NCBI RefSeq assembly: GCF_002287075.1
Contig: NZ_NSKE01000001.1
Coordinates: 124,001-188,000, forward strand
Direction: 5' to 3'
Origin: Fodinibius salipaludis
GTDB taxonomy: Bacteria; Bacteroidota; Rhodothermia; Balneolales; Balneolaceae
DNA: 64,000 nt
The notes beneath the pieces are model-generated. The model had not been told where the DNA came from. It made no database searches and saw only the letters and a list, made by a program, of their open reading frames with translations. Numbering within the stretch: position 1 is the stretch's first letter; the number at the start of each line of letters is the position of its first letter. Positions 1 through 64,000 of this stretch are shown one piece after another. Made by a program: the position numbers and the translations under genes.

Positions 1-1419
1 TATAAAAGGGTGATCTGCAAATTTCTCAGGCCTTACCCAGGCATATCCATAATAATCCTCTGTACCGGTACCGAAATGAGAAGGAAAATCTTCACCATCT
101 ATATAAATCTTTTCATCTCCTTCTCCCCACCAGTCGTAGGCAGTATTAAAAAGAGTTAGTGCATCTCCTACATATACCCCTTCTCCATCTAAACGAGTAT
201 AATTTATATCGAATGGATCTCCACCGCCCTCCATATTCTTTTGTTCTCCGGTATATAAATCTGTGTATTGATGCCATGAAGCCCCAAAGTGCATACTCTG
301 ATCATTCCAATTCCAGTCAGATAATGATACGACTCCTTTTAGAGTAACATCCTGATTTCCAAAATTTTTAAATGTTACCGTTGCCTTATCTTTAAAAGGC
401 ATTACCCAATAGACCGAAAGTTTATTGTCTTTCGTTATACTGCTGTACCAAGTTTCTGATTTTCTAAACTGATAACCGGTTCCAAAAAAATCGCCAATAG
501 GCACCCAAATCGTACGTTTTCCGTCAAAAGATACGTCTAAAACCGTAGAACGAAGTGCTTGTGTTGCGTTCTTAGCCTTTAAGTTAGCTGTAAATTTCCT
601 GATTGCTGAAGAGCCTTCTAAGGATAATGTATGTGAATCACCTGGAGAAAGAGTAGTGCTGTAATCCTTAGTGCTTAATACTAATTTTTTAAGCTTGTTT
701 TCCCCGCTCTTATTTAATTGGTGCTGTACTTCATCAACAAGGTTTTCGAGTTCCCGAAGTTTATCTTTAGAAAACGTTTCAACTTTTGTTCCTTTTTCAT
801 ACTCACGGTAATTGATGTTGTAGTAGACACTTTCTCCCTCATCATCCTTAGCCCCAACAGCTTTAACATTTTCACTTTCATAAGTAATTTTACAATGATT
901 GGCATACGGTAAGGGCAAGTATAAATTATGACCTCTTATTTCATAATCCGATTTTTTTGAAACAGAAGTTGAAAGAGGTGCCCCCACCAACTGCCCACCA
1001 CTCAAAACCTCAAATGCAGTCCCCTCAATAGTAACTTCCTTTTCGTTATCAAAGTAAAACCGGAGCGTTCCCTCTCCACTTCCTTCTCCTGCAAAGGTCA
1101 TCCAGAAACGGACAATTGCACCCGGTTTATCCGTTTCCAACATGACATATTCTTTTCTTCCATTATTTACTTCGGAGCGAATAAACTGTGTTCGATCCCA
1201 ATTGGCAAACCACGTTGAATCTCCCGGCTGGGTGGAATTCCGGTCATAACTACTAAACTGACGTGTGGTATAATAAGGTTCGGGATAAACAGCTAAACTT
1301 TTCCTGTCAACCATCTCCTCTAACAAGCTTTCCAATGTAATAACATTGGATTGTGAATAGCTCACATTCCAAGCGGAACACAGTAAAACACACAGGAGAA
1401 TAAATTTAAAAGCTTTCAT
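1..1419 (-). CDS. DUF2961 / GH172-type glycoside hydrolase (3' end outside window)
   Basis: An open frame of 473 codons runs from an ATG at 1417-1419 off the left edge, so the C-terminus is missing. The N-terminus has a signal peptide (about residues 1-22, ending near SYSQ). Recognisable DUF2961 features follow: a tyrosine-rich YPEPYYTTRQFSSYDR stretch near residue 40, PGAIVRFWMTFAGEG near residue 90, FFGTGYQF in the middle and GTGTEDYYGYAW close to the edge. Known GH172 enzymes act on alpha-D-fructofuranose or alpha-D-arabinofuranose linkages; the substrate here is not visible. It is the last visible gene of the susCD-GH43 operon, 21 bp after the GH-A gene, so a role in arabinan-type side-chain breakdown is inferred. 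The predicted product is exported. Confidence 0.75.
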   Translation of the reverse strand, partial: MKAFKFILLCVLLCSAWNVSYSQSNVITLESLLEEMVDRKSLAVYPEPYYTTRQFSSYDRNSTQPGDSTWFANWDRTQFIRSEVNNGRKEYVMLETDKPGAIVRFWMTFAGEGSGEGTLRFYFDNEKEVTIEGTAFEVLSGGQLVGAPLSTSVSKKSDYEIRGHNLYLPLPYANHCKITYESENVKAVGAKDDEGESVYYNINYREYEKGTKVETFSKDKLRELENLVDEVQHQLNKSGENKLKKLVLSTKDYSTTLSPGDSHTLSLEGSSAIRKFTANLKAKNATQALRSTVLDVSFDGKRTIWVPIGDFFGTGYQFRKSETWYSSITKDNKLSVYWVMPFKDKATVTFKNFGNQDVTLKGVVSLSDWNWNDQSMHFGASWHQYTDLYTGEQKNMEGGGDPFDINYTRLDGEGVYVGDALTLFNTAYDWWGEGDEKIYIDGEDFPSHFGTGTEDYYGYAWVRPEKFADHPFI

Positions 1420-1440
1420 CAGTGGTATTATCTCAACCTT

Positions 1441-2574
1441 TTATAATTCGCTCGTATATTTTTTAATAAGTTCTACTTCGCTACTCTTATAAGGAGTTCC
1501 ATCAGCCCTTAATACATCGTGGAACCAAGGGTCAGGCTCGGAGGTGTATTCTTTGTCCCAAGAATCCCAGGGATAGATCGTTTGCGTTTTGCCATTGACA
1601 AAACCCCAGTTGTATGCACCCACATTATGCTCCATTAATATTGGCAACTCGTTTTCAAAGGTACTTCCTCTTGGACGTGCCATATATTCAGTGACAAACA
1701 TTGGCCGATCGTAACGTTTAAGCGCTTGAATGCGCTCCTTCATAATTTCCGGTCCCTCATAACAGTGGAATGTTATCACATCAGAATTTTCGACCATAAA
1801 GATATCCATTTCAGACATGGAATCAGTATCGGACCAATCACCGTGCCATAATCCAGATGTAATCGGCTGACTTGGATTGACTTCTCTGGCCCAGGCAAAA
1901 CTTTTTTTCAATAGTCCCAGGGAGTGTTCAAATTTGTTATCAAGGTTTATATCTCCATAAGCTCTTTCATTGTCATTATCCGGTTCGTTGTAGATATCCC
2001 AGACTTGCACCCGTTCATCATCACTAAAATGCCCCATCACATCCTTGAGATAGTCTTCCAGATAGCCCCACTGGGTAGTATCACTTAGTACGTCGATTGA
2101 AGGACCTTGTACCCAGCCAGAATTATGAACATGGGGTTCGGGCTCGGGTTGTTCACCGATCTCCGGATACGGATGCCAAACGCCATCAAATAGTACGAAC
2201 ATAATGCCGATATCGTGACTTTCGGCAATATCCAGAAATTTTTCTACACGCTGGATAAACCCCTCGGGATCCGCTTTCCAAGCTAAATCGTGCAAATATA
2301 CCCGCATTGAATTAAAGCCAAGGTCAGCTGCCCATCCCAACTCTTGATCTATCGTTTCGGGATCAAACGTTTCTTCTTGCCACATTTCGAGCTGATTAAT
2401 AGCTGTCCGAGGTGTATAATTAGCTCCTATCAAGACTCCTTGATCTTCATACCACTCATTGGCTTTTTCCACCGACCATTGCTCTCCTGTTTCCGGTTTT
2501 TCAGCCGGCGCTGAGCAGGCAGAAAGCACAGCCGTTAATAATCCTATAACAAATAAACTCCATATATTTTTCAT
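1441..2574 (-). CDS. GH-A clan (GH5-like) glycoside hydrolase lipoprotein
   Basis: This 377-residue lipoprotein has a type II signal ending LSACSAP (Cys near residue 20). The body reads as a TIM barrel: NSMRVYLHD in an early strand, VWDIYNEPDNDN with the Asn-Glu pair typical of the acid/base of clan GH-A at about residue 195, and FVTEYMARPRG with the likely nucleophile Glu at about residue 295. Relatives are often annotated as cellulase-family or '1,4-beta-xylanase' proteins, but the name is not a reliable guide to substrate. Between a GH43 and the GH172-type gene, it most likely attacks a backbone or side chain of the same pectic/hemicellulosic glycan. It starts 15 bp after the preceding GH43 gene ends. 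Confidence 0.75.
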   Translation of the reverse strand: MKNIWSLFVIGLLTAVLSACSAPAEKPETGEQWSVEKANEWYEDQGVLIGANYTPRTAINQLEMWQEETFDPETIDQELGWAADLGFNSMRVYLHDLAWKADPEGFIQRVEKFLDIAESHDIGIMFVLFDGVWHPYPEIGEQPEPEPHVHNSGWVQGPSIDVLSDTTQWGYLEDYLKDVMGHFSDDERVQVWDIYNEPDNDNERAYGDINLDNKFEHSLGLLKKSFAWAREVNPSQPITSGLWHGDWSDTDSMSEMDIFMVENSDVITFHCYEGPEIMKERIQALKRYDRPMFVTEYMARPRGSTFENELPILMEHNVGAYNWGFVNGKTQTIYPWDSWDKEYTSEPDPWFHDVLRADGTPYKSSEVELIKKYTSEL

Positions 2575-2589
2575 AGCTGATAGCTTAGT

Positions 2590-4194
2590 TTAGTAGTTGA
2601 TTAAATTAAATTCTTTGATATTGACATAGTCAGAGGAATCTCCTTTTGCGATCATCCCGAGACGGAAACCCATACCCCATGGAACTAATGCTGAAGCATC
2701 GACTTGTTCGGCAATTATATTCCACGATCCGTTTTCTTTTACAGCTAAGTCAAGCAAATATCCTTCAGACACCTCTATTTTCAGCTCCTTGGATTCGTCA
2801 GGCTGGTCGACCGGAATTTTTTCGATGATCTCAGTTTCCTCTCTGACGGTTTTCCACACCTTTACCGAATTATTTCCAGCTGAGATCCCGATTCCCGCTA
2901 CAGGAGCACCAAAGCTGTTGTCGGCTCCTCCTATCAAGGCAATACCAGCTTCTGCATCGCCCTCTGTTTGTTGGAGGTCAACAGTGGCAGTCATTTCATA
3001 ATTTGGTGAAGTGGTAGGTTGAACCAACAGTGTTCCCAAGTCCTCGTTTTCGCGGGATGCTCGAACCTTCAACCCCTCGGAACCTGTCTCATAATCAATA
3101 TCCTGTGTAACCCGCCATTGCCAAAGTGGATTCAAACCAGATTCAAAATTATCCGTAAAATCCCAAGCAGCACGCTCGCGGCTGTATTCGGCGTCGTTTT
3201 CAAAAACCGGCCAGTCGTCTTCGGTCCATTTAATTTTTTCGAGTACAGCTTCACGACCGACATATACGGTACCATCTCTGCTATATGCATGATAGAGAAA
3301 ATAAAAGTCACCTTTATTTTCTACGACAGATCCGTGTCCTGCACATTTCCAATCATCATTATCAGTTATCACCGGATTTTCATCATATTTCTCCCAGGGC
3401 CCTAACAAGTTTTTGGATCGAGCAACCCCCGTTTTATAATCACAGGCTACATCACAGCATGAGCCAGCTGAATAGGTGGCATAGAAATAATCATTGGCTT
3501 GGAAAATGCTGATTCCCTCAACGAGATGTCCTTCCCAAGGCTCATCATTCCGAAATAGTTCATACTTTTTACCCACTAATTCCGTCCGATCCTCGGTTAT
3601 CTCCTGAGCCCACATCGGAGTGGGTTCTCCCTGGCTATTTCCGTCCTCCTTCCACAACATATACAAGGTACCATCGCTGTCACGAGCTTCATACGCATCA
3701 ATAGAACCAAGTTCTTGTGCCACGAGCGGACCATGATCTTCATATGGTCCTTCAGGGCTATCCGCACTTGCGACACCAACACTCAGGCGATCTGAATCTT
3801 CATCCCGGGCGGTGTAATAGGCATACACTTTATCATGTTCTTCATCATAAGTCAATTCAGGAGCCCAGAAATTTTTATAAGCCCAATCCGGAGCACCACC
3901 GGGAAATACATACGTTTCCAGCTCCCAATTCACCAGATCTTTCGATTTAAAAATTGGGAACAGTGGCGCCCACTCATTGGAAGTAGCTGATGCCCAATAC
4001 GTATCTCCAACTTTTATAACAGTAGGATCAGGTCGATCCCCCGGCAAAACAGGATTGGTAATCTCAATTTTTTGTTCACCTTGTTCAGCACTGCTTTCGC
4101 ATCCCGAAAACAAAAGCGGAATCATAATCATTATCGGGACTATCAGACTTGTCCATTTTCCAACCGTAGTGTTATATAAAAAGTATTTATCCAT
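2590..4194 (-). CDS. GH43 family glycosidase lipoprotein with C-terminal lectin-like domain
   Basis: I use the ATG at 4194, two bases past the upstream stop; an upstream in-frame GTG at 4224 would overlap the previous gene and is less likely. The product has about 534 residues with a lipoprotein Cys (LLFSGCES) near residue 32. GH43 five-bladed propeller motifs follow in order: PGDRPDPTV (catalytic base Asp), FWAPELTYD, SIDAYEARDSDG (pKa-modulating Asp) and HLVEGISIF (general acid Glu). After about residue 330 a beta-sandwich-like region (DNFESGLNPLWQWRV onward) resembles the concanavalin-like C-terminal domain seen in many beta-xylosidase/arabinofuranosidase GH43 proteins. One of three GH43 enzymes in this operon, probably for arabinose side-chain cleavage. 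Confidence 0.82.
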   Translation of the reverse strand: MDKYFLYNTTVGKWTSLIVPIMIMIPLLFSGCESSAEQGEQKIEITNPVLPGDRPDPTVIKVGDTYWASATSNEWAPLFPIFKSKDLVNWELETYVFPGGAPDWAYKNFWAPELTYDEEHDKVYAYYTARDEDSDRLSVGVASADSPEGPYEDHGPLVAQELGSIDAYEARDSDGTLYMLWKEDGNSQGEPTPMWAQEITEDRTELVGKKYELFRNDEPWEGHLVEGISIFQANDYFYATYSAGSCCDVACDYKTGVARSKNLLGPWEKYDENPVITDNDDWKCAGHGSVVENKGDFYFLYHAYSRDGTVYVGREAVLEKIKWTEDDWPVFENDAEYSRERAAWDFTDNFESGLNPLWQWRVTQDIDYETGSEGLKVRASRENEDLGTLLVQPTTSPNYEMTATVDLQQTEGDAEAGIALIGGADNSFGAPVAGIGISAGNNSVKVWKTVREETEIIEKIPVDQPDESKELKIEVSEGYLLDLAVKENGSWNIIAEQVDASALVPWGMGFRLGMIAKGDSSDYVNIKEFNLINY

Positions 4195-4196
4195 CG

Positions 4197-5972
4197 TTAT
4201 TGCTTTAATTCTATTTTTGTCCACGTTGAAGGATGTTTAACTCGATTACCTGACAGTGTTTCTTTTTGCAGTGTGCCGTCTGATTCGCTACGGCTTTGCA
4301 GTTCGATATTAAATCCAATACCCTGATCATTCTCAGGTCTTCCACCAATTTCCGCCCATGGAATAGCTATTTCCAACTGATAACCGGTGGGATGTTCATT
4401 TGCTACTAACTCGATTTCCATTATATTTTCGGTCCATAACCCACTACTGCCCTGATGTGTTAACAGATCTTCAGATGGAGTGGCGAAAACTTTATACGTC
4501 CCTTCTACCAGTGAATTATCACTTAGCTTTTCCGGCGCTACCATCACAGCCACTCCGGGACTATTTTTGGTTGAATCGGAGGAATCGTAAGAATCAGAAT
4601 CGTTTACCGAGGCCCACACATAGAGGTTGTTTTCGTCCCAAGCGCTTGAAATTTCAGCGTTGACCGGGCTATAAGCACCTATGAAATTGTCCGTCGATCG
4701 ATTCCAGGCTTCCTCATCGCTCCTGCCATCTACCTCAACCTGACCATTAAAGGCTTCCATCTCTTCAATGAGATATCCATCAATTGTATAAAGCTGTGAG
4801 TGAGCAGCATTATATGCAGTCGTAGCTGATAGAGCTGTTACCGTAGTATCATTTTTAATGAAGAGGGAGCTCCAAAGCGCATAACGATCTTCGGCAACCT
4901 CAAATGGTTCCGACTTTCGGGAAAAATTCTTAGCCTGTTCATTACCAATGGCTACGGTCATTGTAGAATGATGCCATTCTACGTTCCTCCCTTCAGTGCT
5001 TTGAAAAGAAAGGATCGTTTCCCCGCTACTAAATTGCTGTAAATACGGAGCACCGCCATAATCCGAAGCCGGCAGTTGACTTTCGTCAGTCAAAGCACCC
5101 CATCGACGGTCCGACGTACCTCCTGCCGCGCCCTGTTCCCAGTTATCCTCCATAGATGTCCAGATTATAGAAGGTTTAAATTCACTTCCATGCAGTCCGT
5201 TGTCTTCTATAGCGACAGCTATTCCCTCTCCGTTATCCAATATAAGCGGAACGGGCATCCCATCGCGATGTCCCTCACGGTAGCTAATTGTTTCGGGATC
5301 TGTCCAGCTTTGACCTTTATCCGCGGAGCGGACCATACTGATCTCTTGGTCTTCGCTGTTTTTATATGGGTATTCATTGGCAAAGAAGAGTTGTATTTCA
5401 CCAGACGAAAGCTGAATCATCGCAGGTTCCCAGACACCACGATTCCACTCATATCCTCCTTCAAATACATTTTGTTGGGATGACCAAGTCCCTCCGCCAT
5501 CATTGCTGATTCGTAATTTTATTCCAAACCGTTTTTCGGGATCTTCATTATACTGTGGTGCACGTGTGTTATATGCTAAAAGGATATCTCCATTTTCAAG
5601 TTGGATGAGTTCTGGTACCGCCGAAATAATGTCTCCATCTCTTGGAGCAACCCGTTCAGCTTCCGTCCAACTTTTTCCATCATCAGAGCTCTGGCTCACA
5701 TAAACCTCTCCCTGATGTTCAAAAGCCGTTAACAACTCACAGCTGGAAAGACGTATTATTCGCGGATAGGAAACCTGTTCTTCAAATACCTGAGTTAGCG
5801 TCCGATAATCCCAGGCAATGCGGACCCCCTCGGTATAAGGCACGACTGTCTTTTCTACTACGTCATTCTCCTCACGCTCGGAATCTGCAACCTCACAAGC
5901 GATAAAAAGAAAAGCAGCTGCAATGGAAAAGCTAAAAAAAACAATATACTTTATGAATTTTGTTAGTCGCAT
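4197..5972 (-). CDS. Sialidase-fold exo-glycosidase (GH93-like) fused to CBM9-type domain
   Basis: This 591-residue lipoprotein (LFIACEVAD, Cys near residue 26) has an N-terminal beta-propeller with Asp-box repeats: SSDDGKSWTEAE, SNDGGGTWSSQ and SADKGQSWTDPE, plus the motif RIIRLSSCELL early on. Asp boxes occur in GH33 sialidases and in GH93 exo-1,5-alpha-L-arabinanases; in this arabinan-type operon the second is the better guess. From about residue 410 a separate domain (VDGRSDEEAWNRS, NLYVWASVNDSDS, YQLEIAIPWAEIGG) matches the CBM9-like sugar-binding fold. The gene start overlaps the upstream GH43 gene end by 10 bp, indicating translational coupling. Substrate is inferred only from context. 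Confidence 0.65.
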   Translation of the reverse strand: MRLTKFIKYIVFFSFSIAAAFLFIACEVADSEREENDVVEKTVVPYTEGVRIAWDYRTLTQVFEEQVSYPRIIRLSSCELLTAFEHQGEVYVSQSSDDGKSWTEAERVAPRDGDIISAVPELIQLENGDILLAYNTRAPQYNEDPEKRFGIKLRISNDGGGTWSSQQNVFEGGYEWNRGVWEPAMIQLSSGEIQLFFANEYPYKNSEDQEISMVRSADKGQSWTDPETISYREGHRDGMPVPLILDNGEGIAVAIEDNGLHGSEFKPSIIWTSMEDNWEQGAAGGTSDRRWGALTDESQLPASDYGGAPYLQQFSSGETILSFQSTEGRNVEWHHSTMTVAIGNEQAKNFSRKSEPFEVAEDRYALWSSLFIKNDTTVTALSATTAYNAAHSQLYTIDGYLIEEMEAFNGQVEVDGRSDEEAWNRSTDNFIGAYSPVNAEISSAWDENNLYVWASVNDSDSYDSSDSTKNSPGVAVMVAPEKLSDNSLVEGTYKVFATPSEDLLTHQGSSGLWTENIMEIELVANEHPTGYQLEIAIPWAEIGGRPENDQGIGFNIELQSRSESDGTLQKETLSGNRVKHPSTWTKIELKQ

Positions 5973-7036
5973 GAACCGGAAGGTTTTGAATTAGTTTCTC
6001 CGGCTGGAACGGGTGTCCCAAAATCAGGACTTCCATCCTCATTCCATTCAAAAGACTGCAGATGAATTACACGGTCCCATCCGGGTTCAGTACTCACTTT
6101 GGTGTGATAGGCAATCCAGTCCTCAGTGCCATCAGGAGAGGTGGTAAAACTTGCATGACCTACCCCATGAACTTCCTCAGTTCCCTGAAAAACCGGTCCG
6201 CTTTTCTCCCAGTTATCAGGATTCATGGGATCATCTCCCACCAACTGCAGCTGACCTAATTTATAGGCGGGTAACCAAGATTCACTGGCAGAATAAATAA
6301 CAAACGTCTGCTCATCATTTTTTAGAACTTCCGGTCCTTCATTGATGGCTAATTCTGTACTCTTTTCCCAATCTTCATCCGGTGATGAAATTTGAACACG
6401 ATTACTACTTATGGTCCAAGGGTTCTCCATTTCAGCGATATACAGATGCTGAGGAGTACGATCCGTATCCTCATTCTCTTCCCAGCCAGACCATATTGCA
6501 TACAACTGTCCGTTATGCTCCAACGGAGTCATATCAATTGCCCATTTGTTATTCGATTGATCCTCGATATTGTCCCCAGTATAGAGCATTCCCTTATCCT
6601 CATACTCTCCCTGCGGATCGTCCGTTTTAGCTTCCAGTACTCCGCTTCGCTGCTTCAAAAAAGGTGATCCATCCGTATCCCCAGCCGTGTAAAAAACATA
6701 CCACTTGCCATCGATATGATGAAGTTCAGGGGCCCATAAATTTGAGCGATTCCATCCTGTTGATGGCTGCGTCCATACCTTTTGCTCGTTTCTATCTAAC
6801 TCGATAAGATCATCCGTTTCAGAAACAAAAATTTCTCCCCCTCTTGATTCAATAGAATAATAGGTATCATCTTGCTTTATGATCCAAGGATCCGCTCCAT
6901 CAGCTACCGGGTTGGTAAACAAACATGGTTCAGGTTCATCATAACCATTTCCATCATCTTGAGATGTTGCACCACATCCAACAAGTAATAAGAAGCCCAA
7001 AGTTATTCCGATGCCGATAATTCGATACATAGTCAT
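5963..7036 (-). CDS. GH43 family glycosidase lipoprotein
   Basis: I choose the ATG at 7036, which has an AAAGGA ribosome-binding sequence 5-6 nt upstream; a GTG 33 nt earlier gives a longer but less natural N-terminus. The product is about 357 residues with a lipoprotein signal (LLLVGCGAT). GH43 motifs: DGADPWIIKQ (catalytic Asp), NLWAPELHH, WAIDMTPLEHNG (modulating Asp) and INEGPEVLK (acid Glu). This compact single-domain form, with 'NP-ADPW' at the start, is common among alpha-L-arabinofuranosidase/arabinanase GH43 members. Its stop overlaps the start of the GH93-like gene by 10 bp. Specificity cannot be read from the sequence. Confidence 0.8.
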   Translation of the reverse strand: MTMYRIIGIGITLGFLLLVGCGATSQDDGNGYDEPEPCLFTNPVADGADPWIIKQDDTYYSIESRGGEIFVSETDDLIELDRNEQKVWTQPSTGWNRSNLWAPELHHIDGKWYVFYTAGDTDGSPFLKQRSGVLEAKTDDPQGEYEDKGMLYTGDNIEDQSNNKWAIDMTPLEHNGQLYAIWSGWEENEDTDRTPQHLYIAEMENPWTISSNRVQISSPDEDWEKSTELAINEGPEVLKNDEQTFVIYSASESWLPAYKLGQLQLVGDDPMNPDNWEKSGPVFQGTEEVHGVGHASFTTSPDGTEDWIAYHTKVSTEPGWDRVIHLQSFEWNEDGSPDFGTPVPAGETNSKPSGSCD

Positions 7037-7081
7037 ATTATTCCTTTGATTTATAATAGCAGCCAGCACAAAATACCAAGC

Positions 7082-8887
7082 CTATTCCTCGATCAATTTT
7101 TTATGGAGTCTCATTAATTCTTCCACATTAAATTTTATTACTTCTCGATCATATGTCATTAATCCGTTTACTTCGGATTCAACATCAGTAGTTTGGGTAT
7201 ATACTGCGGCAGAAAGTCCGTTATCTTTTAAATCGTATAGCTCCTGCATCATCTGACTATACGTTTCATGCAGTTGGGTCTCAGATTGTGAAGTTTCATA
7301 GTGATCCGGAGCGCGACTAAAATCCTGCACCCAGAGATGATCTTTGACCACTAAAGCCTCACCCCCATACTCACCTAATACCGCCGCTCGATTATCTTCT
7401 GTTTCCGGCATATCCGGACCGGGGTAGGCATGCATATCAATTACATCACCCACTCCACGATCAGTCCACCCACTGGCGTTATTGACTAATCGCGTGGGAT
7501 CATATTCTTGAGTCCACTCCACTATTTCCCTGGTTTGAAATTGTCCCCAACCCTCATTGAAAGGCACCCACATCACAATTGAGGGATGATTGTAGAAAGT
7601 ATCAATCATGTCTTTATATTCTTTTTTAAACTGCTTTGCAGTTTCTTTGGAGGGTTTACCAATTTCTCCCGGACGCATATCCCCATTTGGCATATCCTGC
7701 CAGACAAGAACACCCAGTTTGTCAGCCCAGTAATAAAACCGTTGGGGTTCAGTTTTCACATGCTTCCGAAGCATGTTATAACCCAGCTTTTTAGTTGCTT
7801 CAATATCGTATTTTAAGGCATCGTCAGTAGGGGCCGTGTACAATCCATCCGGCCACCACCCCTGGTCTAATGGACCAATATGAAAAAGCGGTTCGTTATT
7901 CAGAAATAGCCTCATATGACCGTCGTCGGCTTTGGCAATGTTAATTTTACGCATCCCGAAATAACTCGAAACTTCATCAACGGTATTGCCATTCTCACCA
8001 AGCAATTCAACTTCTAAATCATACAAAAATGGATTATCAGGAGTCCATAATTGCGGATCATCTAAGCTTATATAAAAATCCTGTTTGTGAAAGCCTGTAG
8101 ACTCTCCAACTAACTTATCTTCCTCTTTCGCTTTTATATGAATCTGATAATCATCAGACAGATTCTTACCCTCAACTTCTACTTTGACCCTGCTATTATC
8201 AACATCAGGAGTAATCTTCAAATCCTTGATATATGATTCCGGCACATACTCAATCCATACTGTCTGCCAAATACCCGTAACTGCTGTGTACCAAATGCTA
8301 TGCGGGTCATGCGTTTGCTTGCCCACCGGCTGACTTCCTAAATCAGTAGGATCCCAAACTGTTATTTCAATCTCCTGTTCACCACTACCTGATACCTGAT
8401 CTGTTATATCAAAAGTAAATGGATCATATCCCCCGCGGTGTTTGCCCACGTACTTATCGTTAATACGAACATCCGTTTCCCAATCACTTGCACCAAAATG
8501 TAATAGTACTCTTCCATCTTCGTGGGGATTATCTATCTCGAATAAACGCTTATACCAAACCCGATTCTCTGCTCCCACCGTCTCTTTGATGCCAGACAGA
8601 GCCGACTCTACTGGGTAGGGAACCAAAATTTGATCATCATAATCCTCACCAGAATTTCCTTTGCCGGTAATTTTAAAATCCCACAATCCATTTAGATTCT
8701 TCCAGTGCTCTCGTTCCATCATAGGACGTGGATATTCGGGCAAAGCATTTTCTGGACTCACCTCGTCTGCCCATTTAGTCATTAAAGGTGATTCTTCTGC
8801 CTCCCAGCCATTCTGGCTAAATGCAATCGCTGGTAAAGCAAAGAAAAGGACAACGAATAAGGATTTACTAAGCAATTGTTTAATCAT
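7082..8887 (-). CDS. GH2 family glycosidase (beta-galactosidase-like)
   Basis: The frame is open back to 9019, but the ATG at 8887 gives a proper signal peptide (MIKQLLSKSLFVVLFFALPAIAFSQ region) and lies beyond the upstream stop at 8925; it yields about 601 residues. Domains in order: GH2 sugar-binding jelly roll (WETDVRINDKYVGKHRGGY), immunoglobulin-like sandwich, and TIM barrel with WVPFNEGWGQFQT carrying the Asn-Glu acid/base and VLGEYGGEAL carrying the nucleophile Glu. It is shorter than classic LacZ and lacks the C-terminal small-chain domain, as in many Bacteroidota GH2 exo-enzymes (galactosidase, arabinosidase or glucuronidase). Signal peptide without a lipobox Cys, so probably periplasmic. 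Confidence 0.8.
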   Translation of the reverse strand: MIKQLLSKSLFVVLFFALPAIAFSQNGWEAEESPLMTKWADEVSPENALPEYPRPMMEREHWKNLNGLWDFKITGKGNSGEDYDDQILVPYPVESALSGIKETVGAENRVWYKRLFEIDNPHEDGRVLLHFGASDWETDVRINDKYVGKHRGGYDPFTFDITDQVSGSGEQEIEITVWDPTDLGSQPVGKQTHDPHSIWYTAVTGIWQTVWIEYVPESYIKDLKITPDVDNSRVKVEVEGKNLSDDYQIHIKAKEEDKLVGESTGFHKQDFYISLDDPQLWTPDNPFLYDLEVELLGENGNTVDEVSSYFGMRKINIAKADDGHMRLFLNNEPLFHIGPLDQGWWPDGLYTAPTDDALKYDIEATKKLGYNMLRKHVKTEPQRFYYWADKLGVLVWQDMPNGDMRPGEIGKPSKETAKQFKKEYKDMIDTFYNHPSIVMWVPFNEGWGQFQTREIVEWTQEYDPTRLVNNASGWTDRGVGDVIDMHAYPGPDMPETEDNRAAVLGEYGGEALVVKDHLWVQDFSRAPDHYETSQSETQLHETYSQMMQELYDLKDNGLSAAVYTQTTDVESEVNGLMTYDREVIKFNVEELMRLHKKLIEE

Positions 8888-8924
8888 TTTTTCAATGAAT
8901 TTAAATATTAAATAATAGCTCTGT

Positions 8925-9914
8925 TTACTTTTCCGATTGAACTTTTGGAATAATTTTTGGAGATAAAATTTGAGGAATAAGTATATCGCTTTCTTCTTGT
9001 TTAACAAGTTCAACTTCATTTATATAACCCTTTCGGGGATGCACTTCAGTTGTATCAAAATGAGCATGATAAACTATATGTAGTTTATCATTTTTATCCC
9101 GAAAAAAAGCACTGTGTCCAGTACCGACCAAACTATCCGGATTTTGAATAATGGGATTTTCATCACTTTTTGTCCAATCACCTAAGGGTTCACCAGCATA
9201 AGCCCAACCTATTCCATAATCTTGACTGGCATAATGGTTGGCCGAGTAACTCATATAATACCGACCATCTTTTTTGAGTACATAAGGACCTTCATTTACA
9301 GTTCCTACAGGCTTTTTTTTACTTTTTTCCCAATCTTGAGATTGAGAAAGCACCTTCGTTAATGTTTCCTCTTTAATTGCAGAAAAATCATCTTCTAATT
9401 CTGCGCCCCATATCTCTAATCCATCTTTGAAATTGGCAAAATAGATATACTTAGTTCCGTCTTCGTCTACAAAAAGATGATGATCGATTGATTTATGGTC
9501 TCTTAATACTGACGGATCTTCCTGTGTAAATGGACCCTCAGGATTATCACTTGTTGCAATAGCCATATGTTCTTCCACGCTGAAAAACATGTAGTATTTG
9601 CCATCAATATGATATACTTCTGGTGCCCAAAACCATTGTTCACCGTATACATCACTTTTATGAAGAGCAAAGCCGCCTGTAGCTCCAACTGGTCCCTCCC
9701 AGTTTTGCAAATCTTCAGACTTGTATGCCTCAATACCTGTATCACTACTAGTTCCATACATGTAATAGGTATCCCCAACTGTTAAAATATAGGGGTCGCC
9801 AAAGAACACGTTTATTTCAGGAGGTGCTTGATCAGCAAATTGACTGGTATTTTGTTCGGACTGACATCCAAACGCCACGAAAATAAAAGCAACAATGAGA
9901 ATTTTATATTCCAT
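8925..9914 (-). CDS. GH43 family glycosidase lipoprotein
   Basis: A 329-residue lipoprotein (IFVAFGCQSE) that is essentially one GH43 propeller: VFFGDPYILTVGD (catalytic Asp), WFWAPEVYHIDGKYY, SIDHHLFVDEDGT (modulating Asp) and VNEGPYVLKKDG (acid Glu). The closing segment AYAGEPLGDWTKS ... GTGHSAFF is typical of beta-xylosidase/alpha-L-arabinofuranosidase members. It is the first enzyme after susD in the operon, separated from it by 82 bp containing a GC-rich hairpin. Likely periplasmic or surface exo-enzyme acting on imported arabino-oligosaccharides; the activity itself is an inference. Confidence 0.82.
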   Translation of the reverse strand: MEYKILIVAFIFVAFGCQSEQNTSQFADQAPPEINVFFGDPYILTVGDTYYMYGTSSDTGIEAYKSEDLQNWEGPVGATGGFALHKSDVYGEQWFWAPEVYHIDGKYYMFFSVEEHMAIATSDNPEGPFTQEDPSVLRDHKSIDHHLFVDEDGTKYIYFANFKDGLEIWGAELEDDFSAIKEETLTKVLSQSQDWEKSKKKPVGTVNEGPYVLKKDGRYYMSYSANHYASQDYGIGWAYAGEPLGDWTKSDENPIIQNPDSLVGTGHSAFFRDKNDKLHIVYHAHFDTTEVHPRKGYINEVELVKQEESDILIPQILSPKIIPKVQSEK

Positions 9915-9943
9915 TATTTCATCTATCTAATATTTTAATGAAG

Positions 9944-9972
9944 AGGCCGGCAGTACGAAACTAACCGGCCCT
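9944..9972 (-). promoter_or_regulatory. GC-rich intra-operon hairpin between susD and GH43
   Basis: Inverted arms GGCCGG (9945-9950) and CCGGCC (9965-9970) enclose a 14-nt loop, in a stretch that is otherwise AT-rich. No T tract follows on the transcribed strand, so this looks like an mRNA-stabilising or partial-termination element that would keep SusCD more abundant than the enzymes downstream. Function inferred. Confidence 0.4.
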
Positions 9973-9996
9973 ATCCACAATAATTATTTCGACTTT

Positions 9997-11550
9997 TTAG
10001 TATTCAGGATGTTGGTCAAGATTTGGGTTATTCTCAACCTCACTTTGTGGTATTGGCAGGCGATGATTCTTTCCTAAGTCAAAGTTTTCGAAATCTGGAT
10101 CTCGCTGTATAAGGGTATTAATACCTTGTTGCGATTCGAGCATACCCCATCGCTTAAGATCCATCCATCGCACTCCTTCAAAAGAAAGTTCTAAGGTTCT
10201 TTCCATCTTTAATCTCTCACGGAAATCATCTTTTGAATTCAAAGCACTTGAATATTGACTACTTGCTAAAGGCGGTAAATTGGTTGATGGCCTCTGACGA
10301 ACCCTGTCGACATATTGCGCCGCTTGTGTAGGTCCATTAATCTCATTGATGATTTCAGCGTAGCTTAGTAATACATCGGCGTATCTAATTACCCGAAAAT
10401 TTGTTGGAATATAGTAATCAACATTATCCCGGTAATAATCAACTTGGTACTTGGCAATAAATGCCTCATCTCCCCAATCACCTTCTCTCCATGGTTCTCC
10501 GTACACCAAATCATTATTCTCAAAATCTTGTGACATTTCTCTATAAAAGATGCTATGTCTTAATCGAGAATCATAATCACCATCAAGATCAGTTTCTTCC
10601 TTAAACTGGTCAATCAACCATTTGCGGGCTTGACCATCTGACCAACCTATTCCTCTCGGTGCAAAGAACTGAGTTCTCTCAAGACCTAAAGAAGAATTGC
10701 TACCATCTCCTTTGTCACCACGATTCTCTTCAGAAAACTGTACCTCAAATACAGACTCAATATTATTTTCTGTAGTATGCTTAAAATTGTCGTGGTAGTT
10801 ATCAACCAATCCATAATACTGGGCTCCATTGCCCTCTACCAGCCATTCCATTGCTGTTTGAGCTTGGTCCCACTCCTGATTTTGCATATGAGCTTTTCCC
10901 AAAAGAGCTAAAGCTGCACCTTTTGTAGCTCTTCCGACCTCTTCTGAAGGCCATTCCGGGGGTAAATTGTCAGCAGCATCTTGCAGGTCGGTTTTGATTT
11001 GGTTCCATACCTCTTCACGAGATTTTTGCTCGGGTTGATCATCTGGACTTGAGGGTTCAAGTACAAGTGGGACTTCCTCCCAAAGAACGGCCAAATTAAA
11101 GTAATGAAGACCTCGCAAAAACTTTGCCTCAGCAATTATTTGTTGCTTTCTATTTTGATCCTCAAATTCGATCTCAGGCACATTTGCAATTACTTGGTTA
11201 GCCCTAAATATGGCTTTATAATGATCTCTCCATATCTGGACTCCTCCTTCCCAAAAATTGTAGTTGACATAATTGAATCGAGTCCAATCGGCCAATTCTG
11301 TCCAAGGGCTTTGGCTATACCCTTCATCAGAAGCTAAATCATATCGGAAAAAGATCCATCTTGAATAATTTCCTATCTGATACAATTGATGATAGGTTGC
11401 TGTTAAACCGGCTTCTGCTTCACTAGGTGAATTCCAAAATGATTCTGTAGTTGGAACATTAGGATTTGTTTGTTCTAACATATCCTCACACCCTGCAACA
11501 AAAATCACTAACGATACTGATACGATAAAAAGTAGATATAAACGTTTCAT
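9997..11550 (-). CDS. SusD/RagB-type glycan-binding outer-membrane lipoprotein
   Basis: A 517-residue lipoprotein (VIFVAGCEDM, Cys near residue 21) with the SusD layout: N-terminal region with NPNVPTTESFWNS, helical TPR-like scaffold (KFLRGLHYFNLAVLWEEVPLV) and the C-terminal RagB/SusD signature (ERTLELSFEGVRWMDLKRWG, then IPQSEVENNPNL). SusD proteins sit as a lid on SusC and bind the oligosaccharide at the cell surface. It follows susC by 20 bp. The linked enzymes (GH43, GH2, GH53) suggest an arabinan or galactan ligand, but binding residues cannot be assigned by eye. Confidence 0.92.
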   Translation of the reverse strand: MKRLYLLFIVSVSLVIFVAGCEDMLEQTNPNVPTTESFWNSPSEAEAGLTATYHQLYQIGNYSRWIFFRYDLASDEGYSQSPWTELADWTRFNYVNYNFWEGGVQIWRDHYKAIFRANQVIANVPEIEFEDQNRKQQIIAEAKFLRGLHYFNLAVLWEEVPLVLEPSSPDDQPEQKSREEVWNQIKTDLQDAADNLPPEWPSEEVGRATKGAALALLGKAHMQNQEWDQAQTAMEWLVEGNGAQYYGLVDNYHDNFKHTTENNIESVFEVQFSEENRGDKGDGSNSSLGLERTQFFAPRGIGWSDGQARKWLIDQFKEETDLDGDYDSRLRHSIFYREMSQDFENNDLVYGEPWREGDWGDEAFIAKYQVDYYRDNVDYYIPTNFRVIRYADVLLSYAEIINEINGPTQAAQYVDRVRQRPSTNLPPLASSQYSSALNSKDDFRERLKMERTLELSFEGVRWMDLKRWGMLESQQGINTLIQRDPDFENFDLGKNHRLPIPQSEVENNPNLDQHPEY

Positions 11551-11570
11551 AACAGAGTTGATTTCTTAAA

Positions 11571-14500
11571 TTAAAATGACAATTGGAGATTGAACGTTAC
11601 GTTTTTGGGAGTAGGATACATGTAATCATCATGTGTTCTCCTAAATATATTTGGCGCTGAAAACTCCGGATCTAATCCACTATAACCGGTAAAAGTAATC
11701 ATATTTTGAGCAGTAACCGATACTCGGAGTCTATCAAACCAGTTTTCCACCCAGCTATTAGGCACCGTATAACCTAGTGTGATGTTTTTAATTTTGAAGT
11801 ACGAACCATCTTCCAGCCAACGATCCTGGTCTCCTCGGGAGTTTCTTTGATCAGCATAAATAATTCGAGGGAAATCAGTATTGGTATTTTGTGGTGTCCA
11901 TGGATCAATACCTTTACGATAGTTAGAATTATCATCGAATCGATCCATCACGCTTCTTGGGCCATTAAAAATATCGAACCCTTGAGCACCAAAACCTTGA
12001 ATGCGTATATCAAAGTTTTTATATCCTGCTGTTACATTAAGCCCATATTCAAAATCTGGCCATGGACTACCAACAATTTGACGATCATTACTGGTAATTT
12101 GACCATCATCATTGGCATCAACATATCTTATATCACCAGGTTCAGCATCAGGTTGTATTACATCACCATTACTATCGGTATGATTTTGAACTTCCTGATC
12201 ACTTTGAAATAATCCATTGGTTTCAATTAAGTAATACATACCAATAGGCTCACCCACTTCATTCTTTGTTTGCCAGGTATAAAATTCTACCTGATCAAAA
12301 CCTAAACTTAAGATCTCATTCCTGGATCTATTAAAGTTAACACCTATCGAATAAGTGAAATCACTTTCTTCGAAATCTTCGGTCCACTTAGCTGATATCT
12401 CAACACCAGTATTCTTAAGACTTGCAGCATTGACAAGAGGGTTTCCACCATCGTTACCGGTTGTCATCAAAATGGGCATCTCAGTAAGTACATCCTCTGT
12501 CTCTGAGATATAGTAATTAGCAGAAGATGTTAAGCGGTTATCTAACAATCTTGCGTCAAAACCGATATTGGTCTGTGTTAGTGTTTCCCACCTCAGATCT
12601 TGGTTTACCAACTCTACCTGAGTAACACCATTTCTTATTTGTTGGTCTTCTCCAAAAACAGCTTGTGGGTTTATATTAAGTACCCCTTGATAATCATAAT
12701 AACCAATATTTGAACTACCCAGCTGTCCCCAGCTTGCTTTCAGCTTCAAATCATCGATCCAATTAACATCGAAGAAACTCTCATTACTAACTCGCCAGGC
12801 ACCCGATACAGATGGGAAACTGCCCCAACGATTATCTTCTGGTAAACGCGAGGTACCATCCCAACGCATTGTGAATTCAGCTATATACCTGTCATCAAAA
12901 TTATAACTTAACCGACCAAAGAAGGAAGAAATAGCCGCCTCGTTAAGATAGCCACCGGTTCGATAATTCTCCGTAGCTGCGTCTAATACTGTAAAGTAAT
13001 CATCCCCAACTCTTGTCAGATCAGTCCCCTCACCCCAAGAAAAATCTTCTCTGAAAGTTTGAAATGATTGACCCAAGACAGTATTCACCTTGTGATTACC
13101 AAAATCGTTATCAAATGTTAGGGTGTTTTCAATCAAATGAGATTGAAACTCACTCCTTTCATCATATAATCTTGAGGGATCGTACGGCTGATTTAGTGTC
13201 CAATTCCCTACTTTCCTCAAGTAATTATGAGAACCTGAATTATAATTCAATCCGTAGTTTAAGCGGTAATTTAAGTAGTCAGTAAAGTCTAACTCAGCAA
13301 AAATATTACCTCTTATTCGAACATTCTCAGTTTCTCTATTCTCAAGATTTTCTTTGGCAATGGGGTTTGTTGCAAAAGTTCGGGCTTGATCTTCATCACC
13401 ATAACCATACCCGCCTGGATTATCCTCATCGTAAACAGGAATTGTTGGTAGCATTCTTGTCACATCTGCAATCGGATTTGTATCAAGCTCATCAACCTGA
13501 AAACTTGTAATTGCCAGATTTTCACCAAAAGTAAATATTCCTTGTGATCCCTCAGTATTAACTCTTACACCATATCTCCTGGAACCGCTACCTATGGTTG
13601 TACCAGTATTACGTAAGGTGTTTAAAGAAATTAAGTACGTACCGAGGTCACCTCCACCAGACAAGGTTAGATTCTGGTCATAACTCCATGCCGGCTCAAA
13701 AGTCTCATCTTGCCAATTAGTATTTCCGTCCATATGGTCTTGACGAGATGTTACCCCGGTCACACCTGCTTCAATAGCATTATCATAAGCTCTATTGTTG
13801 AAATCGATCCATTGTTCCCTATCCATCAAATCAAATCTTGGTAACCATTCTCTTCCGATTTGACTTGAGTATTCTACTTTCATTGGCCCCTCTTGACCAC
13901 TTTTCGTAGTAATAATAACAACTCCATTAGCAGCACGAGAACCATATATTGCAGCTGCTGATGCATCCTTAAGAATCTGAACAGACTCGATATCATTTAC
14001 ATTAAAGTCTCGATTAGCAGAAGTGGGCACACCATCAATAATATATAAAGGCTCATTATTAGAGAAATTTCCCAAACCTCTGATTTCGACTGATGGCTCA
14101 GAACCTGGCGCACCTGTTGTACTAACATTTACACCTGGCACTAAACCCTGAATTGCATCACCAAAATTGGCCGTATTAACATCGTCAATATCATCAGGAC
14201 TAACAGTCGATATTGCACCTGTTACATCTTGACTTCTCTGTTGACCATATCCAACCACAATAACCTCTTCACCAAGTAAAGTAGTCGGATTCATAGTGAC
14301 GTTTATTGAGTTTCTGCCGTCAATTGGAATTTCCTGCACCTCATACCCAACAAAAGAAAAAACCAATGTATCCGATAAACTTTCTACAGATAACTGGTAT
14401 TTCCCTTCAGCATTTGTTGTAGTTCCACGTGTGGTGCCCTTAACAGAAATGTTAACCCCTGGTAACGTTCCCTCAGTTTGGCCATCGAAAACAGTACCAG

Positions 14501-14588
14501 AAACTTCCATGTCTTGTGCTTGAACACTCATGAAACCGGTTACACAAAAAAAGAAAAGCATTAGGCTTATTATGTGGCTTACTTTCAT
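11571..14588 (-). CDS. SusC/RagA-type TonB-linked outer-membrane transporter
   Basis: A 1005-residue TonB-dependent transporter. After the signal peptide (to about residue 24) comes a carboxypeptidase-D regulatory-like domain (SGTVFDGQTEGTLPGVNI, TTTNAEGKYQLSV), then the plug with VIVVGYGQQRSQDVTGAIS, the SusC-specific LYIIDGVPTS and ILKDASAAAIYGSRAANGV, then a long beta-barrel ending in NLQLSF with a terminal aromatic. It imports oligosaccharides captured by the SusD partner using TonB energy. First gene of the nine-gene operon running to the left edge; its promoter region has two copies of the LacI-type palindrome TGTTATCGATAACA. Confidence 0.95.
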   Translation of the reverse strand: MKVSHIISLMLFFFCVTGFMSVQAQDMEVSGTVFDGQTEGTLPGVNISVKGTTRGTTTNAEGKYQLSVESLSDTLVFSFVGYEVQEIPIDGRNSINVTMNPTTLLGEEVIVVGYGQQRSQDVTGAISTVSPDDIDDVNTANFGDAIQGLVPGVNVSTTGAPGSEPSVEIRGLGNFSNNEPLYIIDGVPTSANRDFNVNDIESVQILKDASAAAIYGSRAANGVVIITTKSGQEGPMKVEYSSQIGREWLPRFDLMDREQWIDFNNRAYDNAIEAGVTGVTSRQDHMDGNTNWQDETFEPAWSYDQNLTLSGGGDLGTYLISLNTLRNTGTTIGSGSRRYGVRVNTEGSQGIFTFGENLAITSFQVDELDTNPIADVTRMLPTIPVYDEDNPGGYGYGDEDQARTFATNPIAKENLENRETENVRIRGNIFAELDFTDYLNYRLNYGLNYNSGSHNYLRKVGNWTLNQPYDPSRLYDERSEFQSHLIENTLTFDNDFGNHKVNTVLGQSFQTFREDFSWGEGTDLTRVGDDYFTVLDAATENYRTGGYLNEAAISSFFGRLSYNFDDRYIAEFTMRWDGTSRLPEDNRWGSFPSVSGAWRVSNESFFDVNWIDDLKLKASWGQLGSSNIGYYDYQGVLNINPQAVFGEDQQIRNGVTQVELVNQDLRWETLTQTNIGFDARLLDNRLTSSANYYISETEDVLTEMPILMTTGNDGGNPLVNAASLKNTGVEISAKWTEDFEESDFTYSIGVNFNRSRNEILSLGFDQVEFYTWQTKNEVGEPIGMYYLIETNGLFQSDQEVQNHTDSNGDVIQPDAEPGDIRYVDANDDGQITSNDRQIVGSPWPDFEYGLNVTAGYKNFDIRIQGFGAQGFDIFNGPRSVMDRFDDNSNYRKGIDPWTPQNTNTDFPRIIYADQRNSRGDQDRWLEDGSYFKIKNITLGYTVPNSWVENWFDRLRVSVTAQNMITFTGYSGLDPEFSAPNIFRRTHDDYMYPTPKNVTFNLQLSF

Positions 14589-14640
14589 AACATTGTATCC
14601 CTTATTTGTATTTATTTTTATTATAACTGACCATCCAAAA

Positions 14641-14654
14641 TGTTATCGATAACA
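14641..14654. promoter_or_regulatory. LacI-family operator copy 1 (TGTTATCGATAACA)
   Basis: A perfect 14-bp palindrome with the central CG typical of LacI-family operators, 53 bp upstream of the susC start. An identical copy follows 40 bp away and a near copy lies before the GH53 operon beside the lacI-type gene, so that regulator is the obvious binder. Binding is inferred. Confidence 0.75.
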
Positions 14655-14679
14655 CTAAGAACAAAAAAAATAAGCCTTC

Positions 14680-14695
14680 ATGTTATCGATAACAT
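14680..14695. promoter_or_regulatory. LacI-family operator copy 2
   Basis: Second perfect copy of TGTTATCGATAACA at 14681-14694, here extended to a 16-bp palindrome by flanking A and T. The 40-bp start-to-start spacing from copy 1 is close to four helical turns, which places the two sites on one DNA face and would suit cooperative binding or a small repression loop. Confidence 0.75.
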
Positions 14696-14815
14696 TGATA
14701 ATAATGTCAGGAATTATTTATCAAGTATCAAGTTTAAATTAACTTTCTTTATTCACGTTTCTTTAATTGATTGCAGGCCAATGTGATACCAAATAAATTG
14801 TTTCTTCTTTCAAAC

Positions 14816-14983
14816 CTAGTCGGGTGTTCCTTCTTCCTTTTGATGTCCCAGCCAGTATTTGTCGAATACATCCATCACGGGCAGCATATTGCCCTCCTCA
14901 TCGAAATAACTACGGGCCCCCAATCCACCCTCTACAGCTGGTTCCCACCAGAAAATCTCCTTTATTTTGAGGATGAGATATTA
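14816..14983 (-). pseudogene. Out-of-frame C-terminal coding segment of the GH53 gene
   Basis: In the -1 frame relative to the upstream GH53 gene, this stretch encodes EIFWWEPAVEGGLGARSYFD, then EEGNMLPVMDVFDKYWLGH, and stops at a TAG (14816-14818). That is the expected last beta-strand (WEPA) and C-terminal tail of a GH53 galactanase; compare MYWEPAWITS in the intact GH53 at 21187-22407. The frame change must lie between the two stops at 14962-14964 and 14981-14983, a window of about 20 bp. It shows the gene was intact recently, or that the base call is wrong. Confidence 0.85.
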
Positions 14984-15921
14984 AGCAAAGTTTCATTTAC
15001 GGATTCCAAAAACTCTCGCTGTCCGGCCGGGGTCTCTGGATACGGTGGAATCATATCTTCATATTCGGATGTCTGCCAGTGATAGGCTGTTTCTACCAGA
15101 ATGATATCTTTAGTGAAATTTTCAACCAGTGACAGCAGATTTTCACGAAGCTCCAGCAGATTTCCGTGCCACCACGGATAGTACGACAGTCCGATAATAT
15201 CGTAGGGAATATTATAGGAATTAAATTTGTCGTAATACTTTTTGGTGCCCTCCGCATCGGCGCCCTGATCATAGTGAATCATAATCAGCGGACGTGCGGC
15301 TTGTCCCCGTCCGGCATCTACCCCGTCGACCCCCGCTTTTACCAACTTGGCAAAATTATCCCAGTTATCGGGCAGTTTACCGGTCGGCCACAGCATGCCG
15401 TTACGTGTTTCATTGCCAATCTGGACCATTTGGGGCATTACTCCTGCTTCGCGAAAAGCTTGTATCGTATTCTTCGTATACTGGTAGACCGAATCAGCTA
15501 ATACATCTACCGACAATCCTTTCCATGCGGCAGGTATTGGCTGCTTGCCGGGATCAGCCCAGCTGTCTGCATAGTGATAGTCAAGTAAAAATTTGTATCC
15601 CCGTTTTTCTGCTTCCTGCGCCAGTTCGATAGTATATTCCAAATCGTTGGGCAGCTCATCAGGGGAATGAAACAGGCGCAGGCGTATCCAATTGTAACCG
15701 TGAGCCTTAAAAATATCGAGACCGGGTTTTACTTCCCCATTGTCTTTAAACGCTCGGCCATTATCCTCAGCACTTTTTAGGAACGACATATCGGCACCTA
15801 CAGCATAGGTGATGTCGACCGTGCCTTCGGATTTTGTGGAGTCTTGGGCAAAACTATGAGTAACAAAAATTGCCGAGACAAAAATGAGCCCTACAAATTT
15901 AATTAAAAATGTCTTCATCAT
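14962..15921 (-). CDS. GH53 arabinogalactan endo-beta-1,4-galactanase, frameshifted near its C-terminus
   Basis: A 319-codon frame with a signal peptide (to about SFAQ, residue 25) and clear GH53 motifs: GADMSFLKSAEDNG, NWIRLRLFH, LLDYHYADSWADPGKQ, VQIGNETRNGMLW (acid/base Glu) and DIILVETAYHW (nucleophile Glu). Both catalytic residues are kept. The frame ends early (NETLLNISSSK), and the missing WEPA strand plus tail are found out of frame just downstream, so the product as written lacks the last barrel strand and is probably unstable unless the shift is a sequencing artefact. The enzyme family cuts beta-1,4-galactan internally. Last gene of operon B. Confidence 0.85.
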   Translation of the reverse strand: MMKTFLIKFVGLIFVSAIFVTHSFAQDSTKSEGTVDITYAVGADMSFLKSAEDNGRAFKDNGEVKPGLDIFKAHGYNWIRLRLFHSPDELPNDLEYTIELAQEAEKRGYKFLLDYHYADSWADPGKQPIPAAWKGLSVDVLADSVYQYTKNTIQAFREAGVMPQMVQIGNETRNGMLWPTGKLPDNWDNFAKLVKAGVDGVDAGRGQAARPLIMIHYDQGADAEGTKKYYDKFNSYNIPYDIIGLSYYPWWHGNLLELRENLLSLVENFTKDIILVETAYHWQTSEYEDMIPPYPETPAGQREFLESVNETLLNISSSK

Positions 15922-16058
15922 ATTTAGGTTTAACTAATCTTTTTGATTGATGTCCCATTTTTATCGTAACAAAATGGGTCGTTAAAGCCGCTAGAAAATT
16001 CTAATTCCAGTTAAGACTAACCATCTTTTATTAAAAACTTTTTGTGCACCCCTACCAT

Positions 16059-16113
16059 GTCATGCTGAACTTGTTTTAGCATCCGTTACAATAGATCTTG
16101 AAATAGATTAAGG
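16059..16113. repeat. Degenerate copy of a GTCATxCTGAACTTGTTT dispersed palindromic repeat
   Basis: The stretch starting GTCATGCTGAACTTGTTTT and followed by AGCATC, then GATCTTGAAATAG and ending with GGGTGACA matches the general layout of a repeat I know from intergenic DNA of many Bacteroidota. A cleaner short version occurs at 41963-41989. It lies between the GH53 and GH2 genes of operon B. No function is known to me beyond a possible mRNA hairpin. Confidence 0.5.
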
Positions 16114-16147
16114 GTGACACGGGTTAGCAGAGGGCCATGTTAAATAA

Positions 16148-16390
16148 TCATTGAATTTCTATCTGACTAGTTGACTGTTCTAAATCTTCATTTGTGGCGG
16201 TAATTAAAAGCATTCCTGGCTTATCCCCTGCACGGAGCAATATCGTGGCAATACCGGCTTCGGCACTTATAGGATTCTGCCCAACGAGTTCTGCATTGCC
16301 CTTAACTTCAAAATGAATCTCATGATAAGCATCAGGAACGACCGTTCCGTTTTCATCCACTAAAGAAGCATAGTACAAATACCACATCTT
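16148..16390 (-). pseudogene. Out-of-frame C-terminal Ig-like segment of the GH2 gene
   Basis: This frame encodes YYASLVDENGTVVPDAYHEI, then FEVKGNAELVGQNP and AGIATILLRAGDKPG, the typical C-terminal immunoglobulin-like domain of GH2 beta-galactosidases ('DENG..VPDA..I.F.V.G...'). It continues the main GH2 frame after a shift near 16380-16393, where a T5 run (A5 on the coding strand) is followed by GATGTGG. One extra A, or loss of one TG from an original GTGTGG, would each explain it. Stop TGA at 16148-16150. Confidence 0.85.
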
Positions 16391-18545
16391 TTTGTCCGGC
16401 CTCCAGCGGTTTGTTACTTAAATCTACATCCAGTTCAATACTTTTCGCTTCCCCGGGCGTGGCCTGGGTGTGCTCGGCAACCTTTTTACCATCAATATAT
16501 CCGAAGGCACGCAGGGATCCTGGTTCAAACTCATCTATTTCGAAAGTAAACGGCGGATGCTGCAAATGGGATGAAACGCGCCCACTGTCGGGGGATTTTC
16601 GTCCAAGCGATTCACCATTCAAAAACAGCTCTACTTCTTCCGTATTACTGTACACTTTGGCCGTTTTAAAAGTAGAATCAGACCAGAAGTTCGCCACATA
16701 AATCATCGGCTTGTTAAACCGAGCATCAGGCTCCAAATTAGGTTTGGCCTGGCTCCGATAGAAGTAATAGGCAAACTTGGGAACACGAAAAATATCGTGA
16801 ATACCCGATGCTTCTAAGTTATCGGCATAGCCGCGATTGTAATCAAACATCACCCAGTTGGCATCCCCGAAAGAGTCCCCTTTTCGATTGCTATTATGTG
16901 CTTCCTGGAAATTGAGTGCCTGCTGGGCCAACCGTTTTTGACCGTCGCCACGCAGCTGACGAGAATTACGCGCATCTTCGGTCAGATCTTCAAATTCATC
17001 CTGATTGAATCCGGCATTATGCGCATAGTATTCCCAATCACCATATTCGGCGATGAAGTACGGCTTATCCTTAGAGTAATCGTTCCAATATTCCGGTGGA
17101 TCAGCGTGCTGACGGGCAGGAATAAACACATCATAGGTATAATCCATCCATCCTGTGGAATAGGTATCGGTAAACGGAAGCTCGTCATGAACAATCGCAT
17201 GTGCACTATCCATAAAAGCTTCCGGCATATCCGACTCGTTGAGTGATGCCTCCCAAAGTACAATGCTCGGATGATTACGGTCGCGGCGAATCATGTGACG
17301 GATATCACGGTAGGCAAGCTGCTGGAACTCCTCATCCCCGAAAAACTGCCAGCCGGGGATGGCGTTCATAAACAACAAGCCAATCTCATCGGCCGCATCC
17401 AGAAAAGCGGGCGACGGGGGATAGTGGGCCGTACGAATAAAGTTAAATCCGGCCTCTTTTATCTTGTAGGCATCGCGATACTGGGCATTATCCGAAAGAG
17501 CGTAGCCAATATACGGATACGACTGGTGACGATTGGTGCCCCGAAGATGCAGCACCTCCCCATTGAGTACAAACTGATTACCTTCATTAAAATGGAAGGT
17601 GCGAATGCCGATTTTCTCCCGCTTGGAATCGACCACTTCTCTATTCTTTTCCAGCTCTACGGTCATCGTGTAGAGATATGGATTATCAGGTGACCACAGA
17701 TTAGGATTCTTTACCGTAAACTCTTGCTTAATTTTCTTATACGTTTCTGCTTCAATTTCTTCGGTGGATATTTCTCCTTCGGCAACAACATTTCCCTCCT
17801 GATCACAAAGGGTCGTTTTAAGCAAACCTTGTTGCGGAGCGTCATCCGAATTTAAAATATCTGTCTGCAGGCTAACAATCGCTGACTTATCAGACACGTC
17901 GGAGGTTCGAACCAGCAGTCCACCGCCGGCGACACGATCGGCCGCAATGGGATCAGAAATATGTAGTTTGTCATCAATTAACAGATGTACGTTCCGATAG
18001 AGTCCACTAAAGTAATTGAAATCCAAATTTTCTATCGGCTTTCCCGGCGGGATGGTAGGGTTGTCTTCATTGTTCAGCTTAACCAGCAGTACGTTTTCCT
18101 CATCGAATTGTACCTTATCTGTAATATCCACCACAAATGGCAAATAGCCTCCTTTGTGCTTCATCAGCTTTTCGCCGTTGAGATACACGTCTGCCTCATG
18201 CATGGCTGCTCCGAATTTCACGGCCAAACGTTTGTCGCTATTTTTGGATTTTACTTCAAAAAACTTGCGGTAAAATGCAGTGCCCTGCCACTGCTGGTCT
18301 TCAATAACCAGCGGCTCAATATGGGCGGTATGGGGCAACGAAATATTTTCCCATTCCACACTACTCTCCTTTTCAAAGTAATCTGCTACAACCGTAGTAT
18401 CTATGCCCCGGGCAAACTGCCAATCTTTATTAAAGTTGAGGGTCGTCTTGTCCTGGAATCCTTTTTTTGAACGTTCAGAAGGTTCACAACCCCATCCCAA
18501 AACGGTTAAAATGAGGAGCAATGGTAGAAGTTTTTTCATAATCAT
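16353..18545 (-). CDS. GH2 beta-galactosidase-type lipoprotein, frameshifted near its C-terminus
   Basis: I place the start at the ATG at 18545 (or the next one at 18539), just past the upstream stop at 18553; it gives a lipoprotein signal (LTVLGWGCEPSE). Domains: GH2 sugar-binding domain (AAMHEADVYLNGEKLMKHKGG), Ig-like sandwich, TIM barrel with FNFIRTAHYPPSPAFLDAADE, LWEASLNESDMPEA (acid/base in Asn-Glu) and YFIAEYGDWEYY (nucleophile Glu), then a following beta domain (VEVELFLNGESLGRK type). The frame breaks after LEAGQKD and ends FVLCFFSG; the Ig-like tail is displaced into another frame (16148-16390). The catalytic part is intact. Between galactan enzymes, a beta-galactosidase role is likely. 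Confidence 0.85.
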   Translation of the reverse strand: MIMKKLLPLLLILTVLGWGCEPSERSKKGFQDKTTLNFNKDWQFARGIDTTVVADYFEKESSVEWENISLPHTAHIEPLVIEDQQWQGTAFYRKFFEVKSKNSDKRLAVKFGAAMHEADVYLNGEKLMKHKGGYLPFVVDITDKVQFDEENVLLVKLNNEDNPTIPPGKPIENLDFNYFSGLYRNVHLLIDDKLHISDPIAADRVAGGGLLVRTSDVSDKSAIVSLQTDILNSDDAPQQGLLKTTLCDQEGNVVAEGEISTEEIEAETYKKIKQEFTVKNPNLWSPDNPYLYTMTVELEKNREVVDSKREKIGIRTFHFNEGNQFVLNGEVLHLRGTNRHQSYPYIGYALSDNAQYRDAYKIKEAGFNFIRTAHYPPSPAFLDAADEIGLLFMNAIPGWQFFGDEEFQQLAYRDIRHMIRRDRNHPSIVLWEASLNESDMPEAFMDSAHAIVHDELPFTDTYSTGWMDYTYDVFIPARQHADPPEYWNDYSKDKPYFIAEYGDWEYYAHNAGFNQDEFEDLTEDARNSRQLRGDGQKRLAQQALNFQEAHNSNRKGDSFGDANWVMFDYNRGYADNLEASGIHDIFRVPKFAYYFYRSQAKPNLEPDARFNKPMIYVANFWSDSTFKTAKVYSNTEEVELFLNGESLGRKSPDSGRVSSHLQHPPFTFEIDEFEPGSLRAFGYIDGKKVAEHTQATPGEAKSIELDVDLSNKPLEAGQKDVVFVLCFFSG

Positions 18546-18552
18546 CTGTTGA

Positions 18553-21159
18553 TTAATTTTTGGCTTTTTCAATCCAAACCGATTCGATAGCAAAGCTGGT
18601 ATTTTCTTTTACCACTTCATTTTCATCAGCCGGGACAAACATAAATTGTATTTCTTCAATATCAGTGGGATTAAGGGTACCATCGACCTCCGCCTTAAAC
18701 CAAAGCGGTAAAAAGGTGGGATACGGTCGGGGCAACAGCATCATAGGATCCTGCTTAAATTCAGAAAACGGTACTTTAGATGTTTCAAATTCATTAGATG
18801 ACTCTATCTCCGCACTATACGAAGTACCATCCTGCAGCACCACAATAGCTTTTAAATTTCCAGCTTCTTCACCGGTTTTGGCTTTTACAGCAAACAAGTC
18901 AGATTGATCAACCGACTGTGTCACGTGCTCCAATTTATCTCCCAGAATAAAATTCCATCCAAGCGTTTCATTGTCTTTGGTCAGATCGTCTCCGGCAAAC
19001 ACCTGCAATGCCCGTTGACCGGCTTGGTCTGAAGAAACCACCTCTACTCCGTTTTCACTATTCCACGTTTCAAAAGCATAATTTACTTCTGTTATGCCGT
19101 CAGTGGCATCAAAAAGAGCAATTGCGGCATCGGTTTCATAAACCTCCATACTGTATTGACGATCGTGATAATAATCCCAGTCGCCGGGATGACCTTCATG
19201 TCCGCCCGGAAAGGTGAGTGTTTTATTTTCCTGATCTATTGTTATCCAGTACGTCACTGTTCCGGGATATAGGTCATCGGCCGGAATTGTCGCCTCATAG
19301 GAATAGGCCGAAGCTTTCTCCATCGGAATATCTTTGGTCTGCCAGCCATTCTGCACCACTAAACTTACTTTGTCACCATCTTTTAGCGCAGCTGCTTTAG
19401 CTTTTATGGAGATGGATTTATCAGACCGGACACTGGTTGGGGAATCATGTCGAACCATCGGTTCACTGTCGGTTTCGGGCGGAGCTACAAATTCATTAAT
19501 CCGGATACTGCCCATCTTATAATCATTAGCAGGAAGGTTTTCGGTTTGCTCGTCCCGATAGACTAAATAAGCCCCGGGCGAAACAGCAAAAGAACCATTG
19601 CTTGCCGTCATCTTTTGGTCGTTACCGGTATTAATCCCTTTTAAGTGAAATTGGTTACCGAGGTTAGGTAAGTCAATAATCATTTTATGACGTTTCCAGT
19701 CAATCCATGTCAGCCATTTATCGAGTGAAACTACATCAAAGGGATCGCGGATTTGAATAGCATCGGGCATTACTTCGAGCCGCCAAATACCATCACTTAT
19801 TTTATCCAAGAAATAAGCGCCTGTCCCATCGTACGATACTACCGAAGAGTTGCCAACCCCAGCAATATGTTTTAAAGCCTGAGCGTCTTTTGGGGCAGTT
19901 TCTGTATCATTGGAATAGAAAAAAGCCGTATCAGCATTAAGCTGACTCAATCCCTTTTCGTGGTTCACCTCAAAATCCCCAAACATATTATTTTGCGGAT
20001 ACCGCCCATAACTTTTATTACGGTCAAGCTGGTGAAAAGCCGCCGAGGCAATTTTCATGCTAACTGCTTTAGCAGGCGTATAAGCCATATTCAAATAATG
20101 CGTGCGGTAATCCGTATTGACGTGCCCCATGGCCATGGGATCATAAGCGAACTGCGTAGCCCACTGGAAACCCGCCTCCCGGAAGCTACGCGCCATAGCA
20201 GGATAAGTGTAAGGCTTCAGAAAATCGGCCGAATCAAACTCATAGACCATCTGTGCCTTTGTTTTAAATGCTTCCTTATCCGCAAACGGAATGGAATATT
20301 CATCGATATACGGCAAATAATTTTTCGTGATCTCTTTCCCGCCTACCAACCCACCGGGATACCATTGAAAGGTCGTTCCGTCAATATTGGCATTCATAAC
20401 GCCTTCAGCCATCGACGGATTCTGAGCAATATTATAAAAGATTGGCTTCTCCAGTCCATTGTCGCGCAGGTGATCCGTCAGCATATTTATATAGTTGGTC
20501 AACGAGTCCTGACTGCCGCTGTGCGTTGGTTCATTGTCGATTTCAATGGCAATGATATTGGGATCTTCCTGATACGTTAGTCCGGTATACGGATTTTTGT
20601 GACTCATAAACTCTTTGAGATACTGTTTGATCACCGGCCAAAAATCAGGATTCTCAGGTGCTTCTTCTTTGGAGATATAGTTAGCAAAGCCATCCGTCTC
20701 TGTCGGTGGCTCAGGATAGCCGTTGTCATAATAGGTGATGGGCGTAAGCACTACCTTAATGCCTCGCTGTTTTAATTTTGCCAGCTTGTAATCCAGCAAA
20801 TCAAGGTGCTCGTTTTCGACCAAATGTCCGAGACTATCACTGATTTCGGTATCCCATGCATGCAGGCGGAATCCATCAAAACCAAGACGAGTAAAATGGT
20901 AAGTATCCTGATCTATAACTTTTTTATGTATTTCCCCTAACCGATTGGTAGTCCTATAACTATGCGCAAATGGTGGAGAGTAATTTACACCAAAGAAAGC
21001 AGCTTCTTCTCCCGATTTCAAAAGGCGCATTACGCCCTCTTTATCCACTTCAACCAACGATTGCTGCTGGGCCTCTACATGTTGTATAGCGCCAAGAACC
21101 AACAGAAAAACAAAGCCAACAGGAAGAATTTTTAATAATGAATTCCCAACTACATTCAT
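18553..21159 (-). CDS. Large unclassified TIM-barrel glycoside hydrolase (possible GH147-type beta-galactosidase)
   Basis: An 868-residue exported protein (signal to about residue 30, VEAQQQ). The N-terminal half has GH-A clan character: FFGVNYSPPFAHSYR, GFDGFRLHAWDTEISD, IKVVLTPITYYDNGYP, NIIAIEIDNEPTHSGS (Asn-Glu, likely acid/base, about residue 210) and AQMVYEFDSADF (likely nucleophile Glu, about residue 315). The C-terminal half holds beta-rich regions without a domain name I recognise. It lies between a GH53 endo-galactanase and a GH2, so an exo-acting beta-galactosidase would complete the pathway. GH147 is a galactan-linked family of similar size and is my best guess, but I cannot confirm it from sequence alone. 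Confidence 0.6.
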   Translation of the reverse strand: MNVVGNSLLKILPVGFVFLLVLGAIQHVEAQQQSLVEVDKEGVMRLLKSGEEAAFFGVNYSPPFAHSYRTTNRLGEIHKKVIDQDTYHFTRLGFDGFRLHAWDTEISDSLGHLVENEHLDLLDYKLAKLKQRGIKVVLTPITYYDNGYPEPPTETDGFANYISKEEAPENPDFWPVIKQYLKEFMSHKNPYTGLTYQEDPNIIAIEIDNEPTHSGSQDSLTNYINMLTDHLRDNGLEKPIFYNIAQNPSMAEGVMNANIDGTTFQWYPGGLVGGKEITKNYLPYIDEYSIPFADKEAFKTKAQMVYEFDSADFLKPYTYPAMARSFREAGFQWATQFAYDPMAMGHVNTDYRTHYLNMAYTPAKAVSMKIASAAFHQLDRNKSYGRYPQNNMFGDFEVNHEKGLSQLNADTAFFYSNDTETAPKDAQALKHIAGVGNSSVVSYDGTGAYFLDKISDGIWRLEVMPDAIQIRDPFDVVSLDKWLTWIDWKRHKMIIDLPNLGNQFHLKGINTGNDQKMTASNGSFAVSPGAYLVYRDEQTENLPANDYKMGSIRINEFVAPPETDSEPMVRHDSPTSVRSDKSISIKAKAAALKDGDKVSLVVQNGWQTKDIPMEKASAYSYEATIPADDLYPGTVTYWITIDQENKTLTFPGGHEGHPGDWDYYHDRQYSMEVYETDAAIALFDATDGITEVNYAFETWNSENGVEVVSSDQAGQRALQVFAGDDLTKDNETLGWNFILGDKLEHVTQSVDQSDLFAVKAKTGEEAGNLKAIVVLQDGTSYSAEIESSNEFETSKVPFSEFKQDPMMLLPRPYPTFLPLWFKAEVDGTLNPTDIEEIQFMFVPADENEVVKENTSFAIESVWIEKAKN

Positions 21160-21186
21160 AAAATCTGATCTATAATTTTTTATCCG

Positions 21187-22407
21187 CTAATTGCTTTCGT
21201 AATCATAATTGATGTATTCAATGCCCTGATGGACGTTCCCCTCAAAATCAAACAACGTATTGTTTTCCCATGATGAGCCCGTACCCCATTGATCCTTCAT
21301 GTTCGATGTAATCCAGGCCGGCTCCCAGTACATCAGTCCACTACCGCCACCGCCCATGACTTCCTTCGTAAGATCAATCATAAAATCACGCTGCCCCTCT
21401 TTAGTAGCAGGGTATCCGTCCACAAGCGCATTTGACCCAAATTGATTGTTATAGTCATCAGCATAATCCATCGTCCACGGGTAGGCTGTCTCTACAATCA
21501 TCACTTCTTTATCAAACGCATCCCGGAAATCAGAGACATGATCGCTAATTTGATTCAACGAAACATCCGACCACGGAGTGTAATAGGAAAACCCAATAAT
21601 ATCGAAGTCAGTCACATTCCCGGTTGTCGTTAAATTATCAAACCACCAGCTTACGTTTTCAGGTTGAGCGATATGCAGAATAATCTTTGTGTCCACATCC
21701 GAACTGGATGACACCTCTCGAACAGCTTCAATACCACTGTTGATTACTTCTCCGGTATTAGACCAATGACCATCACAGACGTTAAGTGACGGAAAATCCT
21801 GCGGGGCATTAGAATACATGAGTCCGCAATTCGTCTCATTGCCGATTTGTACATACTCAGGCATCAAGCCTTCACCTTCTAAATGCTGCAAGGTTTCTTT
21901 GGTATAGTTGTACACAACATCCTTCAGCTTCTCTAAATCAGTAATATCTCTCCACGCCTCAGGAATGTTTTGGTGATCGGGATCAGCCCAAGTATCCGAA
22001 TAATGAAAATCAAGATTCACGCCCATGCCATGCTTCTTGGCCTGACGTATGGCACGCTTAACATCAGCAAGATCATTGTACATCGGATTATCCTCTCCTT
22101 CATAGACATTGGCCGTCCACTCAGGATCATGCCACAGGCGAAATCTGGCAACATCAGTCCCATAATCGCTAAATATTTTATAGGGATTTTCGACCGTGCC
22201 AGAATCGCGGTAAGTGCCTCCTTTATCCAAAATCTGGTTAACATACGACAGGTCCGCTCCCATAACGAAGTCACCGCTTGTTTCCTCTTGTTCTGGGGTA
22301 GAACCATGATCATCATTTCCATCACTGTCACCATTGGTAGGCGAATTATCCTGACAGGACAATATTGACAAGCTTAAAATAATGAGAAAAATATATTTCT
22401 GAGTCAT
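21187..22407 (-). CDS. GH53 arabinogalactan endo-beta-1,4-galactanase lipoprotein
   Basis: The start is the ATG at 22407; the frame extends to a GTG at 22449, but the ATG gives a clean lipoprotein signal (LSLSILSCQDNS). The product is about 406 residues. GH53 motifs are complete: GADLSYVNQILDKGG, VARFRLWHDPEW, NLDFHYSDTWADPDHQ, VQIGNETNCGLMYS (acid/base Glu), VMIVETAYPW (nucleophile Glu) and GLMYWEPAWITS, then TLFDFEGNVHQGIEY. It cuts beta-1,4-galactan side chains, probably at the cell surface. First gene of operon B, preceded by two LacI-type operator-like sites. It is the intact homologue of the frameshifted GH53 at 14962-15921. Confidence 0.93.
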   Translation of the reverse strand: MTQKYIFLIILSLSILSCQDNSPTNGDSDGNDDHGSTPEQEETSGDFVMGADLSYVNQILDKGGTYRDSGTVENPYKIFSDYGTDVARFRLWHDPEWTANVYEGEDNPMYNDLADVKRAIRQAKKHGMGVNLDFHYSDTWADPDHQNIPEAWRDITDLEKLKDVVYNYTKETLQHLEGEGLMPEYVQIGNETNCGLMYSNAPQDFPSLNVCDGHWSNTGEVINSGIEAVREVSSSSDVDTKIILHIAQPENVSWWFDNLTTTGNVTDFDIIGFSYYTPWSDVSLNQISDHVSDFRDAFDKEVMIVETAYPWTMDYADDYNNQFGSNALVDGYPATKEGQRDFMIDLTKEVMGGGGSGLMYWEPAWITSNMKDQWGTGSSWENNTLFDFEGNVHQGIEYINYDYESN

Positions 22408-22426
22408 GGAAATACTCACTAAATAT

Positions 22427-22440
22427 TGGAACCGGTTACA
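22427..22440. promoter_or_regulatory. Second LacI-type operator-like site (TGGAACCGGTTACA)
   Basis: A near-palindrome (AACCGGTT core) with the general LacI-family layout TGnnAnCGnTnnCA, 20 bp upstream of the GH53 start. Its sequence differs from the TGTTATCGATAACA class next to it, so a second regulator may act here. Binding is inferred. Confidence 0.4.
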
Positions 22441-22458
22441 GACCGACACCTACATTGT

Positions 22459-22474
22459 ATGTTAACGATAACAT
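22459..22474. promoter_or_regulatory. LacI-family operator copy 3 (TGTTAACGATAACA)
   Basis: The 14-bp core at 22460-22473 differs by one base from the two perfect palindromes before susC at 14641 and 14681, and has the same flanking A...T. It sits 52 bp upstream of the GH53 start and 93 bp after the lacI-type gene ends, so operon B and operon A probably answer to the same repressor. Confidence 0.7.
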
Positions 22475-22566
22475 TATCAATTAAAAATATAATACAATCG
22501 AAGAATTTATCAAACAGAATTAAACTTGATGTCCATTCTTTAGCAAAATTAATACCAAGAGGAAAT

Positions 22567-23586
22567 TTAACAGCCGCAGGAAGAGCGTATTTTCAGCGTC
22601 GTGGGTACCTCGATCTTTTCTACCGTTGCATCTTCATCTTCAATAACATTAATGAGCTTCTCGGCAGCCTGTTCTCCCATTTCATAGGCTGGCTGACGTA
22701 CTGTTGTCAATGGTACATCAAGTAAAGAAGAGCGAATATCATCCGTAAAACCAACAATAGCGATATCATCAGGAATTGTCAGCCCGTGCTCTTTAATGGC
22801 TTCAATAGCACCAATGGCAACAGGATCATTCACCGCAACAACCGCATCAGGATGCCCCTCCCTTCCCTTCTCCAGAAGTTTGATCATTGCGTCATAACCG
22901 GTATCCTCTTTAAATTCGGCCTGAATGACCCACTCTTCATTTAGTTCTAAATTATGAGCTTCGAGAGCATCTTTGTACCCCTGCAAGCGTTCTTTACCTA
23001 TAGATACTTTCTGTGGTCCACTTAAATGGGCTATTTGGGTATAGCCATGCTCAGTGATTAAATGTTCCGTAATTTTCTGGCTGCTCTCCCGGTCATTTAC
23101 ACTAACGCAGCTGGCTCCGATATCTTCAATACAGCGGTCAAAAAATACTACTTTTGCTCCCCCCTCAATAATGCTCTCATAAAATGAATAATCTTCGTGA
23201 GTCAACGATGATGAAATAAGCAATCCATCAACGCGCTGGCTACGTAACGTCTCAATGGCCTCTTTCTCGCGACTGAATAGCTCATTGGCATTGGTTAGAA
23301 AAAGCTGATAATCTGATTTATAAGCAACCTCCTCAATACCACGAACTACTTCGGGGAAAAAGGCATGGGTAATTTCAGGGATAACGACTCCAAGCGTATG
23401 CGTTTTGCGTGACACCAAACTTTTGGCCACGCGATTAGGGGTATAACCCATACTTTCTGCTTTGTTACGGACGCGCTGCTTAGTCTTTTCATCCACATTA
23501 TCACGATCATTTAAAGCGCGGGAAACGGTCATCGCTGAAACGCCCAGCGCCTCAGCTATTTGTTTAAGAGTAACTTCTGAGCTCAA
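22567..23586 (-). CDS. LacI/PurR-family transcriptional regulator
   Basis: 339 residues from a TTG start at 23586 (no in-frame ATG nearby). The N-terminus is a canonical LacI helix-turn-helix: TLKQIAEALGVSAMTVSRAL, then a hinge helix region (TPNRVAKSLVSRKT). The rest is the periplasmic-binding-protein-like sensor domain (LGVVIPEITHAFFPEVVRGI, VFFDRCIEDI, DAVVAVNDPVAIGAIEAI, VGFTDDIRSSLLDVPLTTV). Such proteins release their operators when a sugar effector binds. It lies directly upstream of the GH53 operon, in the same orientation, and is the natural ligand for the TGTTAtCGATAACA operators. It ends with an unusual SSCGC tail. Confidence 0.92.
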   Translation of the reverse strand: MSSEVTLKQIAEALGVSAMTVSRALNDRDNVDEKTKQRVRNKAESMGYTPNRVAKSLVSRKTHTLGVVIPEITHAFFPEVVRGIEEVAYKSDYQLFLTNANELFSREKEAIETLRSQRVDGLLISSSLTHEDYSFYESIIEGGAKVVFFDRCIEDIGASCVSVNDRESSQKITEHLITEHGYTQIAHLSGPQKVSIGKERLQGYKDALEAHNLELNEEWVIQAEFKEDTGYDAMIKLLEKGREGHPDAVVAVNDPVAIGAIEAIKEHGLTIPDDIAIVGFTDDIRSSLLDVPLTTVRQPAYEMGEQAAEKLINVIEDEDATVEKIEVPTTLKIRSSCGC

Positions 23587-23819
23587 GATATCAATATTAT
23601 TTAGAGTTGATCGACCCGCTAATGTAAGCAGCTTTACGGATTAATCTTAATACCATGTGGATAAGTGTATTAATTAATATCCATTCCAGATAGATTTCCA
23701 ACAGCCTTCGCTCTTGTATCTTCTCTTTTAAAAATAATTTCCGAGAATTCATTAATTGGGTATTACTGCAGAGCTATAACTTTTGGTCAGGAGAAGAGAA
23801 TGAAGAGCTAATTTTTTAA

Positions 23820-24854
23820 CTAAAAATTCCAGAAGAGCGTTAAGCGAGGAATAATGTCAGTATCTGGTGAAATACCCTGATTATTTTCGCCATATACTAT
23901 CGTTTCAATATTGGGCATCAGGTGAACTTGATCAGAAAGAAAGAAGTCCGCTCCTGCCACCATAAAGGTCGATTCAACATCTTCAGAAAATGGTATATAA
24001 GAATTTTCACTACCTCCCATATATCCGCCAAAAAGGTGATCCGCCCGCAAAAATCCCTTAGTTTTATCACTAATTTTAAAATTAGCAAACACGGATACGA
24101 GATCCAGACTCCGCGCTGCTAAACCAAGCTGTCCCTCCTCATACTGATTAGAATAAAGAGCACCTATATTAATCTTTTCCGATTGGTATCCGCTAAAAAG
24201 TTGAGCAGTATAGCTGTTAGGATCATTGGTTTTGCTGTTTACATCCCCATATCCTTCAATCACAAAATGTTCAGTTAGGTAATACCCCAATGCCAGACTC
24301 ACTTTTTTGCCTTTATCAACATCGGGCTTATTGCCGTTCCCATTGCCGACAAATAAGTGATAAGTGAGATTCCCTGCCTGACCAAGCTGTCCTTTAAAAG
24401 CCAATCCAAAATCGCGGGAACTGCCGAAATCGTATAAATCCTGTGGGGATTTTTCGACGGATCGATACCCCCATACATCCTCGCTCAATCCAAATAGAGG
24501 CGATCCTGATATACCTGCTAAAATCTGATGGTTTTCGTTCTCCCACTTTAAATATGCATCTTTCACGTTGGGTATCATTTCCGTGCCGGACTGAAAATCC
24601 CCTGCTGAATTCATCTCAAGGCGAATCCTTGTAGAAAAAGCTTCATTCAGATCCCGACTATAAGTCATATAAATACGACGAAACCAAAACCCGTTTTCCC
24701 CTTCTATATCTTCGTTGTGATGCTGGGCCATCCAATAGTAATCACTGTATACCCTTCCACTCAGACTTGCGTTATTATCCAGTGATATTTGTGCCCTGGA
24801 TTCAGTAATTAAAAGACATAGAAATAATAAGCATAGTAGTGCTATCCGTTTCAT
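23820..24854 (-). CDS. Putative phosphate-linked outer-membrane porin (OprP/OprO-like)
   Basis: 344 residues with a signal peptide (LLITESRAQ) and an alternating beta-barrel pattern throughout (for example LSGRVYSDYYWMAQHH, RIYMTYSRDLNEAFSTRIRL, GLAFKGQLGQAGNLTYHLF) ending in RLTLFWNF with the C-terminal Phe typical of outer-membrane barrels. It follows phoU by 132 bp on the same strand and so probably belongs to the phosphate regulon, where it would let phosphate cross the outer membrane. The OprP-like label rests on barrel character plus context; I see no diagnostic motif. Confidence 0.6.
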   Translation of the reverse strand: MKRIALLCLLFLCLLITESRAQISLDNNASLSGRVYSDYYWMAQHHNEDIEGENGFWFRRIYMTYSRDLNEAFSTRIRLEMNSAGDFQSGTEMIPNVKDAYLKWENENHQILAGISGSPLFGLSEDVWGYRSVEKSPQDLYDFGSSRDFGLAFKGQLGQAGNLTYHLFVGNGNGNKPDVDKGKKVSLALGYYLTEHFVIEGYGDVNSKTNDPNSYTAQLFSGYQSEKINIGALYSNQYEEGQLGLAARSLDLVSVFANFKISDKTKGFLRADHLFGGYMGGSENSYIPFSEDVESTFMVAGADFFLSDQVHLMPNIETIVYGENNQGISPDTDIIPRLTLFWNF

Positions 24855-24986
24855 AACTGATTTTTTAATTATGTGTGCTGATCAATTTTTGTGATAAATA
24901 TAACTGCAGATAATAGTAAGGTACTTTGCGATAAAATTTGTAAAACTGCAGTTTAAATCCCTATTAAAATAAAGCTACGACTTATC

Positions 24987-25682
24987 TTATTTATCGTTTC
25001 CGTTATTATTTTTGGACTTCATTTTTTTGTGCTTTAGGACCTTTGCTTCAATATAGAAAATAAGTTCTTCGGCAATATTCTTGGTGAGATCTCCTACCCG
25101 TTCCAGCTTTCTGATGATAGAAAACAAATATAGATAATTTTGCGTCTGACTTATATCCGCTTCAATAAGTTCAGCCGTCGCCCCCGACACCTCTCGGTTA
25201 ATTTTATTTAACGTCTTATCCAGCCGAAAAACTTTTCTGGCCAGATCGGTATCCTCAGTAATAAAGGCATTAAAAACATTACTCACCATCTCGTTAGCCG
25301 TATTATACATTTTGTCCAGCCGCATGGTTTCTAATGTATCCTCATCAATTTTACGACCAAAATCAGCAATATACTTGGCAATGCTGTTAGCGTGATCCCC
25401 GATGCGTTCCAGATCAGAATTTATCTTAAAAGCAGCCATTACAAAACGCAAATCTACAGCTACCGGGTTATAAAGCGCCAACAGGTTCTCACAATCCCGA
25501 TCGATGGTAAGTTCAAGGCTATCCACCCTTTTCTCGTTGGCCATGATCTCGTGAGCCAACTCCTCATCAAAATCATCAAGCGCTTTTTGTCCCTTTTCGA
25601 GCTGATTTTTAACCAAAAACATCAGCTCCAAAACGTTATCTTTTAATAGCTTAAGTTCGCTGTCCAAGTGTTGTGGTGCCAT
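24987..25682 (-). CDS. phoU: Phosphate signalling protein PhoU
   Basis: 231 residues with two PhoU three-helix repeats: ANEKRVDSLELTIDRDCENL in the first and a degenerate counterpart in the second, with the paired AFKINSDLERIGDHANSIA and IIRKLERVGDLTKNIAEE motifs (E..GD metal-binding cluster). PhoU links the Pst transporter to the PhoR/PhoB phosphate sensor. It follows pstB by 39 bp as expected. The C-terminus has a lysine-rich extension (KVLKHKKMKSKNNNG). Confidence 0.94.
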   Translation of the reverse strand: MAPQHLDSELKLLKDNVLELMFLVKNQLEKGQKALDDFDEELAHEIMANEKRVDSLELTIDRDCENLLALYNPVAVDLRFVMAAFKINSDLERIGDHANSIAKYIADFGRKIDEDTLETMRLDKMYNTANEMVSNVFNAFITEDTDLARKVFRLDKTLNKINREVSGATAELIEADISQTQNYLYLFSIIRKLERVGDLTKNIAEELIFYIEAKVLKHKKMKSKNNNGNDK

Positions 25683-25721
25683 TTTTACAGAATTTTAAAT
25701 AGTTTACTTACTGATGAATTT

Positions 25722-26552
25722 TTATCCAAACCGTCCGGTAATATAGTTTTGCGTGCGATCTTTTTCCGGATTGGTAAATATTTTTTGGGTATCACCGTAT
25801 TCAATCAATTTTCCCATATACAAGAACGCGGTATTATCACTTACGCGTGCCGCCTGCTGCATATTGTGAGTTACAATAACGATCGTGAATTCTTTTTTAA
25901 GCTCATGAATCAAATCTTCAATCTTACCTGATGAGATGGGATCAAGTGCCGAGGTAGGTTCGTCCATCAATAGTATCGACGGTTTTACAGCCAGTGCCCG
26001 GGCAATACAAAGCCGCTGCTGTTGTCCGCCCGAAAGGGCCAGCGCCTGTTTCTCCAGGTTTCCTTCAATCTCATTGTAAAGTGTTGCCTGCTTTAAGGAT
26101 TCAACAACTCGGTTTTCAATATATTCTTCGTCCTTAATCCCTTGAATACGCAGACCATAAGCTACATTTTCATAAACTGATTTTGGAAACGGATTGGGTT
26201 TTTGAAAAACCATTCCCACCGTTTTACGTAGCTCTTCAACATTTATAGATGAATCATATATATCATTGCCATCCAATAATATACTTCCATTCATAAGAAA
26301 TCCATCTATGTAATCATTCATACGGTTAAACAATCGCAAAAATGTTGACTTCCCGCATCCCGAAGGACCAATGAAAGCAGTGATGGATTGTTCTACAATA
26401 TCCAAGCTGATATTTTCGATAGCCTGAAAATCATCATAGAAAACATCCACATTATTAGCCTGCAGCTTAAATGATTGATTCTTAGAATTAAGCTTCGGCT
26501 TGGTTTTCACTTGTGAAGTCTTCGGTTGGTTGCTTTTAGTTTGTGAATCCAT
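25722..26552 (-). CDS. pstB: Phosphate ABC transporter ATP-binding protein PstB
   Basis: 276 residues. Walker [11 protein letters not shown]-loop [20 protein letters not shown], signature [16 protein letters not shown], Walker [14 protein letters not shown] and switch His VTHNMQQA are all intact. The phrase 'NPFPKS' in the Q-loop is characteristic of PstB. The first 30 residues are a polar Lys/Ser/Gln-rich extension not usual in the family. It drives PstCA-mediated phosphate uptake. Gap to pstA 33 bp. Confidence 0.97.
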
Positions 26553-26585
26553 TCTTAGTACTAACTGATTAATGAAAATTTTTGC

Positions 26586-27443
26586 CTACCACTGCATTTT
26601 ATTTTGCCATTTATTACGAAAGTACACCGCTATCCCATTCATAATAAAGGTAATTCCTAACAGTACAATAATAGCTGCCGCCGCATTGATAACAAACTCT
26701 TCCTGTGGACGTGACACCCAATTATAAATTTGTACCGGCAATACTGTAAATTCATCCAGGGGACTTTGGGGAGCAAAAGGCACATATACCAAAGCTCCTA
26801 CTACAATCAGAGGCGCCGTTTCTCCAATAGCCCGTGAAAGAGCCAGTATAACACCCGTTAGAATTCCCCCAAACGATGCCGGCAATACCTGATGCCATAT
26901 CGTTTGCCATTTTGAGGCACCGAGCGCATTGGAAGCATCCCGAATAGAACTTGGAACTGCCTTAATGGCTTCTCGTGTAGAAACAATAATAATGGGTAAT
27001 ATCAACAGTGAAAGTGTTAAAGCACCAGCCAAAATACTATTCCCCATCTGCATCATCCTTACAAATACTCCCAATCCCAGCAGACCATAAATAATGGATG
27101 GCACACTGGCCAGATTGGAAATATTGATTTCAAGAAAAGAACTCCACCGGTTTTTCTTGCCATATTCTTCTAAATAAATTCCTGCCCCTACTCCCAGCGG
27201 AAAGGAGATTAATGTGGTAAAAACCATAATCCAAACCGTACCCATCCAGGCCGTATAGATACCTGAATTTTCGGCAAATCTTGATGGCAGTTCAACCATG
27301 AAATCCCAGCTGAGACGTTGAATACCCATATAGATGACAAAACCAATAAAAATAGCCAGGATTACAATTCCTATCACGCTGGCAAAGATCCCGAAGTATT
27401 TAAAAGCCTTGTCTTTTAACCTATTTATCTTTGCTCTATTCAT
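26586..27443 (-). CDS. pstA: Phosphate ABC transporter permease PstA
   Basis: 285 residues with about six membrane segments and the binding-protein-dependent transport permease (EAA) loop [21 protein letters not shown] followed by [18 protein letters not shown], a typical PstA signature. It overlaps the pstC end by 8 bp, so the two subunits are translationally coupled and made in equal amounts. Confidence 0.96.
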
Positions 27444-28311
27444 ATTTTTCCTGATACCTGTTTTTTATCCAAAAGCTGATGTTATTCAGAATGAATGTCA
27501 CCACAAACAGGGTGATACCCGCCGCAAATATCGTTTTGTATGCAATAGTGCCCTGCGGAACATCTCCCGAACTTACTTTTACAATATAAGCGGTGATCGT
27601 TTCGATAGGCACAGTAGGATCAAATGTAAATACGGGCGTCTGTCCCGCAGCGATTGCTACAATCATGGTCTCCCCAATCGCCCGTGAAAGCGCTAATATT
27701 ATGGAAACCATGATACCTGACGAGGCAGCGGGAACCATTACCCGAAAAGCTGTTTGAAATCGTGTTGAACCCATTCCGTATGACGCTTTTCGCAGCGAAT
27801 CGGGGACAGCCGCCAACGCATCTTCGCTAAGTGAGGAGACAAATGGAATAATCATTATTCCCATCACAATACCTGGCGAAAGCGCATTAAATCCAGCCAA
27901 ATCCGGTATGAACACTTTTAAAAAAGGAGTTACAATCATCAGAGCAAAAAAACCGTACACCACCGTAGGAACAACCGCCAAGACTTCCAGCAATGGCTTC
28001 AAAACCTTACGAAAGCGCTTGGGGGCGTATTCATTCAAATAGATTGCAATGGTAAGCCCAACGGGCAGTGCAACGGCAATGGCGATGAATGTGGTAAGCA
28101 GTGTTCCTGATACCAACGGCAGAATCCCATAGTTTTTATCTGCAAAAAGCGGGGTCCATTCGGTACCTGTCAGAAAATCGACAATAGATACTTCCCTGAA
28201 AAATCCGATCGCCTCAAACAATAGGACGGCAATAATACCAACAGTGGTCAGAATGGTTAGAAGAGCGCAGAAGGCCAGTACCTTCTCAATTATTTTCTCT
28301 TTAATATTCAT
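27436..28311 (-). CDS. pstC: Phosphate ABC transporter permease PstC
   Basis: I take the ATG at 28311 (MNIKEKIIEKVL); an upstream in-frame ATG at 28353 lies inside the loop of an inverted repeat and adds 14 poorly conserved residues. About 291 residues with six membrane segments and the PstC EAA loop (YGMGSTRFQTAFRVMVPAA) plus [18 protein letters not shown]. Forms the inner-membrane channel with PstA. Confidence 0.95.
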   Translation of the reverse strand: MNIKEKIIEKVLAFCALLTILTTVGIIAVLLFEAIGFFREVSIVDFLTGTEWTPLFADKNYGILPLVSGTLLTTFIAIAVALPVGLTIAIYLNEYAPKRFRKVLKPLLEVLAVVPTVVYGFFALMIVTPFLKVFIPDLAGFNALSPGIVMGIMIIPFVSSLSEDALAAVPDSLRKASYGMGSTRFQTAFRVMVPAASSGIMVSIILALSRAIGETMIVAIAAGQTPVFTFDPTVPIETITAYIVKVSSGDVPQGTIAYKTIFAAGITLFVVTFILNNISFWIKNRYQEKYE

Positions 28312-28329
28312 GAAAGAGGATAATGGTAG

Positions 28330-28370
28330 TTTTCTCCACTTACCTATAATCATCCGGCAAGTGGAGAAAA
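28330..28370 (-). promoter_or_regulatory. Intercistronic stem-loop between pstS and pstC
   Basis: Perfect 12-bp inverted arms (TTTTCTCCACTT at 28330-28341 and AAGTGGAGAAAA at 28359-28370) with a 17-nt loop, directly after the pstS stop. No T tract follows in the direction of transcription. Such a structure would protect the pstS message and let binding protein exceed permease, as is known for many binding-protein operons. Confidence 0.6.
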
Positions 28371-28378
28371 TAGGTTAG

Positions 28379-29308
28379 TTAATTAGCTTCTAACGTATCG
28401 AATGCAAAGCTGTGGAATGCGGATTTTTGCTCCTCATAATCCTCTTCGGGCATAGGCACATATCCCACATCCTTTGCCAGTTCACCGGCGTTATCAAAGT
28501 AAAATTCAACAAATTTTTGAACAGCAGAACGCTGTGCTGCCTTCTTGGTAACATAAATATAAAGTGATCGTGACAACGGTTTATATGAACCGTCTTTTAC
28601 GGTTTCGAGAGAAGGTTCAACAACACCTTCCCCGGTATCAATACCTATGAGCTTCAGCTGATCAGCATTTTCTTCATAATAAGCCAATCCAAAATATCCG
28701 AGCGAATATTTATCTGACGAAATCCCTTGTACAGCTACGTTATAATCAGCCACCGCATTATAATCAGTCCGGCTGGCTCCCGATTCTCCATTTATTGTTT
28801 CGGTAAAAAAGTCATAGGTACCATGAGCAGTATTTGGACCATAAAGACGAATATCTTCATCCGGCCACCCTTCGCGTATATCACTCCACTGCTGCACCTC
28901 ACTGTCGGCCTTCCAAATTTCATTAAGTTCTTCAGGGGTAAGTGTTTTAACCCAATCGTTATCAGGATGAGCAACGATTGAAATCCCATCTAATGCAATA
29001 GAAAATTGCTGATACTCAATGCCATTTTCTTCTGCCAACGCTTTTTCCTCTTCGGATATTTTCCGAGATGAGTTCGATATGTCAGTTTCTCCCCGTACAA
29101 ACTTTTTGAAACCAGCACCTGATCCGGATGATCCTACCGAAACCCTGATATTCGGTTCTATCTTACGGAATTCCTCGGCTACGGCTTCGGTTATGGGATA
29201 TACGGTACCGGATCCATCAATTTTTATTTCATTCTGAGATCCCCCTGAGCCACATGAATACAAGAAGACACCACTAAAAAGGAATAGTGCAAATATTTTT
29301 TTTACCAT
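28379..29308 (-). CDS. pstS: Phosphate-binding lipoprotein PstS
   Basis: 309 residues with a lipoprotein signal (SGVFLYSCGSGG). PstS-family motifs: IDGSGTVYPITEAVAEEF, VGSSGSGAGFKKFVRGETDI (phosphate-contacting Ser/Gly loop) and SRKISEEEKALA, then YGPNTAHGTYDFF and SRSLYIYVTK. It is the high-affinity periplasmic phosphate receptor for PstCAB. First gene of the operon; a TTAACA-n5-TTAACA direct repeat lies about 90-100 bp upstream. Confidence 0.96.
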   Translation of the reverse strand: MVKKIFALFLFSGVFLYSCGSGGSQNEIKIDGSGTVYPITEAVAEEFRKIEPNIRVSVGSSGSGAGFKKFVRGETDISNSSRKISEEEKALAEENGIEYQQFSIALDGISIVAHPDNDWVKTLTPEELNEIWKADSEVQQWSDIREGWPDEDIRLYGPNTAHGTYDFFTETINGESGASRTDYNAVADYNVAVQGISSDKYSLGYFGLAYYEENADQLKLIGIDTGEGVVEPSLETVKDGSYKPLSRSLYIYVTKKAAQRSAVQKFVEFYFDNAGELAKDVGYVPMPEEDYEEQKSAFHSFAFDTLEAN

Positions 29309-29395
29309 TATCTCAGTAATTTTGAATTGGTTGTTTCTATGTGATTAGTGTGCTGAAATTCGATGTATCAAGGTATTTTAAAAATCAGAGTCTTT

Positions 29396-29412
29396 TGTTA
29401 ACTCAATGTTAA
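29396..29412 (-). promoter_or_regulatory. Pho-box-like direct repeat upstream of pstS
   Basis: Read on the pstS strand, TTAACA-TTGAG-TTAACA: two identical hexamers with 11-bp periodicity. PhoP/PhoB-type response regulators bind direct repeats with this spacing, and TTAACA matches the Bacillus PhoP half-site known to me. It lies 88-104 bp from the pstS start. The rest of the 314-bp gap between pstS and the divergent gene holds no gene. Only two repeats are clear. Confidence 0.5.
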
Positions 29413-29622
29413 TTCTTGAGTACCAATCCTTTCCCATTACTACAAATAAGCCTTTTGCTTTAATCGCATGATAAATTCCTGTGCTAATTTGGATTATCAA
29501 ACCTCATATATTTTGTAAATCTGTATCCTCCCCTCTTTCTTGAAGTTATGCGTGAATATCGTAACTTATTATTTATCTTTTTTTAAGATTTGTATTAAAC
29601 TTAATTCGAATTATTTCAATTT

Positions 29623-30366
29623 ATGGATCAGGATACATCAAATAAATTAGCAGTCTTAATCGATGCTGATAACGCCCAACCTTCTATTGTGGAAGGTCTT
29701 TTGGCAGAGATAGCGAAGTATGGAACCGCCAACGTAAAGCGCATTTACGGCGACTGGACTTCCACAAAACTGCGCGGATGGAAAGATCATCTATTAGATC
29801 ACTCTATCCAACCGATACAACAGTTTGGCTATACGACCGGTAAGAATGCTACTGACAGCGCCATGATTATCGATGCCATGGACCTGCTTTACACTGGCCA
29901 GTTTGATGGTTTTTGCATTGTCTCAAGCGACAGCGATTTTACTAAGTTAGCAGCCCGTATTCGTGAAGAGGGTTTATACGTTTATGGATTCGGAGAGCAA
30001 AAAACCCCGGACCCTTTTGTGGCGGCTTGTGACAAGTTTATCTATACGGAGGTACTGCGCAGCGAGGAAGAAGCGGACGAAGATTCCTCGATCCAACGTA
30101 TGTCAACAAATGAGCTAAAGCAAGATACTAAGCTGGTCAATTTGACACGTAACGCCATAGAAGCCTCATCTGACGAAAGCGGCTGGGCACATCTCGGCCA
30201 GGTGGGCAGTTATATCGCCAAACAGTCCCCCGAATTTGATCCCCGAAATTACGGATACGGAAAACTGGGCAATCTCGTTAAAGCTATTGAACTGTTTGAG
30301 ATTGAAGAACGCTCAACGGGCGAAGGACAATCAAAAGCTATTTATGTAAAAGATAAACGGAAATAG
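29623..30366 (+). CDS. NYN (PIN-like) domain protein with C-terminal OST-HTH/LOTUS domain
   Basis: 247 residues. The N-terminal part (about 8-145) is a NYN/LabA-type PIN-like nuclease fold: LAVLIDADNAQPSIVEGLL (first acidic cluster), RIYGDWTSTKLRGWKDHL, NATDSAMIIDAMDLLY and FCIVSSDSDFTKLAARIRE with the conserved SxDSDF acids. The C-terminal part (about 170-240) matches OST-HTH/LOTUS, an RNA-binding winged helix (DESGWAHLGQVGSYIAKQSP, YGKLGNLVKAI). All expected acids are present, so RNase activity is plausible. Stands alone, divergent from pstS. The biological role of these bacterial proteins is unclear. Confidence 0.9.
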   Translation: MDQDTSNKLAVLIDADNAQPSIVEGLLAEIAKYGTANVKRIYGDWTSTKLRGWKDHLLDHSIQPIQQFGYTTGKNATDSAMIIDAMDLLYTGQFDGFCIVSSDSDFTKLAARIREEGLYVYGFGEQKTPDPFVAACDKFIYTEVLRSEEEADEDSSIQRMSTNELKQDTKLVNLTRNAIEASSDESGWAHLGQVGSYIAKQSPEFDPRNYGYGKLGNLVKAIELFEIEERSTGEGQSKAIYVKDKRK

Positions 30367-30781
30367 GACACTGGTTTTACTAATTATTATGAACTCAAAT
30401 GATGTTACCTCAAGTAAAGTGAGTGACCATCGTTTTTATCCAACATCAAGCCATGTTTTCTCTCGGAGCTACGCTTGTTCGAAATGACATCCAAGTATCT
30501 AACGTAATCTCTTGTGACGATGCTCTGCGTCGTCCACTTTAGAACAGCTTTAGAGACCTACTTGTTTACCTATCTGATAACCCATTTAACATCCAAGTTG
30601 CGAAGGAGTTGTACTCCTGAGCAATCCAACCACCTGTTATTCAGGGGATTAACCCTCTCACAAGTTAAGGTCTAAGTTTTATCCATCAGATAGCCTACCT
30701 GCACGTAGCTTTTCATATTTGTACAATGCCCGCTTAAAAGTTTCGGCGAAGGCAGCCAACTACAGCTATACGATGGGGAAA
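30367..30781. other. 415-bp intergenic gap with no recognisable gene
   Basis: Lies between the converging NYN and ftsX genes. Short frames exist on both strands but none has a family motif, a start signal or sensible composition. I see no strong terminator hairpin, tRNA or repeat. Confidence 0.6.
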
Positions 30782-31666
30782 TTATTCAGATATGGATGTC
30801 TTCTTGATAAACTTGCGTGCGGCCCACTGGCTTCCCCAGAATCCCATAAATACAGCCAGCAATACCATCGCTCCAGAGAGATAATACCAACGACCGAATG
30901 GCCATTCCAAAATACCCAGTTCAGAAATATATTCAGGAAGTAAATAATGGAATGTAACAAACATCACCCCTACCGAGAGTAACCCGGCAATTAATCCCTG
31001 AATAATCCCCTCTACAACAAACGGGCGACGGATAAATCCATTGGTAGCTCCAACAAGTTTCATCGCTTTAATGAGGTCCCGCTTGGCGTAGATTGTCAGA
31101 CGAATAGTATTAAATACCAGAATCATAGAAGCCAGCAAAATAAGAATACCCAATCCCCCGCCCATCATTGCCGCAGTCTCGAAATTAGCCTCTATTCGCT
31201 TCAACAGTTGCTGATTAAACCGTACTTCGTCTACCCCTCGATAAGATTGTATCTGATTAACCAGCGAATCAACCTGCGAAATCTGGGCATCGGGATCAAT
31301 ATTAAGTTTAAAAGAAGCGGGTAAAAATTTGAGATCTGCAAGTGAGCTTCCGGTAGAGCCAAACTCCTTTTCAAAAACAGCTGCCGCACTGTCTTTAGAT
31401 ATATAAGAAACCTCCTGAACAAGCTTCTCCTCTTTCAGCCGATCCGAAAGCTCATTCGTCGTCCGCTCATCCAAATCCATCAAAAACACTTCCACATCAA
31501 TCGACTTTTTGAGAGATTGAGCCACCTCGTAACCGTTGTATCCCAAACGAGCCAGTAATCCCAACAGTAATACCGCAATAAACAATGAGAACATTGAGGT
31601 GAATGCAGCAAGTTTTGCTCGGCCGATTCCGGCCATACCTTCCTTAACGACGTAACCTAAACTCAT
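30782..31666 (-). CDS. ftsX: Cell-division protein FtsX (permease-like)
   Basis: 294 residues: N-terminal membrane segment (SMFSLFIAVLLLGLLARLG), an extracytoplasmic domain with VEVFLMDLDERTTNELSDRL and VDEVRFNQQLL, then three further membrane segments with the FtsX core (TIRLTIYAKRDLIKAMKLVG, ATNGFIRRPFVVEG, YYLSGAMVLLAVFMGF). FtsX with FtsE controls cell-wall hydrolases at division. ftsE is not in the window. It is the last gene of the cinA - barrel - ftsX operon, 15 bp after the barrel gene. Confidence 0.93.
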   Translation of the reverse strand: MSLGYVVKEGMAGIGRAKLAAFTSMFSLFIAVLLLGLLARLGYNGYEVAQSLKKSIDVEVFLMDLDERTTNELSDRLKEEKLVQEVSYISKDSAAAVFEKEFGSTGSSLADLKFLPASFKLNIDPDAQISQVDSLVNQIQSYRGVDEVRFNQQLLKRIEANFETAAMMGGGLGILILLASMILVFNTIRLTIYAKRDLIKAMKLVGATNGFIRRPFVVEGIIQGLIAGLLSVGVMFVTFHYLLPEYISELGILEWPFGRWYYLSGAMVLLAVFMGFWGSQWAARKFIKKTSISE

Positions 31667-31681
31667 CCTTTTCTTATTTTT

Positions 31682-33769
31682 TTAATTTCTAAAAAGTGCC
31701 CGCACGCTAAAAATAAACCGGCGCTGCGCCATGGGATACTGAGCAGTCTCAAAGTAGCCGAGTTGACTAACATCGTCAAGCACATTTTCCCATCGCAAAA
31801 TAAACATAATCGAACGCACTCTTGCGGAAATATCCACATCCAGCCTGTTAAACCTCGGCAGCTGTTGATCAGCGCTCATTGGCTGCCAGTAATTTAGCTC
31901 GGGATTATAGTGATCAGGCTGATAACGAAACGGGGCCGCCATTCCTGAAACACCGGCCTTCACATAGGTTGCGCGATCAAACAGGTACCCCTTCCAATAG
32001 GCGCTTCCCTTAAGCCAAACCCGCTCCTGAGGCGACATCGGGATGGTGCCGGATGGAGATACATAACTATCTGCAAAACGATGAAATACAGCCGATCCCT
32101 CAAATTCGAAGTTTGTCAAATCCCATTCAAAAAAGGCGGTGGCGGATTGCGACGCATAATTATTTACATTGGTAAAAAGGCTGTCTGCCACCATAATGCC
32201 ATCGGTCACCTCTTTGTGCTGCCCCCGAATTCCAATTTCTGTATCGGGATTAAAATGATAGCTCAGTGTTCCACGAATGTCCTGTACCTTTTCATTTTCG
32301 AGATCTGAGTTTCCTTTAAACTGGTCTGAATCCCAATACAGCTGTTGCGGTGTCGGCATAATAGTTCCTGACGATGCCCCCACCGTTACGCTAAAATCAC
32401 CAATGGGAATTTTACCCTCGGCATTCATTTGATACGACTGAAATCCATCTGATCGCATCTGCAGTTCAGCATCTCCCATTAAATCGATAAGCGGTACAAA
32501 ATCTATTACTATACTCCCGTCGGCTTTTGCAGTTGCCCAATTTTCAGCAGGCAAAGTGTTGTTCTCCGGCGTTTGATTGAATGAATATTCGGCCTTCGCC
32601 CCGGTCTCCAAATGCAGGCCTCCCCACTGCCACCATTTGCGGGCGTTGGCTCCTACTGACTTCAAACTATAACCCGTACTATCACTCGTAGATGTCATTA
32701 GTCGCTCATCGCTTCTTTGGAAAAGACCTGCCCTGAAATTGTCTTCTGTTTGTGTGCTGTCGGGATTACGCTGATAATAATTTAAAGTCAGTATATTATT
32801 CTTTTGCTCTGTTGTAGCCGAAGATTGAACGGGCGAAGCTGAATATCGATCAAAATTAAAGGCCAACATATTGTTCATGCTGTAACCAAAAGGCTGACCG
32901 ATATCATAATTGTTCGTGATATAGTTGAGCTTCAGGTATTTGTTTTGGTCTAAATGATGACTGGCCTTTAGATAAATTTGGCGCCCAGTAATTTCAGAGT
33001 TCTTGTATTCTCCGCCGGAGCGCCGATCCCAGTAACTCAACTCTATATTCGTTCGCTGCGATAAATTATGGCTGATTTCAAATTCCAGGTTGCGATAGTT
33101 AAACTGACTTTCACTGTATATAAGCCTTGAAAGTGGCTTGTTTATGTAATATTGGTGATGGTAAAATCTTGACTCGTGCACCGTGCCCAAATCATCAGTA
33201 TAAAAATCGGCAATTTTATTTTGAGGAATCAGCTCCCAGTTGACAATTCCGGATACCGGATCATTTAACGAAATATCCTCCCAGTACAGTTGCTGGTGAC
33301 GCGGCTCGTGAGCATTTCGCTGTACGGCATTTGAACGGATGTTTGTCCCCAGCCGATAGCTGATAACACCCGGCTCTCGATTGAGTTTATAGGTCCAATC
33401 CGACCAATATTGCCATCGCAACGTGCTGTCGGTTGCCGTACGCTCAGCTCCCAGTGGCGCATGAAACTCCCAGGGATTCACTTTAAAAAGTTCCTTTTTC
33501 TTTTCTCCCCTGGCAGATTGAACAGTCGTATCTTGAAACGCAGTTAAACTCAATGAAAAACGAAAAAGCGTGTCTGTTGCCCCAGTATTTAACGAAGTGA
33601 TATCAACAGCTACGTCCGGCAACTCCGGCGGATATAGAAAGAGCGTATCCGTTGTAGCAGAATCGAGGGCTACAGAATCGACTGTGGTTGAGTCAACCTG
33701 TGCAAGAGCCGCAGACTGACAAGCCGCAAACATTAGTAAAAGCAAGTATGTAATGCGTAATAATTTCAA
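31682..33769 (-). CDS. Outer-membrane beta-barrel protein with TonB-plug-like segment
   Basis: 695 residues with a signal peptide (FAACQSAALAQ) followed by a Ser/Thr/Asp-rich linker. Around residues 150-190 the sequence RHQQLYWEDISLNDPVSGIV and NWELIPQNKIADFYTDD imitates the plug of TonB-dependent receptors ('...V.LDGIPLNDP..G.V.L..IP...IE'). The rest alternates polar and aromatic residues in barrel fashion and ends RRFIFSVRALFRN; DVDISARVRSIMFILRWENV near the end resembles the last strands of a TonB receptor. No carboxypeptidase-like domain and no clear TonB box. Start overlaps the cinA stop by 4 bp. The linkage between cinA and ftsX may be conserved in this lineage; the substrate is unknown. 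Confidence 0.65.
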   Translation of the reverse strand: MKLLRITYLLLLMFAACQSAALAQVDSTTVDSVALDSATTDTLFLYPPELPDVAVDITSLNTGATDTLFRFSLSLTAFQDTTVQSARGEKKKELFKVNPWEFHAPLGAERTATDSTLRWQYWSDWTYKLNREPGVISYRLGTNIRSNAVQRNAHEPRHQQLYWEDISLNDPVSGIVNWELIPQNKIADFYTDDLGTVHESRFYHHQYYINKPLSRLIYSESQFNYRNLEFEISHNLSQRTNIELSYWDRRSGGEYKNSEITGRQIYLKASHHLDQNKYLKLNYITNNYDIGQPFGYSMNNMLAFNFDRYSASPVQSSATTEQKNNILTLNYYQRNPDSTQTEDNFRAGLFQRSDERLMTSTSDSTGYSLKSVGANARKWWQWGGLHLETGAKAEYSFNQTPENNTLPAENWATAKADGSIVIDFVPLIDLMGDAELQMRSDGFQSYQMNAEGKIPIGDFSVTVGASSGTIMPTPQQLYWDSDQFKGNSDLENEKVQDIRGTLSYHFNPDTEIGIRGQHKEVTDGIMVADSLFTNVNNYASQSATAFFEWDLTNFEFEGSAVFHRFADSYVSPSGTIPMSPQERVWLKGSAYWKGYLFDRATYVKAGVSGMAAPFRYQPDHYNPELNYWQPMSADQQLPRFNRLDVDISARVRSIMFILRWENVLDDVSQLGYFETAQYPMAQRRFIFSVRALFRN

Positions 33770-35052
33770 GCCGGATATTTTTTGAGTCCGTATGGCATTT
33801 CTGCAATTCCCAGAATCGATCGTCTAACAATTTCTAAGGCAACGGCTGCCGAACGCTCTTTATTGATAAGGCGATCATTCGTAAAGCGAGCTTTCAGCGC
33901 AAAATGTTCATCCCGGCTCCAGAATCCAATCCAAACCGTACCCACTGGTTTTTCTTCAGTTCCCCCGCCCGGACCAGCAATCCCCGTTGTTGATACGCCG
34001 ATGTCAGCTCCAAAATTATTTGCAACGCCCTTGGCCATTTGCAGCGCTACCGGTTTACTTACGGCACCATGGCCATTCAGATCATCCGGCAAAACCCCAA
34101 GCTGATTTTCTTTAACCTTATTTGCATACGCAATAAGGCCGCCCATCATATAGCGACTACTACCGGGGATGTCCGTGATCGCATTTGCCAGGTAACCGCC
34201 AGTACAACTTTCGGCAACACTTAATGATAAATCACGCTCGGCCAATAATTCTCCGACCGCTTTCGCCAGGTTGAGATCTTTACCTTCTCCGATAATATAT
34301 GTTTCGGCCTTCCTTTTGATGTGATTTCGAACAAGATCTATTCGCTCATCAATTTCTTTATTCGAGCTGCCGTATGCACTAATTCTTATTTTGGTCCCCT
34401 GTGGACTCGGAAGATAGGCTACGCTTACGCCTTCAGGCAATATATTATCCAGTCGGCCAATCACTTCATCGCTGAGCGTACTTTCACCAATCCCAGCAGT
34501 GGTAATGTAGTACGAACGTCGAAATTCCGTGTCGCCATTAATAGCCTTCACTTTAGCCATTACCTTTTCGTTCATCAGGTGTTTCATCTCGTGTGGCACC
34601 CCCGGCAACACCGCCAGCTTAACCGATCCGCGATCAAACCACATGCCCGGGGCCGTACCCTGCGTATTAAATAGCACTTCGCAACAATCCGGCACCTCGG
34701 CTTGATGGTAATTGGACTTGCTAAAAGGGATATTACGCTTCTTAAATACCTTTTTGATAAACTCCAGCACCGAATCTTCGAGCACCAGTTCGCAATCAAA
34801 AATCTCGGTCACTGCTCGTTTTGTTATATCGTCGTGGGTGGGACCAAGTCCGCCGGTCGTTATAATAAGATCCGTTGATGACAAAGCTTCTGATAAAATC
34901 TCCTTCATCGTATCCAAATCATCGCCGATGGTATAAATATGGGTCACATCGATCCCCGCTTCGGTAAGCAAATCAGCCAACCAGCTGGCATTGGTGTTCA
35001 CCGTATCACCAATAAGTAATTCATTTCCAATGGATATAACGCGGCACTGCAT
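33766..35052 (-). CDS. cinA: CinA family protein (competence/damage-inducible; NMN amidohydrolase type)
   Basis: I take the ATG at 35052 (MQCRVISIGNELLIGDTVN); a TTG 27 nt upstream is less likely. About 428 residues with the two CinA parts: a MoaB/MogA-like N-terminal domain (ISIGNELLIGDTVNTNASWL, TTGGLGPTHDDITKRA, GTAPGMWF, LPGVPHEMKHL) and a C-terminal nicotinamide-nucleotide amidase domain (LSVAESCTGGYLANAITD, SRYMMGGLIAYANKVKE, TTGIAGPGGGTEEKPVGTVWIG). Probably pyrophosphatase/deamidase in nucleotide repair; the old competence link is not evidence of competence here. Confidence 0.95.
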   Translation of the reverse strand: MQCRVISIGNELLIGDTVNTNASWLADLLTEAGIDVTHIYTIGDDLDTMKEILSEALSSTDLIITTGGLGPTHDDITKRAVTEIFDCELVLEDSVLEFIKKVFKKRNIPFSKSNYHQAEVPDCCEVLFNTQGTAPGMWFDRGSVKLAVLPGVPHEMKHLMNEKVMAKVKAINGDTEFRRSYYITTAGIGESTLSDEVIGRLDNILPEGVSVAYLPSPQGTKIRISAYGSSNKEIDERIDLVRNHIKRKAETYIIGEGKDLNLAKAVGELLAERDLSLSVAESCTGGYLANAITDIPGSSRYMMGGLIAYANKVKENQLGVLPDDLNGHGAVSKPVALQMAKGVANNFGADIGVSTTGIAGPGGGTEEKPVGTVWIGFWSRDEHFALKARFTNDRLINKERSAAVALEIVRRSILGIAEMPYGLKKYPA

Positions 35053-35179
35053 GTAGCATCGATATTTAATATTCAGCAAAAATAGTTGATCAAAATATCA
35101 AACTCTGGCAGCTTTTCGAAGCTATTTATTGAACTACAAAAAACATTTAATTCTCTTTAACAATTACTATCTTTGGGTC

Positions 35180-35791
35180 GTGAGTCAAATACCTAACATA
35201 TTAAGTACTATCCGTATTATCCTGGCTCCCATCTTCTTAATCCTGTATGTGCAGGATGAAGTGGTATGGCGTGCCCTGAGCGTGGGGATTTTTGCCGTGG
35301 CAGTGGTTACCGATTTTTTTGACGGATACATCGCCCGTATGTACAGCGCCGAAACAGAATACGGGGTGTTTTTAGATCCCCTGGCCGACAAGTTTTTAAC
35401 CTTTGCAGGTTTTATCTGTTTGCCCTTTATTGATCCCGCGCAATTCCCATGGTGGGCTATTGCTGTTGTCGTTTTCAGGGATATTTTAGTCACAGGAATG
35501 CGTATCCTGGCCGATTATCGTAATATCACAATGGATACCCGCCTGACAGCCAAGGCAAAAACCCTGAGCCAGATGTTTTTTCTTTATTTAGTACTTTTAG
35601 TCGGGGTTTTTATCGAAACCGATGTATGGCTCAGCAGCTACTGTATACAACTCCTTCAATCTGGAATTTTAGGCTGGCTGATGATGCTTATTGTAGCCAT
35701 AACCGTTTACTCGGGAATAGAATACATTTTTATCAACAGAACAATATTTTCAAAACAGAAAAATGGCAAAACTGAAACCGATACTCGGTAG
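35180..35791 (+). CDS. pgsA: CDP-diacylglycerol-glycerol-3-phosphate phosphatidyltransferase PgsA
   Basis: The GTG at 35180 gives the usual short N-terminus (SQIPNILSTIRIILAPIF); an in-frame TTG at 35129 adds 17 residues and is less likely. About 203 residues with several membrane segments. The CDP-alcohol phosphotransferase motif D-G-x2-A-R-x8-G-x3-D-x3-D reads DGYIARMYSAETEYGVFLDP followed by LAD. It makes phosphatidylglycerophosphate, the substrate of the next gene product PgpA, whose start it overlaps by 29 bp. Confidence 0.92.
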   Translation: MSQIPNILSTIRIILAPIFLILYVQDEVVWRALSVGIFAVAVVTDFFDGYIARMYSAETEYGVFLDPLADKFLTFAGFICLPFIDPAQFPWWAIAVVVFRDILVTGMRILADYRNITMDTRLTAKAKTLSQMFFLYLVLLVGVFIETDVWLSSYCIQLLQSGILGWLMMLIVAITVYSGIEYIFINRTIFSKQKNGKTETDTR

Positions 35792-36236
35792 TTTCTTTAA
35801 CGCCGGTTTTTTACCAAACGCCCCGGGAACATGGGGCAGCTTTTTTGCACTTTTCCCTATCTACTTTGTGGGATTATATAGCCCGTGGTACGGGATGGTC
35901 TTATTAGCAATACTATTTTCCTATATCACCGTCTGGGTATCCGAGGAGTGCGAAAAAGAATGGGGAGGCGACCCCTCTCCACTGGTAATGGATGAATTTG
36001 CCGGACAGGCCGTAACGTTCATTGCTATTCCCTTTAGCGGAATTCTTTCACAAGATCTGCTTTTGCTACTCGTTGGATTTATCTTCTTTCGGTTTTTTGA
36101 TATACAAAAACCGCTTGGCGTTAATAAATTGCAGGAAATTCCCGGTGGGTGGGGAATTCTTGTTGATGACCTGCTGGCCGGGGTATACGCCCTGATATGT
36201 ATGCAGGGACTTTTATATATTTTGGATATTATTTAA
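35763..36236 (+). CDS. pgpA: Phosphatidylglycerophosphatase A (PgpA)
   Basis: 157 residues with PgpA hallmarks: GFLPNAPGTWGSFFAL at the N-terminus, a central VMDEFAGQAVTFIAIP with the conserved acidic pair, and FRFFDIQKPLGVNKLQEIPG followed by GILVDDLLAG. It dephosphorylates PGP to phosphatidylglycerol in the inner membrane. Overlap with pgsA supports coupled synthesis. Three or four membrane segments. Confidence 0.93.
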   Translation: MAKLKPILGSFFNAGFLPNAPGTWGSFFALFPIYFVGLYSPWYGMVLLAILFSYITVWVSEECEKEWGGDPSPLVMDEFAGQAVTFIAIPFSGILSQDLLLLLVGFIFFRFFDIQKPLGVNKLQEIPGGWGILVDDLLAGVYALICMQGLLYILDII

Positions 36237-36314
36237 CAATATGCTAATCAATCAGTAACTACATTTTTATTATTATTGACGTTGATCAGCACATGAACTA
36301 TTAAATTGTTGTAT

Positions 36315-36956
36315 ATGATTATTGATCAAACATTCTCAAAAGAAATTGCACTCGACTTACTGGATATCAATGCAGTTATCCTCCGCCCCAACGACCCGTT
36401 TACATGGTCATCGGGTTGGAATTCACCTATCTATTGTGATAACCGCCTGACGATGCGATACCCTAAAATACGCAAGAAGATCGCCAAGAATTTTGTAGAA
36501 TTTATTGCTAAGGAATATCCCAATACTGATGTTATTACGGGTACGGCCACAGCCGGTATTCCCCATGCTGCCTGGGTGGCCGAAAATATGGACAAACCCC
36601 TCTCGTACGTTCGCGCCAAAGCCAAAGCATACGGACTTGGAAACCAGATTGAGGGCGGCATCCAGAAAGGAGAAACAACAGTTGTAGTTGAGGATTTGAT
36701 TTCTACCGGCGGTTCCGCTATTTCGGTAGTTGAAGCCCTTCAATTTATTGGCGCAGAAATAGAAGCCGTACTGAGTATTTTTACCTATGGGTTCGATAAA
36801 GCCAACAAGCGCTTTGACAAAGCGGGGGTCCCCATATTTACGCTCACTGATTATACTACGCTTATCGATGTAGCCAGTGAAAACGATTATGTGAATAAAT
36901 CGGATCTCGAAACACTGGCCGAATGGCGCAAAACGCCTGATACCTGGCCTAATTAG
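36315..36956 (+). CDS. pyrE: Orotate phosphoribosyltransferase
   Basis: The ATG at 36315 is preferred over an in-frame TTG at 36306. About 213 residues: VILRPNDPFTWSSGWNSPIY, the conserved SYVRAKAKAYGLGNQIEGG loop (catalytic Lys) and the PRPP-binding TTVVVEDLISTGGSAI. It converts orotate and PRPP to orotidine monophosphate in pyrimidine synthesis. About 80 bp after pgpA, own promoter possible. Confidence 0.95.
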   Translation: MIIDQTFSKEIALDLLDINAVILRPNDPFTWSSGWNSPIYCDNRLTMRYPKIRKKIAKNFVEFIAKEYPNTDVITGTATAGIPHAAWVAENMDKPLSYVRAKAKAYGLGNQIEGGIQKGETTVVVEDLISTGGSAISVVEALQFIGAEIEAVLSIFTYGFDKANKRFDKAGVPIFTLTDYTTLIDVASENDYVNKSDLETLAEWRKTPDTWPN

Positions 36957-36973
36957 GTTGGTTAAAGTTTGTA

Positions 36974-37085
36974 GGTTGAAAGTTGCAGGTTGTGGTTTTT
37001 GGGATGTTTAGCGGTACATCGTAAAATCGAATAATTGTCCTTTAGATTCATATCCAACTTTTAAACATTCAACTTGCAACTTCAA
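36974..37085. repeat. Imperfect inverted repeat of TTGAAGTTGCAAGTTG type
   Basis: TTGAAAGTTGCAGGTTG (36976-36992) is mirrored by CAACTTGCAACTTCAA (37070-37085), with 77 bp between. Runs of 'GTTGAAAGTTGCAAGTTG' type are frequent intergenic repeats in Bacteroidota genomes that I know of. The whole pyrE-miaB gap (191 bp) contains only this. Confidence 0.5.
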
Positions 37086-37147
37086 ATCTTTCATAAAGAG
37101 CGAAACTCTCCTTATATTCATCAGTCTAAATAATCAGGAATAAAACA

Positions 37148-38524
37148 TTGTCCACAGTGGATCTACGCAATTTTTACATTGAGACTTACGGCTGCCAGAT
37201 GAACGTCTCTGATACAGAGATCGTCAACTCCATTTTGATGGAGGAAGGCATGCAACCGGTCAACGAGCCCGAAGAGGCCGAAGTTATTTTTATCAACACT
37301 TGTTCCATTCGTGAAAATGCCGAAGAACGCGTCTGGAATCGCCTTAAGGAATTTAAAGCACTCAAAAGAGAACGAAAGGATCGTGATATGACGGTAGGTG
37401 TGCTGGGCTGTATGGCTGAGCGTATCCGCGAGCAGATCATGGAAAAAGAAGAACTTGTTGATCTCGTTGTGGGACCTGATGCCTATCGTGATCTGCCCAA
37501 GTTACTTTCTGATGTTGATGATGGACAAAAGGCTGCAAACACTATTCTTTCACTCGAAGAAACATATGCCGACATCAAACCGGTGCGTCGTAATGACAAC
37601 GGTGTTAGCGCATTTGTTACCATCATGCGGGGCTGCGACAATATGTGTGCGTTTTGTGTAGTACCATTTACCCGTGGACGTGAGCGAAGCCGAACGGCCG
37701 AAAGTATTATCGAAGAACTGCAAGAGCTCAGCGATCAGGGCTATAAAGAAGTTACCCTGCTGGGCCAAAATGTAAATTCTTATGATGACGGGGAACATTC
37801 ATTTGCCGACCTGATGTATAAAGCCAGTCAGGTTGATCCGGAGATGCGTATTCGTTTCTCTTCTCCCCATCCCAAAGATTTCCCTGAAGAGCTGCTGGAA
37901 ATCATTGCCGAGCAACCGAATCTCTGCAATTATATTCACATTCCTGCGCAATCGGGTAACAATGAGGTACTGGAACGCATGCGACGCCCCTATACCCGTG
38001 AGCAGTATTTAGAACTCGTTGAAAAGATGCGAGAGATCATTCCCGGTGTTACACTTTCGACTGATATTATTACCGGTTTCTGTGGCGAAACAGAAGAAGA
38101 ACATGAGGATACGATGTCACTGATGGCTAAAGTGAAGTATGATCTGGCCTATATGTTCGCCTATTCCGAACGGGGACGTACGCTGGCACAGCGAAAATAC
38201 GAAGACGATGTGCCGGAAGACGTAAAAAAACGTCGTCTTTCTGAGATCATTGAACAGCAGATGAATATACAGGAAGAACTCAACAAGAAAGAAATTGGGC
38301 GTCGCCACCTGGTACTCGTTGAAGGCACCAGCAAGCGGTCTGATGAGCAGCTGTGCGGACGTACCGATACCAATAAAATGGTTGTCTTTGATCGCGAAGA
38401 ACATATCGAAAAAGGCGATTACGTTGAAGTAACAATCACCGATTGTACTTCTGCTACCTTGATGGGAGATCTCATCAAAAAAAGTAGCATTCAGGAGTAT
38501 AGCCGGGAAACAGTTGCTGCATAG
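37148..38524 (+). CDS. miaB: tRNA-2-methylthio-N6-dimethylallyladenosine synthase MiaB
   Basis: 458 residues from a TTG (37148); a GTG three codons later is an alternative. Domains: N-terminal UPF0004 with [18 protein letters not shown] (first Cys) and [25 protein letters not shown]; radical SAM core with [20 protein letters not shown] (CxxxCxxC) and TRGRERSR; C-terminal TRAM domain ([20 protein letters not shown]). All six cluster-binding cysteines are visible. It methylthiolates A37 of tRNAs reading UNN codons. Confidence 0.96.
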
Positions 38525-38613
38525 TTTTCTTGACCGAACCACTTTCAATTAACCGGGTCACATAGGTAGCATTACATAAACCCTGAGAAACACTTGTAAA
38601 GCTGCTCCCGTTA

Positions 38614-38659
38614 TAATAATTACTGCTGAATCTTTATGTATCTAAAGCAGTAATTATTA
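38614..38659. repeat. AT-rich 14-bp inverted repeat downstream of miaB
   Basis: TAATAATTACTGCT (38614-38627) and its exact complement AGCAGTAATTATTA (38646-38659) with an 18-nt loop, 90 bp after the miaB stop and 57 bp before the sigma-54 activator gene. It could act as a weak terminator or as an operator for the downstream gene. Function unknown. Confidence 0.5.
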
Positions 38660-38716
38660 CCTTATACTTATATAAAACAGTTTTAACACAAATTTTTTTA
38701 ACCGAGCTTCTCCCCT

Positions 38717-40021
38717 ATGGATCGTGAAGCATTTCAAGAACGATTTGGACTTATTGGAGAATCTGCCGCGCTCAAGCAGGTTGTTGACAAAGTTATACAG
38801 GTGGCAGATACCGATATTACGGTGCTTTTGGAAGGCGAAAGCGGTGTAGGTAAAGATGTAACAGCCAAAGCCATCCACGAAATAAGCCATCGCAGCAAGA
38901 ACAACATGGTGATCGTCAACTGCGGTGCCATCCCGGAAGGTATTATTGAAAGCGAACTTTTTGGACACGAAAGAGGAGCCTTTACTGGGGCCCACGAAGC
39001 GCGCGAAGGATATTTTGAGAAAGCCGACGGAGGCACTATTTTTCTGGATGAAATTGGCGATACCCCTCCTAACATCCAGGTAAAACTGCTTCGGGTGCTC
39101 GAAACGGGGGAATACTTTCGGGTAGGATCAAGTGATGTCCGGAAAACTGATGTTCGGGTGTTAGCTGCTACCAATAAAGATTTATGGCAGCTGGTTCAGG
39201 ACGATGATTTTCGCGAGGATCTGTATTACCGGCTTGATACCGTAAAAGTTAAACTTCCTCCGCTCCGCGAGCGTCCCGATGACATCATCCCTATTTTCAG
39301 GAAGTTTGTTACTGAATTTTCAGCCAAATATGATTCTGTGTTCAAGGGGTTTTCTGATGATGCCAAAGAACTTTTGATTTCGTATCGCTGGCCGGGTAAT
39401 GTTCGAGAACTCCGCAATGTTGCGGAGCAACTGGTAGTGCTCGAAAAATCTCAGTTTATCGATACCGAAAAGCTTCAGAAATATCTCAAGGGGCGACAAC
39501 ACGAAGGCTCGGCCGATAATCTGCCTGTACTTGCTGACCAGAATTCCCAAGGGGGCTCAAACGGAGCGTTCGGGAATGACGATCAACGACTTATTTACCG
39601 GGCTCTTGTTGAGCTGCAAAGCGATATCGGGGATTTAAAAAAGATGTTGGGGACCTTCCTCTATTCAACATTTTCGCAAAAAAACATGAAGGCCCTTCCC
39701 CAAAATATCCAGGATGAGTTTAGCCAGAGTAATATGTCTGACGTGGATATGGATGTCGATATCGGTAACGCTGCCGATGAGGAAATCGGCGGTGTAGAAT
39801 CATTCGCTGAAGCCGATATTTCGGAAGAGGAATCCGATGATGACAATATCTTTTATCAATTTTTTAATGAGGATGAAGTTCCATCTATAGAAAAAGCAGA
39901 GCAGTTTCTAATTGAACAAGCACTCAGAAAGTTCGACGGCAATAGACGGAAGGCATCCGAAGCACTGGGCGTTAGTGAACGAACTCTTTATCGCAAGTTG
40001 GACCAATATGATCTGCAATAA
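38717..40021 (+). CDS. Sigma-54-interacting transcriptional activator without receiver domain
   Basis: 434 residues. The AAA+ domain starts almost at residue 1: GESGVGKDVTAKAIHEIS (Walker A), ELFGHERGAFTGAHEAREG with the sigma-54-contacting GAFTGA, GGTIFLDEIGD (Walker B), RVGSSDVRKTDVRVLAATN and RWPGNVRELRNVAEQL. An acidic linker (about 325-375; SDVDMDVDIGNAADEE, EEESDDDN) leads to a Fis-type HTH (RRKASEALGVSERTLYRKL). No N-terminal sensor is present, so activity may be controlled by level or partner protein. Its end overlaps lptE by 14 bp. Confidence 0.92.
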   Translation: MDREAFQERFGLIGESAALKQVVDKVIQVADTDITVLLEGESGVGKDVTAKAIHEISHRSKNNMVIVNCGAIPEGIIESELFGHERGAFTGAHEAREGYFEKADGGTIFLDEIGDTPPNIQVKLLRVLETGEYFRVGSSDVRKTDVRVLAATNKDLWQLVQDDDFREDLYYRLDTVKVKLPPLRERPDDIIPIFRKFVTEFSAKYDSVFKGFSDDAKELLISYRWPGNVRELRNVAEQLVVLEKSQFIDTEKLQKYLKGRQHEGSADNLPVLADQNSQGGSNGAFGNDDQRLIYRALVELQSDIGDLKKMLGTFLYSTFSQKNMKALPQNIQDEFSQSNMSDVDMDVDIGNAADEEIGGVESFAEADISEEESDDDNIFYQFFNEDEVPSIEKAEQFLIEQALRKFDGNRRKASEALGVSERTLYRKLDQYDLQ

Positions 40022-40526
40022 AAAAAAGGGAATACTTGCTATACTGCTTATTGCTTTTGTCCTGAGCGGTTGCTTTCGATACAGCTTTACAGGTACTTCG
40101 ATCCCCGATGATGTAAACTCCATTTATATCCCTTTCTTTGCCGATCAATCCTCGGGCGGTGTTGGAAATTTAAGTGATCACCTTAATACGGCCCTCGTTG
40201 ACCGATTTATCAATCAAACAAGACTACAGCTTTCTAATTCCCGTACTGACGCCGATGCCGTTTTAGAAGGATCCATCGTCAATTATGCCAATGAACCGTT
40301 TAGTGTAACCGGCGAAGGGCAAAGCAGTTTAAATGAAGTGTCTATATCGGTACGGGCAACCTTTCAATATACCGATAAAGAGCAGGCCGAGTGGAGCAGT
40401 ACTTTCAGCGGATCAGAAACATACGATACCAACGAAAACCCTATCGAAGGAGAAACAAACGCAGCTACCGCAGCACTCAGTCAAGTAGCCGACAACATGT
40501 TTAACGATGCGGTAAGTGGTTGGTAG
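40008..40526 (+). CDS. lptE: LptE-family lipopolysaccharide assembly lipoprotein
   Basis: The ATG at 40008 gives a lipoprotein signal (ILLIAFVLSGCFRYSF); longer frames from 39912 lie inside the activator gene and are unlikely. About 172 residues with the LptE features: SGTSIP-like start after the Cys (GTSIPDDVNSIYIPFFAD), LNTALVDRFINQTRLQL, ADAVLEGSIVNYANEPF and a C-terminal TAALSQVADNMFNDAV. LptE plugs the LptD barrel during lipopolysaccharide export. Confidence 0.88.
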   Translation: MICNKKKGILAILLIAFVLSGCFRYSFTGTSIPDDVNSIYIPFFADQSSGGVGNLSDHLNTALVDRFINQTRLQLSNSRTDADAVLEGSIVNYANEPFSVTGEGQSSLNEVSISVRATFQYTDKEQAEWSSTFSGSETYDTNENPIEGETNAATAALSQVADNMFNDAVSGW

Positions 40527-40611
40527 TATTGAATAATATTTTGATGGGCAGCACAAATCTATTTATATAATAAGCGTAAAAAATTGGCCGGGAATCAGTA
40601 AAAATTAACAG

Positions 40612-41250
40612 ATGCCTCAGTTACCGTTTAAAATTCCAAAATCGTTGGCTTCTTACGCCGAACATTTTGATAAGGAGCCGATCGAAGCTACCAAACGATT
40701 AAAAAAGCAACTCAAAAAACGCGGCCCCGATGCCGTGGGGCATTTTCTGCTCGCATGGTTTTATCACCTGGAGGATATGGATGACCAAGCTGTTGATGAA
40801 GCTCTCAAAGCCCGTATTTTTGCGCCCGGCAGCCCCTTTTTTGAGAAGCTGCATTATTATCTGAGCCATCCCAATACGCTTGAAGCCTGGACCCCCGAAT
40901 CTGAAATGGGATCCTCTCAAAAAAGTACCCAGTCGATCGATGAACCCGGACCTGTTTTAAATCTGGATTCACTGATCCAAAAGCTTTCTTCGGTTGAATC
41001 AAAACGGATACGTCCCGACCAGAAAGAAGGATCCAAGGACCAAAAGAAAAAGAAGGTCTCGGCAGATAGTGTTGATGATATTGTATCTAAGACACTTGCA
41101 GAAATACACGAAAAACAGGGCAAGCTGGATGCTGCCATTCATACCTATGAACGACTTAAAGAATTGAGACCACAGAAAAGAGAAGAGTATCAGGACGAGA
41201 TTATTCGACTCAAAGCCTTAAAGGAGCAAAACAACAGCGAAGAAGAGTAA
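40612..41250 (+). CDS. Tetratricopeptide-like protein of unknown function
   Basis: 212 residues, no signal peptide. The N-terminal half is helical (PIEATKRLKKQLKKRGPDAV, FLLAWFYHLEDMDDQAVDEA), followed by a low-complexity Ser/Lys/Asp linker (about residues 95-150). A single clear TPR unit closes the protein (LAEIHEKQGKLDAAIHTYER, LKELRPQKREEYQDEIIRL). It ends 8 bp before the converging MBL-fold gene. It probably acts as a cytoplasmic scaffold; I cannot assign a function. Confidence 0.8.
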   Translation: MPQLPFKIPKSLASYAEHFDKEPIEATKRLKKQLKKRGPDAVGHFLLAWFYHLEDMDDQAVDEALKARIFAPGSPFFEKLHYYLSHPNTLEAWTPESEMGSSQKSTQSIDEPGPVLNLDSLIQKLSSVESKRIRPDQKEGSKDQKKKKVSADSVDDIVSKTLAEIHEKQGKLDAAIHTYERLKELRPQKREEYQDEIIRLKALKEQNNSEEE

Positions 41251-41258
41251 TTCCCTGC

Positions 41259-41894
41259 CTACCCCTTTACAAAAGGATTAGCCTTCTTTTCATGACCGAC
41301 CGTTGTCTGTTCTCCGTGACCGGGATATACTATCGTATCATCAGGTAGCGAATATAACTGCTCCTGAATGGATTGTTCCAGCACCTTGAAATCTCCTTTA
41401 TACAGATCAGTACGACCTATGCCCTCTCTAAAAAGTGCATCCCCCGCAATCACAATCCCATCAGATTTACTGTAGAGAGATATATGATCGGGCGCATGTC
41501 CCGGTGTGTATTGCACATCAAAAGAAAAATTACCAATGGTCCACTCATTGCTAACCGGCAAAACATCGGGATCAAAAGCAAAGCCATCGGACTGAAATCC
41601 AAACATAGCTGCTTGGGAACTAAAGTTATTCCATAAGTACCGATCTTTGTCGCTCAAATATACAGGAATATCAAAGTCATCAACAACCTTTTGTAATCCC
41701 AGCACATGATCTACATGAGCGTGCGTTAAAACAACAGCAATCAAATCTATATTCTGATTATCAATCTGTCTTTTCACTTTTTGATATTCCGGATCATCAA
41801 AGAAACCCGGATCGATAATCAAAGCTTGCCCTTCTTCGATAAGCAGATAAGTGTTTTCAGCGAACGGACCGACAGTATATTGATTAACCTGCAT
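41259..41894 (-). CDS. MBL-fold metallo-hydrolase (glyoxalase II-like)
   Basis: The ATG at 41894 (MQVNQYTVGPFAENTYLL) is preferred over an in-frame TTG at 41924. About 211 residues with the metallo-beta-lactamase zinc motif LTHAHVDHVLG, a downstream His in YTPGHAPDHISL, Asp in VIAGDALFREGIGRTDL and the final His in IVYPGHGEQTTVGHEKKANP. This is the short glyoxalase-II-like hydrolase group that lacks the substrate-binding helical domain of true GloB. The substrate is unknown. Confidence 0.9.
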   Translation of the reverse strand: MQVNQYTVGPFAENTYLLIEEGQALIIDPGFFDDPEYQKVKRQIDNQNIDLIAVVLTHAHVDHVLGLQKVVDDFDIPVYLSDKDRYLWNNFSSQAAMFGFQSDGFAFDPDVLPVSNEWTIGNFSFDVQYTPGHAPDHISLYSKSDGIVIAGDALFREGIGRTDLYKGDFKVLEQSIQEQLYSLPDDTIVYPGHGEQTTVGHEKKANPFVKG

Positions 41895-41962
41895 AAATAA
41901 CTCTGTAATAATCAAAATTAGCAATCTCAGAAAATGACTCTTCAGCTATGTTATAAGCAAGG

Positions 41963-41989
41963 GTCATTCTGAACTTGTTTCAGAATGAC
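41963..41989. repeat. Dispersed palindromic repeat (GTCATTCTGAA / TTCAGAATGAC)
   Basis: 11-bp perfect arms around a short CTTGT centre. The same element in decayed form is at 16059-16113. It sits downstream of rpmE and upstream of the MBL gene, outside any coding region. I recognise the type from intergenic DNA of many Bacteroidota. Confidence 0.7.
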
Positions 41990-42064
41990 ACGAAGCTATA
42001 ATTTAAATTAAAAACCTACCTGACGATTGGTTTCGCCATCAAGCGGGTCAGTCATACATCTAAA

Positions 42065-42100
42065 CAAAAAAGGGATGCATCTCCTTACGAAATGCATCCC
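42065..42100 (-). terminator. Rho-independent terminator of rpmE
   Basis: Read on the minus strand: GGGATGCAT stem, 11-nt loop, ATGCATCCC stem, then a TTTTTTG tract. It begins 26 bp past the rpmE stop. Confidence 0.85.
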
Positions 42101-42126
42101 CAGATTCCTTAGCCTTCCAAAAAATG

Positions 42127-42345
42127 TTAGTCGTCTTGTTTTCCGTAACGCTTCTTAAAGCGATCGATACGACCAGCTTTCTTCTGGAAGTTCATATTGC
42201 CGGTATAGAAAGGATGATTTTTAGAATCAACCTCGCTGCGATACACACCGTCTTTGGTATCTATCGTGCTACGAGTTTTAAATTCCGTACCATCGCTCAT
42301 TACAACCGTAATCTCTTCGTACTCTGGGTGAATTCCGTCTTTCAT
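42127..42345 (-). CDS. rpmE: 50S ribosomal protein L31
   Basis: 72 residues: MKDGIHPEYEEITVVMSDGT start, then NHPFYTGNMNFQKKAGRIDR followed by FKKRYG, matching L31. It contains no cysteine, so it is the zinc-free (C-minus) form. Such forms replace or supplement the zinc-binding version under zinc limitation when both exist; I cannot see whether another copy exists. Followed by a strong terminator. Confidence 0.93.
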   Translation of the reverse strand: MKDGIHPEYEEITVVMSDGTEFKTRSTIDTKDGVYRSEVDSKNHPFYTGNMNFQKKAGRIDRFKKRYGKQDD

Positions 42346-42422
42346 GGGATCTTTAAATTTCTTTATTGCTTAATTCGGTCGGTAAATATAAGGGCTTAGG
42401 AGCCTACTTGCAATCTAAATCA

Positions 42423-43928
42423 TTACTCAAAATCCTCGAAATCGTCCAGATCATCGATAGAACCGAGCATACTTCCCAGCATATCGGAATAGCTGCGAGC
42501 ATCATCTAAATCCTCTTTACCTACCATTGAATGTTGATGAAGGGCCTCAACAACAAAATCCATAACTACATATTGATCGTTATCTTCATCAAGCAACGAA
42601 TTTTTCGCTACTAATGATGAGAGTCCGTCAACGTCATTAAGCAGTTTTTCATACTCCTCTTGACTCATTTCGTCACTGATATTCAAAGTATTACCATCAG
42701 CAAACCAATCAAGCACCGGTTGATATATATTTTCGTCACTTTTCTTTTGCTCGGCGGGATCGGGAAAATACTGAGCAAAGGTTTTCTTTATCCCCTGTCC
42801 AATAAGATGTTTTGCAACATTTGTAGCTCCCTCCTGTTCGCCTTCGTACACCAGCTCCAACTTGCCGGTTAGTGCAGGAACAATATGAAACAGATCTGTG
42901 ATGCGAGCCACCGTATCCGATTCATTATTCACAAGCGCCCGACGTTCAGCAGCAGAGATGAGCTGCTCCATCGCTGTAATGGTCATCCGGGTAGAAACAC
43001 CACTCTTTTGATCGATGTACTCTGATTCTCTGGCTTCAAAAGCAATCTGCTCCAGCAGCTCCTTAATTACCGGTGGAATCGTCACCTCCACAGCCCCATC
43101 GCGCGAAATCCAGGCTTCCTGCTGGGTTATTTTCATTCCCGTTTCCAACTCTTTGGGATAGTGCGTTAAAATTTGTGAATCGATACGATCTTTCAGCGGT
43201 GTAATAATACTTCCCCGGTTCGTATAATCCTCCGGGTTGGCAGAGAACACCATCAGCACGTCCAACGGAATGCGAATATTAAAGCCGCGAATCTGAATAT
43301 CACGCTCCTGCATAATATTCAACAAAGCCACCTGAATACGTGGCTGCAGATCGGGCAGTTCGTTTATGGCAAAAACCCCTCTATTTGTACGTGGAATCAA
43401 CCCGAAGTTTATCACATTCTCATCGGCCAGCGTAAGCTTTTTAGCTGCCGCCTTAATGGGATCAATATCTCCAATAAGATCAGCCACAGCCGTATCAGGC
43501 GTTGCCAGCTTTTCACCATACCGCTCACTTCGGTGCACCCATTGGATAGGAGTATCATCCCCCTTTTCTTCTACTAATTCTCTCGCGTGTTTTGATACGG
43601 GATTAAACGGATCATCATTAATTTCCGATCCCGCAATAACAGGCATATACTCATCCAGAAAAGAGCTCAGCTGACGCAGTATTTTGGTCTTTGCTTGTCC
43701 CCGCAAGCCCAACAATATAATATCGTGCTTAGCCAGCAAGGCATGCTGCAGCTGGGGAATCACCGATTTATCGTATCCCATGATGTCGGGAAAAAGTGTT
43801 TCACCAGACTTTATCTTCTCAATTACATTTTGTCGTAATTCCTCTTTAACTGGAATGGATTCCCAACCTGACTCCTTTAATGCGCCTAATGTGTGAACAG
43901 TATTTTTCAGCTTTTCCATTGATCTCAT
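42423..43928 (-). CDS. MoxR/ChlI-type AAA ATPase
   Basis: The ATG at 43928 is chosen; a TTG at 43943 is possible. About 501 residues: Walker A-like GLRGQAKTKILRQLSSF, sensor and Walker B region GVFAINELPDLQPRIQVALL (the Asn-Glu variant of Walker B typical of the magnesium-chelatase/MoxR group), NIMQERDIQIRGFNIRIPLD, VFSANPEDYTNRGSIITPLK and DRIDSQILTHYP. The C-terminal part is helical and acidic (DLDDARSYSDMLGS, ends DDLDDFEDFE). These ATPases usually act with a VWA-domain partner as a chaperone, but no VWA gene is adjacent in the window. Divergent from the starch susC. Confidence 0.85.
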   Translation of the reverse strand: MRSMEKLKNTVHTLGALKESGWESIPVKEELRQNVIEKIKSGETLFPDIMGYDKSVIPQLQHALLAKHDIILLGLRGQAKTKILRQLSSFLDEYMPVIAGSEINDDPFNPVSKHARELVEEKGDDTPIQWVHRSERYGEKLATPDTAVADLIGDIDPIKAAAKKLTLADENVINFGLIPRTNRGVFAINELPDLQPRIQVALLNIMQERDIQIRGFNIRIPLDVLMVFSANPEDYTNRGSIITPLKDRIDSQILTHYPKELETGMKITQQEAWISRDGAVEVTIPPVIKELLEQIAFEARESEYIDQKSGVSTRMTITAMEQLISAAERRALVNNESDTVARITDLFHIVPALTGKLELVYEGEQEGATNVAKHLIGQGIKKTFAQYFPDPAEQKKSDENIYQPVLDWFADGNTLNISDEMSQEEYEKLLNDVDGLSSLVAKNSLLDEDNDQYVVMDFVVEALHQHSMVGKEDLDDARSYSDMLGSMLGSIDDLDDFEDFE

Positions 43929-44122
43929 AAATAGTTTTTGCAATTCAGAATAATTAATAACCCATTCACAAGCAGAATCATTTCATTTCAACGACATAGA
44001 ATATCATTTGTGTATACATACGTTGCTAAAACAAACAGCTCAACTATAGTATAAAAAAAATTCCGAAAGCAGTATGTATTTACTTGAATCTCTCCTCATA
44101 AATTGTTAGATATCAGGTGTGA

Positions 44123-44136
44123 TGAAAGCGCTTACA
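44123..44136. promoter_or_regulatory. Cre/LacI-type operator before the starch susC (TGAAAGCGCTTACA)
   Basis: Matches the generic LacI/CcpA consensus TGwnAnCGnTnwCA at every position, 132 bp upstream of susC. Its exact reverse complement follows 48 bp away. The binder should be a LacI-family maltose/starch regulator, which is not in the window. Confidence 0.75.
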
Positions 44137-44170
44137 TACCCAACAGCGATCTAAATTTTTTAACACTCAA

Positions 44171-44184
44171 TGTAAGCGCTTTCA
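44171..44184. promoter_or_regulatory. Cre/LacI-type operator, mirror copy (TGTAAGCGCTTTCA)
   Basis: Reverse complement of the site at 44123-44136, 84 bp upstream of susC. The pair is arranged head to head with 34 bp between the sites. The remainder of the 339-bp gap between the moxR-type gene and susC holds promoter DNA without a gene. Confidence 0.75.
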
Positions 44185-44267
44185 TCCACAAGAAAAGTAA
44201 TGATCAACGCATTCTATTTTACTAAAAAAATGTTCAGACATACCCACAATAATCTAAACCAACCTCT

Positions 44268-47234
44268 ATGATACCACTCAAAAAGATACTCATTACGTCA
44301 TGTCTGGTACTGGGACTCTCGTTCCCGGGATTAGCACAGACTTCCGTATCGGGAACGGTAACGGACGCTCAAAGCGGAGAAACACTGCCGGGCGTTAATA
44401 TTACTGTTAAAAACATGCCCGAACGCGGAACTGCTACCAATGCAAACGGAACCTATAATTTAAATGTACCCTCGTTGCAAGATACGTTGGTATTTTCTTT
44501 CGTAGGCTTCGTTAAACAAGAAGTTCCCATTAATGGACGCACAACAATCGATGTATCGCTCTCTCCCGATGTGCAACAACTTGAAGATGTAGTTGTAATC
44601 GGTTATGGAACGCAGCAGAGAGAAGATCAAACTGGCTCTATAACTTCTGTAAGTACAGAAGATTTTAATGAAGGTGCTATCACCTCTGCCCAAGAGTTGT
44701 TCCAAGGCAAGGCTTCGGGAGTTTCCGTCACCTCAGGAGACGGTGCACCCGGTAGCGGAGCTACTATCCGTATTCGCGGCGGTTCTTCCCTATCAGCCAG
44801 TAATGACCCATTATACGTAATAGATGGTGTACCGCTCGACGGTGGAGGCGTCGCAGGAATGAGAAACCCACTCAATACAATTAACCCGAATGACATTGAG
44901 TCAATCACTATCTTAAAAGATGCCTCTGCAACCGCAATATATGGTTCTCGAGCCTCCAACGGTGTAGTACTTATCGAAACAAAGACTGCCGAACAGGGGC
45001 AGGATTTACAAGTTAGCTATACAGGTAAAGCTTCCTATCAAACAATCCCTAAAATGTTAGATGTTTACTCGGCTGATGAATTCAAAAACATTATAGGGCA
45101 ACAACACGGACAGAATGCTGTTGACTTACTTGGAGACTCAAATACTAAGTGGCAAGACCAAATCTATAATCCGGCCTTCAGTCAAGATCAAAATTTAAGC
45201 TTAGCGGGATCCACTGGATTCCTCCCATACAGAGTTTCATTAGGTTTTAGTGGCAATTCAGGTATTCTCAAGACTTCTGATATGGAACGTCTAACAGGGT
45301 CCGTAACACTTAACCCTTCCTTTTTTGATGACAATCTGGAAGTCAACCTAAATCTTAAGGGTATGCGTGTTGACAACTTCTTTGCCAACAGAGGTGCTAT
45401 CGGTTCAGCCGTTTACTTCGATCCTACACAACCAGTTATGGTAGGAAATGAAGATGATCCGTGGGGCGGTTACTATACTTGGACAAATTCACAGGGAAAT
45501 CCTATCCCAATTGCACCAGCAAATCCTGTAGCAATGCTTGAACAACAAAATGATATTTCTACGATTTACAGGTCTATCGGCAAGCTAAAACTGGACTATA
45601 CTCCAGACTTTTTTTCCAATATAACTGCTACTCTAAATCTTGGCTATGACTATTCTGATACAGGAGAAGGCCAAGTAAGAGTACAGGAAAATGCAGCTTT
45701 CCAATATGATGGTAGTGGAATAGGTGGACTGTGGACTGATTATAATCAGCGAAAAGAAAATGAACTCTTAGATTTTTATGTCAAATATCAAAATGACTTT
45801 CCTTCAATTGAGAGTTCAATCGATTTCACAGCTGGATATTCGTGGGAGCATCATTTAGAGGAGAGTTCCAATTATTCCACCAACCGACTAAGACAAGACA
45901 CAACCGTAGTTTATTCAGATACTGATTTCGCTACTGAAAATTATCTACTTTCTACCTTTGGGAGGTTAAATTACAGCTACAGAGATAAGTATCTTCTTAC
46001 TGGTACCATCCGCTATGACGGAACTTCACGCTTTTCAGAAGACAATCGATGGGGGCTTTTCCCTTCTCTTGCTTTGGCATGGAAAGTCCATGAAGAACCG
46101 TTTCTTTCAGAGTTTGAAAAACTAAGTCAACTCAAGTTTCGAGTTGGATATGGTGTAACTGGGCAACAACGTATTAATCAAGGTGACTATCCTTATTTGG
46201 GAACATATACTCAAAGCCAGCCAAATGCAGCTTACTTATTCGGTGATGAGTATATCCAAACATTGAGACCTGAAGGATATAATCAAAACCTTAAGTGGGA
46301 AGAAACGACCACATATAATATTGGTTTAGATTATGGATTATACGATGGTAGACTTAGTGGTACAGTGGAAGGTTACTATCGTAAGACTACAGACCTTTTA
46401 AATCTTGTCACTCCACCTGCTGGTACTAACCTTACTAACAGTATACTTTCCAATATTGGATCTCTTGAAGTTAAAGGCCTTGAGTTTAATATAACAGGCA
46501 TTCCACTATCTACTAAAGATTCCTATTGGGAGGTTAGCTTTAATGCTACTCACAGTGTTAATGAGATTACAAAATTAACTACTGGTAGTAACCCAGATTA
46601 TCTTGGTGTAAGGCACGGTGGTATTTCCTTAGGTAATACTATCCAAGTTCATAGTGTCGGACATCCCCGAAGTTCATTCTTTGTTTATGAGCAAGTATAT
46701 AATGAGAATGGAGAACCAATCGAGGGAGTGTATGTGGACCAAAACAATGATGGCGTTATTAATAGTAGTGATCTATACCGTCATAAAAATCCTGATCCAG
46801 ATGTAAGTTTTGGGTTCTCATCTCGATATGAATATAAAAATTGGGATGCATCCTTCTCTGCTCGTGCAGAAATTGGGAATTATGTATTCAACAATGTTGC
46901 TGCAGGAGCCTCATATATAGGATTATACAACTCTACTGGGTATCTAAGTAATACTAGTACTCAACTCGAAAATACTGAGTTTTGGAGTTCTCGTTTCTTA
47001 TCTGATCATTTTGTTGAAAATGCATCCTTCCTCCGTATGGATAACATCACAGTAGGATATACATTCAGCCAGCTGCCAGACATTGTAAAATCATTGCGTC
47101 TTGCAGCAACAGTTCAAAATGCTTTTGTAATCACAAATTATGATGGACTTGATCCAGAGATATTTGGGGGAATTGATAGTAATATCTATCCACGCCCACG
47201 AACATTTGTTCTGAGTGCAAGTCTCAATTTCTAA
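44268..47234 (+). CDS. SusC/RagA-type TonB-linked outer-membrane transporter (starch/maltodextrin)
   Basis: 988 residues. Signal peptide to about residue 23 (FPGLAQ), CarboxypepD-reg-like domain (SGTVTDAQSGETLPGVNITV, TNANGTYNLNV), plug with DVVVIGYGTQQREDQTGSIT and PLYVIDGVPLDGGGV, ILKDASATAIYGSRASNGVV, then barrel ending RPRTFVLSASLNF. First gene of the starch locus; the following susD, susE-like and four GH13 genes give the likely substrate, maltodextrins. Preceded by two LacI-type operators. Confidence 0.95.
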   Translation: MIPLKKILITSCLVLGLSFPGLAQTSVSGTVTDAQSGETLPGVNITVKNMPERGTATNANGTYNLNVPSLQDTLVFSFVGFVKQEVPINGRTTIDVSLSPDVQQLEDVVVIGYGTQQREDQTGSITSVSTEDFNEGAITSAQELFQGKASGVSVTSGDGAPGSGATIRIRGGSSLSASNDPLYVIDGVPLDGGGVAGMRNPLNTINPNDIESITILKDASATAIYGSRASNGVVLIETKTAEQGQDLQVSYTGKASYQTIPKMLDVYSADEFKNIIGQQHGQNAVDLLGDSNTKWQDQIYNPAFSQDQNLSLAGSTGFLPYRVSLGFSGNSGILKTSDMERLTGSVTLNPSFFDDNLEVNLNLKGMRVDNFFANRGAIGSAVYFDPTQPVMVGNEDDPWGGYYTWTNSQGNPIPIAPANPVAMLEQQNDISTIYRSIGKLKLDYTPDFFSNITATLNLGYDYSDTGEGQVRVQENAAFQYDGSGIGGLWTDYNQRKENELLDFYVKYQNDFPSIESSIDFTAGYSWEHHLEESSNYSTNRLRQDTTVVYSDTDFATENYLLSTFGRLNYSYRDKYLLTGTIRYDGTSRFSEDNRWGLFPSLALAWKVHEEPFLSEFEKLSQLKFRVGYGVTGQQRINQGDYPYLGTYTQSQPNAAYLFGDEYIQTLRPEGYNQNLKWEETTTYNIGLDYGLYDGRLSGTVEGYYRKTTDLLNLVTPPAGTNLTNSILSNIGSLEVKGLEFNITGIPLSTKDSYWEVSFNATHSVNEITKLTTGSNPDYLGVRHGGISLGNTIQVHSVGHPRSSFFVYEQVYNENGEPIEGVYVDQNNDGVINSSDLYRHKNPDPDVSFGFSSRYEYKNWDASFSARAEIGNYVFNNVAAGASYIGLYNSTGYLSNTSTQLENTEFWSSRFLSDHFVENASFLRMDNITVGYTFSQLPDIVKSLRLAATVQNAFVITNYDGLDPEIFGGIDSNIYPRPRTFVLSASLNF

Positions 47235-47248
47235 TCGGAATTTCTTAA

Positions 47249-48826
47249 ATGGTGAAGATTATGTTTAATATAAAAAACCAAATTCTATCAATACTTGTAT
47301 TCACCTCTTTGATGGCTTTTATGTCATCATGTACAGGTGACTTAAGTACTACGCCGTTGGATAATGATGTACAAACTTCGGTATCAGTTTATGAAACCCA
47401 AGGAGACTATGAGCAAGTATTAGCAAAATTGTATGCTGGCCTTGCTCTCACTGGTCAGTCAGGAGGTTCAGGAGCTCCTGACATTCAAAGTGATGACGAG
47501 GGGTTTTCAAACTATATGCGACAATTATTTGCAGCACAAGTCGTGTCTACCGATGAGGTGGTTGTGGCTTGGGATAATCCAAACTTTCAACCCTACAATT
47601 TTCAAAGCTGGAGTGCTTCAAACAGCTTTGTGTTCATGATGTACAGTCGTGTATATTATGAGATTGCACTTGCCAATGAATTTATTCGCAATGCTAAAGG
47701 TAATAATGATCCAACCATTCAAACTTATAATGCCGAAGCACGGTTTTTAAGGGCCTTAAGTTATTGGCATGCACTTGACCTATATGGTGGTGGAGTACCT
47801 TTCGTAACTGAAAATGACGGTGTAGGAGCTTACAATCCTCCTTCAATTAGCAGTGATTCCTTATTTAATTATATCGAAAATGAATTACTTGCTATTGAAG
47901 ATCAACTTTCAGCACCTGGTCAAGGTGAATATGGTCGTGCTAATCGTGCAGCAGCATGGACTCTCCTTACTAAGCTTTACTTAAATGCTGAAGTATATAT
48001 TGGCGAACCCCACTACACTGAGGCTATTACTTATGCCAAGCGGGTCATTGACCAAGGTGGATACCAATTGGAAGATAATTACCAAGATTTATTCTTGGCA
48101 GACAACCATACTGCAAATGGTATAATTTTCGCGGTTCCTAGTGACGGTGAAAACATGCAATCATACGGTAATACTAACTACATTATACATGCTTCAGTAG
48201 GCGGTAATATGAGTGCAAGTAACTTCGGAATTGATGGCCCTTGGGCTGGCAATCGGGTTACTCCAGAATTTGTTAATAAGTTTGATCTGGATAATGATTC
48301 AAGAGCTATGTTCTTTACAGATGGTCAAACTTTGGATATCGAAGATCCTATTAACTTTCAGCATGGATATGCTGTAACCAAATGGCAGAATATAACTTCT
48401 AATGGCGAACCTGGTAGTCGCCCTGCATTTGTAGACACTGACTTTCCCATGTTCCGATTGGCGGATGTCTATCTCATGTATGCAGAAGCCATCGAAAGAG
48501 GTGGGCAAGGTGGTGATAATAGCGAAGCATTAAGCTTGGTTAATGATATCAGAGAAAGAGCTTATGGTGACGCTTCAGGAAATATTACATCTTCAGAGCT
48601 CGACCTCGAGTTTTTAATTAATGAGCGAGCTAGAGAACTCTATTGGGAAAATCACCGGAGAACAGACCTTATTAGATTCGGAATGTTTACTGGTTCTGAC
48701 TATATCTGGTCCTGGAAAGGTGAACAAAAAGATGGTACCGCTACAGATGCAATATACAACCTCTACCCAATCCCATCTTCTGATATAAATGCAAATCCAA
48801 ATTTAACACAGAATCCGGGTTACTAA
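47249..48826 (+). CDS. SusD/RagB-type glycan-binding outer-membrane lipoprotein
   Basis: 525 residues, lipoprotein signal (MAFMSSCTGD). SusD-family features: STTPLDNDVQTSVSVYETQG, AEARFLRALSYWHALDLYGG, RANRAAAWTLLTKLYLNAEV and the C-terminal FLINERARELYWENHRRTDL with YPIPSSDINANPNLTQNPGY. Starts 14 bp after susC; forms the lid of that transporter. Length and context fit the starch-binding SusD group. Confidence 0.94.
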   Translation: MVKIMFNIKNQILSILVFTSLMAFMSSCTGDLSTTPLDNDVQTSVSVYETQGDYEQVLAKLYAGLALTGQSGGSGAPDIQSDDEGFSNYMRQLFAAQVVSTDEVVVAWDNPNFQPYNFQSWSASNSFVFMMYSRVYYEIALANEFIRNAKGNNDPTIQTYNAEARFLRALSYWHALDLYGGGVPFVTENDGVGAYNPPSISSDSLFNYIENELLAIEDQLSAPGQGEYGRANRAAAWTLLTKLYLNAEVYIGEPHYTEAITYAKRVIDQGGYQLEDNYQDLFLADNHTANGIIFAVPSDGENMQSYGNTNYIIHASVGGNMSASNFGIDGPWAGNRVTPEFVNKFDLDNDSRAMFFTDGQTLDIEDPINFQHGYAVTKWQNITSNGEPGSRPAFVDTDFPMFRLADVYLMYAEAIERGGQGGDNSEALSLVNDIRERAYGDASGNITSSELDLEFLINERARELYWENHRRTDLIRFGMFTGSDYIWSWKGEQKDGTATDAIYNLYPIPSSDINANPNLTQNPGY

Positions 48827-48862
48827 ATTAATACACAATTCGAATTTTAAAGGACTAAGACA

Positions 48863-49933
48863 ATGAAGAATTTAACTATAATACTATCGATACTCGGTTT
48901 GTTCACCTTTGTATCCTGTGACAAAGGTGAATTGGGGCCAGTAGCAAATACAACTGATCCAGGGTCTCCCTCTATTACTGCCCCAGAATCTGGACAAAGT
49001 TATACGTTGCTGGAAGACAATGCAGCTGATACTCTTATGACAATGGAGTGGACAGCACCTGATTATGGAGTTTCAACTGTTACGACCTATGCTATTCAGT
49101 TGGATACTACGCAAGGTGGGAACTTTGCTAATCCAATGCAATTAGCTACCACTAATCAAACGAGCTGGTCAATAACTGTTCAAAACATGAACATAACACT
49201 TCTTGGGGCAAACTTGCCAGCGGACCAAGAAACTAGCCTAGATCTTCGAGTTGTAGCAACAATCGCTGACTCAGTAGAGGAGCAAGTATCCGAACCTATA
49301 TCCCTTGGGTTCACTCCCTACTCACTATGTCAGTTCTGTCCTGCCATTTATGTGCCAGGAGGCTATCAATCGGGAAGTGGATATGGTAGCGACTGGACAC
49401 CCGGAGATGCACCTGCTTTGGGCAGTGTGAGTGGAGGTGACATCTACGAAGGCTATGTCTATTTCAGTTCTGGAGCCGGATTCAAGCTAACAGGTACAAA
49501 TACAGGTTGGGACAGCAACTGGGGAACACCAGATAATAGCGGTACCCTTGAGTTTGATGGAGGCAATATCAGCATCGGTCAGGCTGGCTACTATCAAATC
49601 TATGCGGATATTCCTAATCTCTCGTATTCACTTGTTAGAACAGAATGGGGAATTATTGGTACAGCTACTGCTGATGACTGGAATTCAGATCAGGATATGA
49701 CTTTTGACTCAAGTTCAAAAACATGGTCTATAACAACAGATCTAACTTCAGGTGCTCTTAAATTTAGAGCAAATGATGCTTGGGATATCAATTATGGCCC
49801 TGCCAATGCTGACGCTCTTCAGGGAGATCTAATCCAAACTGACGGTGCTATAAATATACCAGAAGCTGGTAACTATACCATCGAGATAGATCTAAATGGC
49901 ACTAATTACACCTATACAGTAACACAGAACTAA
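48863..49933 (+). CDS. SusE/SusF-like surface starch-binding lipoprotein
   Basis: 356 residues, lipoprotein signal (LFTFVSCDKGE). N-terminal SusE Ig-like domain (SPSITAPESGQSYTLLED, MEWTAPDYGVSTVTTYAIQL) followed by two repeated starch-binding units: one with AIYVPGGYQSGSGYGSDWTP, DIYEGYVYFSSGAGFKLT and NWGTPDNSGTLEFDGGNIS, the other with EWGIIGTATADDWNSDQDM and LKFRANDAWDINYGPANA. Trp residues in each unit could stack on glucose rings. It presents starch at the cell surface for SusCD. Followed by a hairpin terminator. Confidence 0.85.
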   Translation: MKNLTIILSILGLFTFVSCDKGELGPVANTTDPGSPSITAPESGQSYTLLEDNAADTLMTMEWTAPDYGVSTVTTYAIQLDTTQGGNFANPMQLATTNQTSWSITVQNMNITLLGANLPADQETSLDLRVVATIADSVEEQVSEPISLGFTPYSLCQFCPAIYVPGGYQSGSGYGSDWTPGDAPALGSVSGGDIYEGYVYFSSGAGFKLTGTNTGWDSNWGTPDNSGTLEFDGGNISIGQAGYYQIYADIPNLSYSLVRTEWGIIGTATADDWNSDQDMTFDSSSKTWSITTDLTSGALKFRANDAWDINYGPANADALQGDLIQTDGAINIPEAGNYTIEIDLNGTNYTYTVTQN

Positions 49934-49943
49934 TAAATAAATT

Positions 49944-49985
49944 GGGCTCATCTACGATTAGAGAAATAGGTGGGCCCTTTTTCTT
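49944..49985 (+). terminator. Terminator-like hairpin after the susE-like gene
   Basis: GGGCTCATCT (49944-49953) pairs with AGGTGGGCCC (49968-49977) through G-T pairs, followed by TTTTTCTT. Probably a partial terminator that lowers expression of the GH13 genes relative to susCDE. Confidence 0.6.
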
Positions 49986-50038
49986 AACCCTTGGTCTCCT
50001 AAAGTTAAAACATTCAGCCTAGGTAAAATTATCAACCA

Positions 50039-51427
50039 ATGAAAAACTTCAAGAATACCAAAACTTTCTTTAATCTGTTCCTGCTCTTAGTCATATTTGT
50101 ATTTAGCTCTGCCTGCTCTCAACAGTCAAAGTCACAGACCAACCAATTAACTACGGAGGCAAGTGAATTTCAACATCCTGAGTGGGCTAAAAATGCAACA
50201 ATTTACGAAGTGAATGTTCGCCAGTATACACCTGAGGGTACTTTTGATGCTTTTGAAGAACATATTCCCCGGCTAAAAAAAATGGGGATAGAAGTTTTAT
50301 GGTTAATGCCCATCCATCCTATTGGAGAAAAAAACCGGAAGGGTAAATTAGGGAGTTACTATTCTATAAAGGATTACAAGGCGGTTAACTCCGAATTCGG
50401 TACTATTCAAGACTTAAAAGAGTTAGTCAAAACAGCTCACGAAAATGATATGAAAGTTATCTTAGACTGGGTAGCTAATCATACTGCATGGGATCATATT
50501 TGGACTAAAAAACATCCTGGATGGTATACTAAAGATGAAAATGGGAATTTTCAGCCTCCTATCGAAGATTGGTCCGACGTTATTGAATTGGATTTTGACA
50601 ATCACGAAATGCGTGATGCCATGGTAAATGCCATGGAATTCTGGGTAAAAGAAGCCAATATTGATGGTTATCGTGCTGATTATGCGATGGATGTACCTAC
50701 GGAATTTTGGAACCGTGCACGTGAAGAGTTAGATCAGATCAAACCCGTTTTTATGTTGGCCGAAGCAGAACAATCTGATCATCATAATAAGGCTTTTGAT
50801 ATGAGCTATGCCTGGAAATTCCATGAACTGACCAATGAGATTGCACATGACAGTGCCGGTCCAAAAGATATCGACCAATACATGGCTTGGGAAGATTCTA
50901 CTTTTCCAAACCACGCATATAGAATGTACTTTACTTCCAACCACGATGAAAACTCATGGAATGGTACAGCAGTAGAACGTTATGGGCCTGCATTAAAAGC
51001 TATGGCAGTATTAACCAGTACCATTGATGGTATGCCTCTTGTTTACAGTGGTCAAGAAACCCGTATCAATAAACGACTAGAATTCTTTCAAAGAGACACT
51101 ATTCGTTGGGAAGGTTCTGAACTAGATGAGTTTTACACAAAACTTCTTCAATTAAATCAAAATAATTCTGCTCTTTGGAATGGAAAGGCCGGTGGAGATT
51201 TTGTAAGAGTAAACACTAACAATAAAAATGAAATTTATGCCTATAAACGTGTTAAAAATAATAATGAAGTTTTTGTACTACTTAATCTAAGTGATCAAAA
51301 ACAAACTGTAACACTTAAGGATTTCCCTAACACCACTTACACCGATGTATTTTCTGAGAGTAATCTAGAAATTGGAGAGGAACCCATTGATATGGATCCG
51401 TGGGGCTATCGAGTTTTAAAGAAGTAG
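50039..51427 (+). CDS. GH13 alpha-amylase-family lipoprotein (tandem copy 1)
   Basis: 462 residues with a lipoprotein signal (VFSSACSQQS). The GH13 regions are intact: VILDWVANHT (region I), IDGYRADYAMD (region II, nucleophile Asp), FMLAEAEQSD (region III, acid Glu) and YFTSNHDENS (region IV). The C-terminal beta domain ends PWGYRVLKK. The compact barrel without extra modules suggests an oligosaccharide-active amylase. It shares long identical runs with the next gene and with 60193-61575. Confidence 0.9.
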   Translation: MKNFKNTKTFFNLFLLLVIFVFSSACSQQSKSQTNQLTTEASEFQHPEWAKNATIYEVNVRQYTPEGTFDAFEEHIPRLKKMGIEVLWLMPIHPIGEKNRKGKLGSYYSIKDYKAVNSEFGTIQDLKELVKTAHENDMKVILDWVANHTAWDHIWTKKHPGWYTKDENGNFQPPIEDWSDVIELDFDNHEMRDAMVNAMEFWVKEANIDGYRADYAMDVPTEFWNRAREELDQIKPVFMLAEAEQSDHHNKAFDMSYAWKFHELTNEIAHDSAGPKDIDQYMAWEDSTFPNHAYRMYFTSNHDENSWNGTAVERYGPALKAMAVLTSTIDGMPLVYSGQETRINKRLEFFQRDTIRWEGSELDEFYTKLLQLNQNNSALWNGKAGGDFVRVNTNNKNEIYAYKRVKNNNEVFVLLNLSDQKQTVTLKDFPNTTYTDVFSESNLEIGEEPIDMDPWGYRVLKK

Positions 51428-51472
51428 CACCAAAATTAAAAATTTACCTATATCTTGCTACGAGGTGATACC

Positions 51473-52852
51473 ATGAAATTGAATAAGCCAATACTTCTTT
51501 TAGTATCGTTTTTAATTATTCTGGGTGGATGTAATACAAGCACAGAACCAACCCGATCTGATGATGACGATACCGAAGAACCTATCTCCTATTCACCAGT
51601 AGAACATCCGGAGTGGGCAAATAATGCTACCATCTATGAAGTAAATATTCGTCAATATTCACAGGAAGGAACCTTTGACGCTTTTACTGAAGATATCCCT
51701 CGTTTAAAAGAGATGGGAGTTGAAGTATTGTGGTTAATGCCTATTCATCCAATTGGTGAAGAGAACAGGCTAGGTGAACTCGGTAGCTACTACTCTGTTC
51801 AAGATTTCGGAGAAGTTAACCCTGAATTCGGTTCTAAAGAAGATCTTCGAGAACTGGTCCAAACAGCCCATAACAATGATATGAAAGTTATTTTAGACTG
51901 GGTAGCTAATCACACCGCGTGGGATCATGTATGGACTGAATCTAATCCTGATTGGTATACAAAGGATGAAAACGGGAATTTTGTTACTCCGCAAGATTGG
52001 TCTGATGTAATTGAGCTAAATTACAACATAGAAGACATGCGTGATGAAATGGTTGATGAAATGAGTTATTGGGTTGAAGAGTTTAATATTGATGGATTTC
52101 GTGCAGATTTTGCCAGCGGTGTACCTATGGATTTCTGGAACCGAGTAAGACATGACCTTAACGAAATCAAGCCAACCTTTTTACTTGCGGAAGCAGAGGA
52201 GCCTGAATTCCATGAGCATGCTTTCGATATGTCCTACGCTTGGAGTTTTCCCAATCTAACTCATCAAATTGCTGATGGGAATGCCGGTCCCAATGCAATC
52301 CATACCTACATGTTGAACGAGCAAGATCAGTTTGATAATTCTGATTATCGGATGTATTACACAAGTAATCACGACATAAATTCATGGGAAAATTCTGCAG
52401 TTGATCGATATGGTCCTGCTCTAGAAACGATGGCTGTATTAGCAAGTACCCTGAATGGCATGCCATTAGTGTATAATGGCCAAGAAGCACGTATAGACGA
52501 AGAACTTGCATTCTTCCAAAAAGACCAAATTGAATGGAGCGGTTATGAACTTGAAGAGTTTTACACTAAGCTTCTTCAGCTAAATCAAAATAATCCTGCT
52601 TTATGGAATGGAGAAGCTGGGGGGAACTATGAAAGAATAAGTACAAATAACAGTAATATTTTCGCTTTTAGACGTGTGAAAGAAGAAAATGAAGTTTTGG
52701 TTCTTCTAAATCTAAGTGACCAGAGTCAAACCGTCACTTTACAAGACATAGAATCAACAACCTATACAGATATTTTTGCAGAATCAGAATTCACCATAAA
52801 TAGTGATCCTATTGAATTAAGTTCTTGGGATTATTTGGTACTGGAAAAATAA
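51473..52852 (+). CDS. GH13 alpha-amylase-family lipoprotein (tandem copy 2)
   Basis: The ATG at 51473 has a real Shine-Dalgarno (GAGGTGAT, 5 nt upstream), unusual in this window; an in-frame TTG at 51455 is rejected. About 459 residues, lipoprotein signal (ILGGCNTSTEP) followed by an acidic stretch (RSDDDDTEE), as in surface-exported lipoproteins. GH13 regions: VILDWVANHT, IDGFRADFASG, FLLAEAEEPE and YYTSNHDINS, catalytic triad intact. A clear tandem duplicate of the previous gene. Terminator follows. Confidence 0.9.
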   Translation: MKLNKPILLLVSFLIILGGCNTSTEPTRSDDDDTEEPISYSPVEHPEWANNATIYEVNIRQYSQEGTFDAFTEDIPRLKEMGVEVLWLMPIHPIGEENRLGELGSYYSVQDFGEVNPEFGSKEDLRELVQTAHNNDMKVILDWVANHTAWDHVWTESNPDWYTKDENGNFVTPQDWSDVIELNYNIEDMRDEMVDEMSYWVEEFNIDGFRADFASGVPMDFWNRVRHDLNEIKPTFLLAEAEEPEFHEHAFDMSYAWSFPNLTHQIADGNAGPNAIHTYMLNEQDQFDNSDYRMYYTSNHDINSWENSAVDRYGPALETMAVLASTLNGMPLVYNGQEARIDEELAFFQKDQIEWSGYELEEFYTKLLQLNQNNPALWNGEAGGNYERISTNNSNIFAFRRVKEENEVLVLLNLSDQSQTVTLQDIESTTYTDIFAESEFTINSDPIELSSWDYLVLEK

Positions 52853-52870
52853 GTTAGCCAGTAAACTTCC

Positions 52871-52907
52871 AAAGCCCACTCATCCCATTGATGGGTGGGC
52901 TTTTTTA
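52871..52907 (+). terminator. Rho-independent terminator after the second GH13 gene
   Basis: AAGCCCACTCATC pairs with GATGGGTGGGCTT (one G-T pair) around a short loop, followed by TTTTT. It ends the susCDE-GH13 unit. Confidence 0.85.
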
Positions 52908-52920
52908 TTAACTCTTTTTT

Positions 52921-55761
52921 ATGCAACGTATAGCCACTACCCTCTTATTTATTCTGGGTCTATTTTCGATTGTTAACGCCCAGGTTATTACCACCACTCC
53001 CGAATTTCCCACGGCCGGTCAGTCGGTAACCATTACTTTTGATGCTACCGAAGGTACGGGCGGTCTGGAAGACCATACTGGCGATGTGTATGCTCATACC
53101 GGTGTAATTACTGATGAAAGTGCAGATAATTCAGACTGGCAATATGTTATAGCAGAATGGGATGAAAACATTGAAAAAGCCAAGCTGGAACGCGTTGGAG
53201 ATAACTTATATGAGCTGGAAATCTCCCCTACTATTCGAGAATTTTATGGTGTACCGGATGGAGAAACAATCGAGCAGATGGCTTTTGTATTCCGCAATAG
53301 CGATGGATCCTTAGAAGGAAAAGCCACCGGTGGCGAGGATATTTTTGCTGAAGTTTATCAAAATCAGTTTAACGTAAAGTTTACCCAACCTACCAAAGAT
53401 CCCGCTTTTTATGAACAAGGCAGCACGGTCGATATTGAAGGCGTCGCATCCTCTGAGGCCTCTGGCGTAGAGCTATCTCTCTCAATTGACGGGCAGCAAG
53501 TAACCCAAGTTAATAACGATACACTGCAATATGAATACACTCCCCAAAATGAGGGGAATTTTGAAATCAAGCTGGAAGGTACGGAGGGTTCCAATACTGA
53601 TGAAGTTAATCAAAGCTTAGTTATCAATCCCGAAATTGTCGAACAAAATCGCCCGCAAAACCTTAAAGATGGTATCACCTATGTAGATGACTCCACTGTT
53701 CGCCTTTCCCTCTTTGCCCCCGATAAAGAATTTGTGTACGTACTTGGTGATTTTAACAGCTGGCAGCCACAGCCGGAGTATTTTATGAATCCTGAAACAG
53801 TGAATGCCGACAGTAGCTACTACTGGATCGAAATTGACGGGCTTAATCCGGGCCAAGAGTATGGATTTCAGTATTTAGTGGATGGTGAAATACGCGTTGC
53901 CGATCCCTATTCCGAAAAGGTATTGCAACCTGACGACCAACATATCAGCGAAGAAACCTATCCAAATTTAAAACCCTACCCCGGCGACCAAACGGATTTC
54001 GCAGTGGGTGTTCTGCAGCCCGGAAAAACGGAGTTCCAGTGGCAGCACCAAAACTATGATCGTCCCGATAAAGATGAGCTGGTTGTGTACGAATTGTTGG
54101 TTCGGGACTTCATCGAAAACCATGATTACCAAACCCTGACTGACACCCTCGATTACCTCGATCGGTTGGGCGTTAATGCTATTGAACTAATGCCGGTGAT
54201 GGAATTTGAGGGCAATATCAGCTGGGGGTATAATTCCGCCTTCCTTTTTGCTACCGACAAATATTACGGACCCGCCGACGATCTTAAAGCCTTTATCGAC
54301 GAGGCCCATTCCCGAGGTATGGCCGTTATTTTGGATATCGTGCTAAACCACGTGTATGGACAGTCACCTTTGGTACGGCTCTGGAACGAGGGCGATTACG
54401 GTCAGCCTACTACGGAGAATCCATACCTGAATGTCGAATCTCCCAATCAAACATATTCCTGGGGATACGATTTCAATCACGAATCCCAAGCTACCCAGTA
54501 CTACGTAGATCGGGTAACGCGCTACTGGCTGGAGGAATTTAATGCCGACGGCTATCGGTTCGACTTTACCAAAGGCTTTACGCAAAATTCCGGTGATGGC
54601 TGGGCTCGGGATGAGGATCGCATCCGCATTTTAAAACGGATGGCCGACAGACAGTGGGCAGTGGATGATTCCTCTTATGTAATCCTGGAGCACCTTACTG
54701 ATAACAGCGAAGAACAGGAATTAGCTGACTACGGCATGCTGCTCTGGGGTAACATGCACCACAATTACAAACAGGCCGCCATGGGATACCAGGATGAAAG
54801 TGATTTTTCGAGGGTCTACCATAAGAACCGTAACTGGAGTAATCCCAATTTAGTGGGATATATGGAGAGCCATGACGAACAGCGCCTCATGTACGAAAAT
54901 CTCAATTATGGTAACAGTAATAGCAGCGGATCCTATGATATTACTGAGTTAAGTACGGCCTTAAATCGAATTAAGCTATCGTCAGCGTTCTTCTTTACCG
55001 TACCGGGCCCCAAGATGTTTTGGCAGTTCGGGGAACTGGGATACGAGGTGGATATCAATCAAAACGGCCGTACGGGAGAAAAGCCCATTCGCTGGGAGTA
55101 TTTTGAGGATGAGGAACGCAAAAAACTTTACGACACCTACAAAGCGCTTATCCGACTCCGCAATTCGCATGAAGCTTTTACCTCTGAAACCTCCGATGTA
55201 ACGATGGATGTTGATGATGCCACCAAACGCATCACAATAAGCCATCCGGAGCTGGAAGTTACTATTGCAGGTAATTTTGGTGTCACTGATAACGAAATAC
55301 AGCCGCAATTCACCCAATCCGGGGACTGGTACAATTTCTTCTCCGGCGATACGCTCTCGGTAAATGATACTGATACAACAATAACTATGAAGCCCGGTGA
55401 ATTTCATATTTATACTACTGAAAAGTTCGAGACACCGTCAGGTAATCCCGTTTCATTTGAAAATAACAATGGTGGCGGAGAAGGTGAATCCGTTGAGGAA
55501 TTAAAGCTCCATCAAAATTATCCCAATCCATTTAATCCATCTACGACTATCCCCTTCGATTTGCACGAAAATACTGAAGTGCACTTAGAAGTTTTTAATA
55601 TTTTGGGTCGAAAGGTATTTGAACAGGACTTGGGTCAACAGACAGCCGGAACTGGTAAAGAAATTTCCGTTGATCTATCCAATTTATCTTCCGGAGTATA
55701 TATTTACCGCCTGTACGCCGGAGACCAGATCGAGGACCGAAAAATGATGATGATTAAGTAA
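52921..55761 (+). CDS. Secreted modular GH13 enzyme with type IX-like sorting domain
   Basis: 946 residues. Signal peptide (FSIVNAQ), N-terminal beta domain (TPEFPTAGQSVTITFDATEG), a bacterial-Ig-like stretch, a CBM48/E-set domain (FVYVLGDFNSWQPQPEYFM), then a GH13 barrel: VILDIVLNHVYG, DGYRFDFTKGF (nucleophile), VILEHLTDNS (acid Glu) and GYMESHDEQRL. The barrel is followed by a glycan-binding tail and a C-terminal sorting domain (LHQNYPNPFNPSTTIPFDLH, NILGRKVFEQDLG, LSSGVYIYRLYAGD). The E-set placement resembles branching/debranching or glycogen-active GH13. Only product in this locus with a type IX-like tail, so probably released or surface-bound by a different route from the lipoproteins. 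Confidence 0.9.
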   Translation: MQRIATTLLFILGLFSIVNAQVITTTPEFPTAGQSVTITFDATEGTGGLEDHTGDVYAHTGVITDESADNSDWQYVIAEWDENIEKAKLERVGDNLYELEISPTIREFYGVPDGETIEQMAFVFRNSDGSLEGKATGGEDIFAEVYQNQFNVKFTQPTKDPAFYEQGSTVDIEGVASSEASGVELSLSIDGQQVTQVNNDTLQYEYTPQNEGNFEIKLEGTEGSNTDEVNQSLVINPEIVEQNRPQNLKDGITYVDDSTVRLSLFAPDKEFVYVLGDFNSWQPQPEYFMNPETVNADSSYYWIEIDGLNPGQEYGFQYLVDGEIRVADPYSEKVLQPDDQHISEETYPNLKPYPGDQTDFAVGVLQPGKTEFQWQHQNYDRPDKDELVVYELLVRDFIENHDYQTLTDTLDYLDRLGVNAIELMPVMEFEGNISWGYNSAFLFATDKYYGPADDLKAFIDEAHSRGMAVILDIVLNHVYGQSPLVRLWNEGDYGQPTTENPYLNVESPNQTYSWGYDFNHESQATQYYVDRVTRYWLEEFNADGYRFDFTKGFTQNSGDGWARDEDRIRILKRMADRQWAVDDSSYVILEHLTDNSEEQELADYGMLLWGNMHHNYKQAAMGYQDESDFSRVYHKNRNWSNPNLVGYMESHDEQRLMYENLNYGNSNSSGSYDITELSTALNRIKLSSAFFFTVPGPKMFWQFGELGYEVDINQNGRTGEKPIRWEYFEDEERKKLYDTYKALIRLRNSHEAFTSETSDVTMDVDDATKRITISHPELEVTIAGNFGVTDNEIQPQFTQSGDWYNFFSGDTLSVNDTDTTITMKPGEFHIYTTEKFETPSGNPVSFENNNGGGEGESVEELKLHQNYPNPFNPSTTIPFDLHENTEVHLEVFNILGRKVFEQDLGQQTAGTGKEISVDLSNLSSGVYIYRLYAGDQIEDRKMMMIK

Positions 55762-56268
55762 TTACTGTTCATGAAAGTATTACGGTAGAACTATTCAAAT
55801 TAATTACTAATTAAAATAAACCTAAAGAATTAAGATATGATTACAATCAACTACCTATTCACGACTATACAACCGTGAAGCTGTACATTAAGTCAATACT
55901 GAGAAATTAGTACTTAATTCTTTAAGGCTCATTCAATCTCCCTAAATCCCTCTTTTCTAAGAGGGACTTTTAAGTGCTCCCATTTGATTGAAAGCTTATA
56001 ATAAAAACAAAAAGTTCCTCCTTGGAGAAGGAGGACAGGAGAATTGACAGTAAATTCATAATAACTAAAACACTTAGCTAAATGATATTAGAAAGACGTT
56101 TATAGGTACAAATATCCTCCTTCCGAACACTGTATTTGTAGTCGGACGGTTTTACAAAGCATTCATCTGACAGTTCACAATAACCGGCAGACAGGTATTT
56201 CAAAGGCTTCAATCATTTATTATTTATAATTTCAACACTCATTAACATATCACTGTAAATATCCAGCC
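55762..56268 (+). other. 507-bp gap with two short hairpins, no gene
   Basis: Contains CCCTCTT-ttct-AAGAGGG (55948-55965) and TCCTCCTT-ggag-AAGGAGGA (56016-56035), followed by ACAGGAGAATTGACA. Both look like common Bacteroidota intergenic repeat remnants. No open frame with coding character and no LacI-type operator. A promoter for the SusA-like gene probably lies near the right end. Confidence 0.55.
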
Positions 56269-58131
56269 ATGCAACGTATAACCCGCTTTCTATTATTAAC
56301 TGCATTTGCCTTATTATTTGGATTCACCTCAAGCCATGCCCAGGATTATGCCATTGAGCGCGTCGAACCCCTCCACTGGTGGGTAGGGATGGAGAATCCC
56401 GAGCTGCAAGTCATGGTCTACGGTGATGATGTTGGGGACCTCTCTCCTGCTGTTGATTATGATGGAGTAACTATTAAGCGCATCCAAAAAGTAGAAAACG
56501 ATAACTACCTGTTTGTGTATCTGAATATCTCCAAAGATACCAAGCCCGGAACCTTTGATATTGCCCTCTTAAAGGATGGAAAACAGGAGCTTAGCCACAC
56601 TTATGAGCTCAAAGAACGGGAGCAACATTCAGCGCAGCGAGAAGGGTTCAACTCCTCAGACGTGATGTACCTGATTACCCCCGATCGTTTTGCGAACGGC
56701 AATCCCAGTAACGACAGCGTAGCGGGATATGCAGATAGCCTCGACAGAGATGACGACTATGGACGTCATGGCGGGGATATTCAGGGTATTATTGACCATC
56801 TCGATTATATTGAAGATATGGGTTTTACGGCCATCTGGCTCAATCCTGTGAAAGAGAATGCGATGGAAAGCTCCTCCTACCACGGTTATGCCACTACGGA
56901 TTATTACAAAGTGGATCCGCGGTACGGCAGCAACGAGCTCTATAAAAAACTAAGCAAAGAAGCTGAAAAACGAGACATTAAGCTGATCATGGATATGATT
57001 ATGAATCACTCGGGCTCTAACCACTGGTGGATGGATGATCTGCCAACCGAGGACTGGGTGCATTATCCGGATGAGTATCAGCAAACCAATCACCGCCGAA
57101 CCACCCTGCATGATCCCTATGCCTCGGAAAAGGATAAGAACGTATTTACCGATGGATGGTTCGTCAAATCGATGCCGGATCTGAATCAGGATAATCCCCT
57201 GCTGGCTGACTACCTGATTTACAACAGTTTGTGGTGGATTGAATATGCCGGACTGCAAGGCATTCGTCACGATACACATCCTTACGCCGGACAGGAATTT
57301 ATGGCTGAGTGGACGTGCCGTATCATGGAAGAATATCCCAACTTTAATATTGTGGGCGAAGAATGGTCCGTTGATCCGTTGGTATTATCTAAATGGCAGC
57401 GCGGAAGCGACAAACCCGAGAACTTTAGCTCTTGCCTGCCCAGCCTGATGGACTTCCCTATCCAGACTACCCTTGTCGATGCTCTAACCAGTGAAGAAAA
57501 CTGGGGCAGCGGATTCGTTGATCTTTATGAGACCTTGAGCTTAGACTATGCATACGCAAATCCCTTTAACATGGTGATCTTTCCTGAAAATCACGATATG
57601 GATCGCTTTTATCGCCAGGTGAATCAGGACTTAGACCTGTATAAAATGGGATTGGCCTATATCATGACGATACGCGGTATTCCCCAGTTCTATTACGGTA
57701 CTGAGCTGTTGATGAGCAATGAAAAAGAACACGATCACGGACAAATTCGGGAGGATTTTCCCGGCGGATGGGAAAGTGATACTAAAAATGGTTTTACCGG
57801 TAAAGGGCTATCTGATAAGCAAAGAGAAGCAAAAGCATTTGTAAAGAAGCTGGTCAACTGGCGTAAAGAAAATCCTGTTATTCATACCGGTGAACTGATG
57901 CAGTACGCCCCCAAACATGATGGCCTTTATGTATATTTTCGTTATAACGAAGAAAAATCAGTGATGGTGGCATTCAATAAAAGCGAAGAAGCAATGTCCT
58001 TAGATAGCGATTACTATTACGAGCGACTCGATGGTTATACAAAGGGAACGGACATCATTACAGATAAAACCTATATGTTAAATGATCTCGAGATTCCAGC
58101 TCGATCGGTACTCATCCTGGAATTAAAATAA
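56269..58131 (+). CDS. GH13 cyclomaltodextrinase/neopullulanase (SusA-like)
   Basis: 620 residues with a signal peptide (GFTSSHAQ) and no lipobox, so periplasmic. N-terminal cyclomaltodextrinase-type beta domain (AIERVEPLHWWVGMENPELQ), then a GH13 barrel: DVMYLITPDRFANGNPSNDS, HLDYIEDMGFTAIWLNPV, LIMDMIMNHSGSNHWW, GLQGIRHDTHPYAGQEF (nucleophile Asp), NIVGEEWSVDP (acid Glu) and VIFPENHDMDRFYRQ, then a C-terminal beta domain ending DLEIPARSVLILELK. It would cut imported maltodextrins or cyclodextrins to maltose. A strong terminator follows, then a decayed second copy of its 3' end at 58389. Confidence 0.93.
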   Translation: MQRITRFLLLTAFALLFGFTSSHAQDYAIERVEPLHWWVGMENPELQVMVYGDDVGDLSPAVDYDGVTIKRIQKVENDNYLFVYLNISKDTKPGTFDIALLKDGKQELSHTYELKEREQHSAQREGFNSSDVMYLITPDRFANGNPSNDSVAGYADSLDRDDDYGRHGGDIQGIIDHLDYIEDMGFTAIWLNPVKENAMESSSYHGYATTDYYKVDPRYGSNELYKKLSKEAEKRDIKLIMDMIMNHSGSNHWWMDDLPTEDWVHYPDEYQQTNHRRTTLHDPYASEKDKNVFTDGWFVKSMPDLNQDNPLLADYLIYNSLWWIEYAGLQGIRHDTHPYAGQEFMAEWTCRIMEEYPNFNIVGEEWSVDPLVLSKWQRGSDKPENFSSCLPSLMDFPIQTTLVDALTSEENWGSGFVDLYETLSLDYAYANPFNMVIFPENHDMDRFYRQVNQDLDLYKMGLAYIMTIRGIPQFYYGTELLMSNEKEHDHGQIREDFPGGWESDTKNGFTGKGLSDKQREAKAFVKKLVNWRKENPVIHTGELMQYAPKHDGLYVYFRYNEEKSVMVAFNKSEEAMSLDSDYYYERLDGYTKGTDIITDKTYMLNDLEIPARSVLILELK

Positions 58132-58181
58132 TCGTAGATTAGAGTGGTACTCTGATCAAGGCAGATCAAAGTTAAAGATTG

Positions 58182-58215
58182 AATGCCCGGCACTTTAAAA
58201 GTGCCGGGCATTTGT
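58182..58215 (+). terminator. Strong rho-independent terminator after the SusA-like gene
   Basis: 14-bp perfect stem AATGCCCGGCACTT / AAGTGCCGGGCATT with a TAA loop, then TTGTCTTT. A second smaller hairpin (GATTAGAGT-ggt-ACTCTGATC, 58137-58157) precedes it. This hairpin pair is repeated in altered form at 58459-58532. Confidence 0.9.
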
Positions 58216-58388
58216 CTTTGGGATCAACTCATCCTTTCATAATCTACTTTTTACCGGTTTCGGCAGTAGGGGTACGGAAACGATGGAAGATATCTCGTTG
58301 CATAGCTCGACTATGGAACGAAAAGAGCCCTAACAACTATATCTCTCTTATTCTTTTGGTTCCGCACCAGAGGTACGGAACCAGATAA

Positions 58389-58451
58389 ACCTATACTCTC
58401 GATAATCTCGAAATCCCGGCTCGATGGGTACTTATCTTAGAATTGGAATAA
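58389..58451 (+). pseudogene. Remnant of a second SusA-like GH13 gene (last 20 codons)
   Basis: Reads TYTLDNLEIPARWVLILELE then TAA, against TYMLNDLEIPARSVLILELK at the end of the intact gene (58069-58131). One A is missing just before (GATAAACC against GATAAAACC), which breaks the frame at 58386-58388. Only the gene end plus its two downstream hairpins is left. Confidence 0.9.
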
Positions 58452-58458
58452 AGCTGTA

Positions 58459-58479
58459 GATCGGAGTGCCACTCCGATC
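58459..58479. repeat. Duplicate post-gene hairpin with compensating changes
   Basis: GATCGGAGT-gcc-ACTCCGATC, a perfect 9-bp stem. The matching hairpin after the intact gene is GATTAGAGT-ggt-ACTCTGATC (58137-58157). The two stems differ at several positions, but pairing is kept or improved. Confidence 0.8.
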
Positions 58480-58497
58480 AAGCCCGAATAAAATTAA

Positions 58498-58532
58498 AAC
58501 ATCCTGCACTTTTATAGTGCAGGATGTTTTTT
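58498..58532. terminator. Bidirectional rho-independent terminator (convergent gene ends)
   Basis: 13-bp stem AACATCCTGCACT / AGTGCAGGATGTT with a TTTAT loop. TTTTTTG follows on the plus strand, and TTTTAATTTT follows on the minus strand. It sits between the GH13 remnant and the MFS gene end and can serve both directions. Confidence 0.88.
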
Positions 58533-58582
58533 GTTGATTCTCAAAAAAAAGAATATAAAACCTGTTGGCTCAAATATATAAA

Positions 58583-60148
58583 TTATTCCGCTGGCTCAAT
58601 GGCTTCACTTGATTCATTCATTTCCTGAGCAGCTTTATCATCCACAAAAATCATCATTAGTGCTGCAAAGGCCATTGCTCCGCCTCCTGCTATGAGGGCA
58701 AAAATTGCTTCGCCGTTAAAGAGATTTCTGAGCATCGTCCCTAAAATACTGGCAGCCACAATCTGGGGTATCACGATGAAGAAATTAAAAAGTCCCATAT
58801 ACACGCCCATCTTCTTTGAGGGAATAGCTCCGGAAAGAATTGCATACGGCATGGCTAAGATACTGCCCCAAGCTATACCGATTCCTAACATGGGAAGAAT
58901 CAACATCATCGGATCACTTATCAGGTAGATACTCGCAAGGCTTATTCCTCCAATCAATAAAGAAATGGCATGTACAATCTTACGGCTTGTCAATTTAGCA
59001 AAGTACGGTAAGGCAAATGCAATAAGAGCTGCAAAACCATTGTAGATAGCAAATAGGATTCCCACCCAATCAGCACCTTCATTGTAAAGTACCGAGGTAG
59101 TATCGCTTGTCCCGTACACATGAGAAGTTACGGCCGCCGTGGTATAGATCCACATGGCAAATAGTGCAAACCATGAGAAAAACTGCACAGCCGAAAGCTG
59201 AACCATCGTTTTCGGCATATTTAAGAAATCAGAAACTACAACAACTAAACCGTGCTCGTCCTTATCCAGCACTTTTTGCATAAATCCGGCTACGCCCATT
59301 ACCAGTCCAAACACAGCTACGCCAATACTGAATATATATAACTCTTGCTCAAAATTGGCTCCGTAAATATAATATGTTAAAGCTAATCCGACCCCTATTA
59401 GAATTGAGGCAGCCGTTAATTTCCGCTTGGCATTACCTGTATCAACAGCCTCCTTGGCAGCATCAATGATTGAACCTTCGCCCGGCTCGTTCTCTGAATA
59501 CCGCTCCAACTCTTCGGGAGGATATTCTTCGGTCTTAAAGACTGTCCAAAGTACCGAGCCCAGAAATGTAATCCCACCAATGTAAAACGACCATTTAACT
59601 GCAGCGGGAATCTCTCCTGGCGCAGCGGTGTTCGACAATCCAATCCAATTTGTCATGATATAAGGTAATGCCGATGCAATAACAGCTCCCGTACCAATAA
59701 AGAAAGTCTGCATGGCAAAACCCTTGGTATGCTGTTCAGCGGGAAGCATATCCCCTACAAAAGCGCGAAACGGCTCCATCGAAATATTGATAGAGGCGTC
59801 CATAATCCAGAGCATACCGGCCGCCACCCAGAGAACGGGCGAATTAGGCATAATAATCAGCGCCAATGAGGCAAAAATAGCTCCAACCAAGAAATACGGC
59901 CTTCTACGTCCGAAACTATTCCAGGTTTTGTCGCTAAGGTGACCAATAATGGGTTGCACAACCAAACCTGTGACGGGAGCGGCAATCCAAAGGATGGGAA
60001 TATCATCAACGCTGGCGCCGAGCGTTTCGAAGATACGGCTGACGTTTGCGTTTTGGAGAGCAAATCCAAATTGGATGCCCAAAAACCCAAAACTCATATT
60101 CCATATTTCCCAAAAACTTAATCTCGGCTTTTCATTTTTCTTATTCAT
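58583..60148 (-). CDS. MFS sugar transporter, SLC45/maltose type
   Basis: 521 residues with about 12 membrane segments. The N-terminal pattern MSFGFLGIQFGFALQNANVS, QPIIGHLSDKTWNSFGRRRP followed by YFLVGAI is characteristic of the SLC45-like sucrose/maltose proton symporters of Bacteroidota (often called MalT). The central loop (about residues 205-245) is acidic, and the C-terminus is an acidic tail (SSEAIEPAE). Last gene of the GH65-GH13-MFS operon, 44 bp after the GH13. It would move maltose into the cytoplasm for GH65. Confidence 0.88.
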   Translation of the reverse strand: MNKKNEKPRLSFWEIWNMSFGFLGIQFGFALQNANVSRIFETLGASVDDIPILWIAAPVTGLVVQPIIGHLSDKTWNSFGRRRPYFLVGAIFASLALIIMPNSPVLWVAAGMLWIMDASINISMEPFRAFVGDMLPAEQHTKGFAMQTFFIGTGAVIASALPYIMTNWIGLSNTAAPGEIPAAVKWSFYIGGITFLGSVLWTVFKTEEYPPEELERYSENEPGEGSIIDAAKEAVDTGNAKRKLTAASILIGVGLALTYYIYGANFEQELYIFSIGVAVFGLVMGVAGFMQKVLDKDEHGLVVVVSDFLNMPKTMVQLSAVQFFSWFALFAMWIYTTAAVTSHVYGTSDTTSVLYNEGADWVGILFAIYNGFAALIAFALPYFAKLTSRKIVHAISLLIGGISLASIYLISDPMMLILPMLGIGIAWGSILAMPYAILSGAIPSKKMGVYMGLFNFFIVIPQIVAASILGTMLRNLFNGEAIFALIAGGGAMAFAALMMIFVDDKAAQEMNESSEAIEPAE

Positions 60149-60192
60149 AGCGTCACTTTTTGCATATCAGATTTGAGTATTTGCAAGCGGAA

Positions 60193-61575
60193 TCACTTTT
60201 CAAGCACTAAATAGTTATGACCTTCGAGCGTCACTCCTTCACTGTCCACTGTAACATCTTCTCCGCCAAATACATCGGTATAACTGGCAGAGTCCTCAAG
60301 GTTCGGAAAAGAAATATCCTGTTCGTTATCTTCGAAATTAAGGATCACAAAAACTTCATGGTCGCCTTTTACTCGCTTATAAGCGTATGTTTGTCCCGCT
60401 GATTCTGTAGGAACCGCAACAAAATCACCGCCGTACTGACCGTTCCAGAGTGCTTCATTACGATCTTTTAACTCAAACAAGGTTCGGTAAAAATCCTCGT
60501 ATTCAAATCCGTCCCACTCAATGGGATCTTTTTCAAAAAACTCCAGGCGCTTATCAAGACCGGTCTCCTGTCCGCTGTACACCAGCGGCATACCATCAAT
60601 GGTTGCAGCCATCACAGTAAAGTTTTCGAAATTATCACCAAAGAGTTCCTCGTCGGTACCGTTCCAGGAGTTTTCATCATGATTGGAAGTAAAATAAAGT
60701 CGCATGGCATGCTCCGGAAAACGCTCCTCTTCCTGGGCCATGTACTCCGTAATTGTACCAACCGAGGTATCGCCCTGGGCTATCTCAGTTGACAGATGAA
60801 AGTATTCCCAGGTGTATGTTGCATCAAACCAAGGGTGCATATCGGGGGTGTTCCACTCTGCCAGCCAGAAGAAATCTTCTTTTGCCTCATTAACCTCGGG
60901 AATAGCCTTCTTCCAGAAATCCAGCGGAATATCATGTCCCGCATGATCCACGCGATAACCATCAATATTGGTCTCCTCAATCCAGAACTTCATTTTATCG
61001 ATCATTTTATCCCAAAGCTCTTTGTTTTCATAATTGAGCTGAGCAATATCGGTCCAATCGGCTTCATACGTAATTGCTCCAGTAGAATCCTTCATGTAAT
61101 ATTCAGGATGCTCTTCCGTCCACGGATGATCCCACGCCGTATGATTCGGAACCCAATCCAAAAAGAGTTTCATATCATGCTTATGCGCTGCTTTGACAAG
61201 AGCCTTAAAATCTTGCATCGTGCCGAAGTTAGGATTGACGGCCGTATAATCCTGAATCGAATAATAACTGCCCAGCTCGCCTTTACGCTTTTTTTCTCCA
61301 ATAGGATGAATCGGCATCAGCCACAGGATATCAACGCCCATCTCCTTTAAACGTGGCAGGTGTTTCTGAAAAGCTTCAAAAGTGCCCTCCTCGGTATATT
61401 GACGGATGTTTACTTCGTACATGTTGGCACTTTTCGACCATTCCGGATGCTCAATATGATCTCGGGCCTGAACATCCTCTTCTATCGATTCAGTGCATCC
61501 CAACGTCAGTAACGATACGGAAAGCAGTAAAACGAGCGGGACTATTCTGGTATAAAATGGGGAACGATTATTCAT
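60193..61575 (-). CDS. GH13 alpha-amylase-family lipoprotein (third paralogue)
   Basis: 460 residues, lipoprotein signal (SVSLLTLGCTES). GH13 regions intact: LFLDWVPNHT, IDGYRVDHAGHDIP (nucleophile Asp), FWLAEWNTPD (acid Glu, Trp following instead of Ala) and YFTSNHDENS. It has the same architecture as the tandem pair at 50039 and 51473 (VDILWLMPIHPIGEKKRKGE motif shared), but the region III/IV neighbourhood differs, so product range may differ. Periplasmic or surface maltodextrin hydrolysis. Between GH65 (32 bp upstream) and MFS. Confidence 0.9.
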   Translation of the reverse strand: MNNRSPFYTRIVPLVLLLSVSLLTLGCTESIEEDVQARDHIEHPEWSKSANMYEVNIRQYTEEGTFEAFQKHLPRLKEMGVDILWLMPIHPIGEKKRKGELGSYYSIQDYTAVNPNFGTMQDFKALVKAAHKHDMKLFLDWVPNHTAWDHPWTEEHPEYYMKDSTGAITYEADWTDIAQLNYENKELWDKMIDKMKFWIEETNIDGYRVDHAGHDIPLDFWKKAIPEVNEAKEDFFWLAEWNTPDMHPWFDATYTWEYFHLSTEIAQGDTSVGTITEYMAQEEERFPEHAMRLYFTSNHDENSWNGTDEELFGDNFENFTVMAATIDGMPLVYSGQETGLDKRLEFFEKDPIEWDGFEYEDFYRTLFELKDRNEALWNGQYGGDFVAVPTESAGQTYAYKRVKGDHEVFVILNFEDNEQDISFPNLEDSASYTDVFGGEDVTVDSEGVTLEGHNYLVLEK

Positions 61576-61607
61576 AGCGGTATTATTTTAGTTGATCTTA
61601 AAATATG

Positions 61608-63929
61608 TTATTTGCTCAGTACAGGCGCTGATATTATAACTTCTTTATCTTGAGAAATCTCGTATTTTTCTCCATAAACATAACAGGTTGAACCACTGCC
61701 CTTTTCACAGGTTATGATAACCTGTTCCGGTTCAAGCCGAACATTCAGTCGATTGCCTTTGTGCAGTATTTTAAAAGAATAGGCTTGCCATTCGTCAGGC
61801 AGCGACGGTGAAAAATGCAGTTTTCCTTCCTTGGCCCGTTTTCCGGCAAAGCCTTCTACAATCGACATCCATGTACCGGCCATACTCGTGATATGTAATC
61901 CCTGGTGTACCTCTTTGTTGTAATCATCGAGATCGAGGCGTGCCGTACGCAAATACAGCTGATAGGCCTTATCACTATAACCCAGCTTTGAAGCAACTAT
62001 AGCGTGAATACAGGGCGAAAGTGACGACTCGTGCACCGTCCTCGGTTCGTAGAAATCAAAATTGCGGCGGATAGTATCTTCATCAAAATGATCCTCAAAA
62101 AAGTACAGCCCCTGCACCACATCACCTTGCTTGATAAAACAGGAGCGTAGAATTCGATCCCAAGACCAGTGCTGATTAATAGGTCGTTCGCTCTTGTCTA
62201 ACTCGCTGGCCGTACGCTGAACTTTATCCAGATAATTATCTTGCTGCAAAAAGATCCCCAAGTCCTCATCTTCACCAAGATAAACACGATCTAAAATATC
62301 ATTCCAGTGCTCTGTCTCAGCATCATCATAAGAGGTTTTTTGGCGAATTTCCTCAAACTGTTCCGGGGACTCATCGCGCACTTTTTCAATGGCTTCCATC
62401 GTATAGCGCATACACCAGCAGGCGATATACGAAGTATACCAGTTGTTATTGATGTTATTCTCGTACTCATTCGGCCCCGTTACTCCCAGCATTACATACT
62501 TCTGACGTTTTTCAGAAAAGTTAAACCGTTGACTCCAAAATCTTGAGATAGCAATCAGAACTTCCAAGCCGGCTTCTTCGAGGTACGATTCGTCGCCCGT
62601 ATGACGGATATAATTGTAAATCGCATAAGCGATAGCACCGTTGCGGTGAACTTCCTCAAACGTGATTTCCCACTCGTTATGACACTCCTCCCCGTTCATT
62701 GTCACCATGGGATACAATGCTGCCCCATCGGTAAACCCAAGCTTTTGGGCATTTTCTATTGCCTTGGGCAGGTGTCGGTAACGATACCACAACAGTTGTC
62801 GGGCTACCTTGTCGGGAGCAGTATTCAAATAAAACGGCAAGCAATACGCTTCGGTATCCCAGTATGTACAACCGCCGTATTTTTCACCTGTAAACCCTTT
62901 GGGACCAATATTTAGGCGTTCATCTTCACCGGTATATGTTTGGTACAGCTGAAAAATGTTAAATCGAATACCCTGTTGGGCCTCGTCATCCCCCTCGATA
63001 TGCACGTCACTCCCCTTCCAAATATTGAGCCAGCGATCGGTATGCTCCTTCTTTAATTGCTTAAAACCGACCTTCGCTATATCGTCTACTGATTGCTTAG
63101 TATGGGAATGTAAGCGCTTACGAGCATGGTTCAAAGAAGAAGAAACTACGGCATATTTCTGAAGTTGAACTTCGTCATTTTCCTCAACTGAGATCTCATA
63201 GGCCTGATCAACATACATTGAGGAAACGGAAGCGGTCGCTTCAAGATCCAGTGACTTTCCATTTTTTTGGACGGTATTTTTCATTGCTGCTGCGACATGG
63301 AAAGCAAGCTTTTTCGTTTTCGTTGTTACCACACCGCCATCATCAAAAGAATCCTGTGTTCCCTCATCCCAAAAAATCTCATCATAGTTGGCGTCTTCAT
63401 TATACACTTCCCCGTTTATGTAGGGCGCAAGTTTAACAGTACCGGAAAAATTCAGCGCCTTAATTTTATATTCTATGACTCCCACCTCGGTTCGTTCCAT
63501 GCTTACAAATCGGCACGCTTCCACCGCAATTTTATTGCCGCTTTGCAGCTCGGCAACAAAACTGCGCTGTAGCAATCCCTGTTTCATATCGAGGGTGCGC
63601 GTAAAATCCGTGACCGAACATTCAGCCAAATCTAACTGTTCTCCGTTCACATAGACATCAATGCCAATCCAATTTACTGAGTTAAGTACCTTGGCAAAAT
63701 AGTCGGGGTAACCGTTTTTCCACCACCCTACTTTAGTAGGATCAGGATAATAAATGCCCCCAATATAGCTGCCTTGTAGCGAATCGCCGCTGTAATGCTC
63801 TTCAAAATTGGCCCGCTGCCCCATATGTCCGTTACCAATGCTAAAAATACTCTCCGATGAGCGTTGGCGCTGGGGATCAAAACCTTCTTCAATAATTTTC
63901 CATTCATCAGTTTCCAGATACTTGTCCAT
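61608..63929 (-). CDS. GH65 maltose phosphorylase
   Basis: 773 residues, no signal peptide, so cytoplasmic. Follows the family layout: N-terminal beta-sandwich (FSIGNGHMGQRANFEEHYSG, YIGGIYYPDPTKVGWWKNG), then the (alpha/alpha)6 barrel with AYCLPFYLNTAPDKVARQLL, MNGEECHNEWEITFEEVHRN (general acid Glu) and VHESSLSPCIHAIVASKLG plus QGLHITSMAGTWMSIVEGFA (phosphate-binding region). The GEECHNEWEITFEE form is typical of maltose phosphorylase rather than trehalose phosphorylase. It converts maltose and phosphate to glucose and beta-glucose-1-phosphate. First complete gene of the minus-strand operon. Confidence 0.9.
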   Translation of the reverse strand: MDKYLETDEWKIIEEGFDPQRQRSSESIFSIGNGHMGQRANFEEHYSGDSLQGSYIGGIYYPDPTKVGWWKNGYPDYFAKVLNSVNWIGIDVYVNGEQLDLAECSVTDFTRTLDMKQGLLQRSFVAELQSGNKIAVEACRFVSMERTEVGVIEYKIKALNFSGTVKLAPYINGEVYNEDANYDEIFWDEGTQDSFDDGGVVTTKTKKLAFHVAAAMKNTVQKNGKSLDLEATASVSSMYVDQAYEISVEENDEVQLQKYAVVSSSLNHARKRLHSHTKQSVDDIAKVGFKQLKKEHTDRWLNIWKGSDVHIEGDDEAQQGIRFNIFQLYQTYTGEDERLNIGPKGFTGEKYGGCTYWDTEAYCLPFYLNTAPDKVARQLLWYRYRHLPKAIENAQKLGFTDGAALYPMVTMNGEECHNEWEITFEEVHRNGAIAYAIYNYIRHTGDESYLEEAGLEVLIAISRFWSQRFNFSEKRQKYVMLGVTGPNEYENNINNNWYTSYIACWCMRYTMEAIEKVRDESPEQFEEIRQKTSYDDAETEHWNDILDRVYLGEDEDLGIFLQQDNYLDKVQRTASELDKSERPINQHWSWDRILRSCFIKQGDVVQGLYFFEDHFDEDTIRRNFDFYEPRTVHESSLSPCIHAIVASKLGYSDKAYQLYLRTARLDLDDYNKEVHQGLHITSMAGTWMSIVEGFAGKRAKEGKLHFSPSLPDEWQAYSFKILHKGNRLNVRLEPEQVIITCEKGSGSTCYVYGEKYEISQDKEVIISAPVLSK
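63109..63122. promoter_or_regulatory. Intragenic copy of the starch-type operator (TGTAAGCGCTTACG)
   Basis: Contains the perfect 12-bp palindrome GTAAGCGCTTAC (63110-63121), nearly identical to the operators before susC at 44123 and 44171. It lies about 810 bp inside the GH65 gene, over codons for ARKRLHS, so coincidence through codon use is possible. If bound, it would act as a roadblock. Confidence 0.3.
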
Positions 63930-63968
63930 ATATCGAAAATTTTAGATCAAAATATTGTTACTTACCTG

Positions 63969-64000
63969 TTACTCGTCGCTAAGTTTTTCAAACAATTCTT
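63969..64000 (-). CDS. Possible C-terminal end of an upstream gene (edge fragment)
   Basis: In one minus-strand frame the last bases read ELFEKLSDE then TAA (63969-63971), 39 bp ahead of the GH65 start. Only nine residues, so no identification is possible. A beta-phosphoglucomutase would fit GH65 chemistry and is often adjacent, but that is context alone. Confidence 0.35.
   Translation of the reverse strand, partial: ELFEKLSDE

Follow-up and report, generated by a model that had tools for sequence, protein, structure and literature searches.

A duplicated susA gene end and its double hairpin in Fodinibius salipaludis: a possible recombination scar

In Fodinibius salipaludis the 3' end of a susA-like gene, together with the two hairpins that follow it, is present twice in front of a converging sugar transporter gene, and we favour, at a probability of about 0.5, the reading that the second copy is an ordinary scar of recombination of which the terminator has been retained. 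The window, to which all positions below refer unless a contig is named, is a 64,000-nucleotide stretch of the genome of this species (G000). The gene (56269–58131, + strand) is an open reading frame of the cyclomaltodextrinase/neopullulanase type of GH13 with matches to Pfam PF09087, PF00128 and PF10438. Its converging neighbour (58583–60148, − strand) is an MFS sugar transporter gene as judged from its open reading frame and Pfam matches, its NCBIfam matches lying below the cut-off.

That the gene end and both hairpins recur about 320 bp downstream had been claimed in a sequence-only reading of the window and is confirmed by alignment of the two copies. Copy 1 occupies 58067–58212 and copy 2 58387–58528, at a spacing of 320 bp, and the alignment extends past the coding end across both hairpins. 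The coding part of copy 1 (58067–58131, + strand, the final 20 codons and stop codon of the intact gene by repeat alignment and translation) is 77% identical to 58387–58451 over 65 nt without a gap, and comparison of the last 72 nt of susA with its own spacer gave a score of 203 (maximum of 84 in 60 shuffles). The relic (58384–58451, + strand), as placed by the alignment and by the relic scan described below, consists of the final 20 codons and stop codon of a second susA 3' end without a start; its 20-codon translation, TYTLDNLEIPARWVLILELE, had been read correctly from the sequence alone. This coding remnant is a dead gene end. A single base is absent from copy 2 just upstream of it (AGATAAACC against AGATAAAACC), and when clear microhomology was looked for at the susA joint none was evident.

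Behind the stop codon of copy 1 folding places hairpin H1 (58137–58157, + strand; arms 58137–58145 and 58149–58157, 9 bp including one G-U pair, with a 3-nt loop) and hairpin H2 (58182–58212, + strand; arms 58182–58196 and 58198–58212, a GCCCGGCAC stem with a weak T-tract behind it). Their counterparts in copy 2 are H1' (58459–58479, + strand; arms 58459–58467 and 58471–58479, from folding and covariation) and H2' (58496–58530, from the terminator scan and folding). The two 89-nt hairpin stretches fold with z values of −7.3 and −8.2 relative to shuffles. Covariation was counted on three sequences (copy 1, copy 2 and the orthologue from the related genome G004), in which 95.5% of cells are paired and five pairs are altered on both sides, a number matched by 7 of 500 shuffles and by none of six slid controls; the number of further pair types was unremarkable (103 of 500 shuffles). 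All five double-sided changes, four in H2 and one in H1, separate copy 1 from copy 2, so that the earlier observation of hairpins persisting with altered bases and intact pairing stands; a further H1 pair is altered one-sidedly, copy 1 having U-G and copy 2 C-G. The double hairpin is a small natural experiment, the two copies of one terminator having diverged with their pairing retained.

Terminator-like sites were called in 57900–58800 at H2' alone, on both strands (two found; mean in shuffles 0.9, sd 0.9), where a stable hairpin is followed by a T-rich run on the + and the − strand, as in a bidirectional intrinsic terminator. No known RNA families were found in the same interval. H2 of copy 1 received no call, and as the scan overlooks the H2-type stems of G004 and G002 too, this silence is weak evidence. 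It had also been suggested that the copy 2 hairpins terminate the converging MFS gene; the sequence signature fits, and it is plausible that the copy 2 hairpin serves this gene as a terminator, the part of the suggestion that concerns use in the cell being a prediction. We propose that the hairpins behind the relic have been kept under selection because they would act as a bidirectional terminator between two converging transcription units.

The gene ends of two genomes were scanned for relics of the same kind, defined as extragenic copies of the last 120 nt of a gene lying no more than 3 kb downstream, with genes taken as mechanical ORFs of at least 90 aa. The scan covered 1350 ends in 1.664 Mb of G000 and 313 ends in 0.419 Mb of G003 (taken as Fodinibius halophilus), and matches that overlapped such ORFs were excluded, most of them being tandem paralogues (in an earlier, smaller scan this removed 13 of 18 with scores of at least 112). 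In G000, stop-reaching extragenic relics were found at three of the 1350 ends, those of menB, a lipoprotein gene and susA, with scores of 334, 263 and 201, the maximum among 3283 mismatched controls being 120. Each of the three ends at the stop codon and is 75–77% identical to its gene over the aligned part. One more match in the G003 scan scored 123, near the control maximum of 120, and fell short of the stop; it was not counted.

Whole genes lie between gene and relic at the other two loci of G000. The menB relic is found beyond an inserted ORF of 159 aa, which a search of the 1.5 kb behind menB recovered in none of the other 11 genomes of our genus sample (12 genomes including G000), and the lipoprotein relic beyond an mscS gene (PF00924). 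In G009 the lipoprotein gene is likewise followed by mscS (91% and 86%, respectively) with no comparable relic (best tail match 74), and at E ≤ 1e-40 the lipoprotein gene is absent from the other 10 genomes of the genus. Eight of the 11 differences between the lipoprotein relic and its gene, counted by eye over 72 nt, fall at third codon positions, as expected of a diverged allele. The joint of the G000 menB relic seems to fuse half a terminator to the interior of menB, at or near CGCA, and this half resembles a terminator that G002 and G008 have next to the following gene. A further menB relic (score 590) lies beyond two small ORFs in G011 and is sister to the menB of that genome (support 97/98), so that an outside donor is not needed there. 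In a control scan of gene starts, four extragenic matches among 1659 starts reached the threshold (G000 C34, score 304; G003 C1:232734, 220; G000 C12:378153, 175; G003 C1:373161, 136), and since those at G003 C1:232734 and G000 C12:378153 start exactly at base 1 of the start codon, relics are not confined to 3' ends.

F. halophilus carries a susA 3'-end relic of its own in the same place, in register with the stop codon and within a 1.4-kb gap, and there is a hairpin both before and after this relic. This relic is below the threshold of the wide scan and rests on direct comparison of the gap and on shuffles (score 109; none of 4000 shuffles reached it, maximum 95). It is nearer to its own gene (28 of 36 positions) than to copy 2 of the window (25 of 36; a hand count with one extra base omitted), and the two susA relics therefore look like separate events. 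Comparison of G003 with its sister G010 along susA and the MFS gene gave no clear switch. It is because of this independent relic, and of the stop-reaching relics at three of 1350 gene ends in G000, that we read the second susA end as a recombination scar.

The five relics (susA, menB and lipoprotein in G000, susA in G003, menB in G011), which amount to only three loci independent in kind, all lie between convergent genes, an arrangement that holds for 418 of 1349 gene ends of G000. Four have a hairpin behind them, the lipoprotein relic being the exception; among 200 convergent gene ends only the hairpin of the G000 susA relic is exceptional, the others ranking 38, 66 and 75. In all four pairs folded, the 90 nt behind the relic are more stable than the stretch of equal length behind the intact gene (−42.0 against −41.2, −26.1 against −13.1, −15.8 against −10.4 and −21.4 against −12.9 kcal/mol). 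This fits an arrangement in which the relic side carries the original terminator and new DNA has been set between gene and terminator. The gene-end duplication flanks inserted DNA at menB and the lipoprotein gene and, with inserted ORFs, at menB of G011; at susA there is the duplication only. Hairpins at the relic joints were considered as a shared cause and rejected, being strong at the two susA joints only and equalled in 8–12% of 378 baseline windows.

Recombination is visible at the susA locus in the form of a stretch of the MFS gene that is of foreign ancestry in this genome (58819–59644, − strand) and of a susA tree that conflicts with the gyrA grouping (AU p 0.02); rpoB was not found in G008. 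The stretch is marked out by informative sites, permutations and the AU test: the informative sites number 24 of 28 inside it and 38 of 164 beyond its limits, a contrast reached in 0 of 1000 permutations, with an AU p of 0.004 for the MFS body, the tract having been chosen after the windows were seen. It ends about 370 bp short of the relic stop codon, and 58583–58818 looks native. As the tract misses the relic we do not claim that both arose in the same event, and the tract was rejected as the far side of the relic event for the same reason.

The strongest rival, given that the susA insert is made up of spacer and a REP palindrome and that copy 2 groups weakly with copy 1, is an internal segmental duplication in which about 320 bp, comprising only the 3' end with its terminator and the spacer, would have been duplicated in tandem within the lineage, by slippage or short-repeat recombination, and would then have diverged with pairing kept. 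We think this doubtful, with evidence on its side. Among the tails compared copy 1 is the nearest to copy 2 (76.2%, as against 66.7–71.4% for G002, G004 and G008), and the two group together, weakly (support 42/0), which counts against a scar. So does what lies between them, namely a spacer of local type (58213–58356, of which 58250–58353 aligns with the susA–MFS spacer of G002; score 121, reached by none of 300 shuffles, maximum 95) and the palindrome, with no foreign gene. The sister position of the G011 menB relic to its own menB also favours duplication from within. The differences between copy 1 and copy 2 by codon position (5, 2 and 8, over 21 each) resemble those between copy 1 and the functional orthologue in G008 (5, 2 and 9) and are compatible both with a diverged allele and with neutral decay; in the menB relic, taken as a decay comparison for the susA relic, they number 12, 8 and 26. 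A dN/dS case for a long coding life of the susA relic was dropped, since the menB comparison shows a similar pattern from neutral decay. An internal duplication leaves unexplained, however, why inserted genes separate menB and the lipoprotein gene from their relics, and it sits poorly with a relic frame that is unbroken over 63 nt despite 24% divergence.

We consider it unlikely that a full second susA once stood here in tandem and was deleted down to its final 20 codons and terminator, as the sequence-only reading had proposed. The relic does translate into a credible C-terminus of SusA, stop codon included, there are tandem GH13 genes at the locus (50039 and 51455), and what seems to be a shrunken tandem copy of another gene is present elsewhere in G000 (C34:21590–23251). 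Relatives with an intact second GH13 gene at this place were sought, and none was found: susA occurs in eight of the 12 genus genomes and in 61 of the 92 genomes of a family sample, one apiece at E ≤ 1e-100, so that none of those 61 carries two. Nor was there a second match of at least 38% over 150 aa at any of the 64 named loci with hits at E ≤ 1e-30 (79 examined, many of them short), the sole named locus with two rows being a split hit of one gene. In seven of the eight susA-bearing genus genomes the next gene after susA is the converging MFS gene. Two genomes run the other way, yet do not have tandem copies: G057, of the same order and another family, matches susA over its full length at two places (46% and 48%), which lie on separate contigs, and the susA–MFS gap of G007 holds other genes, including a GH13 gene on the MFS strand that is only distantly related (25% identity to SusA).

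The spacer gives no more help to a lost paralogue. Comparison of 58213–58380 with the gene and its upstream region found no other piece of susA (41 of 300 shuffles scored as high), and in G002, G004, G008, G009, G010 and G007 no older relic was found, the match of gene tail to own spacer not rising above shuffles. The tail of G010 against the spacer of G002 was reached by none of 200 shuffles; as one of 42 such comparisons it is not built on here. Had two copies stood side by side until they differed by 24%, intact pairs would be expected to outnumber relics, whereas the eight susA-bearing genus genomes have two relics and no pair. Moreover, equivalent 3'-end relics behind unrelated genes, with whole genes in between, are not explained by a lost paralogue and would require another explanation.

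A REP-like palindrome (58357–58383, core GGTTCCGCACCAGAGGTACGGAACC) directly abuts the relic on its 5' side, with a weaker relative at 58259–58286. G000 has five exact sites and 12 with no more than two mismatches, as against none for a control pattern, and a REP-associated tyrosine transposase is encoded beside another REP pair (NF047646, 102.6 bits, cut-off 80); an extragenic palindrome in several copies and a REP transposase in the genome together mark it as a REP element. As is reportedly the case in the known systems of REP elements with such a transposase (PMC3116915, PMC8266576), the palindromes are short and extragenic, with several copies, some in close pairs, and a transposase gene above the NCBIfam cut-off nearby; unlike them, copies are few (the 12 above), and only the position at the relic edge bears on the finding. 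That the palindrome, once mobilised by the transposase, carried in or captured the gene end, for instance by transposition with adjoining DNA, is very improbable, since the 50 nt ahead of the other four relics contain no REP of this kind and the palindrome has no copy in G003.

A recombination scar would have formed as follows. DNA from a related cell would have brought in the 3' end of one allele of susA along with the double-hairpin terminator behind it and some flanking sequence. It would have been joined by homology on one side and by an illegitimate joint on the other, either through homology-facilitated illegitimate recombination (HFIR) or through a single crossover of the Campbell type by a fragment that had been joined up. 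The outcome would be an intact susA, its terminator, spacer, a truncated susA end and a second terminator beside the MFS gene, after which the coding remnant would have died and the hairpins would have been retained by selection. Incoming DNA as the source and the order of these steps are what we presume. An arrangement of gene, insert and truncated end of the same gene is just what either of these two routes leaves. We would go further only tentatively, to a picture with the odds well against it as a whole, in which insertion-duplication in Fodinibius repeatedly slots new genes behind certain genes, so that the host gene stays intact and the 3' end and terminator that it had at first come to lie beyond the newcomer, with susA and menB as recurrent docking places, each hit independently in two species, and with terminator selection between convergent genes preserving the scar. 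Such scars mark sites of gene addition and can be mistaken for lost paralogues, and their signature (a gene, an insert and then a defunct copy of that gene's end, in many cases with a terminator) is searchable.

The recombination mechanism is already known, and what deserves a systematic survey is how the pattern recurs at different genes and in different species; our literature search found the mechanisms described and nothing on this locus, which is no proof of absence. Bidirectional intrinsic terminators occur between convergent genes, and the susA–MFS hairpin with T-runs on both sides is like them, with the difference that at susA there are two copies of the terminator, the second of them preceded by a dead gene end. 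This kind of recombination was reportedly the subject of several transformation studies, among them one by de Vries and Wackernagel in 2002. In Escherichia coli, according to PMC3240628, integrations were mostly gene-end duplications by single crossover (56 of 60 clones by PCR), the lacZ gene-end duplications measured 109–950 bp in 14 sequenced clones, and HFIR had one homologous and one illegitimate side with micro-homology of mostly 3–10 bp. The likeness to insertion-duplication and HFIR lies in the partial duplication of a gene end beside integrated DNA; the event here differs in being old and reconstructed from genomes, and the susA insert is spacer only. Transformation of Streptococcus pneumoniae yields merodiploids (PMC3784515), which are alike in being partial tandem duplications through exchange with homologous DNA, and unlike in arising there by unequal crossing-over between repeats, the repeated piece at susA being about 320 bp.

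The susA gene of Fodinibius (56269-58131, forward strand) shares 54-58% identity with genes from Cytophagales and some other Bacteroidota, but only 44-52% with those from most other members of its own order, in which G025 and G031 stand apart at 59-63%. As identity is higher to Cytophagales and some other Bacteroidota than to most of its own order, the sequence comparison suggests that susA was acquired horizontally long ago. Foreign ancestry was noted in F. salipaludis for a segment (58819-59644) of the converging MFS sugar transporter gene. In another genome of the genus (G007) the gap between susA and the MFS gene holds a 598-aa GH13 gene on the MFS strand (6382-8178 of extracted locus L138), whose product is 25% identical to SusA, together with three more genes, one of them presumably pabB-like. 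The window also carries a tandem pair of GH13 genes (50039-52852), for which the 20-kb stretches of the seven other susA-bearing genomes of the genus gave only cross-matches to another GH13 gene.

A REP-like palindrome (TTCCGNACCnnnGGTNCGGAA) lies at 58357-58383, just ahead of the susA relic (the dead second copy of the gene's 3' end, 58384-58451), and a weaker relative of it at 58259-58286. There are 12 sites with two or fewer mismatches in the F. salipaludis genome, compared with none for a control pattern; they include C34:80674, C34:80733, C34:136605 and C34:136671 (C34 being a contig of this genome), and some form close pairs. One pair adjoins a gene for a REP-associated tyrosine transposase (C34:80062-80595; NF047646, 102.6 bits against a cut-off of 80 bits). 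The second of the two hairpins behind intact susA (CCCGGCACTTTAAAAGTGCCGGG, 58182-58212) and its close variants recur behind unrelated genes across the genus (loci L035-L051), as if one terminator sequence were favoured.

Relics of this kind also follow other genes. On contig C1 of F. salipaludis (locus L280) menB is followed by a 159-aa ORF (2461-2940), for which a Pfam search gave no match, and then by a frameshifted menB 3' relic (2964-3157). A menB 3' relic in G011 (L290, reverse strand), about 714-859 nt past menB and with a terminator-like hairpin directly behind it, is independent of the other. On contig C23 of F. salipaludis (141521-144088; L247 1521-4088) a lipoprotein-like TPR gene is followed by mscS and then by a 3' relic of the TPR gene, the TPR-mscS pair being shared only with G009 among the 11 other genomes of the genus. 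The stretch C34:21590-23251 apparently holds a tandem copy, reduced in length, of a gene that we take to be transposase-like; this copy retains both 5' and 3' parts, in contrast to the relics, which hold the 3' part only.
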